A stretch of 53,755 bases of DNA from the NCBI RefSeq assembly GCF_009857845.1, contig NZ_WWEQ01000017.1:1-53755 (forward strand). The letters run 5' to 3'. Position numbers and translations under genes: made by a program. The stretch's first letter is position 1. Each line of letters begins with the position of its first letter. The notes under the pieces were generated by a model, which was not told where the DNA came from, made no database searches, and saw only the letters and a list, made by a program, of their open reading frames with translations. The DNA is from Brevibacterium rongguiense. GTDB lineage: Bacteria; Actinomycetota; Actinomycetes; Actinomycetales; Brevibacteriaceae. Below, one piece after another: positions 1 to 53,755 of this stretch.

Positions 1-36
1 GCGTTCGTCCTGAGCCAGGATCAAACTCTCCACAAA
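1..36 (-). rRNA. rrs: 16S ribosomal RNA, 5' end only
   Basis: Read on the minus strand, this stretch gives the universal start of bacterial 16S rRNA: the GAGTTTGATCCTGGCTCAG block followed by GACGAACGC. The rest of the gene lies off the left edge. Aligning the G of GAGTTTG to E. coli position 9 puts the mature 5' end near base 36, within a few bases. It is transcribed away from tyrS, in the same direction as the arg genes. Confidence 0.95.
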
Positions 37-354
37 AAAATGTGCGAGCCAAAAAAGACCCCAGCCGACAAAAGAATCACTGACAAGAACAACACCCCAC
101 CAACCCACCACAAAGGGCAGGCAGCCGGGTGTCCGTTACGTCAATCAAATAACTAAATACTTCTGCCAGCCAATACAACAAAAATACTGGCATCGCAGAA
201 AGACTTGTATGTACGAATACGCTATTGAGTTCTCAAAGAACAGGCACACCAACCCGAGCCCCACACGGCGTGCGAGACCCACAGAAGGATGCCGGGTGCC
301 CCGACTTCCGCTCCACCGGACCCGTGCGGGCCGGTCGCGCTGCTCGAGGCGAAC
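37..354 (-). other. rRNA operon leader (transcribed spacer ahead of 16S)
   Basis: No gene is visible between the 16S 5' end and base 554. On the minus strand, bases 220-243 read TGTTCTTTGAGAACTCAATA, the conserved actinobacterial rrn leader motif linked to antitermination and processing. The segment is much more AT-rich than the rest of the window and has T-rich stretches, as expected for a processed pre-rRNA leader. The small ORFs here have no recognisable product and I do not call them. Bases 431-554, next to the tyrS stop, hold only a weak GC hairpin. Confidence 0.7.
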
Positions 355-362
355 AATCACCT

Positions 363-392
363 AGCTTAGACCCGATCCTCACTGCGAAGCAA
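363..392 (-). promoter_or_regulatory. candidate rRNA operon promoter
   Basis: On the minus strand a -35-like TTGCTT (387-392) is followed after 18 bases by a -10-like TAAGCT (363-368). This puts a start site near base 355, about 320 bases before mature 16S, a normal distance for an actinobacterial rrn promoter. The -10 matches the consensus weakly, and rrn operons often have several promoters, so this is a candidate only. Confidence 0.4.
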
Positions 393-554
393 GCCGCTCC
401 GCCGTGACCCTCACCACACACTCCGAAGAAGTGTCATGAGCCCGATCGAAATCCCGCCGCCGCGTTCGGTTTCCCGTCCGCAGCGGCGAGAGACGAATCT
501 ACCCCCTCGTGCGGGGCGCGTGCAAATCGGACCGGGGATCGGCCCCGTGCGGCC

Positions 555-1850
555 TCACGCGAACCGCAGCGCGGCCAGGGTCTTCTTCCCGCGGCGCAGC
601 ACCGCCACGGCGGACTCCCCCGCGTCGAGGACCCGCTGCGCGTCGATGACAGCGGCATCCGAGTCGACCTTCGCGTTGTTGATGTACGCCCCGCCCTGCT
701 TGATGGCCTGGCGGACTTCGCCCTTGGACTTGAGGCTGCCGGAGCCCGCGAAGGCCTCGACGAAGGCGTCGAGCACGGGGATCCCTGCCGTGAGCGCCGA
801 GCGCGGCAGCCGAGCGGTGGGCAGCGAGTCGACGGCCGCAGAGAGCGTCGCCGGCTCCAGCGCCGCGAGATCGCCCGTGCCGAAGAGCGCATCGGCCGCG
901 GCGAAGGCCTGCGCGGTCGCCTCGGGCCCGTGGACGAGCGCGGTGACCTCCTCGGCCAGCGCCTTCTGCACGAGGCGCGTGTGGGGTGCCGCGCGGAAGG
1001 CGGCGATGAGCTGCTCGATCTCCTCCAGCGGGCGCAGGGAGAACACCCGCAGGTAGCCCGGGGCATCCGCATCGGCGGCATTGAGCCAGAACTGGCTGAA
1101 CGCGTACGGCGAGGTCAGCGCGGAGTCCAACCACACAGTGCCGGACTCCGTCTTGCCGAACTTCGTGCCGTCGGCTTTCGTGATGAGGCGCGTGGACAGC
1201 GCGTGCACGTGGCCCTGCTCCACGCGGCGGATGAGGTCCGTGCCGGAGGTGAGGTTGCCCCACTGGTCCGAGCCGCCGGTCTGCAGCGTGCAGCCGTAGC
1301 GGCGGTAGAGCTCGAGGTAGTCGTTGCCCTGGAGGATCTGGTAGCTGAACTCGGTGAACGAGATGCCCGACTCGGAGTTCAGGCGGGCGGAGACGGCCTC
1401 CTTCGCGAGCATCCGGTTGACGGGGAAGTGCTTGCCGATGTCGCGCAGGAAGTCGATCGCGGAGACCCCGCCGGTCCAGTCGAGGTTGTTGACCATGCGG
1501 GCCGCGTGCGGGCCGTCGAAGTCGAGGAACTTCTCCACCTGGCCGCGGATGCGCCCCACCCATTCCGCGACGACCTCGCGGGAGTTGAGGTTGCGCTCGC
1601 TGCTCATCCGCGGGTCCCCGATGAGGCCCGTCGCACCGCCCACGAGCGCGAGCGGGTTGTGGCCGGCCCGCTGGAGGCGGCGCGCCACGAGGAGCTGGAC
1701 GAGGTTGCCCATGTGCAGGCTGGGCGCCGTGGGGTCGAAGCCCACATAGAACGTCAGCGGCCCCGCGTCGAGGTCGCGGCGCAGCGCGTCCTCGTCCGTG
1801 GTCTGCGCGACGATGTCGCGGGCCTGGAGGTCGCCGAGGATGTCCGTCAC
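555..1850 (-). CDS. tyrS: Tyrosyl-tRNA synthetase
   Basis: Cytoplasmic class I enzyme that charges tRNA-Tyr with tyrosine. The 431-residue protein has the HIGH-type ATP motif as HMGN (residues 46-49), the tyrosine-site segment around SDQWGN (about 194-199), the KMSKS-type loop as KFGKT (230-234), and a C-terminal S4-like RNA-binding domain. Length is normal for bacterial TyrRS. I chose the GTG at 1850 because it starts the conserved N-terminus (VTDILGDLQARD) and follows an AAAGG ribosome site; the upstream in-frame ATG at 1937 would add 29 unconserved residues. It lies between the argininosuccinate lyase gene and the rRNA operon, as in many Micrococcales. Confidence 0.97.
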   Translation of the reverse strand: MTDILGDLQARDIVAQTTDEDALRRDLDAGPLTFYVGFDPTAPSLHMGNLVQLLVARRLQRAGHNPLALVGGATGLIGDPRMSSERNLNSREVVAEWVGRIRGQVEKFLDFDGPHAARMVNNLDWTGGVSAIDFLRDIGKHFPVNRMLAKEAVSARLNSESGISFTEFSYQILQGNDYLELYRRYGCTLQTGGSDQWGNLTSGTDLIRRVEQGHVHALSTRLITKADGTKFGKTESGTVWLDSALTSPYAFSQFWLNAADADAPGYLRVFSLRPLEEIEQLIAAFRAAPHTRLVQKALAEEVTALVHGPEATAQAFAAADALFGTGDLAALEPATLSAAVDSLPTARLPRSALTAGIPVLDAFVEAFAGSGSLKSKGEVRQAIKQGGAYINNAKVDSDAAVIDAQRVLDAGESAVAVLRRGKKTLAALRFA

Positions 1851-1971
1851 GGTCTGCCTTTCGAAACTGCGCTGGTGAGGATGCGCCCGCTGTCCCCGCG
1901 GCTGCGGGGCACGGGCCGGGCGCGCGCCCGCGCCCATCCTAGCGGGGCGCAGCCCGCGCTCTCACCGGCGC

Positions 1972-2043
1972 CCGAGGCGCGGGCGGCCCGCGCCCTCATC
2001 GGCGACCGAGGCGCGGGCGCGGCCGACCTCGCCGGCGCCTCGG
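1972..2043. repeat. CCGAGGCGCGGGC intergenic repeats (argH-tyrS gap)
   Basis: The gap between argH and tyrS holds two direct copies of CCGAGGCGCGGGC (1972-1984 and 2006-2018) and an inverted GGCGCCTCGG just after (from about 2034), so alternative hairpins can form. The same core recurs in the argG-argH gap, upstream of the DUF1844 gene and near 29734. It could be a termination or mRNA-end element. Confidence 0.5.
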
Positions 2044-2065
2044 GTGCGGTGCAGGCCCTGCCGGC

Positions 2066-4910
<2,845 letters not shown>

Positions 4911-4995
4911 GGTGGTTCTTCTCCTTCGTCCGTGCGTGGGAAATCGTGGGGTGTGCGGCGCCTGAGCTGCGTCCGGCGGTTCAGTCGCGGGCGGG

Positions 4996-7709
<2,714 letters not shown>

Positions 7710-7717
<8 letters not shown>

Positions 7718-8798
7718 GGGGTGCCTCCTGCGGGGCGGTGGTCGGATCGGTGGGCTGGGTGCGGGCCGCCGCGCTCTCCGCGGCGGGGTCCGAGGCGCCC
7801 GCCGCGCCGTGCCCGCCGTGGTCCTCGACCGCGCCGTGGCCGGGCTCGCGGTGGGTCCGCAGCCGGGCGCCCGGGGCCTGCACCATCGTGCCGATCCCCT
7901 GGTCGGTGAAGACCTCGAGGAGCACGGAGTGCGCGGTGCGGCCGTCGATGATGTGCGCCTGCGTGACGCCGTGGTCGACGGCCTCGAGGGCGGCGGTCAT
8001 CTTGGGGATCATCCCGGAGTCCAGGCTGGGCAGGAGTGCGCGCAGCTCGTCCGGGGAGATCCGGGAGATGAGGCTGTCGCGGTCCGGCCAGTTCGCGTAG
8101 ACCCCGGGCACGTCGGTGAGCACGATGAGCTTGTCCGCGCACATGTGGCGGGCGATGGCCGCCGCGGCCAGGTCCGCGTTGACGTTGAGTGGCTGGTCCG
8201 GAGCCCCGCGGCGCTCCGCGGCGATCGAGCAGACGACCGGGACGCGGCCGGCGTCGAGCAGCTCGTCGAGCACCGAGGTGTTGACCTCGACGATGCGGCC
8301 CACGCGGCCCAGGTCGACCAGCTGGCCGCCGTCCTCGACGGTGAGCGGCTCCCCGAGCATGAGGTCCGCGTCCTCGCCGGAGAGGCCCACGGCGTTCGAG
8401 CCGTTCTGGTTGATCCGGGCGACGATGTCGCGGTTGACCTGGCCGGAGAGGACCATCCGGGCGACCTGCGCGGCCTCCGGGGAGGTCACCCGCTGGCCGG
8501 CGCGAAATTCGGACTCGATGCCGAGGCGCTCGAGCATCGCGTTGATCTGCGGGCCGCCGCCGTGGACGACGATGGGCCGAATGCCCGCGAACCGGAGGAA
8601 GGCGATGTCATCGGCGAAGCTCTGCTGGAGCTCGTGGGAGACCATCGCGTTGCCGCCGTACTTGATGACGATCGTGGCGCCGGCGAAGGCCTTGATCCAG
8701 GGCAGCGCCTCAGTGAGCACCTCTGCCTTGGCCTGCGCGCGGGCAAGCCGCTCGGCGGGGCTGGGCTCGTGGGGCTCGGCGGTCGTGTTGTATCTCAT
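7710..8798 (-). CDS. argB: Acetylglutamate kinase with C-terminal extension
   Basis: Phosphorylates N-acetylglutamate, the controlled step of bacterial arginine synthesis. The amino-acid-kinase fold is clear: IKYGGNAM (about residues 45-52), the glycine-rich VHGGGPQIN, and the later ADLA..A motif. An N-terminal helix of about 35 residues before the kinase core is the feature of arginine-inhibited hexameric NAGKs, so feedback inhibition is likely. At 362 residues it is longer than usual: after TMVQAPGARL the last 49 or so residues are a low-complexity histidine-, alanine- and proline-rich tail not found in typical family members. It overlaps argJ (ATGA) and argD. Confidence 0.95.
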
Positions 8799-9967
8799 GT
8801 CGCGTACGCGCTGTTCTCTTCGACGTAGTCGTGGGTGAGGTCGGAGGTGAGGATGGTGGCGGCGGCGCCCCCCGTGTGGAGGTCGACGCGCACGTCCACC
8901 CGGCGGGCAAAGACGACCTCGGCGGGGTCGGCGTGCGGGGCGGAGCCGAGGCACACCTGCACCCCGTTGATCGCCACGTCGATGTTCTGCGGGTCGAACT
9001 GCGCGTCGGTCGTGCCCACCTGGGCGACGACGCGGCCCCAGTTAGGGTCCTCGCCGAAGATCGCGGCCTTGAACAGGTTGGACCGGGCGATCGCGCGGGC
9101 GACCGCCACCGCGTCCTCCTCCGTGGCCGCCCCCGCGACCTCGATTGCGATGTCGTGGTGGGCTCCCTCGGCATCGCGGTGGAGCTGGCCCGCCAGGTCC
9201 GCGCAGGCGTCGGCGAGAGCGCGGGCGAAGGCCGCCTCGTCCACGGCGGCGCCGTCGCCCTCGGCGCCCTCGCCCGAGGACAGGAGGACGACGGTGTCGT
9301 TGGTGGACATGCACCCGTCCGTGTCGAGCCGGTCGAACGTCGTGGCGGTGGCCGCGCGCAGGGCGGCGTCGAGCTGCGCGGCGCTCAGCGGCGCGTCGGT
9401 GGTGAGCACGACGAGCATCGTGGCCAGCGCCGGGGCGAGCATACCGGCGCCCTTGGCCATGCCCCCGATCCGGAAGCCCGGGCCGTCGAGCGCCACCGTC
9501 TTGGGCACGGTGTCCGTCGTCATGATCGCCCGGGCCGCGGCCTGGCCCGCCGTCGGGGTCCCTGCCAGGTCCGCCGCCAGGCCGGGGAGGGCCGCGAGGA
9601 TCTTCGCGCGGAAGTCCTCGCCGCCCACGCCGATGAGGCCGGTGGAGCACACGACGACGTCCTGGGCCGAGGTGCCCACGAGCTCCGCGGTCTCCTCGGC
9701 GGTCTGGTGGGAGGTCTGGAAGCCGAACGCTCCCGTGTAGCAGTTGGCCCCGCCCGAGTTGAGGACGACGGCGCGGGCGCGGCCGTCCGCGGTCGCCCGC
9801 TCGCTCCACAGCACGGGGTTGGCCTTGCAGCGGTTGGCCGTGTAGACGGCCGCGATCGCATCGCTGCGCCCGGTATTGACGACGAGCGCCAGGTCCGGGG
9901 TGCCGCTGGGCTTGAGCCCGGCAGTGGCGGCGGCGGCGGTGAAGCCGCGGGGATAGGTCGTGCTCAT
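8795..9967 (-). CDS. argJ: Bifunctional ornithine acetyltransferase / N-acetylglutamate synthase
   Basis: Recycles the acetyl group from N-acetylornithine to glutamate and can also make N-acetylglutamate from acetyl-CoA. The 390-residue precursor carries the self-cleavage motif KGAGMLAP...ATML; Thr183 should become the N-terminal nucleophile of the beta chain after cleavage at Ala182-Thr183. The N-terminus (FTAAAATAGLK) and the C-terminal SAYAT ending are typical. The start overlaps the argC stop by four bases. Presence of ArgJ means the operon uses the cyclic arginine route and needs no separate ArgE. Confidence 0.97.
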   Translation of the reverse strand: MSTTYPRGFTAAAATAGLKPSGTPDLALVVNTGRSDAIAAVYTANRCKANPVLWSERATADGRARAVVLNSGGANCYTGAFGFQTSHQTAEETAELVGTSAQDVVVCSTGLIGVGGEDFRAKILAALPGLAADLAGTPTAGQAAARAIMTTDTVPKTVALDGPGFRIGGMAKGAGMLAPALATMLVVLTTDAPLSAAQLDAALRAATATTFDRLDTDGCMSTNDTVVLLSSGEGAEGDGAAVDEAAFARALADACADLAGQLHRDAEGAHHDIAIEVAGAATEEDAVAVARAIARSNLFKAAIFGEDPNWGRVVAQVGTTDAQFDPQNIDVAINGVQVCLGSAPHADPAEVVFARRVDVRVDLHTGGAAATILTSDLTHDYVEENSAYAT

Positions 9968-11040
9968 GGCGCGACTCCTTCGGTGGGCAGGGACAGGTCC
10001 TCGGGCAGGCCGAGTGCCAGGTGAGCGGACTGCAGGGCCTGGCCGGCGGTGCCGCGGACGAGGTTGTCCAGCGCCACGCTGATGAGTGCGGTGCCGGCCG
10101 CCGGATCGACGGCGGCCTGGAGCTGCGCCTCGTTGGACCCGACCGTGGCGCCGGTGTGGGGCCACTGCCCCTCGGGCAGCACGCGCACGAAGGGCTCGTT
10201 CGCGTACGCCGCGGCCAGGGCGGCGCGCACGGCCCCGTGGTCGTCGAGCGCAGCGCCCGCCAGCGGAGCGGTGATGGTCGCGAGGATGCCGCGGGCCATG
10301 GGCACGAGGGTGGGGGTGAAGGAGATCCTCACCCCGCTGTCGTCGGCCGGGCGCCCGAGGACGGCGTTGAGGTTCTGGATGATCTCCGGGACGTGCCGGT
10401 GGGTGCCGGCGGTGCCGTAGGGGCTGGCCCCGCCCAGCACCTCGGCGGCCATGAGGTGGGGCTTGGGCGCCTTGCCGGCCCCGGAGACGCCGTTGGCCAG
10501 CACGACGGTGAGATGCGCTTCGTCGATGAGCCCCGCGGCGATGAGCGGCTGGAGGCCGAGGGTGACGGCCGTGACGTTGCAGCCCGGCACGGCGATGCGG
10601 CGGGCGGCGGCGAGCCGCTCGCGCTGGCGCCCCTGTGCGGTCATGAGCTCGGGCAGGCCGTAGGTCCAGGTCCCGGGGTGCGCGCTGCCGTAGAAGCGCT
10701 CCCACGCCTGCGCGGAGACGAGCCGGTGGTCGGCGGCGAGGTCGACGATGAGCGTCTGCGGGCTCGTGGCCTCGAGTTCGGCGGCGATCCGGCCGGAGGC
10801 CCCATGGGGCAGGGCGAGGACGGCGACGTCGTGGCCCGCGAGGCTCTGGGCGGTGGACTCCCCGATCACCATGTCGGCGAAGGCGCCGAGGCGGGGCTGG
10901 TGCTCCCCCATCGTGGAACCGGCGGACGCGTGGCCGAGGACGGCGGTAACGTGGAGTTCCGGGTGGTGGGCGAGGAGCCGCAGCACCTCCGACCCTGCAT
11001 AGCCCGTGGCACCGGAGACCGCGACTGTGAACCCACTCAT
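9964..11040 (-). CDS. argC: N-acetyl-gamma-glutamyl-phosphate reductase
   Basis: NADPH-dependent reductase making N-acetylglutamate semialdehyde. The 358-residue protein opens with the Rossmann motif VSGATGYAGSEV and has the catalytic cysteine in VPGCNVTAV. It is the first gene of the argCJBDFR run. The ATG at 11040 has no Shine-Dalgarno sequence; instead a TATAGT -10 ends seven bases before it, so the mRNA is probably leaderless. ArgR-type boxes cover the promoter. A long in-frame extension upstream to 12051 is antisense to the next gene and is not coding. Confidence 0.97.
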   Translation of the reverse strand: MSGFTVAVSGATGYAGSEVLRLLAHHPELHVTAVLGHASAGSTMGEHQPRLGAFADMVIGESTAQSLAGHDVAVLALPHGASGRIAAELEATSPQTLIVDLAADHRLVSAQAWERFYGSAHPGTWTYGLPELMTAQGRQRERLAAARRIAVPGCNVTAVTLGLQPLIAAGLIDEAHLTVVLANGVSGAGKAPKPHLMAAEVLGGASPYGTAGTHRHVPEIIQNLNAVLGRPADDSGVRISFTPTLVPMARGILATITAPLAGAALDDHGAVRAALAAAYANEPFVRVLPEGQWPHTGATVGSNEAQLQAAVDPAAGTALISVALDNLVRGTAGQALQSAHLALGLPEDLSLPTEGVAP

Positions 11041-11041
11041 T

Positions 11042-11075
11042 TGAATAACTATACATAGATCTCGAGTTTTATTCA
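11042..11075. promoter_or_regulatory. tandem ARG boxes (ArgR operator)
   Basis: Two 14-base cores lie side by side: TGAATAACTATACA (11042-11055), one base off the TGAAT-N4-ATTCA palindrome, and TCGAGTTTTATTCA (11062-11075), with a perfect right arm and a degenerate left arm. Their centres are 20 bases apart, close to the 21-base spacing of paired ARG boxes known from E. coli. They are strikingly AT-rich for this window and overlap the argC -10. ArgR is encoded in the operon. Confidence 0.75.
11048..11053 (-). promoter_or_regulatory. argC promoter (-10 TATAGT)
   Basis: On the minus strand TATAGT matches five of six -10 consensus bases and is followed by exactly seven bases and the argC ATG, predicting transcription from the A of the start codon. 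A weak -35 (GTGAAT) sits 17 bases upstream. The first ARG box covers the -10. Confidence 0.65.
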
Positions 11076-11130
11076 CATCGGCCCCCTTGCCGGTGAGGCG
11101 CGCGGCAGGCCCGCGGGACAGGAGCACCCC

Positions 11131-12102
11131 ATGCACGCAGTCCAGGCGATGAGGGCCGGTGGCCCCGAGGTCCTCGAGTACCGCGAGGTCCCCGACCCCG
11201 AGCCCCAGGCCGGCGAGGTGCTCGTCGAGGTCAGAGCGGCCGGCATCAACTTCATCGACACCTACCGCCGCAGCGGGGTCTACCCCATGGAGTTCCCCCA
11301 TACGGTGGGCGTCGAGGGCTCCGGCGTGGTCCGGGCCCTGGGCGAGGGCGTCACCCAGGTGGCCGTGGGCGACCGGGTCGCCTGGCACAACGCCCACGGC
11401 TCGTACGCCGAGCTCGTGTGCGTGAGCGCCGACGAGCTCATGCGCGTGCCCGACTCCGTGGGCTTCGAGACCGCGGCCGCGATCCCCATGCAGGGCCTGA
11501 CCTCGCAGTACCTCGCTACCGGTTCGCACCGGATCGAGCCAGGGCAGACCGCGCTCATCCACGCGGCGGCCGGCGGCGTGGGCCTCATCCTCACCCAGTT
11601 CGTCAAGCACCTGGGTGGCCGCGTGATCGGCACGGTGTCCACGCCGGAGAAGGCGGAGCTGGCCCGCGCCGCCGGCGCCGACGACGTGTTCCTCTACGGG
11701 CCGGGCGTCGACATCGCGGCGACGGTCCGCGAACTCACGGGCGGCGAGGGCGTCGACGTCGCCTACGACGGCGTCGGCAAGGACACGTTCGATGCTTCCA
11801 TGGCCTCGCTCAAGGTCCGCGGCTCCATGGTGCTCTTCGGCGGCGCCTCGGGCCAGGTGCCGCCGTTCGACATCCAGCGCCTCAACTCCGAGGGCGGCCT
11901 CTTCCTCTCCCGCCCCTCGCTCGTGTGGTTCACCCGCACGCCCGAGGAGCTGGCCGAGCGCTCGGCCATGGTCATGGAGGGCCTGGAGCAGGGCTGGCTC
12001 GACTTCCGGGTGGGCACGGCCTTCCCGCTGGCGCAGGCGGCCGAGGCCCACCGGGCACTCGAGGGGCGCCAGACCACCGGCAAGGTCGTGCTCACGGTCT
12101 GA
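11131..12102 (+). CDS. NADPH:quinone oxidoreductase (zinc-independent MDR family)
   Basis: Medium-chain dehydrogenase/reductase of the quinone oxidoreductase group, likely reducing quinones or other electrophiles with NADPH in the cytoplasm. The 323-residue protein has the GroES-like N-terminal fold (AAGINFIDTYRRSG), the nucleotide-binding HAAAGGVGLILTQ, and no zinc-ligand cysteines. Length matches the Qor family. It is divergent from argC with 90 bases between starts; GGAGC precedes the ATG. The exact substrate cannot be told. It may be affected by the argC operator because of its proximity. Confidence 0.9.
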   Translation: MHAVQAMRAGGPEVLEYREVPDPEPQAGEVLVEVRAAGINFIDTYRRSGVYPMEFPHTVGVEGSGVVRALGEGVTQVAVGDRVAWHNAHGSYAELVCVSADELMRVPDSVGFETAAAIPMQGLTSQYLATGSHRIEPGQTALIHAAAGGVGLILTQFVKHLGGRVIGTVSTPEKAELARAAGADDVFLYGPGVDIAATVRELTGGEGVDVAYDGVGKDTFDASMASLKVRGSMVLFGGASGQVPPFDIQRLNSEGGLFLSRPSLVWFTRTPEELAERSAMVMEGLEQGWLDFRVGTAFPLAQAAEAHRALEGRQTTGKVVLTV

Positions 12103-12142
12103 GGCCGGCGGCGCGCCGATCGGCCGGGAGGGCCCACTCGCC

Positions 12143-12565
12143 TCACTCGCCGCGCCGCGCGCCCTCCCGGGCGCGCGGCGACGGGGTGCGAGCCGGCTCC
12201 CCGGTCGCGTACCACACGACGGCGATCATCGCCGCCTGGGCGGCGATGCGCACCGGTGCGAGTTCGGGCGGCAGGCCCGCGCGCTGGAGCTGAGCGGGGC
12301 GCCGGACCTGCTGGAGCGCTGCGGGCAGCGAGCCCACGAGGACGGCGAGGGCCGGCCACCGGGCGCGGCGGCGCAGCACGGGCACGACCAGTGCGATTCC
12401 GGTTGAGCCGAGCACGGCCGCCATCGCCGCCTGGATGCGGCGAGCCGCAGCCGGCGACTCCACGGGCACGAGCTCTCTGAACACCTCGGGCTTGGCGCAC
12501 TGGAGCGCGCTCGCCCCGATGAACGCGATCCCCGCGGCTGTGCTGACCGCCGTGCGCCTGGCCAT
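12143..12565 (-). CDS. Small membrane protein, DoxX-like
   Basis: A protein of about 140 residues with four hydrophobic segments (roughly 8-25, 47-65, 70-85 and 108-125) separated by arginine-rich turns. Size and layout recall DoxX-family membrane proteins, but I see no diagnostic motif. The ATG at 12565 starts MARRTAVSTAAG, just before the first hydrophobic segment; an ATG at 12610 would add 15 charged residues. Neither start has a strong ribosome site. It is convergent with the quinone reductase and lies 63 bases downstream of the ABC1 kinase, so the two may be cotranscribed. Confidence 0.6.
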   Translation of the reverse strand: MARRTAVSTAAGIAFIGASALQCAKPEVFRELVPVESPAAARRIQAAMAAVLGSTGIALVVPVLRRRARWPALAVLVGSLPAALQQVRRPAQLQRAGLPPELAPVRIAAQAAMIAVVWYATGEPARTPSPRAREGARRGE

Positions 12566-12628
12566 CGTGTTCTTCTTCTGCCCTGCGCGCTCGCGCGCTG
12601 GGGTGCGCATCCCTGCGGTCGCCTGCGC

Positions 12629-14608
12629 CTACAGCGACCGGTTCTTCAGCGACGGCGCCAGCACAATCGCGGCGAGGGTGCAGCCGCCCAGCAGGATCCA
12701 GCCGCCGAAGTACGTGAAGAGCTTGAGCTCGCTCGTGAGCTGTGGACCGAAGTTTGCGGCCATCATGACGACGCCGCCCAGGATGAGCGCGGTGGACAGG
12801 ACCACCTGCACGAGGCTGTCGACGAGCGAGCGGACGAGCTCCTTGATGGAGTCGAGGCCCAGGCCGCTCGTGCCGATGTCGAGCGTGCCGTCCTCGAGGT
12901 GCTGGACGACGCGGGAGACGCGGGCGGGGAATTCCGCGAAGAGCGGGGCCGTCGTCGCGGCGTAGAGCTTGGCGTCCTCGATCGCCCCGCTCATGCTGCG
13001 GGTCTCCGCGAGGAGCCCCTCCCCGTGCGCGCGGACGAGGTCGAGGAGGTCGAGCTGGGGGTCGAGGAGCTTGAGGCTGCCCTCGAGCGTGCTGATGGCG
13101 CGGAACGCGGTGGCGATCGTCGAGGGCATCGCGAAGCCGTGGTCGACGAAGAACTCGATGAGCTGGCTGAACAGCGCGGAGTAGCCGCCCGGCGCGGTCT
13201 GGAACTGCATCATGATCTGCCCGACATCGCGCTGCAGCTCGCGCACGTCGACGCCCACGGGGGCGCCCAGCATGTCGAGCACCGCGGAGGTCGCGGCCTG
13301 CGAGTTCTGCTGCTCGAAGGCGACGAGGAGGATCGCGACATCGCGCCGGTCGCGCTTGTCGAGGCGGCCCACCGCCCCGAAGTCGATGAGGCCGGCGCGG
13401 CCGCCCCCGTCGATGATGATGTTGCCGGCATGCAGGTCCGCGTGGAAGATCCCGGTCGTGAGCACCTGGCGCGCGACGATCTCGAACAGCTGCTCGGCGA
13501 GGTCGCGGCGGGCCAGCGCCGAGAGCCTGTCCAGGCGGGTGCCCGCCCGGGCGAGCGGCACGCCCTCGATCCGCTCGAGGACGAGCACCGTGGGCCCGGA
13601 GAGCTCGGTGTAGACCTCCGGGATGCGCACGAGCGAGTCGTCGTGGGCGATGTCGGCCCGGCGCAGTGCGATCGTCTGCGCGGCCTCGCCCCGGTAGTCG
13701 AGCTCCGCGGCCAGGGAGTCGACGAACGCGGCGGCGAGCTTGACGATGCCGACCTTGCGCGCCCAGCCCGCGCGCCGCTCGACCTGCTGGGCGAGCGTGA
13801 GCACGATGTCCGAGTCCGCGCGCACCTGCCGGCGCAGCTTGGGCCGCTGGACCTTGACCACCACCTCGGCGCCGTCGAACATGACGGCCCGGTGGACCTG
13901 GGCGACGGAGGCGGCGGCCAGCGGGACCGTGTCGAACTCCGCGAAGACCTCGTCGACGGGCCTGCCCCACGCGCGCACGAGCTCGGGCTCGAGCTGGGCG
14001 AACGGCACCGGGGGCACCTCGGACTGCAGCTTGGAGAACTCCTCGACGAACTCGATGGGCACCATGTCCGCGCGGGTGGCGATGAATTGGCCGAGCTTGA
14101 CGAACGTCACCCCGGCTGCGGCGAACGCCTCCGCGGTCGTCTTCGCGATCTCGCGGCGGTTGAGGCGCAGGGAGGGCAGGCGCGGGCGCAGGTAGCGGCC
14201 CAGCCCGAACTTCAGCAGGATCCGCTGGATCTGGATGAGCCGCCGGACCCGCCGGTACCAGGTGGGCAGCCGGCTGGCCGAGCGCGCGACGGTCGTGAAC
14301 GACCCCGAGGGCACCACGAGCTCGATGGCCAGGAGGACGAACATCTGGACGACGATGAACCAGCCGTAGAGCAGGAGGAAGACCATCGCCGCCTGGAAGC
14401 CCAGGCCCACCCAGGGCACGGCGCCGTGATCGGTGATGCCGAGGATCGAGAACGCCTGCAGCGTGATGGGCCACAGCGACAGGCCGATGACGAGGGAGAC
14501 GACGGTGTTGCGCACCCAGCCCGTGCCCACCGTGATGACCCGGCGGACCAGCACCCCCACGACGACGGCGTTGATGAGGCCCAGCAGGATCGTCCAGAGC
14601 AGGTTCAC
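12629..14608 (-). CDS. ABC1/UbiB-family atypical protein kinase, membrane-anchored
   Basis: Member of the ABC1/ADCK/UbiB family, linked elsewhere to isoprenoid quinone synthesis. The 659-residue protein has three N-terminal transmembrane segments (about residues 1-100), then the kinase-like core: a KLGQ-type motif (FVKLGQFIATR), the ATP-site lysine in VVKVQRPK, the catalytic loop HADLHAGNI and the metal-binding LIDFGAVG. Two transmembrane segments close the C-terminus. The GTG at 14608 follows GAGGGAG. Actinobacteria use menaquinone, so a role in ubiquinone synthesis is not implied; substrate unknown. Quinone oxidoreductase nearby is suggestive but not proof of a shared pathway. Confidence 0.9.
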   Translation of the reverse strand: MNLLWTILLGLINAVVVGVLVRRVITVGTGWVRNTVVSLVIGLSLWPITLQAFSILGITDHGAVPWVGLGFQAAMVFLLLYGWFIVVQMFVLLAIELVVPSGSFTTVARSASRLPTWYRRVRRLIQIQRILLKFGLGRYLRPRLPSLRLNRREIAKTTAEAFAAAGVTFVKLGQFIATRADMVPIEFVEEFSKLQSEVPPVPFAQLEPELVRAWGRPVDEVFAEFDTVPLAAASVAQVHRAVMFDGAEVVVKVQRPKLRRQVRADSDIVLTLAQQVERRAGWARKVGIVKLAAAFVDSLAAELDYRGEAAQTIALRRADIAHDDSLVRIPEVYTELSGPTVLVLERIEGVPLARAGTRLDRLSALARRDLAEQLFEIVARQVLTTGIFHADLHAGNIIIDGGGRAGLIDFGAVGRLDKRDRRDVAILLVAFEQQNSQAATSAVLDMLGAPVGVDVRELQRDVGQIMMQFQTAPGGYSALFSQLIEFFVDHGFAMPSTIATAFRAISTLEGSLKLLDPQLDLLDLVRAHGEGLLAETRSMSGAIEDAKLYAATTAPLFAEFPARVSRVVQHLEDGTLDIGTSGLGLDSIKELVRSLVDSLVQVVLSTALILGGVVMMAANFGPQLTSELKLFTYFGGWILLGGCTLAAIVLAPSLKNRSL

Positions 14609-14675
14609 GCAGGCTCCCTCTTCTCAGCTCGCGGCCACGCCCAGCCTACGGCACGCACCGGGCGCGCCCGGCGGG

Positions 14676-15494
14676 TCACATCTCCACGGTGGCCCGGCGC
14701 AGGCCGGCGGGCAGGGGCCCGGCGGCCGCGCGGCGCGCCAGCGACTCCGGTGTGTCGAGGCCGGCGCGCACATAGCGGCCGGACCACGCGTCGAGCTCTC
14801 CGCCCGCCAGGGCGAGCGCGAGCGCCGCGACCTCCGCCGGGTCCGTCCACTCGGTGCGCTCGGCGTGGACGGGCATCGATCCTGTCATGTCGGAGCGGAT
14901 GACGCCGGGGCTGAGCTCGAAGATCCGCAGGCCGCGGTCGAACCCGTAGTGCTGGACGGAGTCCGCGAGCCGGAAGAGCGCGAGCTTCGAGGCCGAGTAC
15001 GCCGCGTAGGCGTTCGTGCCCTGCGCCCCGGACCCGGAGTTGAGGTCGATGATGCGCGCGGGCCGGCCGGTGGCCTCGGCCGTGGCCAGCAGAAGCGGCG
15101 CCAGGGCGTTGACGACCAGCAGCGGGCCGGCCACATTGGCCGCGACGACCGCGGCCAAGGACGCGGGATCGGCCTCCCAGACGGGGCCCTCCGTGGACTC
15201 GATGCGCCCGGCGTTGTTGACGAGCACCCGCAGCCGCGCGCCCAGGGCCTCCTGCGCCTCGTCGACCCGCGCGGCCAGGGCCGCGACGGAGGCCGGGTCG
15301 CCCGCATCGAGCGCGGCGCCGCTCACCCGCCCGGCCGTGTCCGCGGCCAGCTCGGCCGCGGCCGCCGAGGCGCGCTGGCCGTCGGTGGCCGTGAGGAGGA
15401 CCGCATAGCCGGCCCGGGCGAAGGCGTCCGCGAGGTGGCGGCCGATGCCGCGCGCACCACCGGTGATGACGGCGAGGTCCTGCCCGTGGTCCAT
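14676..15494 (-). CDS. Short-chain dehydrogenase/reductase
   Basis: Classical SDR, NAD(P)-dependent oxidoreductase of unknown substrate. The 272-residue protein has the cofactor motif GGARGIG (TGGARGIGRHLA), the structural VNNAG, and the catalytic YSASK; the serine preceding it lies in the NSGSG segment. The length and order of motifs are complete. The ATG at 15494 lies two bases after the pheT stop, so it is the last gene of the pheST transcript or begins a short unit with the ABC1 gene. The association with pheST is not functional in an obvious way. Confidence 0.9.
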   Translation of the reverse strand: MDHGQDLAVITGGARGIGRHLADAFARAGYAVLLTATDGQRASAAAAELAADTAGRVSGAALDAGDPASVAALAARVDEAQEALGARLRVLVNNAGRIESTEGPVWEADPASLAAVVAANVAGPLLVVNALAPLLLATAEATGRPARIIDLNSGSGAQGTNAYAAYSASKLALFRLADSVQHYGFDRGLRIFELSPGVIRSDMTGSMPVHAERTEWTDPAEVAALALALAGGELDAWSGRYVRAGLDTPESLARRAAAGPLPAGLRRATVEM

Positions 15495-15496
15495 GC

Positions 15497-18015
15497 TCAG
15501 CTCCTCACCGTCGCGCCGAAGCGCTCGGCCGCGACGGCGGTGGCCGCCTCGCGCAGCGCCGAGGCCTCAGCGGCGGTGAGCGTGCGGTCGGCGGCGCGGA
15601 ACGTCAGGCGGAACGCCAGCGACTTCTGTCCCTCGCCCACCTGGTCGCCCGTGTAGACGTCGAAGAGCTCGATGTCCTCGAGCTCGGCGCCGGCGCCGGC
15701 GCGCAGGGCCCGCGCCACCTCGGCGGCGGGGGCATCGGAGGCGACGAGCAGCGCCACGTCCTGGCGCGAGACCGGGTAGGCCGACAGCGCCCCGTCCCAG
15801 TCGCGCTCGGGCGCCTGCGCCAGCAGGACGTCGAGGTCGAACTCGAACGCCACCGTGCGGGCGGGCAGGCCGAGGTTCTCGAGGACCTTGGGGTGCAGCT
15901 CGCCGGCGTAGCCTGCGGTGGAGCCGTCGGCGAGCGCGAACCGCGCACACCGGCCGGGGTGGAACGGCGCGTGCGCGGCCGCCTCGACCTCGGCGCGCAG
16001 GCCCAGTGCGGCGATTGCCCGGCGCACGACGTCGATGGCGTCGGCCGCCTCGGCGCGCCGGCCGCTCCCCCAGCTGCCCGGGAGGTCCCAGTGGCCGGTG
16101 ATCGCGCCCGCGTAATGGTAGGGCTGGGCGGGCACCGAGGCGAAGATCCGGGAGAGCTCGTCCTCCGTGGGGTGGTAGCCCGGCTCGAAGGTCAGGCCCT
16201 CGGGCAGGGCGCCGCCCGGCAGCGTGACGAGACCCGCCTCGAAGACCGCGACGTCCTTGAACCCGCGACCGGTGTTGCGCGCCACAGCGTCGACGAGCGT
16301 GGGCAGCAGCGAGGTGCGCAGCAGGGGCTGGTCCTCCGCGAGCGGGTTGGCCAGGCGCAGGCTCGCCCGCCGGGGGTCGTCGGCCGGGATGAGCAGCGCG
16401 TCGCTGCGCGCCTCGGAGGTGAAGGGGTAGGTCAGCACCTCGGTGAGGCCCAGGGCCGCCAGCAGCTGCGAGACAGTGCGCCGGGCGCGCTGGGCACGGC
16501 TGAGCCCGGCACCGCCGGGCGCCTGCGGCTGCCGGGACGGGATCTGCTCGTAGCCGCAGACCCGGGCCACCTCCTCGATGAGGTCCTCGGCTGCCGTGAG
16601 GTCGGGCCGCCAGGTGGGGACGGTGACGGCGAGCACGGCGTCGGGGGCCGCCGCCTCGGCCTTGTCCGCGATCCGGCAGCCGACGGCCTCGAGGGCCGCC
16701 ACGACCTGGTCAGGGGTGTAGGCGACGCCCACCCGGCGCGCCGGGGCGGCCACGGGCAGCTCGATCGTGCGCGGCGCGGGCGCCTCGCCGACGACGGTGG
16801 CCGGGCCGATCGTACCGCCGCCGAGGTCGGCGATGAGCTGCGCGCAACGGCGAGCTGCCGCGGGGCCCAGTGCGGGGTCGACGCCGCGCTCGAACCGGCG
16901 CGCGGCCTCACTGGGCAGGCGATGGCGGCGGCTCGTGCGGGCCACGGTGATGGGATCGAAGTGCGCGGCCTCGACGATGACGGTGTCGGTGTCCGCCTCG
17001 ACCTCCGTGTCGGCGCCGCCCATGACGCCGGCGAGGCCGATGATCCGCTCGCCGCCGGCGTCCGCGATGAGGAGGTCCTCGGGGTCGAGGGAGCGCTCGG
17101 CGCCGTCCAGGGTGGTGAGCTTCTCCCCGGGCCGGGCACGGCGCACGACGATGGGCTCGCGCAGCTTCGCCGCATCGTAGGCGTGCAGCGGCTGGCCGAG
17201 CTCGAGCATGACGTAGTTCGTGACGTCGACGCACAGGGATATCGGCCGCATGCCGGCGTCGAGGAGGCGCTTGGCCATCCAGAACGGGGTGCGGGCGGTG
17301 GGATCGACGCCGCTGACTCGCAGCGCGGTGAAGCGATCGCAGCCGGCGGTGCCGTGGATGGGGGCCGTGTCTGCGAGCTCGACGGGGAAGCCGTCGGGGG
17401 CGGGGGCCAGTGCCTCGCCGTCGGCGGGGTCCGCGAAGGACTGGCCGGTGAGCATCGCGTACTCCCGCCCGATCCCGCGCATGGACAGCTGGTAGCCGCG
17501 GTCGGGGGTGACGTTGACGTCCAGGGTGGTGGAGTCGAGTCCGAGCAGCGCCTTCGCATCGTCTCCGGGCGAGGCGTCCAGGCCCCAGTCGGCCAGCACG
17601 ATGATGCCGTCGTGGTCCTCGCCCAGGCCGAGTTCGCGCGCGCTGCAGATCATGCCGTCGGAGACGTGGCCGTAGGTCTTGCGGGCCGCGATCGCGAACC
17701 CTCCGGGCAGCACCGAACCGGGCAGGGCGGCGGCGACGAGATCGCCGACGGCGAAGTTGTGGGCGCCGCACACGATACCGCGGGGCGAGTCCTCTCCCAC
17801 GTCCAGCTGGCACCAGTTGACGGTCTTGCCGTTCGAGTGCTCCTCCGGCTCCATGGCGAGCACGCGCGCGACGACGAGCGGACCGGTCACGGCGGGGCCG
17901 AAGAAGTCCTCCTCCTCCAGGCCGATGCCGGCGAGGTCCGCGGCGAGGCGGTGCCAGTCGCCGGCGTACGGGGACAGGTCGACGTACTGGCCGAGCCATT
18001 CCAGCGGGACGCGCA

Positions 18016-18016
<1 letters not shown>
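15497..18016 (-). CDS. pheT: Phenylalanyl-tRNA synthetase beta subunit
   Basis: Beta chain of the (alpha-beta)2 class II phenylalanyl-tRNA synthetase, carrying editing and tRNA-binding parts. The 839-residue protein shows the N-terminal EMAP-type tRNA-binding domain (from about residue 40), the B3/B4 editing region, the B5 domain, the inactive catalytic-like core, and the C-terminal ferredoxin-fold anticodon-binding domain (ending near GATVRS). The ATG shares one base with the pheS stop (TGATG), so the chains are translationally coupled. Length is typical of actinobacterial PheT. Confidence 0.97.
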
Positions 18017-19155
<1,139 letters not shown>

Positions 19156-19244
19156 GCGAGTGCGCCCCGGTGGGCGCGGCGCCGTCCGCGTCGGCGACGG
19201 TGCCCCGCCGGATGCGCGGCGGGCGGGCCGGGCACAATGGGCGC

Positions 19245-19907
19245 ATGTCCGCTCCCGCCGTGCCTCGGCCACCGCTTGTCAGCCTGCCTGCCCTCACCCC
19301 CGGCCTGCCCGGTGACCTGGGGCCCGAGGACCGGGTGGACGGCCTCGAGTTCGCCGACCTCGAGCTGGGCCCGGGCAGCGCCCGGGCCGCCAGCGTGCTC
19401 GACTGCCGGTTCGCCTCGTGCGAGTTCGCCGGCCTCGATCTCGAGCTCGCCGCGCTCACGGGCTGCGCCTTCGACCGCTGCGCCGCGGCCGGCCTGGCGC
19501 TCGTGCGCTCCCGGCTGTCCAATGTGCGCTTCGACGGGTGCCGGGTGGGCAGCCTCGAGGCCTACGGCGCCGCGTTCGAGCGCGTCGAGTTCGCCGCGTG
19601 CCGGCTGGGGTATGTGAACCTGCGCGGGGCCGTGCTGCGCGATGTGCGCTTCGAGCAGTGCCGGATCGGCGAGCTCGATCTGGGCCAGGCCACGGCCGCG
19701 CGCGCGGCGTGCCCGCAGTCCGAGCTCGAGGCGCTCGAGGTGGTGGGGGCAGCGCTGGCCGACGTCGACCTGCGCGGCGCGAGCATCGGGCGCATCACGG
19801 GGCTGCGCGGGCTGGCCGGCGCCACGCTCGACGAGCAGCAGGTCGCCCTGCTCGCACCGGCCCTGGCCGCGGAGTTCGGCATCCGGATCGGCGATCCCGT
19901 GCCCTGA
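19245..19907 (+). CDS. Pentapeptide-repeat protein
   Basis: 220 residues, probably cytoplasmic (no signal peptide or membrane segment). From about residue 40 to 190 it runs as degenerate pentapeptide repeats with a bulky or leucine residue every fifth position (for example VRFDGCRVGSLEAYGAAFER and VDLRGASIG), which fold as a right-handed quadrilateral beta helix. Many such proteins have no known role; some protect DNA gyrase, but nothing here shows that. A CACAAT -10-like hexamer ends six bases before the ATG and there is no good ribosome site, suggesting a leaderless message. It is divergent from pheS and convergent with the surface-protein operon. Confidence 0.8.
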   Translation: MSAPAVPRPPLVSLPALTPGLPGDLGPEDRVDGLEFADLELGPGSARAASVLDCRFASCEFAGLDLELAALTGCAFDRCAAAGLALVRSRLSNVRFDGCRVGSLEAYGAAFERVEFAACRLGYVNLRGAVLRDVRFEQCRIGELDLGQATAARAACPQSELEALEVVGAALADVDLRGASIGRITGLRGLAGATLDEQQVALLAPALAAEFGIRIGDPVP

Positions 19908-19962
19908 GCGGCCGAGCGGCTGCACCACGGGTGCGGCGGTGTGCGAGTCGGCCGCGGGGGGG

Positions 19963-20021
19963 GGCGCCTGCGCGGCGAGCTGGGACTCAGCGGCGAGCTT
20001 TGAGTCAGCGCCGCAGGCGCC
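19963..20021. terminator. nested hairpin between convergent genes
   Basis: Perfect 10-bp arms GGCGCCTGCG (19963-19972) and CGCAGGCGCC (20012-20021) enclose a second 6-bp pair, GACTCA (19984-19989) with TGAGTC (20001-20006). It lies between the convergent pentapeptide gene and the LPXTG-type gene, overlapping the last codons of the latter, and fits a bidirectional terminator. A 9-base G run (19956-19964) precedes it. Confidence 0.55.
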
Positions 20022-20835
20022 TGCGGCCCAGGACGACGAGCAGCAGGCCGACGCCCACGCACGCCGCCGCGGCGAGCAGGGTCGACAGCGCCTGCGCGCC
20101 CGTGCGCGGCAGCGGGGAGCCGGGGCCGGGGTCCGGGCCGACCTCGGCCGGGCGATTCGGGCCGGCGGTGGCGGTGGGGTGCCCTGGTTCGGCTGCGGTG
20201 GCGCTCGGCCCGCTGGACGGTCGGCGGTCGGGCGTGTCCGAGGACGGCTGGGGCGGGCGCGAGTGCGATGACGTCGGTGCGGGGCTGCTCGGGCTGGGAG
20301 CAGGTTGGTCAGACCCCGACAGCAGCAGCGAGAGCGCCACGCGGATGTCTGCGTCTTCGCTGCGGTTGCCGGACCCCAGCGGCAGTGCGGCCGTGACGCT
20401 GGCGCGGGCGACATGTCCGGGTGCCAGTGTGCCGAGGTCGATCGTCAGCGGCTCGTGGCGCAGCGCAGCCGCGGTGCTGTGGCGGCTGCCGGCCCGAAAC
20501 ACCAGGTCGTCGTCGAAGCCACGCGGATTGCGGCCGCCGTTCCAGGCCATCCTGAGCGCCGCCCGGAGGGGCTGGTCGCTGACATTCTTCACCCACAGGG
20601 TCTCCGTCTCCTCAGCGCCGGGGGCCATTCGCGGCTTCCGGGAGAAGAGCGGGTGCGGCAGGTTCGCCGCGAAGTGCGTGCCGTCCACCGAGACGCGGGC
20701 ACGAGGGGCCGCACCGGCACCGGAAGCCGCCATCGCCACTCCCCCCGTGCCGACGCCCGCTGCCCCGCCGACGAGCAGGCAGGCGAGCGCCGCGCTGCTC
20801 GCGGCGCGCTGGACGCGGCGCCCCCTAGCTCTCAC
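20005..20835 (-). CDS. LPXTG-type wall-anchored protein of the SipW-like operon
   Basis: 276 residues, predicted exported and sortase-anchored. It has a basic N-terminus and a hydrophobic signal segment (about 12-38), a beta-rich domain (about 45-175) with the APGAEETETLWVKN pattern seen in TasA-like exported proteins, a Pro/Ser/Thr stalk (about 176-240), the sorting motif LPRTG (242-246), a hydrophobic helix (249-270) and an RRRLRR tail. The GTG at 20835 is chosen because GGGAGG lies five bases upstream; it overlaps the signal peptidase gene by 11 bases. No sortase is encoded in the window. It is the last gene of the operon and likely the wall anchor for its products. Confidence 0.8.
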   Translation of the reverse strand: MRARGRRVQRAASSAALACLLVGGAAGVGTGGVAMAASGAGAAPRARVSVDGTHFAANLPHPLFSRKPRMAPGAEETETLWVKNVSDQPLRAALRMAWNGGRNPRGFDDDLVFRAGSRHSTAAALRHEPLTIDLGTLAPGHVARASVTAALPLGSGNRSEDADIRVALSLLLSGSDQPAPSPSSPAPTSSHSRPPQPSSDTPDRRPSSGPSATAAEPGHPTATAGPNRPAEVGPDPGPGSPLPRTGAQALSTLLAAAACVGVGLLLVVLGRRRLRR

Positions 20836-21475
20836 GACCGCCTCCCTGCCGGGCGGGCCGGTTGGCGGCAGGGGTGTGCGCGGACCGGCCGAGGGCATCG
20901 CTCGGGGCTGATTCCCTGGGCTCTGCGCTCGGCGCGCCTGAGCCCGGCCGCCCCCGCGGCGCGCGGGCAGAACGGCGCTCGACCATCAGGCGGATGACCT
21001 GCCACGCGGCATAGAGGAGGGCCAGCACGCCCAGCGCGATGATGCCGCCCAGCTTCGCCTTGCCGCCGATCGCCAGCGCGAGGCGCCCGACGAACGGCAG
21101 GTGGTAGACGAGCGTGCCGCGCACCTGCTTGCGCGCCACCGGCTCCGGGTCCGCGGCGTTGTTCGCATCGCCCTGCGTGACGTAGGAGGGGGTCCCGCTG
21201 CCGTCCTGCGAGACGCCCACGACGCGGTGGGTGACGAGCGTCGGGTCGTCGGGGTTCGGCATGAACGTGATGACCTGCCCGGCGGAGATCTGCGTGCTCT
21301 CGTCGATGGGCTTGACGTAGACCTGGGAGCCCGGCGGGATCGTGGGCTCCATGGAGCCGGTGAGCACGGTCAGCGGCACCCACCCGCACAGGCGGGGGAC
21401 GATGACCATGGCCAGCAGCAGGGCGGCCAGCAGAGCCGCGAGCCCCCACAGGACCGCCCTGCCGATGCGCGCCAT
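20825..21475 (-). CDS. SipW-like (ER-type) signal peptidase I
   Basis: Membrane serine protease of family S26. The 216-residue protein has a first transmembrane segment (about 8-28), the nucleophile Ser41 in TGSMEPTIPPG, and the GDANN box (102-106) near the end of the catalytic domain. The usual Lys general base is replaced by His83 in VTHRVVGV, which marks the SipW/archaeal/ER type rather than housekeeping LepB. A second transmembrane segment (about 144-163) and a basic, disordered tail of about 50 residues follow. The ATG shares one base with the stop of the upstream exported-protein gene, and three neighbours carry alternate signal peptides: it is very likely their dedicated processing enzyme. 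Confidence 0.9.
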   Translation of the reverse strand: MARIGRAVLWGLAALLAALLLAMVIVPRLCGWVPLTVLTGSMEPTIPPGSQVYVKPIDESTQISAGQVITFMPNPDDPTLVTHRVVGVSQDGSGTPSYVTQGDANNAADPEPVARKQVRGTLVYHLPFVGRLALAIGGKAKLGGIIALGVLALLYAAWQVIRLMVERRSARAPRGRPGSGAPSAEPRESAPSDALGRSAHTPAANRPARQGGGRES

Positions 21476-22650
21476 CACCACGTGGGCCCCGGCATGTTCG
21501 GCTGGCCGGTGACCGCGTCCGGCACGGTTGCGGTGCCCGCGCACAGGTTGCCGTTGTTCACGCCGTTCCAGCTCAGCGTCCATGTCTTCGACGCGGCGAA
21601 TCGAACCGGCGAACCACCGTTCGTACCGGCGAGCACGCCGACGACGAGGAAGGCCCGCTTCACCGGGCTGGCGGTGGTCCCACCGCTCATCTGTGCGCGG
21701 TCCACCCCGATCGAGCGTGCACCGGTGGGGATATTCGTGCCGTTGAGTTTGCCCTCGTAGCTGTAGAGGTTCGACGTCAGTTTGCTGAAGCTCTGGCCGT
21801 TGGCGCTCGTCCACAGTTCCCAGTGGTCGACAGCGCTCACGGTGCTCGCAGAAACTGAACTCTCCCACTCCCCCAACCAGTTCCAGTAGAGCCGACTGCG
21901 CGAGCCATCTCGTACACACCCGGGCACGGCACTGGCGTCCGCCTTTGCCGCATTGGGCACCGGCTGCGGCAGCCCGATGCGGTAGTACGCGGGAACGGTG
22001 CCCGACTCGGCGCCGGTGGTGGTGGAGTACTGCTGCTCCGTCTTGTACGCGGTCTGCACCTTGATGCCGCCGCCGGCCAGCTGCTTGAGGATCTCCGCTC
22101 GCTGCGCGCCGTTGTCGGAGCCCAGGGCCAGCGCGAAGTCGACGCAGACGTGCCGGGTCTCCCCCGCTGCCAGGGTGACGGCCGTGCCGGCCGGAGCGGT
22201 GTACTTCCCGCCCGAGGCGGCTGCGCTGTCCGCGCCCTTGATCGGCCAAAGCTCGGTGCGGGTCCAGTCGGTGCAGTCCTTGCCCTGCGCCGCGAGGTTG
22301 TACGTGATCTTCGCGCGGAAGACCGGATCGAGCGTTTTGTCCGGATAGGCGTAGCGGGAGGAGACCGTCGAGGACTGGATGAGCACGCGGCGGCTGAGCG
22401 TCCGCGAGTCGTTGACGAGCGCGAAGTCCGTGTCGTTCCACACGCGGCCGGCGGGATCGTTGTTCGCTCTCTGGGTCGAGGCATCCGCCGCGGAGATCGT
22501 GAAACCGTCTGAGGTGCCCGAGGCGCCGTCGCCGCCGGGCCGGGCGAACCACTTCGCTGCGGTGCTGCCCTGGGAACCCAGCACCGCAGCGCACAGGAGC
22601 AGCAGGATCGCGACGGCGGTGGCGGGGACCACCCAGCTGCGTCTGCTCAT
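21475..22650 (-). CDS. Large alternate-signal-peptide exported protein
   Basis: 391 residues, not assignable to a characterised family. It has a short basic N-terminus, a hydrophobic stretch (about 6-27) and GSTAAKWF (about 28-35), the A-K-W pattern shared with the other exported proteins of this operon and typical of SipW-processed precursors. The rest is polar and beta-prone, rich in Ser, Thr, Gly and Asn, with four cysteines (in GKDC, HVCV, PGCV and GNLC) that could form two disulfides. There is no membrane anchor or sorting signal, so it is probably released or assembled. It starts 50 bases after the previous gene's true stop and ends in the TGATG junction with the signal peptidase. A structural or matrix role is an inference from context. 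Confidence 0.75.
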   Translation of the reverse strand: MSRRSWVVPATAVAILLLLCAAVLGSQGSTAAKWFARPGGDGASGTSDGFTISAADASTQRANNDPAGRVWNDTDFALVNDSRTLSRRVLIQSSTVSSRYAYPDKTLDPVFRAKITYNLAAQGKDCTDWTRTELWPIKGADSAAASGGKYTAPAGTAVTLAAGETRHVCVDFALALGSDNGAQRAEILKQLAGGGIKVQTAYKTEQQYSTTTGAESGTVPAYYRIGLPQPVPNAAKADASAVPGCVRDGSRSRLYWNWLGEWESSVSASTVSAVDHWELWTSANGQSFSKLTSNLYSYEGKLNGTNIPTGARSIGVDRAQMSGGTTASPVKRAFLVVGVLAGTNGGSPVRFAASKTWTLSWNGVNNGNLCAGTATVPDAVTGQPNMPGPTW

Positions 22651-22700
22651 GGTGTGCCTTCCTGCTGGGACTGCGGGGGTGCGGCGGGGGCGGGCGGGGC

Positions 22701-23319
22701 TCATCCGGCCTGGGTGACGCTGACGGACAGCGCGCCCAGGCTGTAGGCCTTCGATGCGTAGGCCGCCGGCCACTGCTTGGGGGTCGTCACGGTCGTGACG
22801 GCGCGCCAGGTCGCCTGCTGGGCGCTGGCCGGATCGCTGCCGCGCACGCGCACCGGCGGGGTGACCGCCGTTCCGGCGCGGGTGAGCGTCGAGGTGACAG
22901 TCGTCTCGGGGGGGCAGCCCGGCCTTGGCGGGCTCGCCGTCCAGGGTGACGTCGGCGGCGAGGTTGTCGCCCGCCGCGCTCACCGTGAACTCGTTGGCGA
23001 TGACGATCCGGTCACCGGGCACCAGCGCCACGTCGGCCAGCTGGGCGGGGGTGAACGACCGGCACTCCTGGTAACCCGCGGCCGGGGTGCAGGCCGTGCC
23101 CGTGTCGAGCGCGGTCCGCTGACCGGCGGGGATCATGCTCTGGAGTTCGTAGCCCACCCGCGTGGACGTCGCGCTCAGGTGGCCGGTTCCGATGTCTGCC
23201 GAGCCGACCGGGCTCGCGGCTGTCCAGCGGGCGAGCGTGGTGCCGGTCGGCCCGAGGAGCAGCAGCGCGCAGCCGGCCGCGCAGGCGGCGGCCCACGGCC
23301 GGATGCGGCGCAGTCCCAT
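22701..23319 (-). pseudogene. Alternate-signal-peptide exported protein, frameshifted at a C7 tract
   Basis: The gene encodes about 205 residues if one base is removed. The first part (from the ATG at 23319) has a signal segment ending LARWTAASPVG, followed by IGTGHLSATS and LVPGDRIVIANEFTV, matching the TasA-like pattern of its neighbour at 23353. At 22908-22914 a run of seven C on the coding strand throws the frame; with six, it continues sensibly (ETTVTSTLTRAG onward) to SVSVTQAG and a stop at 22701. With seven, reading continues without a stop and joins the next gene in frame, giving a 614-residue fusion. It could be a sequencing error, a pseudogene, or a phase-variable tract. Confidence 0.75.
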
Positions 23320-23352
23320 GGGAGTCCTCAGGCTGTGGAACGGCGGTCAGGG

Positions 23353-23934
23353 TCAGGCCGGGTTGTTGTCCTGGATGAGCTCGACCTTCGTCTCCTTGAG
23401 GTTGACGCTGCCGTCCTCGCCCTGGGATTTCCACCAGTTGGACTTGTCGTCCGCCGGCTTCGCGCCATCGGTGGTGAGCGGGAATTCGATGACGGCGGAG
23501 ACGTTCACCGCGGTCGAATCGCCGGACTTGACCTGCTTCGCCGCGTCCTCGCCTCCCACCTTCGTCGTGACCTTGACGATCTTCGCCAGGTCGCCGGTGA
23601 CCGTGTTGGCCGTGTTGACCTTGAGCGTGGCGGTGAGGTTGTCGCCCACGAGGTCCGGGGTGACCGTCGCGGTGTAGGTGACCTTGTCGCCGGGGACCAT
23701 CTTGAACGCGGTGGGGTCGATGGTCTTGTCGCCGTGGTTGGAGTCGACCCACTTGGGGTTGGCGACCGTGAAGTTCAGGTGGCCGGACTGGAGGTTGCCC
23801 CCGCCGATCTCCTGCTCCTCGTACCACTTGGCGAACGTCGTGGCGCCGCCGGCCAGGAGGGCGATGCCCACGGCGGCCGCGGCGACGGCCTTGGCTGCGC
23901 GGCGGTTCTTCTTGGGCTGTGCGTGTGTGCTCAT
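23353..23934 (-). CDS. Alternate-signal-peptide (TasA/camelysin-like) exported protein
   Basis: 193 residues, first gene of the operon. The N-terminus has a KKNRR basic block, a hydrophobic stretch (about 15-34) and TTFAKWYEE, the form of signal recognised by SipW-type peptidases. The mature part begins with GGGNLQSGHLNFT and continues MVPGDKVTYTATVTPDLVGD, a pattern of TasA/CalY-type beta-sandwich proteins that polymerise into fibres. No cysteine, no C-terminal anchor. It is highly charged and lysine-rich for this genome. By analogy it may be the major fibre subunit; there is no direct evidence for polymerisation. A -10-like TAGAAT lies about 80 bases upstream. Confidence 0.82.
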   Translation of the reverse strand: MSTHAQPKKNRRAAKAVAAAAVGIALLAGGATTFAKWYEEQEIGGGNLQSGHLNFTVANPKWVDSNHGDKTIDPTAFKMVPGDKVTYTATVTPDLVGDNLTATLKVNTANTVTGDLAKIVKVTTKVGGEDAAKQVKSGDSTAVNVSAVIEFPLTTDGAKPADDKSNWWKSQGEDGSVNLKETKVELIQDNNPA

Positions 23935-24014
23935 GCGTGACTCCGGCTTCGTGGCCGAACGGTGGGGATGTTCGGACTTCGGCCGCCCCGTGCGGGCTCT
24001 CAGCCCGCCCCCAA

Positions 24015-24020
24015 ATTCTA
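24015..24020 (-). promoter_or_regulatory. candidate promoter of the surface-protein operon
   Basis: On the minus strand TAGAAT (five of six -10 bases) lies 80 bases upstream of the first gene. No convincing -35 is seen at 16-18 bases. The region from 23935 to 24123 holds no gene and is less GC-rich around 24055-24080 than its surroundings. Confidence 0.4.
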
Positions 24021-24123
24021 TCCAGCGGGGCGGTCACCAGCGGCGTTGCACACTAAGCGAACGATCACTCTTTTCCTGCGAACGCGGAACCGCCGCTCCA
24101 GCCCACCCCCGCGCAGCCATGCG

Positions 24124-24155
24124 CGGCACTGCGGCGCTGCGCCGCAGCGGTGCCG
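24124..24155 (-). terminator. candidate terminator after the SpoU methyltransferase
   Basis: An imperfect GC-rich inverted repeat (CGGCAC-TGCGGCGC against GCGCCGCAGCG-GTGCCG, with a three-base bulge) begins right after the methyltransferase stop at 24157. It separates trmH from the surface-protein operon. Confidence 0.4.
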
Positions 24156-24156
24156 T

Positions 24157-25068
24157 TCACGGCGCCAGGCTGCGCGCGGACTCGTAGATGCACACGCTCG
24201 CGGCGGTCGCGAGGTTGAGGCTCTCCGCCCTGCCGTAGATCGGCACGGCCACCGCAGCATCGGCGAGCGCGCGGTCGGCCTCCGGCAGCCCCCACGCCTC
24301 GTTGCCGAAGACCCACATCGTCCGGCGGGTGAGGTCCAGACCGCTCTCCCACGGGACATGGAGGTCGTGCGCCGGCGGGTGGCCGTCGGCCGCGAGCACC
24401 TGCAGGCCCCGAGCGCGGCCGAGCTCGACCACCTCGGGCAGGCCGACCCCTGTGACCACCGGCACGTGGAACAGCGACCCAGCGGTGGCCCGCACCGCCT
24501 TCGGGTTGTAGACATCGACACTCGAGGACGTGCACACGACTGCGTCGGCACCGGCCGCATCGGCCACGCGCAGCACGGTGCCGAGGTTGCCGGGGTCGCG
24601 CACCTGGGAGAGCACGACGACCAGGCGGGCGTCGCGGGTGAGGACATCGGAAAGCTCAACATCCAGGTGCTCGCAGACGCCCACAAGTCCCTGCGAGGCG
24701 ACGGTGTCGGCCACCCCGGCCAGCGCCTCGGGCTCGGCCTGGCGGATGCGCACCCCGCCCGCGGCAGCGGCCGCGAGCAGCTCCGGGTGGCGCCGGGCGG
24801 CGTGCGCCGTGGCCCATAGGTCGACGAGTGCGCCGGCCGGGCGCCCCCCGGCGGCGCCGTTGACCGTCACGCGCGCGGGGCGCACCTCGGCCTCGTGGGC
24901 GAGCGCCTCGCCCACGGCCTGCTGCCCCTCGATGAGGAAGCGCTTCGACTTCGCCCGCCAGGTGCGCGCGTGCAGCTTCGCGGCCTCCTTGAGGCGGCGG
25001 GACTGGGCGGAGGTCACCACGGGGCCCTGGAGGCCCGGGTGGAGTTCGGAGACGGCAGGAGTGCTCAT
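24157..25068 (-). CDS. TrmH/SpoU-family RNA 2'-O-methyltransferase
   Basis: SPOUT-class enzyme that methylates ribose in rRNA or tRNA using S-adenosylmethionine. The 303-residue protein has an N-terminal substrate-binding domain (FLIEGQQAVGEAL) and the three SPOUT motifs: the first in QVRDPGNLGTVLR, the second in FGNEAWGLP and the third in GRAESLNLATAASV, which form the trefoil knot and cofactor site. The target (23S rRNA is usual for genes at this spot next to rplT) cannot be fixed. The ATG at 25068 has no ribosome site but a TAGGGT -10 ends seven bases before it, so the message is probably leaderless. Confidence 0.92.
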   Translation of the reverse strand: MSTPAVSELHPGLQGPVVTSAQSRRLKEAAKLHARTWRAKSKRFLIEGQQAVGEALAHEAEVRPARVTVNGAAGGRPAGALVDLWATAHAARRHPELLAAAAAGGVRIRQAEPEALAGVADTVASQGLVGVCEHLDVELSDVLTRDARLVVVLSQVRDPGNLGTVLRVADAAGADAVVCTSSSVDVYNPKAVRATAGSLFHVPVVTGVGLPEVVELGRARGLQVLAADGHPPAHDLHVPWESGLDLTRRTMWVFGNEAWGLPEADRALADAAVAVPIYGRAESLNLATAASVCIYESARSLAP

Positions 25069-25104
25069 GCCCGCCACCCTAGCGGCCGCGGGCGCCCGGG
25101 CATA

Positions 25105-25147
25105 CGAAGCGGGGCGGCGGGAGCTGTGCTCCCGCCGCCCCGCTTCG
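25105..25147 (-). terminator. terminator of the infC-rpmI-rplT operon
   Basis: Perfect 19-bp arms (25105-25123, starting CGAAGCGGGG, and 25129-25147) around a 5-base loop, 56 bases after the rplT stop. The stem is exceptionally stable, with no U tract following, as is common in actinobacteria. Confidence 0.8.
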
Positions 25148-25202
25148 GGTGCGGCGACCGGCTGCGCGCCGGGCCGTGCGGCCGCTCGGGCGGCCGCGAG
25201 GG

Positions 25203-25592
25203 TCACGCCGCCGAGGTCTTCGGCGCGTTGACGTCGGCCGGCAGACCGGCCTTGGCCGTCGCCACGAGCGAGGCGAAGACGGCCGGGTCGTTGACCGCGA
25301 GCTCGGCGAGCATGCGGCGGTCGACCTCGACACCGGCGGCCTTGAGGCCCTGGATGAACCGGTTGTAGGTCATGCCGTTGGCGCGCGCGCCGGCATTGAT
25401 GCGCTGGATCCACAGCCGGCGGAAGTCGCCCTTGCGGGCGCGGCGATCGCGGTAGCTGTAGACGAGCGAGTGGATGACCTGCTCTTTGGCCTTGCGGTAC
25501 AGGCGCGAGCGCTGCCCGCGGTAGCCGCTTGCCCGGTCGAGGATGACCCGGCGCTTCTTCTTGGCGTTGACCGCCCTCTTCACACGTGCCAC
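25203..25592 (-). CDS. rplT: 50S ribosomal protein L20
   Basis: Assembly protein of the large subunit that binds 23S rRNA, and in several bacteria also a repressor of its own operon through the mRNA. The 129-residue protein begins [15 protein letters not shown] and has the conserved [20 protein letters not shown] region. The start codon is GTG at 25592, in a typical context for this conserved N-terminus. It ends with a short alanine- and threonine-rich tail. Last gene of infC-rpmI-rplT. Confidence 0.98.
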
Positions 25593-25647
25593 GTGTACTC
25601 CTTAGAAAATTGCGTCTCTGGCGGCAGCCAGCTGGACCGAAGGGTGC

Positions 25648-25845
25648 TCAGCGCTTGCCGAGGAGCTTGAGCCCCTTGGCCGCATCGCCCTTGGACAGGA
25701 CCTGATCGAGCTGGAGCCGGCGCTTGCGGCGCGACGACTTGTGCTCGGCGAGGTGGCGGTTGTTCACGCGCTCGCGCATGACCTTGCCGCTGCCGGTGAG
25801 GCGCAGGCGCTTCTTGGCGCCGCTGTGGGTCTTCTGCTTCGGCAT
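25648..25845 (-). CDS. rpmI: 50S ribosomal protein L35
   Basis: 65-residue basic large-subunit protein starting [20 protein letters not shown] and ending LKLLGKR, a full-length L35. The ATG at 25845 follows AAGGAGAACGGCACT, a strong ribosome site. It lies 86 bases downstream of infC and 55 bases upstream of rplT. In-frame sequence upstream to 25935 overlaps infC and is not coding. Confidence 0.98.
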
Positions 25846-25931
25846 AGTGCCGTTCTCCTTCTTGCCTGGCCGCGCGCGAGCGCGGCTGGACGTGCAATGC
25901 GGTAGCGCCGCGATGGCTCGCGGCGCGAGGA

Positions 25932-26567
25932 TCATTCGGCCGGGGCCTTCTTGCTGCCGGCCTTGGCCTGGGCCTCGCGCTCACGGCGCGACTTGACCTC
26001 GGCGGTCGAGCCCTTGGCCCCCTCGGACGCCTTGCGGGACTCCGCGTTCGCGTCGGCCTTCGACTTGCTGGGGGCGATCACCATGACCATGTTGCGGCCG
26101 TCGACCCGCGGCGCGGATTCGACGGAGCCCAGGTCGGAGACCTCTTCGGCGAGCTTGTTGAGCAGGCGCATGCCCATCTCCGGGCGGGACTGCTCGCGAC
26201 CGCGGAACATGATCATGACCTTGACCTTGTCGCCGCCGGCGAGGAACCGGGTGACGTGGCCCTTCTTGGTCTCGTAGTCGTGCTCGTCGATCTTGAGCCG
26301 GAACCGGATCTCCTTGAGCGCCATGTTGGCCTGGTTGCGGCGCGACTCACGGGCCTTCTGGGCCGATTCGTACTTGAACTTGCCGAAGTCCATGAGCTTG
26401 ACCACGGGCGGCTTGGCCTGCGGCGCCACCTCGACGAGGTCGAGATCGGCTTCGCGGGCGAGATCGAGCGCTTTGCGGATGGCGACGATGCCCACCTGTT
26501 CCCCATTGGGGCCCACGAGGCGGACTTCCGGAACCCGGATCCGATCATTGATGCGCGGCTCGCTGAT
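25932..26567 (-). CDS. infC: Translation initiation factor IF-3, probable ATC start
   Basis: IF-3 binds the 30S subunit and enforces proper start codons. The 211-residue protein has the N domain ([18 protein letters not shown]), the lysine-rich linker ([11 protein letters not shown]) and the C domain ([16 protein letters not shown], then [10 protein letters not shown]), plus a charged actinobacterial tail of about 35 residues. The best start is ATC at 26567: AAGGAGAG (26573-26580) lies five bases upstream and the next codons are SEPRIND, where other IF-3 proteins begin. A non-AUG start is the known basis of IF-3 autoregulation in E. coli (AUU). An ATG at 26609 is in frame but sits inside the leader structure. 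Length with ATC fits. Confidence 0.93.
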
Positions 26568-26589
26568 GTGTTCTCTCCTTCTCACGAAT

Positions 26590-26672
26590 GCGGTGATCGC
26601 GCGCCGCATGGGAAAGGGCTCCCTGCGACGCATGCGAAGGGAGCCCGAGAGGAACCGCGGTGCGATCACCGC
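26590..26672 (-). ncRNA. structured leader of infC (candidate cis-regulatory RNA)
   Basis: Nested stems lie directly upstream of the infC ribosome site. The outer stem pairs 26590-26600 (GCGGTGATCGC) with 26662-26672 perfectly over 11 bp; the inner stem pairs 26616-26624 (GGGCTCCCT) with 26638-26646 over 9 bp, with a 13-base loop containing GCATGC. The 3' edge of the outer stem is nine bases from the AAGGAG. IF-3/L35/L20 operons are controlled through their leaders in other phyla by L20 or transcription attenuation. On the coding strand the inner stem is followed by TTTCCC. The family is not one I can name. Confidence 0.65.
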
Positions 26673-26830
26673 TGCGCCCCGCGTGAAACAGAGGCGAATT
26701 CCGTACCCGATCGCCAGCGGCGATCCAGGTGGGAGCGCGAGCTCCGCTTTGCACCCTGCCAGTGTACTACGCATCGCCGATGGGCGCACGCGCCGGGGCC
26801 GAACGGACCCCGGCGGCCCGCAGGCCCCCC

Positions 26831-26885
26831 GGCCGAGGCGCGCCTCGGCCGGCACATTCCTCGGGCCGAGGTGCGCCTCGGCCCG
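26831..26885. repeat. tandem GGCCGAGGCGC palindromes
   Basis: Two hairpins lie side by side just upstream of the DUF1844 gene: a perfect 20-bp palindrome at 26831-26850 (GGCCGAGGCGCGCCTCGGCC) and 10-bp arms at 26862-26871 and 26876-26885 around a TGCG loop. They share the CCGAGG core with the repeats at 1972, 3666 and 29734. Located between divergent infC and the DUF1844 gene, where a terminator is not expected. Confidence 0.65.
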
Positions 26886-26922
26886 GTGCGCTGGGAGGAC
26901 CGGGCTGTGGGAAGCTGGGCGC

Positions 26923-27327
26923 ATGAGCCAACACACCCACCGGTTCGAAGCCGACGGAGCAGATAACGCGGCACAGCAGCACGCCGCCGAGCAGCAGGCG
27001 CTGCGCGATATCGCCGAGGTGCCCGCCGTCGAGGTCATCTCCTCGGCCGCCGTCCACCTCATGAGCGCCGCCGCGGTCAAGTGCGGGCTCGCCGAGGACG
27101 GGCCCGAGGGGTCGGGGGCCGACCTCGCCGACCTCGACGAGGCGCGCAAGCTCATCACCGCCCTGGCCGGACTCGTGACGGCCGGGTCGACGGAGATCGG
27201 CGACCACCACGCGCGCCCGCTGCGCGATGGGCTGCGCAGCCTTCAGCTGGCCTTCCGTGAGGCCTCCGCGCACCCGGACCGCCCCGGCATGGGACCGGGC
27301 GAGAAGTACACGGGCCCCGTCGCCTGA
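26923..27327 (+). CDS. DUF1844 family protein
   Basis: 134-residue protein of unknown function. The central [19 protein letters not shown] and the later [19 protein letters not shown] match the DUF1844 family, found next to infC and the hisA/SseB genes in many actinobacteria. It is soluble, acidic and mostly helical, without a signal peptide. The ATG at 26923 has no clear ribosome site. Its neighbour on the plus strand, furA, starts 164 bases later beyond a strong terminator, so it is probably monocistronic. Confidence 0.85.
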
Positions 27328-27424
27328 GCCCGCAGCGCCCACCGCGCCACAACGGCGCGACGACGCTGCCGCCGCGCACCGCGGCCCAGCCCCGGCCCCG
27401 CCGCCCCTCACCGCGCCCGCCCGG

Positions 27425-27453
27425 AAAGGTCTGCCTCACTGAGGCAGACCTTT
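27425..27453. terminator. 29-bp perfect palindrome, terminator between DUF1844 and furA
   Basis: Arms AAAGGTCTGCCTCA (27425-27438) and TGAGGCAGACCTTT (27440-27453) pair perfectly over 14 bp around a single C and are followed on the plus strand by a T-rich tail (CTTGATT). This is a classic intrinsic terminator shape, working in both directions. It ends two bases before the furA -35, so it could also be a regulator-binding palindrome. Confidence 0.7.
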
Positions 27454-27454
27454 C

Positions 27455-27483
27455 TTGATTCATTCCAGAAAACTACCTAGCGT
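27455..27483 (+). promoter_or_regulatory. furA promoter with FurA-type AT-rich operator
   Basis: TTGATT (27455-27460) and TAGCGT (27478-27483) are separated by exactly 17 bases, and the furA GTG starts seven bases after the -10, so transcription should begin at the start codon. Between them lies CATTCCAGAAAACTACC, an AT-rich island that closely resembles, from memory, the TTGACTGATTCCAGAAA motif to which mycobacterial FurA binds upstream of its own leaderless gene. Confidence 0.65.
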
Positions 27484-27490
27484 AGCGAAC

Positions 27491-27964
27491 GTGACGACGA
27501 CACCGAACCCCGCCGCGGAGGCCATCCGCGCCGCCGGCCTGCGCGTCACCGCACCACGGCAGGCCGTCTACGACGCACTGGCCGCCGACCGCGCCCACCC
27601 CGACGCCGAGCAGATCACCGCCGCCGCGCGGGCGCTGCTGGGCCGCGTCTCGCAGCAGGCCGTCTACGACGTGCTCGCCGCGTTCGAGCGCGCGGACCTG
27701 GTCCGCTGCATCGACCCGGCCGGCTCCCCGGCGGCGCGCTACGAGCTCCAGACGCACGACAACCATCACCACCTGGTGTGCACGTCGTGCCGGCGGATCG
27801 TCGACGTCGAGTGCGGTGCGGACACGGTGCCGTGCATGCACCCCTCCGCCGACCACGGCTTCGCCCTCGAGGCCACCGAGGTCGTCTACTGGGGCCGGTG
27901 CCCGCAGTGCCAGGAATCCGGCGAGGAGGACTCGCCGACCACCCGTCCTAAGGAGAACCCATGA
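27491..27964 (+). CDS. furA: Fur-family regulator (FurA/CatR-like)
   Basis: Metal-dependent, peroxide-sensing type repressor. The 157-residue protein has the N-terminal winged helix ([15 protein letters not shown], then [20 protein letters not shown]), the histidine-rich [12 protein letters not shown] motif of the metal site, a second CXXC in GRCPQCQ, and [16 protein letters not shown]. The start is GTG at 27491 with no ribosome site but a well-placed promoter; the ATG at 27455 would lie inside the -35. It overlaps katA by four bases (ATGA), the hallmark of FurA-type regulators that control a linked catalase gene. Metal (iron or manganese) not determinable. Confidence 0.92.
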
Positions 27965-29481
27965 CGGAGAGCTTCACGACCAACGACTTCGGCATCCCAG
28001 TGGGCAGCGACCAGCACTCGCTCACCATCGGGCCCAACGGCCCCATCCTCCTGCAGGACCACTACCTCATCGAGAAGCTCGCCCACTTCAACCGCGAGCG
28101 GGTCCCGGAGCGCGTGGTCCACGCCAAGGGCGGCGGCGCCTTCGGCACGCTGACGATCACGAACGACGTCTCGAAGTACACCCGCGCCGCGGTCTTCCAG
28201 CCCGGCACGCAGACCGAGATGCTCGCACGCTTCTCGACCGTGGCCGGCGAGCAGGGCTCCCCGGACACGTGGCGCGACCCGCGCGGGTTCGCCCTGAAGT
28301 TCTACACGACCGAGGGCAACCTCGACATTGTGGGCAACAACACGCCCGTGTTCTTCATCCGCGACGCCATCCAGTTCCCCGACTTCATCCACTCCCAGAA
28401 GCGCAAGACCGGCTCGGGCCTGCGCGATCACAACATGCAGTGGGACTTCTGGACCCAGGTGCCGGCCTCGGCCCACCAGGTCACCTACCTCATGGGCGAC
28501 CGCGGCATCCCGCGCTCGTGGCGCGAGCAGAACGGCTACGGCTCGCACACCTTCCAGTGGATCAACGCCGAGGGCGAGCGCTACTGGGTGAAGTACCACT
28601 TCCACTCGAACCAGAAGCAGGAGTTCATCGAGGCCAACGGCCACGAGGGCTTCTCCGCCGACGAGGCGAACGAGATGGCCGGAATCGACGCCGACTACCA
28701 CCGGCGCGACCTCTACGAGGCGATCGAGGCCGGGAACTACCCGAGCTGGGACGTCAAGGTCCAGATCATGCCCTACGCCGAGGCCGCCGACTACCACATC
28801 AACCCGTTCGACGTGACGAAGATCTGGCCGCACTCGGACTACCCGCTCATCGACGTGGGCCGCTTCGAGCTCAACCGCAATCCGGAGGACTTCTTCTCCG
28901 AGATCGAGCAGGCGGCCTTCGCGCCCTCGAACCTGGTGCCCGGCACGGGCCTGAGCCCGGACAAGATGCTCATGGGCCGGATCTTCGCCTATGCCGACAT
29001 CCACCGCTACCGGATCGGCGCGAACTACGCCCAGCTGCCGGTCAACCGGCCCAAGAACGCGGCCAAGCACAGCTACTCGATGCACGGCTCGATGTCCTAC
29101 GAGAACTATCCGAAGGACCAGGCCGAGTACGCCCCCAACAGCTACGGCGGCCCGCACGCGGACCCGCAGCGCACGACGGAGGACAACCTCGTCGACGTCG
29201 AGGGCGCGGTCATGCGCTCGGTGGAGACGCTGCGGCCCGACGACGGTGACTTCAACCAGGCCGGCGAGCTCGTGCGCAACGTGCTCGACGACGCCGCCCG
29301 CGACCGGATGGTGGGCAACATCTCCGGCCACCTGCTCAACGGCGTGCGCGAGCCGGTGCTCAGCCGCGCCTTCCAGTACTGGAAGAACGTCGACGCCGAG
29401 CTCGGCGGGCGCATCGAGAACGTCGTGCGCGGCGCGCAGTCCGACGAGCACACCTCGGACACGCTCAACGCGCCGAGCTGA
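27961..29481 (+). CDS. katA: Monofunctional haem catalase
   Basis: Decomposes hydrogen peroxide to water and oxygen. The 506-residue protein is a small-subunit (clade 3-like) catalase: catalytic His54 in [11 protein letters not shown], the [20 protein letters not shown] segment, and the proximal haem ligand Tyr344 in [10 protein letters not shown]. The length excludes the large-subunit KatE type, and the sequence is unrelated to KatG. It starts at the ATG overlapping furA, so it is translationally coupled and under peroxide or metal control. A strong terminator follows. No signal peptide. Confidence 0.97.
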
Positions 29482-29509
29482 GCGAACCGCAGACACCGTC
29501 CCGCACCCA

Positions 29510-29541
29510 GGGGGCCCGGGCGCTTCGGCGCCCGGGCCCCC
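29510..29541 (+). terminator. katA terminator
   Basis: Perfect 14-bp arms (29510-29523, GGGGGCCCGGGCGC, and 29528-29541) around a TTCG tetraloop, 28 bases after the katA stop. Bases 29542-29771 between here and the SseB-family gene carry no gene, only GC-rich direct repeats of CAGCCGGGCCG and one CCGGGCCGAGGCGCG (29734-29748). Confidence 0.85.
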
Positions 29542-29771
29542 TTGCGCTGCTGCGGGCCCGCGCGCGCGTCGCCCGCACGGTCGGCGAAATGGGCGGCAGC
29601 CGGGCGCGGCACTCGGAGCTGCACGAGCAGCCGGGCCGGGCGGGCACCTCGGCTGCTGTACCGCTGTGCGGTCAGCCGGGCCGAAGTGGGGACCGGGCGG
29701 TCAGCCGGGCCGCGGCCGGAACCGGGCAGGGCTCCGGGCCGAGGCGCGCGGAGCGATGCGGCGGACGGGGC

Positions 29772-30614
29772 TCAGGCGCGCAGGGAGAGGGTGAGGGAGT
29801 CCGCGCGCTCGGCGAGCACCTCGTTCGCGGACAGGCGCTCCTGGACCACGCCCAGCTCCGCGGCGGAGGGCTGGCGCGAGCAGGTGAGGGTCAGCGCCAC
29901 CTCGGGCCCGGCGGTGCCGACCTGTGCGGTGCCCGGCCCCACGCCGGCGGCGTCGATCCAGTCGAGGCCAGCCGTGGCGCGCGCACACGCGCGGGCCACT
30001 GCCTCATCCGCCCACGCCGGGGTCCATGCGCGGCCCTGGATGAACGCCCACAGCGCGGGGCGGCGCACGACGAACGTGTGCGCGGTGCCCGGATCGAGCA
30101 CGAGCAGCTGGGCGCCCTCCTCGATGGCGGCGGCCGCCATGCGCTCCGCCTCGATCGGCACCGGCCGGGCGGCATCGGCCCAGGCAGTGAGCGCGGGGAT
30201 GTCCGTGAAGCAGGGGGTGGCCTCCCGCCCGTCCTCCGCGGCCAGGCGCACCATGGCCATCTCCGAGCGGTTGTCGTGGACGAAGCCTCGCTCGTCGCTC
30301 ACGTGCTCGACCGCCGTGGGCAGCACCGGCGCATAGAGGCGCGCTGCGCGCAGGGCTGTGAGCACGCCGGTGTGGGCCGCCGGGTCCAGCGGCGCGGCGG
30401 CCACGGCCTCGAGTGCTGACCGCAGGGCCGGATCGGCCCGACCGTCATCGCCGGAGAACGGGTTGGGGCGCAGGGTGCGCCCGGCCCAGGGGGTCCCGGC
30501 CGAATCCGCGATGTTCGGCGCGCTGGCCGCAGACGCGCCGTGCGCCGCCGAGGCATCCGGGGCGGGCGCGCTCGCGGCGGCGCCCGCACCGGGGGTGCGC
30601 TCGGCCCGGCTCAC
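29772..30614 (-). CDS. SseB-family protein
   Basis: 280-residue soluble protein. After a disordered alanine- and proline-rich N-terminus (about residues 1-45) comes a [11 protein letters not shown] motif, an SseB-like N domain (about 55-170; LYAPVLPTA, then [12 protein letters not shown]) and a C-terminal domain ([17 protein letters not shown] onward). In actinobacteria this family commonly follows hisA/priA; its molecular function is unknown. The GTG at 30614 overlaps the hisA stop by four bases (GTGA), so it is the last gene of the histidine operon. The enterobacterial SseB name refers to fold only. Confidence 0.85.
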
Positions 30615-31357
30615 TGGGCGCCGGCGACGTCGAGCGCCTCGGGCAGGGTGAAGCGGCCCGCGTAGAGCGCCTTGCCGACGATCGCGGCCTCGACGCCCTC
30701 GGGGACGAGCTCGCGGAGAGCCGCGAGGTCGGCCAGTTCGGAGATCCCGCCGGAGGCGACGACCGGCCGGTCCGTGCGAGCGCAGACCTCGCGCAGCAGC
30801 TCCGTGTTGGGCCCGCGCAGGGTCCCGTCCTTCGTCACATCGGTGACGACATACCGGGCGCAGCCGGCCTCCTCCAGCTGGGCGAGGACGTCCCAGAGCT
30901 CGCCGCCCTCCTCCGTCCAGCCGCGGGCGGCGAGCGTGGTGCCGCGCACGTCCAGGCCGATGGCGATCCGGTCGCCGTACGTGGCGATCGCCTCGGCGGT
31001 CCAGGCGGGATTCTCCAGGGCGGCGGTGCCGATGTTCACGCGCTCGGCCCCGGTGTCGAGCGCTCGCTCGAGCGAGTCGGTGTCGCGGATGCCGCCGGAG
31101 AGCTCCACGCTGATCGACACGGACTTCGTCACCTGGCGCAGGAGGTCGTAGTTCGACCCGCGGCCGAACGCGGCGTCGAGATCGACGAGGTGGATCCATT
31201 CGGCCCCGGCCTGCTCGAACTGGCCGGCCGCGTCGAGCGGGGAGCCGTAGGAGGTCTCGGTGCCGGCCTCGCCCTGGACGAGCCGGACCGCCCGGCCGTC
31301 GGCGACGTCCACGGCGGGCAGCAGCGTGAGTGCGGGTGCGCTGGCGATTTCGCTCAT
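30611..31357 (-). CDS. priA: Phosphoribosyl isomerase (HisA/PriA)
   Basis: TIM-barrel isomerase that converts ProFAR to PRFAR in histidine synthesis; in actinobacteria the same enzyme (PriA) usually also does the TrpF step. The 248-residue protein has the catalytic aspartate in [18 protein letters not shown] and the second in [13 protein letters not shown], with the GGIRD and GGI phosphate motifs. Whether it is bifunctional cannot be read off with certainty, but no trpF is in the window. It overlaps hisH by four bases (ATGA). A TAGGAT six bases before its ATG, inside hisH, may be an internal promoter. Confidence 0.95.
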
Positions 31358-31980
31358 GCGCCCATCCTAGACAGCGCCTCCAGCCAGTTGCGCAGGAGGT
31401 GGAGGCCGGCGTCGGCGGACTTCTCGGGGTGGAACTGCACGGCCCACGTGGTGCCGTCCTCGACCGCGGCGACGAAGTCCTCCCCCGCCCGGGTGAGGGC
31501 GGCGGGCGCCCCCGGCGGCGGGGTGTGGGCGGCGAACGAGTGGACGAAGTAGAACCGCTCGTCCTCGATGCCGGCGAACATCTGGGAGCCGGCGGGCGCG
31601 GCCACGGTGTCCCAGCCCATGTGGGGCACGATCAGCGCGCGCAGCCGGGTGACCTCACCGGGCCACAGGCCCACGCCGGCGTCGGTCAGCCCGTGCTCGG
31701 TGCCGGAGGAGAAGAGCACCTGGAGGCCGACGCAGATCCCCAGGAGCGGCCGCTGCTGGGCGTGGCGCCGGCGGATGAGCTCCACCGCGCCCACCCCGCG
31801 CAGGCCGTCCATGACCGCGGAGAAGGCGCCCACGCCGGGGACGACGAGGCCCTGCGCGGCCTCGGCACGCACCGGGTCTGCCGTCAGCTCGACGCTCGCC
31901 CCGGCGGCTTCGAGGGCGCGCACCGCGGAGCGCACATTGCCCGAGCCGTAGTCGAGCACCACGATCTCGGGGGCGCTCAT
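31354..31980 (-). CDS. hisH: Imidazole glycerol phosphate synthase subunit HisH
   Basis: Glutaminase that supplies ammonia to HisF for imidazole ring closure. The 208-residue protein has the class I amidotransferase triad: Cys in GICVGLQVL, His and Glu in AVQFHPEKS, and the YGSGN N-terminal segment and PHMGW motif of HisH. Length is normal. HisF is not present in the window, so it must be encoded elsewhere. The ATG overlaps the upstream membrane-protein gene by four bases. Confidence 0.96.
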
Positions 31981-32573
31981 GCCCGGCCCGCCAGCAGCCG
32001 GCTCACGCGGAACAGCGAGAAGCCCAGCACGAGCGCGCCCAGGCCGACCGCGAACCACGCGGGGCCGGTCCCGGCCAGCGCGACGAGGGCGCCGGCGACG
32101 ACCGCGATGACGGCGAGCAGCGCGACGACCATCCACAGCAGGGCGGTGCGGGCGAGGGCGGCGCGCGCGGGCGTCATCGCCGCGGCCGAGGCCTGCATGC
32201 GCGACATCGACGCGGTGTCGATGCGGCCCTCGACATCGGCCGGGTCGAGCGCTTCGAGCAGCAGCGACTCGACCTCGCCCGGCAGGTTGGTCAGCGCGAG
32301 CCCGGCGGGCACATCGGCCTCCCTGGCACCGTTGCGGTAGTGGCCGGCGTCGATCTGCTCGTCGCTGCGCACGAGGAGGAGCACCTCGTGGTCGCGGGCG
32401 AGCTCGGAGATCTTCGCGGCCGCAGCGTTGCCGGCCTCCACGTCCGTGCCCGAGGCGACGATCGCGGTGAAGTCCCCCACCGGCACGACGTCGCCGCCGA
32501 TGCCGGAGAGCACGCAGGCGGCGGCGAGCTGATCTGCCCGGCCGAAGGGCGTGACGACGACGGTTCGGCTCAC
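31977..32573 (-). CDS. Unknown membrane protein inside the his operon
   Basis: 198 residues. The N-terminal half (about residues 1-120) is soluble with a [16 protein letters not shown] start and an alternating alpha/beta pattern; then come two hydrophobic segments (about 143-165 and 170-188) and a short [10 protein letters not shown] tail. I do not recognise the family. It is locked between hisB and hisH by four-base overlaps at both ends (GTGA and ATGA), so it is made with the histidine enzymes. It is not a known histidine-pathway protein. The GTG at 32573 is the only start consistent with the overlap. Confidence 0.75.
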
Positions 32574-33213
32574 AGCGACCCCTTCGTGCTCGGCACGCCG
32601 ACCACGCGCGGGTCCGGCTCGATCGCGGTGCGCAGCGCACGGGCGAACGCCTTGAACTGCGCCTCGGCGATGTGGTGGGGGTCCCGCCCGGTCACGAGCT
32701 CCAGGTGGACGGTCAGCCCGGCGGCGAACGCCAGCGACTCGAGCGCGTGGCCGGTCAGCACCCGGTGAAGTGCCCGCCGATGAGGTGGGTGAGCTGGCCG
32801 GCGGACTCCCCCGAGTGGACGAAGTAGGGCCGGCCGCTGACATCGACGACGCAGCGGGCGAGCGCCTCGTCGAGCGGGACCGCGGCATCGCCGTAGCGGC
32901 GGATGCCCGCCTTGTCCCCGAGGGCCTCGCGCAGCGCCTGCCCGATGACGATCGCCGTGTCCTCGACCGTGTGGTGGGCGTCGATGTGCGTGTCGCCGCG
33001 CGCGCTCACGTCCAGGTCGATGAGCGAGTGCTTCGCCAGCGCCGTGAGCATGTGGTCGAAGAACGGCACCTGCGTGGCGATCGCCGCCGCGCCCGTCCCA
33101 TCGAGGTCGAGGCTGACGCTGACCTGGGACTCGGAGGTGGAGCGCGCGCGCTCGGCGCGCCGCGCCGGCGCGGTGCTTCCCGCGGGGCCGGGGGGCTGGG
33201 GGCTGTTCGTCAT
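32570..33213 (-). pseudogene. hisB: Imidazoleglycerol-phosphate dehydratase, frameshifted
   Basis: Dehydratase of histidine synthesis, split across two frames. The N part (33213 to a stop at 32755) carries the first metal-binding motif DAHHTVEDT and ends HFTGC; the C part (open from 32761, GTG) continues [14 protein letters not shown] and holds the second motif [11 protein letters not shown] and the standard ending STKGSL. Both motifs are needed for the manganese site, so neither half should work alone. One extra base in the CCC run at 32761-32763 restores a continuous frame of about 214 residues. All other his genes look intact, which makes a sequencing error or a recent mutation the likeliest causes. 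Confidence 0.8.
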
Positions 33214-34352
33214 GCGCGCACCTCCGGGTGGGCTCTCACGATGGATTGCAGGGCGGCGGTGAAGGCGGCGGTCTCCGTCTCCGTGCCCGCGTTGACCCGC
33301 AGGCAGCCGGGGATGCCGATGTCGCGCAGCAGCACGCCGTGGTCGAGGAAGCGCTGCCAGAGCTCGGCTGGGTCCGCGGCACCGCGGAACAGCAGGAAGT
33401 TCGCATCGCTGGGCACGGGCTCGAAGCCGGCGGCGGCCAGTGCGGCGGCCATCGCATCGCGGCTGGTCACGAGGCGCTCGACGTTGTCCAGCAGCTCCGG
33501 GGCGTGGTCGAGCGCGGCGCAGGCGGCGGCCTGGGTGAGCGCGGAGAGGTGATAGGGCAGGCGCACCAGGCGCAGGGCGTCGATGAGGGCGGGAGCGGCG
33601 ACGGCGTAGCCCACCCGGGCGCCGGCGAACGCGAAGGCCTTGCTCATCGTCCGCGAGACGACCAGGCGCGGATGCTGCGGCAGGAGGTGGAGGGCGGTCG
33701 CGAAGCCCGGCCGGGCGAATTCGGCGTAGGCCTCGTCGACGATGACGATACCGGGGCTCACGGCCAGGATCTCCCCGATGGCGCTCAGCGGGGTCGAACC
33801 CCCCGTCGGGTTGTTCGGCGTGCACACGAACACGACGTCGGGCTGTTCGGCCTCGATGGCGGCCAGGGCCGCGGGCAGGTCGATCTCGAAGTCCGCGGTG
33901 CGGGGCACCTCGAGCCATGCGGCACCGGTGGAGGCGGCGATGAGCGGGTGCATCGAATAGCTGGGGGTGAAGCCCATGACCGTGCGGCCGGCCCCTGCGA
34001 AGGCCTGGAGGATATGGGACAGGACCTCGTTCGAGCCGTTGGCCGCCCAGACCTGGCCGGGGTCGATGCGCGCGGGGCCGTCGGCCGCGCCGTCACTGGG
34101 CTGGCGCTCGAGCACCCCGGTCGCATAGGACGCCAGCTTTCCCCGCAGGGCCGTGAACTCCCGGTCCGGGTACCGGTTGAGCCCGGCCGCCTGGTCCGAG
34201 ACAGCCCGCGCGATGTCGGCTGCGACGGTCGGCGGGACGGGGTAGGAGTTCTCGTTGACGTTGAGCGCCACCGGCACATCGAGCTGCGGGGCACCGTAGG
34301 GCGAGCGGCCGCGCAGGTCCGCGCGGATGGGCAGATCGGATAACTCGGGCAC
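33210..34352 (-). CDS. hisC: Histidinol-phosphate aminotransferase
   Basis: PLP enzyme that transaminates imidazole acetol phosphate to histidinol phosphate. The 380-residue protein has the HisC N-terminus ([12 protein letters not shown]), the NNPTG motif ([11 protein letters not shown]), DEAYAEF, and the PLP lysine in [17 protein letters not shown]. Complete. The start is GTG at 34352; TAGAAT (34359-34364) ends six bases before it and no ribosome site is visible, so the his operon message is probably leaderless. It overlaps hisB by four bases (ATGA). In many relatives hisD precedes hisC; here it is absent. Confidence 0.95.
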
Positions 34353-34358
34353 CCGGCG

Positions 34359-34364
34359 ATTCTA
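34359..34364 (-). promoter_or_regulatory. his operon promoter (-10 TAGAAT)
   Basis: On the minus strand TAGAAT matches five of six -10 bases and lies six bases before the hisC GTG. It overlaps the tail of the LysM gene (stop at 34362). Predicted leaderless start at the G of GTG. Confidence 0.6.
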
Positions 34365-34766
34365 TCGCGCGGGCACCTCCAGCCGCTGGCCCGGGTGGAC
34401 GACCGATCCCTCGATGCCGTTGAGGTCGCGGATCTCGACGATGACGTCGCGCGGGTCCTCCCCGCCGGCGTTCCGCACGGCGATCGACCACAGTGTCTGC
34501 CCCTCGCCGACGACGACGCTGTGCGTGTGGGCGCTGGAGCCGGAGGGCGCGGCGCCGGCGCCGGCGAATGCCGCCGGGCGCACCGCGAGGGCGAGTCCGA
34601 GGCCGAGTGCGGCAATGACTGCGAGCAGCGCGAGCCGGCGCACGGCGATCGCGGTACGGCGCGGGCCGCGCGCCGTGTGCACGAGGCTGGTGCCGCGCGC
34701 ACCGCGCCCCGCGTCGGCCCGGCGGTGCAGGAACGGCGTTGCCGTGGGAAGTGCTGCAGTGCTCAT
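34362..34766 (-). CDS. LysM-domain membrane protein, YneA/ChiZ-like division suppressor
   Basis: 134-residue envelope protein: basic N-terminus, one transmembrane segment (about residues 44-66), a short spacer, and a C-terminal LysM domain (about 83-134; VVVGEGQTLWSIAVRNAGG) that binds peptidoglycan. It is divergent from lexA with LexA boxes between, as are SOS-induced division inhibitors YneA (Bacillus), DivS (Corynebacterium) and ChiZ/Rv2719c (Mycobacterium). From this context it probably halts septation after DNA damage; the sequence itself shows only a membrane-anchored LysM. The ATG at 34766 follows AAGGAGGACGCC. Confidence 0.82.
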   Translation of the reverse strand: MSTAALPTATPFLHRRADAGRGARGTSLVHTARGPRRTAIAVRRLALLAVIAALGLGLALAVRPAAFAGAGAAPSGSSAHTHSVVVGEGQTLWSIAVRNAGGEDPRDVIVEIRDLNGIEGSVVHPGQRLEVPAR

Positions 34767-34824
34767 GGCGTCCTCCTTGCCAGCTGCGCCGGGGCGATCC
34801 CGCGACGCTTATCGAACTGCTGTT

Positions 34825-34840
34825 TCGAACTCACGTTCTA
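34825..34840. promoter_or_regulatory. LexA (SOS) box, LysM side
   Basis: TCGAACTCACGTTCTA matches the actinobacterial/Bacillus LexA palindrome TCGAACRNNNGTTCGA with one arm mismatch. It lies about 60 bases upstream of the LysM gene start. Degenerate half sites with TCGAA surround it (34812 and 34854), so LexA may bind several sites here. Confidence 0.7.
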
Positions 34841-34875
34841 TTGAACCCGACATTCGAACAGATGTCTACTCTTCA

Positions 34876-34891
34876 TCGAACATGTGTGTGA
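34876..34891. promoter_or_regulatory. LexA (SOS) box, lexA side
   Basis: TCGAACATGTGTGTGA has a perfect left arm and a right arm matching four of six bases (GTGTGA for GTTCGA). It lies about 112 bases upstream of the lexA start, fitting autoregulation. Confidence 0.6.
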
Positions 34892-35002
34892 AAATGGATT
34901 CGAAAAGTCACCGTCTTCATGTTCTGCAGGAAGTCTCCCCGGAGGCACTGACATGGGCAGCGACGTCGGAGTCATCGCAGGTCAGAGAGGGAATGAGGAA
35001 AT

Positions 35003-35761
35003 ATGAGCCCCCAGCAGCGCCGCCCCCGCGGACGCCCCCGCAACGACAGCGTCGTCGAGGAGATCAACGAGTTCCGCGCCGACCGCGCGGATGTCGTGGA
35101 GATCCCGCAGGCCTCGGCGGCGGAGGGCGACCGCCGCCTCACCCCCCGCCAGCGGCTCGTCCTCGAGACGATCGAGCACGCGGTCTACACGAACGGCTAC
35201 CCGCCGAGCATGCGGGAGATCGGCGAGGCCGCCGGGCTCGCCTCGCTGTCCTCGGTGGCCCACCAGCTCTCGCAGCTCGAGCGCCTCGGCTACCTGCGCC
35301 GGGATCCCAAGCGGCCGCGCGCCATCGAGGTCGTGAGCCCCGCCGAGCAGCTCGATGTGCTCGAATCCCAGGCCCACACGTCGGCGAACACCGCGATCGT
35401 GCCCGTCATCGGCCGCATCGCCGCGGGCGGGCCCATCCTCGCCGAGCAGGCGGTCGACGACATGTTCGCCCTGCCGCGCCAGGTGGTGGGCTCCGGTGAG
35501 CTCTTCCTGCTCCAGGTCGTGGGCGATTCGATGCTCGAGGCGGCGATCTGCGATGGGGACTTCGTCGTGGTGCGCCGCCAGTCCACCGCGGACAACGGCG
35601 AGATCGTCGCAGCCCTCCTGGACGACGAGGCGACCGTCAAGACGCTCAAGCGCACCGGCGGCAAGCAGTGGCTGCTGCCGCAGAACAAGGACTACGAGCC
35701 CATCGACGGCGACCACGCCACGATCATGGGCATCGTCACCGCCGTCATCCGCAGGGTCTGA
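35003..35761 (+). CDS. lexA: LexA repressor
   Basis: SOS repressor that self-cleaves when bound to RecA filaments. The 252-residue protein has the N-terminal winged-helix DNA-binding domain (about 46-112; [20 protein letters not shown]), the cleavage site Ala141-Gly142 in GRIAAGGP, the nucleophile Ser176 in VGDSMLEA, and the general base Lys213 in ATVKTLKR. The first 45 residues are an actinobacterial extension. The ATG is preceded by AGGGAATGAGGAA. It is divergent from the LysM gene and is next to dinG; recA lies 9 kb away in the same window. Confidence 0.97.
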
Positions 35762-35778
35762 GGCGGCGGGCGCGGCGC

Positions 35779-37742
35779 TCAGCCGCGCAGCCGCCGCAGG
35801 GCCCCGCGCACCGCCGCCGGGCTCTCGGTGCGCCACATGGGCGGCAGCGAGGACAGGAGGAACTCGCCGTAGCGGGCCGTGCGCACGCGCGAATCCAGGA
35901 TCGCGACGACCCCGCGGTCCTCCGAGCTGCGGATGAGCCTGCCCACCCCCTGTGCCAGCCGCAGCGCCGCGTGCGTGGCGCTCACGGCCATGAAGCCGTT
36001 GGCCCCGCGCTGCGCCGCGGCCTGCGTGCGCGCCTGCGAGAGCGGATCGTCGGGCCGCGGGAACGGGATCCGGTCGATGACGACGAGCCGGCACGTGCGC
36101 CCGGGGACGTCGACGCCCTGCCACAGGCTCATCGTGCCCATGAGGCACGCGTCCTCGTCCGCGGCGAAGCGGCGCACGAGCGAGGACAGCGTGTCCTCCC
36201 CCTGCGCGAGGACGGTGAGGTCCGTGCGCTCGCGCAGCGCCTGCGCCGCCTGCGCGGCGGCCGCCCGCGAGGAGAAGAGTCCCAGGGCCCCGCCGCCGGA
36301 GGCCTCGACCAGTTCGACGAGCTCCGCGAGCGCCTCCTCCCCCAGCCCGCTGCGGCCCGGCTTGGGCAGCTGGGAGGCCGCGTAGAGGATGCCCTGGGCG
36401 GCGTAGTCGAACGGCGATCCCACGTCGATCGCGTCGTAGCGGGGGGCCTCGGGGCCCACGAGGCCCAGCGAGGCGGCCACTGCCTCGAAGCGGCCGCCCA
36501 GCGCCAGGGTGGCCGAGGTCGCGATGACGGTGGCGTCTTCGAAGATCCCGCGACGCAGCGTGCCCGCCACGCTCAGCGGCGCCACGACGAGCGCGACCGT
36601 CTCCTGCTCGCGGTAGGCGCTGCGGGCCACCCACACGACGTCCCAGTCGCCGTGCTCGGCCATCCGCTCCGCGAGCTCGAAGACCTCCTGCAGGCGGGCG
36701 CGGGCCATCTGCCGGCCCGCCTCGGCCTCGGAGGCGCGCTCGGAACCGCCGCCGATGTCCGCGACGACCTGGCGCGCCGCGTCGCGCACGGCCACCACCG
36801 CGGCCTGCAGGGCCTCCGGCCACACCCGCACAAGGCCCTCCTCGCACGCCTCGAGCGCGCGCTCGAACCCGGCCGCTGCGGTCTCGAGCAGGTTTAGTAC
36901 GCCCTCCTGCACCTGCGTGTGGCGCCGCCCGGCCGCCACCGCGGCGGCGAGGACCGCCGCGGTGAGCGACCCGGTCAGCGCGCTCGTCACGCGATCGCGC
37001 AGCTCGTGGGCCTCGTCGATGACGACGGCGGCGTGCTCGGGTAGGACCTGCGAATCGCCGAAGGCGTCGATCGCCAGCAGCGCGTGGTTGGTCACCACGA
37101 TGTCAGCCGCCCCCGCCCGGCCGCGAGCGAGCTCGGCGAAGCACTCGTCGTAGAGCGGGCACTTCGCGCCCAGGCAGTCGAACGCATTCACCGACACCTG
37201 GGCCCACGCCCGGTCGGAGACCCCGGGCATGAGGTCGTCGCGGTCGCCGGTCTCCGTCGACTTCGCCCAGCTGCGCACCCGGGCGATCTCCGCCTCGAGG
37301 GCGGTGGGGTTGCCGCCTCCGCGGCCGGCGGCGCCGTCCGCGCCCTGGTCGAAGAGCATCCCGGCGCCGTCGTCGGGGTAGCCGCCCTCGAGCTTGTGCT
37401 TGCACGCGTAGTTCCGCCGGCCCTTGAGCACCGCCGCGGTGGGCCTGCGGCCCAGCTCGCCGGCGATCGACTTCGTCAGGCGCGGCAGGTCGCGGTCGAT
37501 GATCTGGGCCTGCAGCGCCAGGGTGGCGGTGGAGACGACGACGCGCTCCCCCGTGCGCAGCGCGTACTCCACACTGGGCACGAGGTAGGCCAGCGACTTG
37601 CCGGTGCCGGTGCCGGCCTGCACGAGCAGGTGCACGCCGCTGTCCAGCGCGGAGCCCACGGCCTGGGCCATCGTGTCCTGGCCCTCGCGGCGCGTGCCGC
37701 CCAGGCCGGCGACGGCATGGTCGAGGAGGTCCCCGACCTTCG

Positions 37743-37746
<4 letters not shown>
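35779..37746 (-). CDS. dinG: DinG-type Fe-S cluster helicase
   Basis: ATP-dependent superfamily 2 DNA helicase of the DinG/XPD group acting on damaged or structured DNA. The 655-residue protein has Walker A AGTGTGKS (about 44-51), four cysteines of the iron-sulphur domain (one in RRNYACKH and three in DCLGAKCPLYDEC), the Walker B box VIDEAHEL and the C-terminal helicase motifs QGVGRLIRS. All are intact. The GTG at 37746 overlaps the hflX stop by four bases (GTGA). It is not divergent from lexA, and no LexA box is seen at hflX, so SOS control is not shown. Confidence 0.93.
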
Positions 37747-39281
<1,535 letters not shown>

Positions 39282-39424
39282 CGCTTCTTCCTGTTGTCGT
39301 GTCCGTGTCGATTCTCCCACAGGCCCGGCGCGCGCCGGCGGCGCGCGGGCGCCCTGTGGATGCGGGGCCGCGGCGGGCGGGGCACTGCGCCCCGGCTCCG
39401 CTGCCCGCGTGAGAGTATGGCGCC

Positions 39425-40051
39425 GTGGGCGATCACTACTTCTCCGCCGAGCCAGGTGCGGCCAGCCGGCCGCGGGCCATTGCCGCGCAGCTGGGCGGTC
39501 GCACCGTCGAGGTGACCACGGATTCCGGGGTGTTCTCGCCCGGTCGCGTGGATCTGGGCACACAGGTGCTACTGCGCCACCTGCCGCCTCCCCCGCCGGG
39601 CAACCTGCTCGACCTGGGCTGCGGGTGGGGGCCGCTGAGCCTCCACGCCGGCCTCGTGGCCGCCGCCGAGGGGACGGGCACCCGGGTGTGGGCGCTCGAC
39701 GTCAATGCGCGCAGCCTGGCGCTCACGGAAGACAACGCCCGGGCTCTGGGCATTCATTCCATCCGCCCCGTCACCGCCGCCGAGGTGCCCGCCGACCTCG
39801 AGTTCGCGGCGATCTGGTCCAATCCGCCGATCCGGATCGGCAAGGACGAGCTCCACGCCCTCCTGCTCGCCTGGCTGCCCCGGCTGGCCCCCGGGGGGCA
39901 GGCATGGCTCGTCGTGTCGAAGAACCTGGGCGCGGACTCCCTGCAGGCCTGGCTGGCCGAGCAGCTCGGCGCGGAGTACGGCGTGGAGCGCCGGGCCTCC
40001 GCCAAGGGCTTCCGCGTCCTCGTCATCACGCGGGCGGTCCGCGCCGGCTGA
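39425..40051 (+). CDS. Class I methyltransferase, RsmC-like
   Basis: 208-residue SAM-dependent methyltransferase of the small MTS domain group related to RsmC/RlmG, which methylate guanine N2 in rRNA. Cofactor motif I is LLDLGCGWGPLSL, the acidic motif II is ALDVNARSLAL, and the catalytic NPPI motif is intact (WSNPPIRIG). It starts with DHYFSAEPGA, typical of the family. The N-terminal half found in the longer RsmC is absent, so the exact target is open. The GTG at 39425 has a -10-like GAGTAT six bases upstream. Divergent from hflX. Confidence 0.88.
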   Translation: MGDHYFSAEPGAASRPRAIAAQLGGRTVEVTTDSGVFSPGRVDLGTQVLLRHLPPPPPGNLLDLGCGWGPLSLHAGLVAAAEGTGTRVWALDVNARSLALTEDNARALGIHSIRPVTAAEVPADLEFAAIWSNPPIRIGKDELHALLLAWLPRLAPGGQAWLVVSKNLGADSLQAWLAEQLGAEYGVERRASAKGFRVLVITRAVRAG

Positions 40052-40162
40052 GGTACTTGCGGGCGAGTCCTGGTCTGCGTCTGCGTCTGCGGCCGGCCAG
40101 CGCCGCTCGGCAGGCCGACGCTGTTCAGCCTGCCGGAGCCCAGTTTGCCGGCCAGCGATCGG

Positions 40163-41110
40163 TCAGCCGGCCAGCGCCTCGAGCGCGGCCGTGAGCTCCG
40201 GGCTCGGCGTGACCTCGGCCGTGAGCACGGCGGGACCGGACAGGTAGGCGCGGCCGCCCGCGACCTCGACGCGCACCGTGCCGCCGGGCTGCTCGACGAA
40301 CCAGTAGTCCGGGGCCCCGGCGCCGGCCCAGCTGCGGGCGGCCAGCGCTGCGGCGCACGCCCCGGTGCCGCAGGCGAAGGTCTCGCCCACCCCCCGCTCG
40401 TGGACGCGCATCCGCACCGCGCCCGCCGCCTGGGCACCCGTCTCCTGGGCGCCCGTCGGCTCGTGGCCGGAGGCGGGATCGACGACGATGTACTCGATGT
40501 TCGTGCCCTCCGGCGGAACCGGATCGACCCGCGGCGGGCGCCGCAGGTCCGCCGCGTCGAGCTCGGCGCGGCTGGCAAGCGCGAGGACCGTGTGGGGGTT
40601 GCCCAGGTCGACGCTGAGCGCGGGCCGGGCCACCGCGATCCCATCGGTTTCGACCAGGGAGTCCGCACCGTCCGAGCCCCGCGGGAAGCGGTATTCGCCC
40701 ATGTCGACGCGGTACCAAGCCTCGGGGCCGCCGCGCGGGTCCGCGATGCGCTCCACCCGCTTCGTCCCGTCGCGGGTGCCCACAGGGAAGTCGTGCGCGT
40801 CGACGAGGCCGCGCTCCATGAGGTAGTGGGCGAAGACCCGCACGCCGTTGCCGCACATCTCCGCGAGCGAGCCGTCGGCGTTGCGGTAGTCCATGAACCA
40901 CTCCGCGCCGGCGGCGGCGGCCTGCTCGGCACCGGGGATGCCGGAGTCCGCACTGCGCACCACCCGGATCACCCCATCGCCCCCGATGCCCCGGCGCCGG
41001 TCGGCCAGCAGCGCGGTCTGCAGCTCGGTGGGGTCGTTCGCACCCTGCGGGTCGAGCACGAGGACGAAGTCGTTGCCGGTGCCGTGCCCGGTGCTGGCCT
41101 GGGTGATCAC
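40163..41110 (-). CDS. dapF: Diaminopimelate epimerase
   Basis: PLP-independent epimerase that makes meso-diaminopimelate for lysine and peptidoglycan. The 315-residue protein has the two catalytic cysteines in AEMCGNGVR and ETFACGTGAC, plus HGTGNDFVLV at the N-terminus. The start is GTG at 41110, conserved and with TACACT ending seven bases upstream; the ATG at 41161 would add 17 unconserved residues. An insertion of TGAQETGAQAAGA lies in the C half (40428-40460), coded by an imperfect short repeat, and is unusual for the family. It is downstream of miaA with 47 bases between. Confidence 0.95.
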   Translation of the reverse strand: MITQASTGHGTGNDFVLVLDPQGANDPTELQTALLADRRRGIGGDGVIRVVRSADSGIPGAEQAAAAGAEWFMDYRNADGSLAEMCGNGVRVFAHYLMERGLVDAHDFPVGTRDGTKRVERIADPRGGPEAWYRVDMGEYRFPRGSDGADSLVETDGIAVARPALSVDLGNPHTVLALASRAELDAADLRRPPRVDPVPPEGTNIEYIVVDPASGHEPTGAQETGAQAAGAVRMRVHERGVGETFACGTGACAAALAARSWAGAGAPDYWFVEQPGGTVRVEVAGGRAYLSGPAVLTAEVTPSPELTAALEALAG

Positions 41111-41117
41111 GCCGCCC

Positions 41118-41123
41118 AGTGTA
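41118..41123 (-). promoter_or_regulatory. dapF promoter (-10 TACACT)
   Basis: On the minus strand TACACT is followed by exactly seven bases and the dapF GTG, the geometry of a leaderless start. No Shine-Dalgarno sequence is visible for the GTG. The -35 is unclear. Confidence 0.5.
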
Positions 41124-41157
41124 GACGCCGGCCGGCGTTGGCACCCGCCGGGGACGC

Positions 41158-42072
41158 TCACTCGCCCGCGGCCGCGCGGATCGCCGCGAGCGCCGCGGGC
41201 AGCAGGCCCGGATCATCGGCGGGCAGCCAGCGGATGCGAGGGTCCCGGCGGAACCAGGTCTCCTGGCGCTTGGCGAACTGGCGGGTGCGCACGGTCGTGA
41301 GCTCCTGCGCCTCCTCCGGGCTCAGGCGCCCGTCGAGGTGGGCCAGGATCTGCGCGTAGCCGATCGCCCGCGGGGCGGTCCTGCCCTCTTCGAGGCCCAG
41401 GCGGCGCAGCCCGCGCACCTCGTCGACCCACCCGGCGCCCCACATCCGGCGCACCCGGCCGGCGATGCGCCCGTGGAGGGCCGGGCGTTCCAGGGCGAGT
41501 CCGAGCTGGACGGCGGGGACGGCGCTGCGGTAGGCGGGCAGGGTCGCGGAGAACTCCTCGCCGGTGAGGGCGATGACCTCGAGGGCGCGCACGATGCGCC
41601 GCGCATCCGCGGGCGCGATCTTCGCCGCGGCGGCTGGGTCGAGCTCGCTGAGCTGGGCGTGCATAGGCGCGGCGCCGCCGGTCGCGGCGATCGCCTCGAG
41701 CCGCGCGCGCAGAGCCGAGTCGGTGCCGGGGAAGGCGATGTCGTCCGTGGCCGCCCGCACGTACAGGCCGGAGCCGCCCACGAGGATGGGCACGCCGCCG
41801 CGCTCGCGGATGTCCGCGATGTGCGCGCGGGCCGCGGCCTGGAACGCCTGCACTGTGGCCTCCTCGCGCACGTCGAGGATGTCGATGAGGTGGTGGGGCA
41901 CTCCGCCGCGCTCGTGCGGCGCGAGCTTGGCCGTGCCGATGTCCATGCCCCGGTAGAACTGCATGGCGTCGGCGTTGATGATCTCCCCGCCGAGCGCGCG
42001 GGCGAGCCCGATTGCGAGTTCGGACTTGCCGGTGGCCGTGGCGCCCACCACGCTGATGGCCGGGAGGCTCAT
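41158..42072 (-). CDS. miaA: tRNA dimethylallyltransferase
   Basis: Transfers the dimethylallyl group to A37 of tRNAs that read codons starting with U. The 304-residue protein has the P-loop GATATGKSELA, the conserved INADAMQFYRGMDIGTAK, PHHLID, and the GGSGLY motif; the C-terminal RTRQFAKRQETWFRR is typical. Length is normal. The ATG at 42072 overlaps the unknown upstream protein by four bases (ATGA). Its product is the substrate of MiaB, encoded two genes upstream. Confidence 0.95.
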   Translation of the reverse strand: MSLPAISVVGATATGKSELAIGLARALGGEIINADAMQFYRGMDIGTAKLAPHERGGVPHHLIDILDVREEATVQAFQAAARAHIADIRERGGVPILVGGSGLYVRAATDDIAFPGTDSALRARLEAIAATGGAAPMHAQLSELDPAAAAKIAPADARRIVRALEVIALTGEEFSATLPAYRSAVPAVQLGLALERPALHGRIAGRVRRMWGAGWVDEVRGLRRLGLEEGRTAPRAIGYAQILAHLDGRLSPEEAQELTTVRTRQFAKRQETWFRRDPRIRWLPADDPGLLPAALAAIRAAAGE

Positions 42073-42899
42073 GCGGCCTCCCAGTGCCCATGCACCGTCG
42101 CGGTGCACACGCGGGAGCCGTGCACGGGCTCGCAGCTCGCCTCCGCGGCCGCGCCGCGCTCGGCGGCGAACCGCAGGCCTGCCGCCGCTGCCAGCTCGAG
42201 GGCGGCGAGCAGGAGGGTGAGATCGGCGGCGAACCGCTCGGCCTGCGCAGCGCAGCGCCGCAGGCCGGCCGCGTCGCGGCGGGCGAGGGCGGCCAGCACC
42301 GCGGCGTCGAACTCCTCCGCTCCGGGAACCGCCGCCAGCGGGCCATCGGCGGTGCTCGCCGCGGACAGGTCGATGGGGAGGACGAGGTGGTCCGGCGCTC
42401 CGCCCGGATGGGTCTGCGGTGCCCCTCCCGGCCGGGCCGGTGATGCGCTGACCGGCCACGGGCGGAGTGCTCCGCCGGAGCGCGCGGCGAGCAGGGCGGC
42501 GACGCCGACGGCGGGATGGGCGGCGAGCGCCGCGCTGCGCTCATCGCCGGTCAGCTGTGCGCAGCGATGCTCCCACTCACGCCCGGTGAGCCGCTGGCCG
42601 GTGCGCAGGTCAACGCCGGCGTCGATGCCGAAGGCGCCCAGGCCCGCCACCGGAGGCAGGGCGGGCACCGGCAGCACGGCCGGGCGGGCGAAGGCCGCCC
42701 GGATGCGCCGGCGGTGGGCGGCCTCGGCGGGAGGGCTCGCGGCACTGGCGGCGCAGAGCGCCCAGTAGGGTGCGGCGGGGACGATGTCGATGCGCACCGC
42801 GGTGCCCGCAGACGCTGCCGCGGCTTCAGGGGCCGCGGCCGAACCGGCCGCCGGGACTGCGCGATCGCCGTCCGGCGCCGCCGCGGGCTCCGGGCTCAT
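42069..42899 (-). CDS. Unknown protein between miaB and miaA
   Basis: 276 residues, extremely alanine-rich (the first 33 residues are almost only Ala, Pro, Gly and Asp). A short VRIDIVPAAPYWALC segment follows, then helices, and the C-terminus ends VCTATVHGHWEAA with two Cys and several His. I do not recognise a family. Actinobacteria often encode a protein with an extradiol-dioxygenase-like fold between miaB and miaA, and this is in that position, but I cannot match its motifs. The ATG at 42899 lies seven bases after the miaB stop and its end overlaps miaA, so it is translated in this operon. Confidence 0.6.
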   Translation of the reverse strand: MSPEPAAAPDGDRAVPAAGSAAAPEAAAASAGTAVRIDIVPAAPYWALCAASAASPPAEAAHRRRIRAAFARPAVLPVPALPPVAGLGAFGIDAGVDLRTGQRLTGREWEHRCAQLTGDERSAALAAHPAVGVAALLAARSGGALRPWPVSASPARPGGAPQTHPGGAPDHLVLPIDLSAASTADGPLAAVPGAEEFDAAVLAALARRDAAGLRRCAAQAERFAADLTLLLAALELAAAAGLRFAAERGAAAEASCEPVHGSRVCTATVHGHWEAA

Positions 42900-42906
42900 C
42901 CCGGGC

Positions 42907-44385
42907 TCAGGCGCCCACGCGGATCGTGGGCATGCCGAGGACGGTGGCCCCGGGCGCGCCGACACCCGCCCCCGTGCCGCACGACGCGGCCTGCGCGAGA
43001 TCCCACGCATCGCCGGACGGGGTGCGCCGCAGCGCCGCGGGCGCATCGGCGATGAGGAAGTAGGGCTTGGCCTCCGTCACCGACGTGGTGACGATGTCGC
43101 CCGGCCGGGCCCCGGCCGCGGCGCCCTGGGCGATCACGTGCACGAGGCGGTTGTCGCGGGCGCGGCCGGGCATGCGCCCGTGCCGCGCATCGGCCGCGCC
43201 GGTGATGAGCACCTCGGCCTCGGTACCGACGAGCTCGCGGTTGAGCCCCCAGGAGATCTCGTCCTGCAGCGCGGTGAGGCGCTCGAACCGCTCCTGGACG
43301 ACGGCCTTGGGCAGCTGGTCGGGCATCGTCGCCGCGGGCGTGCCCGGCCGGATCGAGTACTGGAAGGTGAAGGCCTGTGAGAACCGTGCCCGGCGCACGA
43401 TGTCGAGGGTGCCCTCGAAGTCCTCCTCCGTCTCGCCGGGGAAGCCCACGATGATGTCGGTCGTGATCGCGGCTTGGGGGATGCGCTCGCGCACGGCGTC
43501 GAGGATGCGCATGAAGCGGCTCGTCCGGTAGGACCGCCGCATGGCCTTGAGCACGGCGTCGGAGCCCGACTGCAGCGGCATGTGCAGCTGCGGCATCACC
43601 GTGGGCGTCTCGGCCATCGCATCGATGACGTCGGCGGAGAACGCCGCGGGGTGCGGGCTGGTGAAGCGCACGCGCTCGATGCCCTGGACGGCCCCCACGG
43701 CCCTCAGGAGCTTGGCGAAGGCGCCGCGGTCGCGGAACTCCGCCCCGTAGGAGTTGACGTTCTGGCCGAGCAGGGTGACCTCGATGACGCCCTGGGCCGC
43801 AAGCGCCTCCACTTCGGCGAGGATGTCGCCGGGGCGCCGGTCCTTCTCCTTGCCGCGCAGCGCCGGCACGATGCAGAAGGTGCAGGTGTTGTTGCACCCC
43901 ACGCTGATGGACACCCAGCCGGAGTGGGTCGATTCGCGCTTCGTGGGCAGCGTGGAGGGGAAGACCTCCAGGCTCTCCTTGATCTCGACCTGCGCCTCGT
44001 GGTTGTGGCGGGCGCGCTCGAGCAGGACCGGCAGGGACCCCATGTTGTGGGTGCCGAAGACGACGTCGACGTAGGGGGCGCGCCTGACGATCGTGTCGCG
44101 GTCCTTCTGGGCCATGCACCCGCCCACCGCGATCTGCATGCCCGGCCGGCGCTCCTTGGTCTCGCGCAGCTGGCCGAGGTTGCCGTAGAGGCGGTTGTCC
44201 GCGTTCTCCCGCACGGCGCAGGTGTTGAACACGACGATGTCGGCCTGTTCGCCCTCCGGTGCGGCGCTGTATCCGGCGTCGTCGAGGAGGCCCGAGAGGC
44301 GCTCGGAGTCGTGGACGTTCATCTGGCACCCGAAGGTCTTGACCTCGTAGGTGCGCGGGAGCGGGGCGGCGGGAGCGTGTGTCAT
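42907..44385 (-). CDS. miaB: tRNA-2-methylthio-N6-dimethylallyladenosine synthase
   Basis: Radical SAM enzyme adding the methylthio group to i6A37 of tRNA. The 492-residue protein has the N-terminal UPF0004 domain with cysteines in [14 protein letters not shown] and GGCMAQ, the radical-SAM CX3CX2C in GCNNTCTFC, and a C-terminal TRAM domain. Both clusters are complete. TAGAAT lies nine bases before the ATG at 44385 (44395-44400), predicting a very short leader. The C-terminal 50 residues extend beyond the TRAM domain ([13 protein letters not shown]). Confidence 0.95.
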
Positions 44386-44422
44386 AGCGGGCCCATTCTA
44401 TCCGCCGTCCGCCCGCCGCCGC

Positions 44423-45005
44423 TCACGTCTCGTCGAGCGCCCTGCGCGTGACGTCGATGCACACGCCGGAGGGGAATCCGCGGCGCGCGAGCATGCCGAG
44501 GATGCGCCGCTCGCGGGTCTCGCGCGGCAGGCCCACAGTCGAGCGGGCCTTCTTCATCGCGACGCCGAAGGCGACCTCGTGCTCGTCGGCGACGGGATCG
44601 ACGGCGGCGGCCACCGTCTGGGCCTCCAGGCCCTTCCGGCTGAGCTCGCGGCGCAGCGCGGTCTTCGACAGCGCGCGCCGCTCGCGGTTGGCGCGCACGA
44701 AGGCGCGCGCGAACGCCTCATCGTCGATGAGGCCGGAGCGCTCCAGCCGCTCGAGGAGGCACTCGACGACCTCCGGAGGGTGCTCCCTGGCCAGCAGCTT
44801 GTCGCGCAGCTCGGCGCTGCCGTGGTCGCGGGCGGCGAGCATGTTGAGCGCCCGCTTCTTCGCGCGGGCGTACTCGGACGCGTCCACGCCGGCGGCATCG
44901 GCCTCCTGGGCTGCGGTGCGGGGACCTGCGGGCTCCGCGGCGACCCGGCCCACTGCGGTGCGCAGCGAGTCGAGCACCGCGGTGCGCGGGTCTCCCCCGG
45001 CCGGC

Positions 45006-45019
<14 letters not shown>
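44423..45019 (-). CDS. recX: Regulatory protein RecX
   Basis: Modulates RecA filament growth by binding along RecA. The 198-residue protein has the RecX repeats of three-helix units: [20 protein letters not shown] then [22 protein letters not shown], and a third, more diverged, near the C-terminus ([13 protein letters not shown]). The first about 45 residues are a less conserved extension. The ATG at 45019 overlaps recA by 14 bases, so it is in the recA operon and shares its SOS control. Confidence 0.92.
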
Positions 45020-46130
<1,111 letters not shown>

Positions 46131-46255
46131 GTCTCCTCCTTGTGGAATGCCTGTGCCTGCACTCTAGGGCGGGGCACTGACACGGCTCCCGCTCATGGGC
46201 GGCCTGTGGACGGCGGCGGGGCTCGGGGGCCCCGGCGGTCACAGGCGCTGGCGCC

Positions 46256-46286
46256 AGCCTAGCGCATCATGCGAACACGTGTTCGA
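46256..46286 (-). promoter_or_regulatory. recA promoter with LexA box
   Basis: On the minus strand TCGAACACGTGTTCGC (46271-46286) differs from the LexA consensus at only its last base. TAGGCT (46256-46261), a common actinobacterial -10, follows nine bases later, so LexA would cover the -35 region. The start is about 120 bases upstream of recA; bases 46287-46351 hold nothing else I recognise. Confidence 0.8.
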
Positions 46287-46351
46287 TATGCGACGGGCGT
46301 GTCGAGCTGCCCTCGCCCCCGCGGCGGTGCGGGCGGCTGCCCCCGGAACGT

Positions 46352-46387
46352 GCGCAGGCCGGCCCCCGGACGGGGGCCGGCCTGCGC
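46352..46387 (-). terminator. terminator of the clgR-DUF3046 unit
   Basis: Perfect 17-bp arms (46352-46368, GCGCAGGCCGGCCCCCG, and 46371-46387) with a tight GA turn, 20 bases after the DUF3046 stop. The stem is very stable and insulates recA from the upstream genes. Confidence 0.75.
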
Positions 46388-46407
46388 GCACCCGGCAGCG
46401 CGGGCGC

Positions 46408-46638
46408 TCAGAACGGGGCCGAGCGCGGCTTCGGGTCCCGCCCGAGCCTGCGCTCGTCCGGCACTCCCGTCGCATCGCACACGGCGGTCCACACCTCGCG
46501 CGGATCGTGGCCGGCGGCCAGCGCCTGCGCCGGCGTGAGCGAGCCCAGGGCGCTCAGCGCCAGGTCGGTGTGCAGGGAGGCCGCGCGCACCCGGCCGAAC
46601 TCATCGTCCATGAGGCGCGCGTAGAGGGTGTGGCGCAC
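46408..46638 (-). CDS. DUF3046 family protein
   Basis: 76-residue protein of unknown function. MRHTLYARLMDDEFG and the central SLGSLTPAQALAAG-like segment (here ALSALGSLTPAQALAAGHD), followed by REVWTAVCDATGVPDERRLG, match the DUF3046 family, which sits beside recA in many actinobacteria. The start is GTG at 46638, directly abutting the clgR stop (TGA GTG), so it is translated with clgR. No membrane segment. Confidence 0.88.
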   Translation of the reverse strand: MRHTLYARLMDDEFGRVRAASLHTDLALSALGSLTPAQALAAGHDPREVWTAVCDATGVPDERRLGRDPKPRSAPF

Positions 46639-46950
46639 TCAGCGCCCCGCCATGGCCTCGTCGGCGAGCACCCGCTCGGAGAGCTCGGCGGGCACGGTGT
46701 CGGGGATCTGGACTCCCTCGCTCAGCGCCATGCGGTCACTGACCTCGCGCAGGAGCGCGGACACGGGCATGTCGAGGGCCTCGCAGATCGAGGCGAGCAG
46801 CTCGGAGGAGGCCTCCTTCTGCCCCCGCTCGATCTCGCTGAGGTAGCCCAGGGAGACGCTCGCGCCGGTGGAGACATCGCGCAGCGTGCGGTTCTGCTGG
46901 CGCCGCGTGGCGCGCAGCGTATCGCCGATCTCCGTTCGGACCAATGTCAT
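46639..46950 (-). CDS. clgR: XRE-family transcription regulator ClgR
   Basis: 103-residue DNA-binding protein with one helix-turn-helix (about residues 12-66; [20 protein letters not shown] then [10 protein letters not shown]). This sequence and the position between cinA/pgsA and recA match ClgR, activator of clp protease genes in Streptomyces, Corynebacterium and Mycobacterium. The C-terminus ([18 protein letters not shown]) has the variable tail seen in ClgR, which is itself degraded by Clp; it does not end in AA. The ATG at 46950 follows GAGGAGGACGCACC. A LexA-like palindrome lies 81 bases upstream. Confidence 0.88.
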
Positions 46951-47030
46951 GGTGCGTCCTCCTCGGGGCGGCGGGATGGTGATGGTCTTCGTCGTCGGCT
47001 TGGTCATCCTCTTCGCAGTCATACGCACAA

Positions 47031-47046
47031 TCGAACGACGCTTCGA
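47031..47046. promoter_or_regulatory. LexA-like palindrome upstream of clgR
   Basis: TCGAACGACGCTTCGA differs from the LexA consensus TCGAACRNNNGTTCGA at one arm position (C for G); the central R position is G. It overlaps the likely -35 region of a minus-strand promoter with a TATGAC -10 at about 47019-47024. The rest of 46951-47239 holds no gene. Confidence 0.5.
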
Positions 47047-47239
47047 GCCGATTCATTCCCCAGGCTACCCAGGCGGGCGCCCCGGCAGAAGCCCGGCGCC
47101 GCCCCGCGAGACGATTGCCAGCCAGCTCCAACCGCGGCCGTGGCCCGCGCGCAGGGCAGGGACAGCCCCGGCACAGGCACCGGGCGCGGAGGGCGGCGCG
47201 GACAGCGGCCCGGAGCGCGGCCCGGTCCACGGCGCGGGC

Positions 47240-47701
47240 TCAGCGCAGCCGCGCCGCCCGCTCCAGCAGCGCCGCGACGGTTGCGGCCCGGATGGCGACC
47301 CGGTCGCCGCCGAACCTGTGCTCGTGCGCCCGGGCACGACCGCCTCGGGCCAGGGCCGTGTAGACGAGGCCCACGGGCCGGCCGTCCTGCGGCTCCGGGC
47401 CGGCCACACCGGTGCAGGCCAGGCCGATGTCGGCCCCGCACACCCGAGCCGCGCCCAGCGCCATCTGCTCGGCGACCTCGGGATCCACCGCCCCCCGGGC
47501 GGCGAGCAGGCTCGGGTCGACCCCGGCGAGGACCGCCTTGAGCTGCGTGGCGTAGGTGATGAGGCCCCCGCGCAGGACGGCCGAGGCACCGGGCACGGTG
47601 GCCAGCTCACCGGCCACCAGGCCGGCGGTCAGGGACTCGCAGGTGGCGACCGTGAGGTCCGCCTCCCGCAGGGCGCCGATCGCCGCCGCGGCCCGGCTCA
47701 C
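47240..47701 (-). CDS. cinA: CinA C-terminal domain protein (nicotinamide-nucleotide amidase)
   Basis: 153 residues, only the amidohydrolase (PncC-type) domain of CinA, which deamidates nicotinamide mononucleotide in NAD recycling. The motifs TVATCESLTAGLVAGEL, RGGLITYATQLKAVL and ACTGVAGPEPQDGRPVG, with the catalytic serine and lysine, are all present. Standalone forms of this length are common. The GTG at 47701 overlaps pgsA by four bases (GTGA). In other bacteria this gene is linked to competence and recA, as here. Confidence 0.93.
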   Translation of the reverse strand: MSRAAAAIGALREADLTVATCESLTAGLVAGELATVPGASAVLRGGLITYATQLKAVLAGVDPSLLAARGAVDPEVAEQMALGAARVCGADIGLACTGVAGPEPQDGRPVGLVYTALARGGRARAHEHRFGGDRVAIRAATVAALLERAARLR

Positions 47702-48336
47702 GCCTGCTGGGCCCGGGCGTCGCGCACGAGCCGATAGGCCTGGATGCAGTAGTCGACGCCGGTCACGAGCGTGACCACCACGGCCGCGGCCAGCGAGATG
47801 CCCGCGAGCACGACGAGGCAGAGCGTGAGCCAGCCGATGCCCAGCGCGCTGACCGGCAGCAGGAGGAGGAACAGGGCGACCGCGACGGTCTGGAGCACGG
47901 TCTTGAGCTTGCCTCCCTTGGAGGCGGGCATGACGGCGTAGCGGATGACGACGAAGCGCAGCACGGTGATGCCGAACTCGCGCACGAGGATGACGACGGG
48001 GATCCACCAGGGCAGGGCCCCGATGAGTGCGAGGCCGATGAACGCCGCCGCCATGAGCGACTTGTCCGCGATGGGGTCGGCGATCTTGCCGAAGTCGGTG
48101 ACGAGGTTGTGCTTGCGGGCCAGGTCGCCGTCGATCTTGTCCGTGAGCATCGCCAGCACGAACACCGCGAACGCCCACAGCCGCAGGACGGGGTCCTGCC
48201 CGCCGTGCATGAGCAGGAGCACGGCGAAGACCGGGACCATGAGGATCCGCAGCACGGTGAGCGCGTTCGGGACGTTCCACGGGCTCGGCGGGGCCGGGTC
48301 GCGCGGGGGCACTGCGTCTCGCTGCTGGCTCATCAC
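47698..48336 (-). CDS. pgsA: CDP-diacylglycerol-glycerol-3-phosphate 3-phosphatidyltransferase
   Basis: Membrane enzyme of phospholipid synthesis making phosphatidylglycerol phosphate. The 212-residue protein carries the CDP-alcohol phosphotransferase motif with spaced acidic residues, DKIDGDLAR, then G, then DPIAD, and five to six transmembrane segments. The GTG at 48336 is chosen because TAGAGT ends six bases upstream, giving a leaderless start; the very next codon is ATG, so the true start could be 48333. It is the gene upstream of cinA and shares its transcript. Confidence 0.92.
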   Translation of the reverse strand: MMSQQRDAVPPRDPAPPSPWNVPNALTVLRILMVPVFAVLLLMHGGQDPVLRLWAFAVFVLAMLTDKIDGDLARKHNLVTDFGKIADPIADKSLMAAAFIGLALIGALPWWIPVVILVREFGITVLRFVVIRYAVMPASKGGKLKTVLQTVAVALFLLLLPVSALGIGWLTLCLVVLAGISLAAAVVVTLVTGVDYCIQAYRLVRDARAQQA

Positions 48337-48379
48337 ATCCTCACTCTACCGGCGCCCGCCCGCGGGCCCGGGCGGCGGC

Positions 48380-51235
48380 TCATCGGCCGGTGAGCTCCCA
48401 GGCGTCCTCGGATTCGGCCTCGACCACCTCGAGGCCGTCGTGGGGCTCGATGCCCGTCGCGTAGATGTCCGCGGCGTACGGATCGCCCGCCCCGGCCGGC
48501 TCCACCGCCTGGGCCTCCCCCGCCTGCTCGGCGGCGGGTGCAGGCGCGGCCGGCTCCTCGCCCTTGATGACGGCGAGGGTGGCGGGCAGGTCCTCCGGGG
48601 TGACGAGCACATCGCGGGCCTTCGAGCCCTCGGAGGGGCCCACGATGCCGCGGGACTCCATGAGGTCCATGAGCCGGCCGGCCTTGGCGAAGCCCACCCG
48701 CAGCTTGCGCTGGAGCATGGACGTGGAGCCGAACTGCGAGGTGACGACGAGCTCGGCGGCCTGCAGCAGCAGGTCGAGGTCGTCGCCGATCTCCTCGTCG
48801 ATCTGCTTCTTGGGCGCCTCGACCGCGACGTCCTCGCGGTAGGCGGGGGCGAGCTGGCCCTTCACGTGCGTGACGACCTGCTCGATCTCCGACTCGTTGA
48901 TCCAGGCGCCCTGGACGCGCATGGGCTTCGCGGCGCCCATCGGCAGGAACAGCGCATCGCCCTGCCCGATGAGCTTCTCCGCGCCGGGCTGGTCGAGCAC
49001 GACGCGCGAATCGGCGAGCGAGGAGGTGGCAAAGGCCAGCCGCGAGGGCACGTTGGCCTTGATGAGGCCCGTGACGACGTCGACGCTCGGGCGCTGGGTG
49101 GCGAGCACGAGGTGGATGCCCGCGGCGCGCGCCAGCTGCGTGATCCGCTGGATGGAGGCCTCGACATCGCGCGGGGCGACCATCATGAGGTCGGCCAGCT
49201 CGTCGACGACGACGAGCAGGTAGGGGTACGGGTGGAGGTCGCGCTCGGAGCCGGGCGGCGGCTGGATCCGGCCCTCGCGCACCGCCTTGTTGAACTCCTT
49301 GACGTGCTTGAACCCGAAGAACGCGAGGTCGTCGTAGCGGGCGTCCATCTCGCGCACGACCCACTCGAGCGCCTCGGCGGCCTTCTTGGGGTTCGTGATG
49401 ATGGGCGTGATGAGGTGCGGGATGCCCTCGTAGATCGTCAGCTCCACGCGCTTGGGGTCGACGAGGATCATGCGCACCTCGTCCGGGGTGGCGCGCATCA
49501 TGACGGACGTGATCATGGAGTTCACGAAGCTCGACTTGCCCGAGCCGGTGGCGCCGGCGACGAGCAGGTGGGGCATCTTCGCGAGGTCGGCGACGACGAA
49601 GCCGCCCTCGACGTCCTTGCCCAGGCCCACGACCATGGGGTTGTCGGTCTTCCGCGCGGCCTGCGAGCGCAGCACATCGCCCAGGGCCACCGTCTCGCGG
49701 TCGCTGTTGGGGATCTCGATGCCGATCGCCTTCTTGCCCGGGATGGGCGAGAGGATGCGCACATCGGCGCTGGCCACGGCGTAGGCGATGTTCTTGCTCA
49801 GCGCGGTGACCTTCTCCACCTTCGTGCCCACGCCCAGCTCCACCTCGTAGCGGGTGACGGTGGGACCGCGGGAGAAGCCGGAGACCTCGGCGTCGATGTT
49901 GAACTGCTCGAAGACCTCGCGCAGCGCCTCGACGACGCGGTCGTTGGCCTCGGAGCGCTCCTTGGCCGGCGGGCCGGCCAGCAGGTAGTCTGACGAGGGC
50001 AGCGCATAGGTGACATCGCCGGCGAGCTCGAGCTGGGCGACGCGCTGGGGCAGCTCCCCCGTGGCCTCGGGGGCCGGGGTGGACACGGCCGGCACCGTCT
50101 TCGCCGGATCCGGCTCGCGCTCGAGGGCGGTGGTGGGCGCCTCGTCGGCGATGCCGGCCTCGCGCTTGATCCGCTGGGTCTCGCGCTCGGCCTTCGTGGG
50201 CCGGCGCTGGCCGGGCTTGGGCGCATCCGCGCCCGCGTCCGCGTCCGCGTCGACGTCGTAGAGCTCCCCAGCCGCCGAGGCGCCCGCGGGCTTCCCGCGC
50301 CCGGCGCCGCGCGCGGGGGCGGGTGCGTCGGCCGCCACGTCGTCCTCGTGGATGTAGGCCTTGTCGTAGGCCGGGTCGGCCTCGTCGCCCTGGGCCGCGG
50401 CACCGGCCGCGCGCTGCTTGCGGCTGCCGCGCTTGCGGCCCATGGGGGGCAGTGCGGAGGTCCGCTGGTCATCGCGCACGAGGTCGGTCGGGGCGGCCGC
50501 GTCCTCGCTTGCGCGCTGGGCGGGGTCGCCGACGAGGCGCTCGTAGAGCGCCGCGATCCGCTGGGGGATCCGGTTGACCGGGGTGGCGGTGAGCACGAGC
50601 ACGGAGAACAGTCCCAGCAGCACGAGCAGCGGCGCGGCGACGTAGACGGTCGCGGCCGTGACGAGCGGGGAGGCGATGACGAAGCCCAGGGCGCCGCCGC
50701 CGTTGGCCATCGCCGCGCGGGAGTTCGCGAAGTTCGGCATGCCGGCGGCGATGTGGGCCAGGCCTGCAGCGGCGAGCACGAAGGCGATCGTGCCGATGAG
50801 CGTGCGGTTGTTGCCCCGGGTGTCGTGGCCGCGCAGGAACAGGCGGATCGCATAGGCGAGCAGGATGATGGGCAGCGCCAGGGCCACACGGCCCAGGGTG
50901 CCCTCGATGACGGCGCGCACGCCGTCGCCCACCGGGCCGGGGATGTTCCACCACTCGAAGGCCGCGACGACGATCGCGAGGCCCACGAGGAAGAAGCCGG
51001 TTCCGTCGCGGCGGCCCTGGGGCCGCTCGTCGGGGTGCTCGGAGCCCGCGGTCTCGGATTCGCTCAGGGCGTGCCGGGTGCGGTTGCCTGCCATCTGTGC
51101 CACTCCCATCCACGCGCCGGTCACGGGGTTCGTCGTCTGCTTCGTCCCCGCGGGTTCCGGTGCCGGCGCGCTCTGGGGAGCTGCGCGCTTGCGGCGGCCG
51201 GTGCCAGCAGCGGGGGAAGTCGTGCTGGTCGCCAT
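48380..51235 (-). CDS. ftsK: DNA translocase FtsK/SpoIIIE
   Basis: Septum-located ATPase that pumps chromosome DNA and helps resolve dimers. The 951-residue protein has four to five N-terminal transmembrane segments (about 78-190), a long disordered acidic linker (about 210-400), the RecA-like motor with Walker A AGATGSGKSS (about 557-566) and Walker B VVVDELADLM, and the C-terminal gamma winged helix (about 830-900; QRKLRVGFAKAGRLMDLME). The start ATG at 51235 has TAGCAT ending six bases upstream. A hexanucleotide repeat in the linker codes for Asp-Ala repeats (about 50230-50260). Confidence 0.96.
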   Translation of the reverse strand: MATSTTSPAAGTGRRKRAAPQSAPAPEPAGTKQTTNPVTGAWMGVAQMAGNRTRHALSESETAGSEHPDERPQGRRDGTGFFLVGLAIVVAAFEWWNIPGPVGDGVRAVIEGTLGRVALALPIILLAYAIRLFLRGHDTRGNNRTLIGTIAFVLAAAGLAHIAAGMPNFANSRAAMANGGGALGFVIASPLVTAATVYVAAPLLVLLGLFSVLVLTATPVNRIPQRIAALYERLVGDPAQRASEDAAAPTDLVRDDQRTSALPPMGRKRGSRKQRAAGAAAQGDEADPAYDKAYIHEDDVAADAPAPARGAGRGKPAGASAAGELYDVDADADAGADAPKPGQRRPTKAERETQRIKREAGIADEAPTTALEREPDPAKTVPAVSTPAPEATGELPQRVAQLELAGDVTYALPSSDYLLAGPPAKERSEANDRVVEALREVFEQFNIDAEVSGFSRGPTVTRYEVELGVGTKVEKVTALSKNIAYAVASADVRILSPIPGKKAIGIEIPNSDRETVALGDVLRSQAARKTDNPMVVGLGKDVEGGFVVADLAKMPHLLVAGATGSGKSSFVNSMITSVMMRATPDEVRMILVDPKRVELTIYEGIPHLITPIITNPKKAAEALEWVVREMDARYDDLAFFGFKHVKEFNKAVREGRIQPPPGSERDLHPYPYLLVVVDELADLMMVAPRDVEASIQRITQLARAAGIHLVLATQRPSVDVVTGLIKANVPSRLAFATSSLADSRVVLDQPGAEKLIGQGDALFLPMGAAKPMRVQGAWINESEIEQVVTHVKGQLAPAYREDVAVEAPKKQIDEEIGDDLDLLLQAAELVVTSQFGSTSMLQRKLRVGFAKAGRLMDLMESRGIVGPSEGSKARDVLVTPEDLPATLAVIKGEEPAAPAPAAEQAGEAQAVEPAGAGDPYAADIYATGIEPHDGLEVVEAESEDAWELTGR

Positions 51236-51346
51236 GCTCCCATGCTACGCACAGGCGCCCCGCAGGCCGGGGATTGGCGCGGGCCGGCGTGGTGGGCGGC
51301 CCGCCGCCGGCCCCGGCGCCCGCCGCTCTGCTCTACCGTGGGGGGC

Positions 51347-52135
51347 ATGGAGGAATACGCCAAGGAAAGCCCCGCCGCTCCCCCGGGATTCTTCGCCGCC
51401 GAGGCCGCGGGGCTGGCCTGGCTGGCCGCGCCGGCGGCGGTCCCGGTCGTGGGCGTGCTGGACGTCCGGGAGGACCGTCTGCTCCTCGAGCGCCTCGAGG
51501 CCGTGCCGCCCACCGCCGCGGCGGCGCGGGCGTTCGGCAGGGGCCTCGCTGCGCTGCACGCGGCGGGTGCCGAGGCGTTCGGCGCCGCGCCCTCCGAGCG
51601 GCTCTGGTTCGGCCCGCTCGACGCGCCGTTCGAGGTCTCCGTGGCCCACCGCGGCGACTTCCGGACCTACTGGGCGCAGGACCGCCTCGCACCGCTCGCC
51701 GCCGCGACGGCCGATGCGCTCGATGCCGCGGGGCGCCGCGCGGTCGAGGAGGCGCTCGCGGCGGTGCGCGCGGGAGCCTTCGACGGGATCGCCGGCGGCC
51801 CGGCCGAAGCCCCCAGCCGCGTGCACGGGGACCTGTGGGCGGGAAATGTCCTGTTCGCTGCGGGGGGCGCCACGCTCATCGACCCGAGCGCCCACGGCGG
51901 CCACCGCCTCGAGGACCTCGCCCTGCTCGCCCTGTTCGGCGCTCCGCACCTCGAGGAGATCTTCGCCGGCTACGAGGCGGCCGCCGGGCTGCCGAGCGGC
52001 TGGCGGCAGGATCTGCCGGCCCACCTCTTCTTCGCGCTGCTCGCCCACGTGCGCCTGTTCGGCGGCGGCTACGCCCGGCAGGCCGTCCGCACCGCCGAGG
52101 CGATCGTCGCCCGCGCCCGCGCGCTGGGATTCTGA
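51347..52135 (+). CDS. Fructosamine/ketosamine-3-kinase family protein
   Basis: 262-residue kinase-like protein, aminoglycoside-phosphotransferase fold. The catalytic loop SRVHGDLWAGNVLF and metal motif LIDPSAHGGHRLEDLA are diagnostic of the fructosamine-kinase branch, which phosphorylates glycated amines for repair. The HGD...D pattern is complete. The N-terminal lobe is short (the ATP-binding lysine is not clear). TACCGT ends seven bases before the ATG at 51347 and no ribosome site is seen, so it is probably leaderless. The next gene starts five bases after its stop, an operon. Substrate unproven. Confidence 0.85.
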   Translation: MEEYAKESPAAPPGFFAAEAAGLAWLAAPAAVPVVGVLDVREDRLLLERLEAVPPTAAAARAFGRGLAALHAAGAEAFGAAPSERLWFGPLDAPFEVSVAHRGDFRTYWAQDRLAPLAAATADALDAAGRRAVEEALAAVRAGAFDGIAGGPAEAPSRVHGDLWAGNVLFAAGGATLIDPSAHGGHRLEDLALLALFGAPHLEEIFAGYEAAAGLPSGWRQDLPAHLFFALLAHVRLFGGGYARQAVRTAEAIVARARALGF

Positions 52136-52140
52136 GGCCC

Positions 52141-53622
52141 GTGCCCGGGCCGCCGAGCACCGCGGGCGCAGCGACCTCCGTGCGGGCGGCGCTGCGCTCG
52201 CCGCGCCTGCTCACCCGCGAGGTCCTCGGCGGGCTGATCACCGCGTTCGCGCTCATCCCGGAGTCGCTGAGCTTTGCGATTGTGGCGGGGCTCGACCCCC
52301 GCATGGGCCTCTACGCCGCGTTCACCATGGCCTGCGCGGCCGCGGTGTTCGGCGGGCGCCCGGGCATGGTCTCCGGGGCCGCCGGATCCGTGGCCCTCGT
52401 CGTCTTCCCCGTGGCCCGCGACCACGGCGTCGACTACCTGCTTGCCACCGTCATCCTGGGCGGGGCGATGCAGCTCCTCCTCGCCGCCGTCGGGGTCGCC
52501 AGGCTCATGCGGTTCGTCTCCCGCTCGGTCATGGTGGGATTCGTCAATGCGCTGGCCATCCTCATCTTCACCGCCCAGCTGCCCCAGCTCATCGACGTGC
52601 CGTGGCCGGTCTACCCGCTCGTGGCCGCCGGGCTCGTCATCATCGCGGTCGCGGGGCGCCTGACGAAGGCCTTCCCCGCGCCCCTCGCGTCGATCCTCCT
52701 CGTGACACTCGCGGTCGTCTCCCTCGGCCTCGACGTGCCCACCGTCGGGGACCAGGGCCGGCTGCCCGATGCGTTCCCCGTGCCCGTGATCCCGCACATC
52801 CCCGTCACGCTCGGCGCCCTGGCCACGATCGCGCCCTATGCGCTGGCGCTGGCCCTCGTGGGCCTCATGGAGTCGCTGCTGACGGCCCGCCTCGTCGACG
52901 ACCTCACCGATACCCGCTCGAACCAGACCCGGGAGGCCTGGGGGCAGGGCATCGCGAACATCATCACCGGGTTCTTCGGCGGGATGGGCGGCTGCGCCAT
53001 GATCGGGCAGACGATGGTCAACGTCAAGCAGGCAGGCGCCCGGACCCGGCTGAGCGCCTTCCTCGCCGGCGCGTTCCTCATCGCCCTGTCCGTGCTGCTG
53101 GGCCAGTGGGTGGGGGCGATTCCCATGGCGGCCCTCGTGGCGGTCATGCTCGTGGTCGCGGCGACCACGTTCGACTGGCACAGCCTGCGCACCCTGGCGC
53201 TCATGCCGCGCAGCGAGACGGTGGTCATGGCGCTCACGGTGCTCGGCACCCTGGCCACCCGCAACCTGGCCGTCGGCGTCATCGTGGGGGTGCTCGCCTC
53301 GATGGTGGCCTTCGCCCGCAGGGTGGCGCTCATCGTGTCCGTGACCGGCGGCCCGGAGCGCTACGAGGTCTCCGGCCAGCTGTTCTTCGCGTCCTCCGGC
53401 GAGCTCGTCGAGGCGTTCGACTACGGCGCGGGCACCGGCGCGGTCACGATCGACCTGGCCCGGGCAGCGGTGTGGGACACGACCGCCGTCGCGGCGCTCG
53501 AGGCCGTGGCCGAGCGCTATCGCCGGCGCGGCCGCCGCGTCTCCTTCACCGGCCTCGACGCGGTGAGCGCCCGCTTCGTGGCCCGGCTGCGCGCAGCGCT
53601 CGGCGAGGGCGGCGCGGACTAG
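52141..53622 (+). CDS. SulP-family anion transporter with STAS domain
   Basis: 493-residue inner-membrane transporter of the SLC26/SulP family, moving sulfate, bicarbonate or dicarboxylates. The first about 400 residues form about ten to twelve hydrophobic segments, with the SulP-like GLITAFALIPESLSFAIVAG at the start and GFFGGMGGCAMIGQTMVN. The last about 90 residues are a STAS domain (VSGQLFFASSGELVEAFDYG; WDTTAVAALEAVA). The GTG at 52141 lies five bases after the fructosamine-kinase stop. The stop lies one base before the IS-like sequence, so whether the native C-terminus is kept is worth checking; the STAS domain looks whole. Confidence 0.9.
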   Translation: MPGPPSTAGAATSVRAALRSPRLLTREVLGGLITAFALIPESLSFAIVAGLDPRMGLYAAFTMACAAAVFGGRPGMVSGAAGSVALVVFPVARDHGVDYLLATVILGGAMQLLLAAVGVARLMRFVSRSVMVGFVNALAILIFTAQLPQLIDVPWPVYPLVAAGLVIIAVAGRLTKAFPAPLASILLVTLAVVSLGLDVPTVGDQGRLPDAFPVPVIPHIPVTLGALATIAPYALALALVGLMESLLTARLVDDLTDTRSNQTREAWGQGIANIITGFFGGMGGCAMIGQTMVNVKQAGARTRLSAFLAGAFLIALSVLLGQWVGAIPMAALVAVMLVVAATTFDWHSLRTLALMPRSETVVMALTVLGTLATRNLAVGVIVGVLASMVAFARRVALIVSVTGGPERYEVSGQLFFASSGELVEAFDYGAGTGAVTIDLARAAVWDTTAVAALEAVAERYRRRGRRVSFTGLDAVSARFVARLRAALGEGGAD

Positions 53623-53623
53623 G

Positions 53624-53755
53624 TGTGATGTCCAGGGACGTTGTTGCGTGAATCGCGGTCTACCCGCTGACAGGTGAAGGCCTCCCATTGCGAGAGTGGA
53701 GCTGTCGACAAACCGCTCACGCATCACAGGAGGCCTTCATGTCCCACGCTAACGC
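53624..53755 (+). mobile_element. left end of an IS481-like insertion sequence (partial)
   Basis: After the SulP stop begins TGTGATGTCCAGGGACG, which resembles IS481-family terminal repeats starting TGT. About 115 bases later comes AGGAGG and the start of an ORF MSHANA, a transposase N-terminus common in actinobacterial IS481 elements. Only the left end is in the window; the right repeat and target duplication lie outside. The left boundary is set by this match and could be off by a few bases. Confidence 0.65.
53739..53755 (+). CDS. transposase, IS481-like, N-terminal fragment
   Basis: Only five full codons and part of a sixth are visible: ATG then S-H-A-N and the start of A. The ATG lies five bases after AGGAGG (53728-53733). 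The peptide MSHANA is a typical beginning of IS481-family transposases in actinobacteria; identification rests on it and the preceding repeat-like sequence. The gene runs off the right edge. Confidence 0.6.

Follow-up and report, generated by a model that had tools for sequence, protein, structure and literature searches.

Results

The g1-g5 locus of Brevibacterium rongguiense

Five tightly spaced genes (g1 to g5) occupy positions 20005-23934 on the minus strand of the window (the whole stretch of B. rongguiense DNA analysed, 53,755 nucleotides, which is all of contig C87 of the genome), between a gene encoding a TrmH/SpoU-type methyltransferase (ending at 24157) and pheS (18016-19059); all five were found where an earlier note on this DNA had placed them. 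These genes encode: g1 (23353..23934), a SipW-type exported protein of 193 aa and the proposed major filament subunit; g2, a second TasA-like subunit with a broken frame (first piece 22915..23319; second piece, in a different frame and running to the stop codon, 22701..22913); g3 (21475..22650), an exported protein of 391 aa, proposed to be a variable end subunit or adhesin; g4 (20825..21475), a SipW/ER-type signal peptidase; and g5 (20005..20898), an LPRTG wall-anchored protein possibly carrying a TasA/AbpX-like domain and proposed as the base. The overlap of g3 and g4 is one base, and g4 and g5 also overlap; the listed ATG start of g5 reads through the end of g4, and a GTG near 20835 is, judging from the relatives, the likelier true start. 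The signal segments are followed by A-K-W in g1 and g3 and by A-R-W in g2, so that the A-(K/R)-W motif previously noticed in three of the proteins is indeed present. Between pheS and the operon lies a pentapeptide-repeat gene on the plus strand (19065-19907; Pentapeptide_4, 5.3e-21), for which no match appeared in the stretches beside pheS of 29 relatives.

Exported proteins g1, g2 and g3

The g1 protein is a member of TIGR04089 (109.1 bits against a curated cut-off of 60 in the NCBIfam profile search), a family whose name (exp_by_SipW_III) describes the export class only; its orthologues are 63-64% identical. Eight of 17 g1 homologues match Peptidase_M73/camelysin (PF12389) with E values of 0.1 or lower, down to 4e-7; g1 itself scores 17.0, below the gathering score of 22.5. 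The g1 model has a pLDDT of 78.7, dropping below 50 in mature residues 1-13 (KWYEEQEIGGGNL; 23791..23829, minus strand), a segment which, from this drop and by analogy with TasA, may be an N-terminal donor strand. The first four Foldseek rows for the model were CfaB, the PapG pilin domain (twice) and the TasA fibre, the latter with low TM-scores, and the archaeal AbpX structure 7ueg came at rank 24; in a second structure comparison the similarity to TasA was inside background. The TasA-like character ascribed to the locus by the earlier note has moderate support, through camelysin for g1 and through the AbpX profile match described below for g5.

The g2 gene starts at 23319 and loses its frame within a run of seven C at 22908-22914 (frame and GC3 analysis), in agreement with the frameshift reported before. 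The first piece scores 45 bits against TIGR04089, below the cut-off of 60; the second piece, searched separately, had no relevant family match and corresponds to the C-terminal part of g2 in relatives. Intact homologues are present in B. gallinarum and B. luteolum.

The g3 protein has orthologues that are 34-39% identical and belongs to no recognised family: no Pfam match was found at E 1 and no meaningful match in NCBIfam, and its model is unreliable (pLDDT 41). A single-sequence search detected g3 in 3 of 60 family genomes, source genome included, all three having the order g1-g2-g3-g4-g5. With a profile built from three g3 sequences it was detected in 5 of 394 class genomes: the source genome, B. 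luteolum (G020), G237, G331 and, weakly, G308, where the matched locus is without a TasA-like gene.

Peptidase, wall anchor and sortases

In signal peptidases I of the SipW/ER type a His stands at the position of the LepB Lys. The assignment of g4 to this type was upheld: it passes TIGR02228 (81.2 bits against a cut-off of 51.85), and Ser41, His83 and Asp103 are present and invariant in three species. Against the Bacillus SipW equivalog NF046067 it scores 84.4 bits, far below the cut-off of 190. The peptidase also adjoins its likely substrates as proposed, g4 and g1 belonging to one unit. In addition, 27 TIGR02228 matches over the cut-off (58-78 bits) lie in Brevibacterium frames of 387-601 codons (G005, G002, G021 and 24 others), 26 of them in genomes without TIGR04089; these perhaps represent a second, larger SipW-type peptidase, frame length alone proving no extra domain. 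Close to some TasA-like genes, SipW-like domains were also seen within predicted proteins of greater length, 335-698 aa (L053 5328-6413, L090 8536-10632, L103 9358-10365), that of L053 showing a SipW part followed by a second exported-looking part.

The predicted wall-anchored partner is g5, whose LPRTG sorting motif (residues 263-267; 20098..20112, minus strand) is invariant in three species, and which narrowly passes the LPXTG profile TIGR01167 (16.5 against 15.9) and stays below the threshold of Pfam Gram_pos_anchor (12.9, below 20). A profile built from eight g5 homologues matches archaeal AbpX (9sj2, E 0.0012; 9rhp, 0.003). The two sortase matches of the source genome lie on other contigs (C102 and C150), and consequently the operon is not self-contained, contrary to what had been supposed; no sortase match, and so no pilin sortase, was found in the g1-g5 cluster. 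Sortase matches were found in all eight genomes tested, and an ordinary LepB pair is encoded on contig C108 of the source genome. Housekeeping enzymes encoded elsewhere in the genome could therefore export and anchor g5.

Conservation and genomic site

The same five-gene order, with g2 intact, is present in B. gallinarum Re57 (G010) and B. luteolum CCUG 46604 (G020), where the operon is flanked by a ferredoxin-NADP reductase-like gene (2-3 kb off) on one side and a glutaminase-like gene on the other (names given by reading the translations), and not by trmH and pheS. A reordered and more distant set (g1, g2, g3, LPXTG gene, g4) occurs in three other Brevibacterium genomes (G034, G042 and G006; loci L051, L052 and L050), g3 being assigned there partly by size and place, and g1, g2, g3 and g4 are found in G331, from another family of the order (L056). 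The gene set, whose absence from relatives was to have counted against the original proposal, is hence present as a unit, in conserved order in two relatives and reordered in three.

The trmH-pheS order, previously described as usually conserved, is adjacent in only 10 of the 29 relatives examined (68-229 bp between alignment ends), and its general conservation is therefore not established; trmH was not found within 1.5 kb upstream of pheS in the remaining 19, among which one stretch is truncated where its contig stops. An insertion or rearrangement may sit upstream of pheS in those relatives (among L117-L145). As regards the suggested acquisition of the locus, its G+C resembles that of the surroundings and gives the idea no support; in relatives the unit sits elsewhere on the chromosome, which is compatible with transfer or relocation, possibly accompanied by losses.

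Co-occurrence across the family and class

TIGR04089 was found in 12 of the 60 family genomes. The 17 TIGR02228 matches of at least 75 bits fall in these 12 genomes and G050 and in no others of the 60; the 75-bit line was chosen once the scores were known, related genomes are not independent, and all 60 carry weaker matches. Class-wide, 39 of 394 genomes have a TIGR04089 match, 33 of them over the cut-off. Of these 39 genomes, 30 plus a further four (G000, G020, G237, G331) contributed neighbourhoods, and the five with weak or cut matches (G089, G169, G230, G410, G417) were left out; together with further family loci, 48 loci were scanned in six frames, and 47 were counted after dropping L057, which is without a TasA-like gene. 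All 47 loci have a SipW gene within 5 kb, at a profile threshold of E 1e-20; 14 of them had contributed to that profile, and the other 33 had not. Strict LPXTG open reading frames number 23 in the 373 kb lying within 4 kb of a TasA-like gene, against 2 in the remaining 269 kb. At least one is present at 21 of the 47 loci and none at 26, indicating that a wall-anchored partner is recurrent, not universal.

Three Brevibacterium loci encode a predicted protein of 694-719 residues directly before g1 (L047 1190-3280, L048 8529-10613, L049 1042-3201), followed by the arrangement g1, SipW, second TasA-like gene, a protein of 228-231 aa and LPXTG gene; the L047 protein, from its translation, reads like a VWA adhesin.

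A variable block comprising the end of g2 and g3

Alignable DNA around and in the operon is 92-98% identical between B. gallinarum and B. luteolum, and dS is about 0.05 in two flanking genes. Between these species g4 and g5 show 90% protein identity (dS 0.19), g1 86.5% (dS 0.18) and g3 only 52.9% (dS 0.80, dN 0.41). The first 150 codons of g2 are 93-100% identical in DNA (25-codon blocks), and identity then falls abruptly to 52-68%; the diverged block spans L005 7500-9125 in B. gallinarum and L006 7670-9195 in B. luteolum. The sharpness of the break near g2 codon 150 fits an allele replacement that covers the g2 end and the whole of g3 between these species. Other pairs gave differing pictures: in G034 and G042, g3 keeps pace with its neighbours (94.5% identity, dS 0.14) and shows no jump, which speaks against variability of g3 as a general rule; in G034 and G006, g3 is 58% and g5 50% identical, both more divergent than g1 (78%) and a downstream gene (88%).

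The N-terminal strand motif

The pattern [A/S]-x-[W/F/Y] ends the signal segment in 17/17 g1, 8/8 g2 and 8/8 g3 homologues aligned, and in none of 8 g5 homologues (signal-segment ends were judged by eye). It occurs elsewhere in the first 100 residues of four of the 8 g5 homologues, one of these misplaced strings lying inside the hydrophobic segment and one about a dozen residues beyond. In the class-wide loci a frequent form of the strand is xW(S/T/N)D with (S/A/T)G several residues further on; the aromatic in this class-wide pattern is not evidence, since the script required it. According to the available text of the structural work, the donor strand of TasA (residues 28-38) starts at mature residue 1, has F29 at position 2 and enters the next subunit (PMC9674648), and the same motif is present in TapA, which is proposed to supply the first strand (PMC9674648; PMC10151520). 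Mature residues 1-13 of g1 are at the same place as the TasA donor strand in that text (PMC9674648). By analogy, g1, g2 and g3 may be able to donate a strand and g5 not, which would make g5 a natural terminal acceptor, with its sorting signal serving to attach the fibre to the wall.

Discussion

A probable wall-fastened filament and its alternatives

On balance, and with some reserve, we favour the reading that g1-g5 encode a wall-fastened surface filament of the TasA/camelysin (donor-strand) class, with its polymerisation and tethering inferred. The g4 peptidase would cleave g1, g2 and g3 at A|x-W, freeing an N-terminal strand with an aromatic at position 2; the shaft would be formed by g1 (and g2), every subunit giving its strand to the next one; g3, combining a strand with a large extra part, would sit at one end of the fibre (as initiator or tip, like TapA for TasA); g5, which by eye has an ordinary signal peptide and no donor strand, would only accept and so close the opposite end; and a sortase encoded elsewhere would link g5 to the wall. 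Such a fibre might serve adhesion or biofilm formation. A more specific version is offered tentatively: a Gram-positive donor-strand pilus in which g3 is a variable tip that only donates, the shaft is TasA-like, and g5 is a base that only accepts and is welded to the wall by a housekeeping sortase. Just as tentatively, this two-ended pilus might follow a chaperone-usher-like logic without an usher, its g3 tip having been swapped together with the end of g2 between two close species.

The simplest alternative is that there is no polymer at all, g1, g2 and g3 being separate secreted or surface proteins with a private signal peptidase and g5 a lone wall protein. The filament is indeed a prediction from the genes, and the structure comparisons of the g1 model give no clear verdict, with TasA at Foldseek rank 4 at low TM-scores and inside background in the second comparison; against this, the gene set is fixed across species and sites, the strand motif is common to g1-g3 and absent from the anchored g5, and camelysin matches occur among the g1 homologues, which leaves this explanation rather unlikely. 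A different question is whether the locus still works in the source genome, since the broken g2 could mark a remnant, an idea compatible with a filament in the relatives. The other four frames are open, the intact g2 homologues of two relatives argue against decay, and the break may be a read error because the genome is a 179-contig draft; we think a remnant unlikely.

The replacement of g3 and the g2 end in close species (53% identity in g3, dS 0.80 against about 0.05) would also suit a role of g3 as an effector or in recognition at the surface (as an adhesin, in phage contact or in self/non-self discrimination), with the TasA-like proteins just displaying it; g3 has no known effector domain, and the G034/G042 pair lacks such a jump, making this reading improbable. 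A sortase-polymerised pilus with unusual signal peptides would account for the LPRTG protein in the operon and accord with the sortase matches in all eight genomes tested. The sorting motif is confined to g5, the sortase matches of the source genome are on other contigs, and the SipW-dependent BsaA of Clostridium perfringens is described, in the text available, as polymerising without the sortase encoded next to it (PMC7395162); we regard this as very improbable indeed.

Comparison with known systems

The favoured filament has several known counterparts. The archaeal bundling pilin AbpX resembles the present system in the g5 profile match and in the rank of 7ueg for the g1 model, and differs in being archaeal and only weakly similar in sequence; to our knowledge no wall sorting motif is expected in it. 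In the available excerpts on the Bacillus subtilis tapA-sipW-tasA operon, as here, a SipW-type peptidase lies beside its exported substrates, an aromatic stands at mature position 2 and the strand is common to major and minor subunits; TapA is named an anchoring protein and is membrane-associated, and those excerpts describe no sortase-anchored subunit. In contrast, the present locus has a second TasA-like protein, a large g3 and an LPRTG protein, and its g4 falls below the Bacillus SipW cut-off. In the sipW-bsaABCRSD locus of C. perfringens, too, a beta-rich matrix protein depends on SipW to be secreted and to polymerise; the difference, according to that report, is that BsaA lacks an LPXTG motif and occurs mainly outside the cell (PMC7395162). 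In Bacillus cereus, TasA, CalY and CapP likewise comprise two TasA-like subunits and an accessory protein, all reportedly processed by SipW; unlike here, where the LPRTG protein is in the operon, the portions available present the system as sortase-independent and capP as transcribed apart from sipW-tasA (PMC13082335).

TasA-like systems are phylogenetically widespread according to the accessible part of a review (PMC10903470). The published SipW/TasA work among the matches listed concerns Bacillus, C. perfringens and archaea, and none of these matches in the open-access literature was recognisable, by title or the start of its abstract, as dealing with a SipW locus of actinobacteria that includes an LPXTG subunit; the TIGR04089 family names and accession likewise led to no actinobacterial paper in the open-access literature. 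To that extent the actinobacterial version is poorly described, as the earlier note had it, with its families catalogued in NCBIfam and an earlier mention of homologues possible in the subscription literature.

Significance

The swapped block of g2 end and g3 is a hint that something outside the cell exerts pressure on the exposed part. If true, the two-ended pilus would be a recurrent actinobacterial appendage, because SipW and TIGR04089 (with an LPXTG gene at 21 of 47 loci) recur across the class. TasA fibres have mainly been described as part of the matrix, and how they are tied to the cell is unsettled, since TapA, first named their anchor, is cast as an initiator in later work (PMC9674648; PMC10151520). 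The five-gene set of Brevibacterium probably builds a thin TasA-related protein fibre fastened to the cell wall, and its combination of SipW/TasA logic with a sortase-anchored subunit would offer a direct, testable answer to the question of fibre-cell attachment, in a class of bacteria where such proteins are annotated mostly by their signal peptide.
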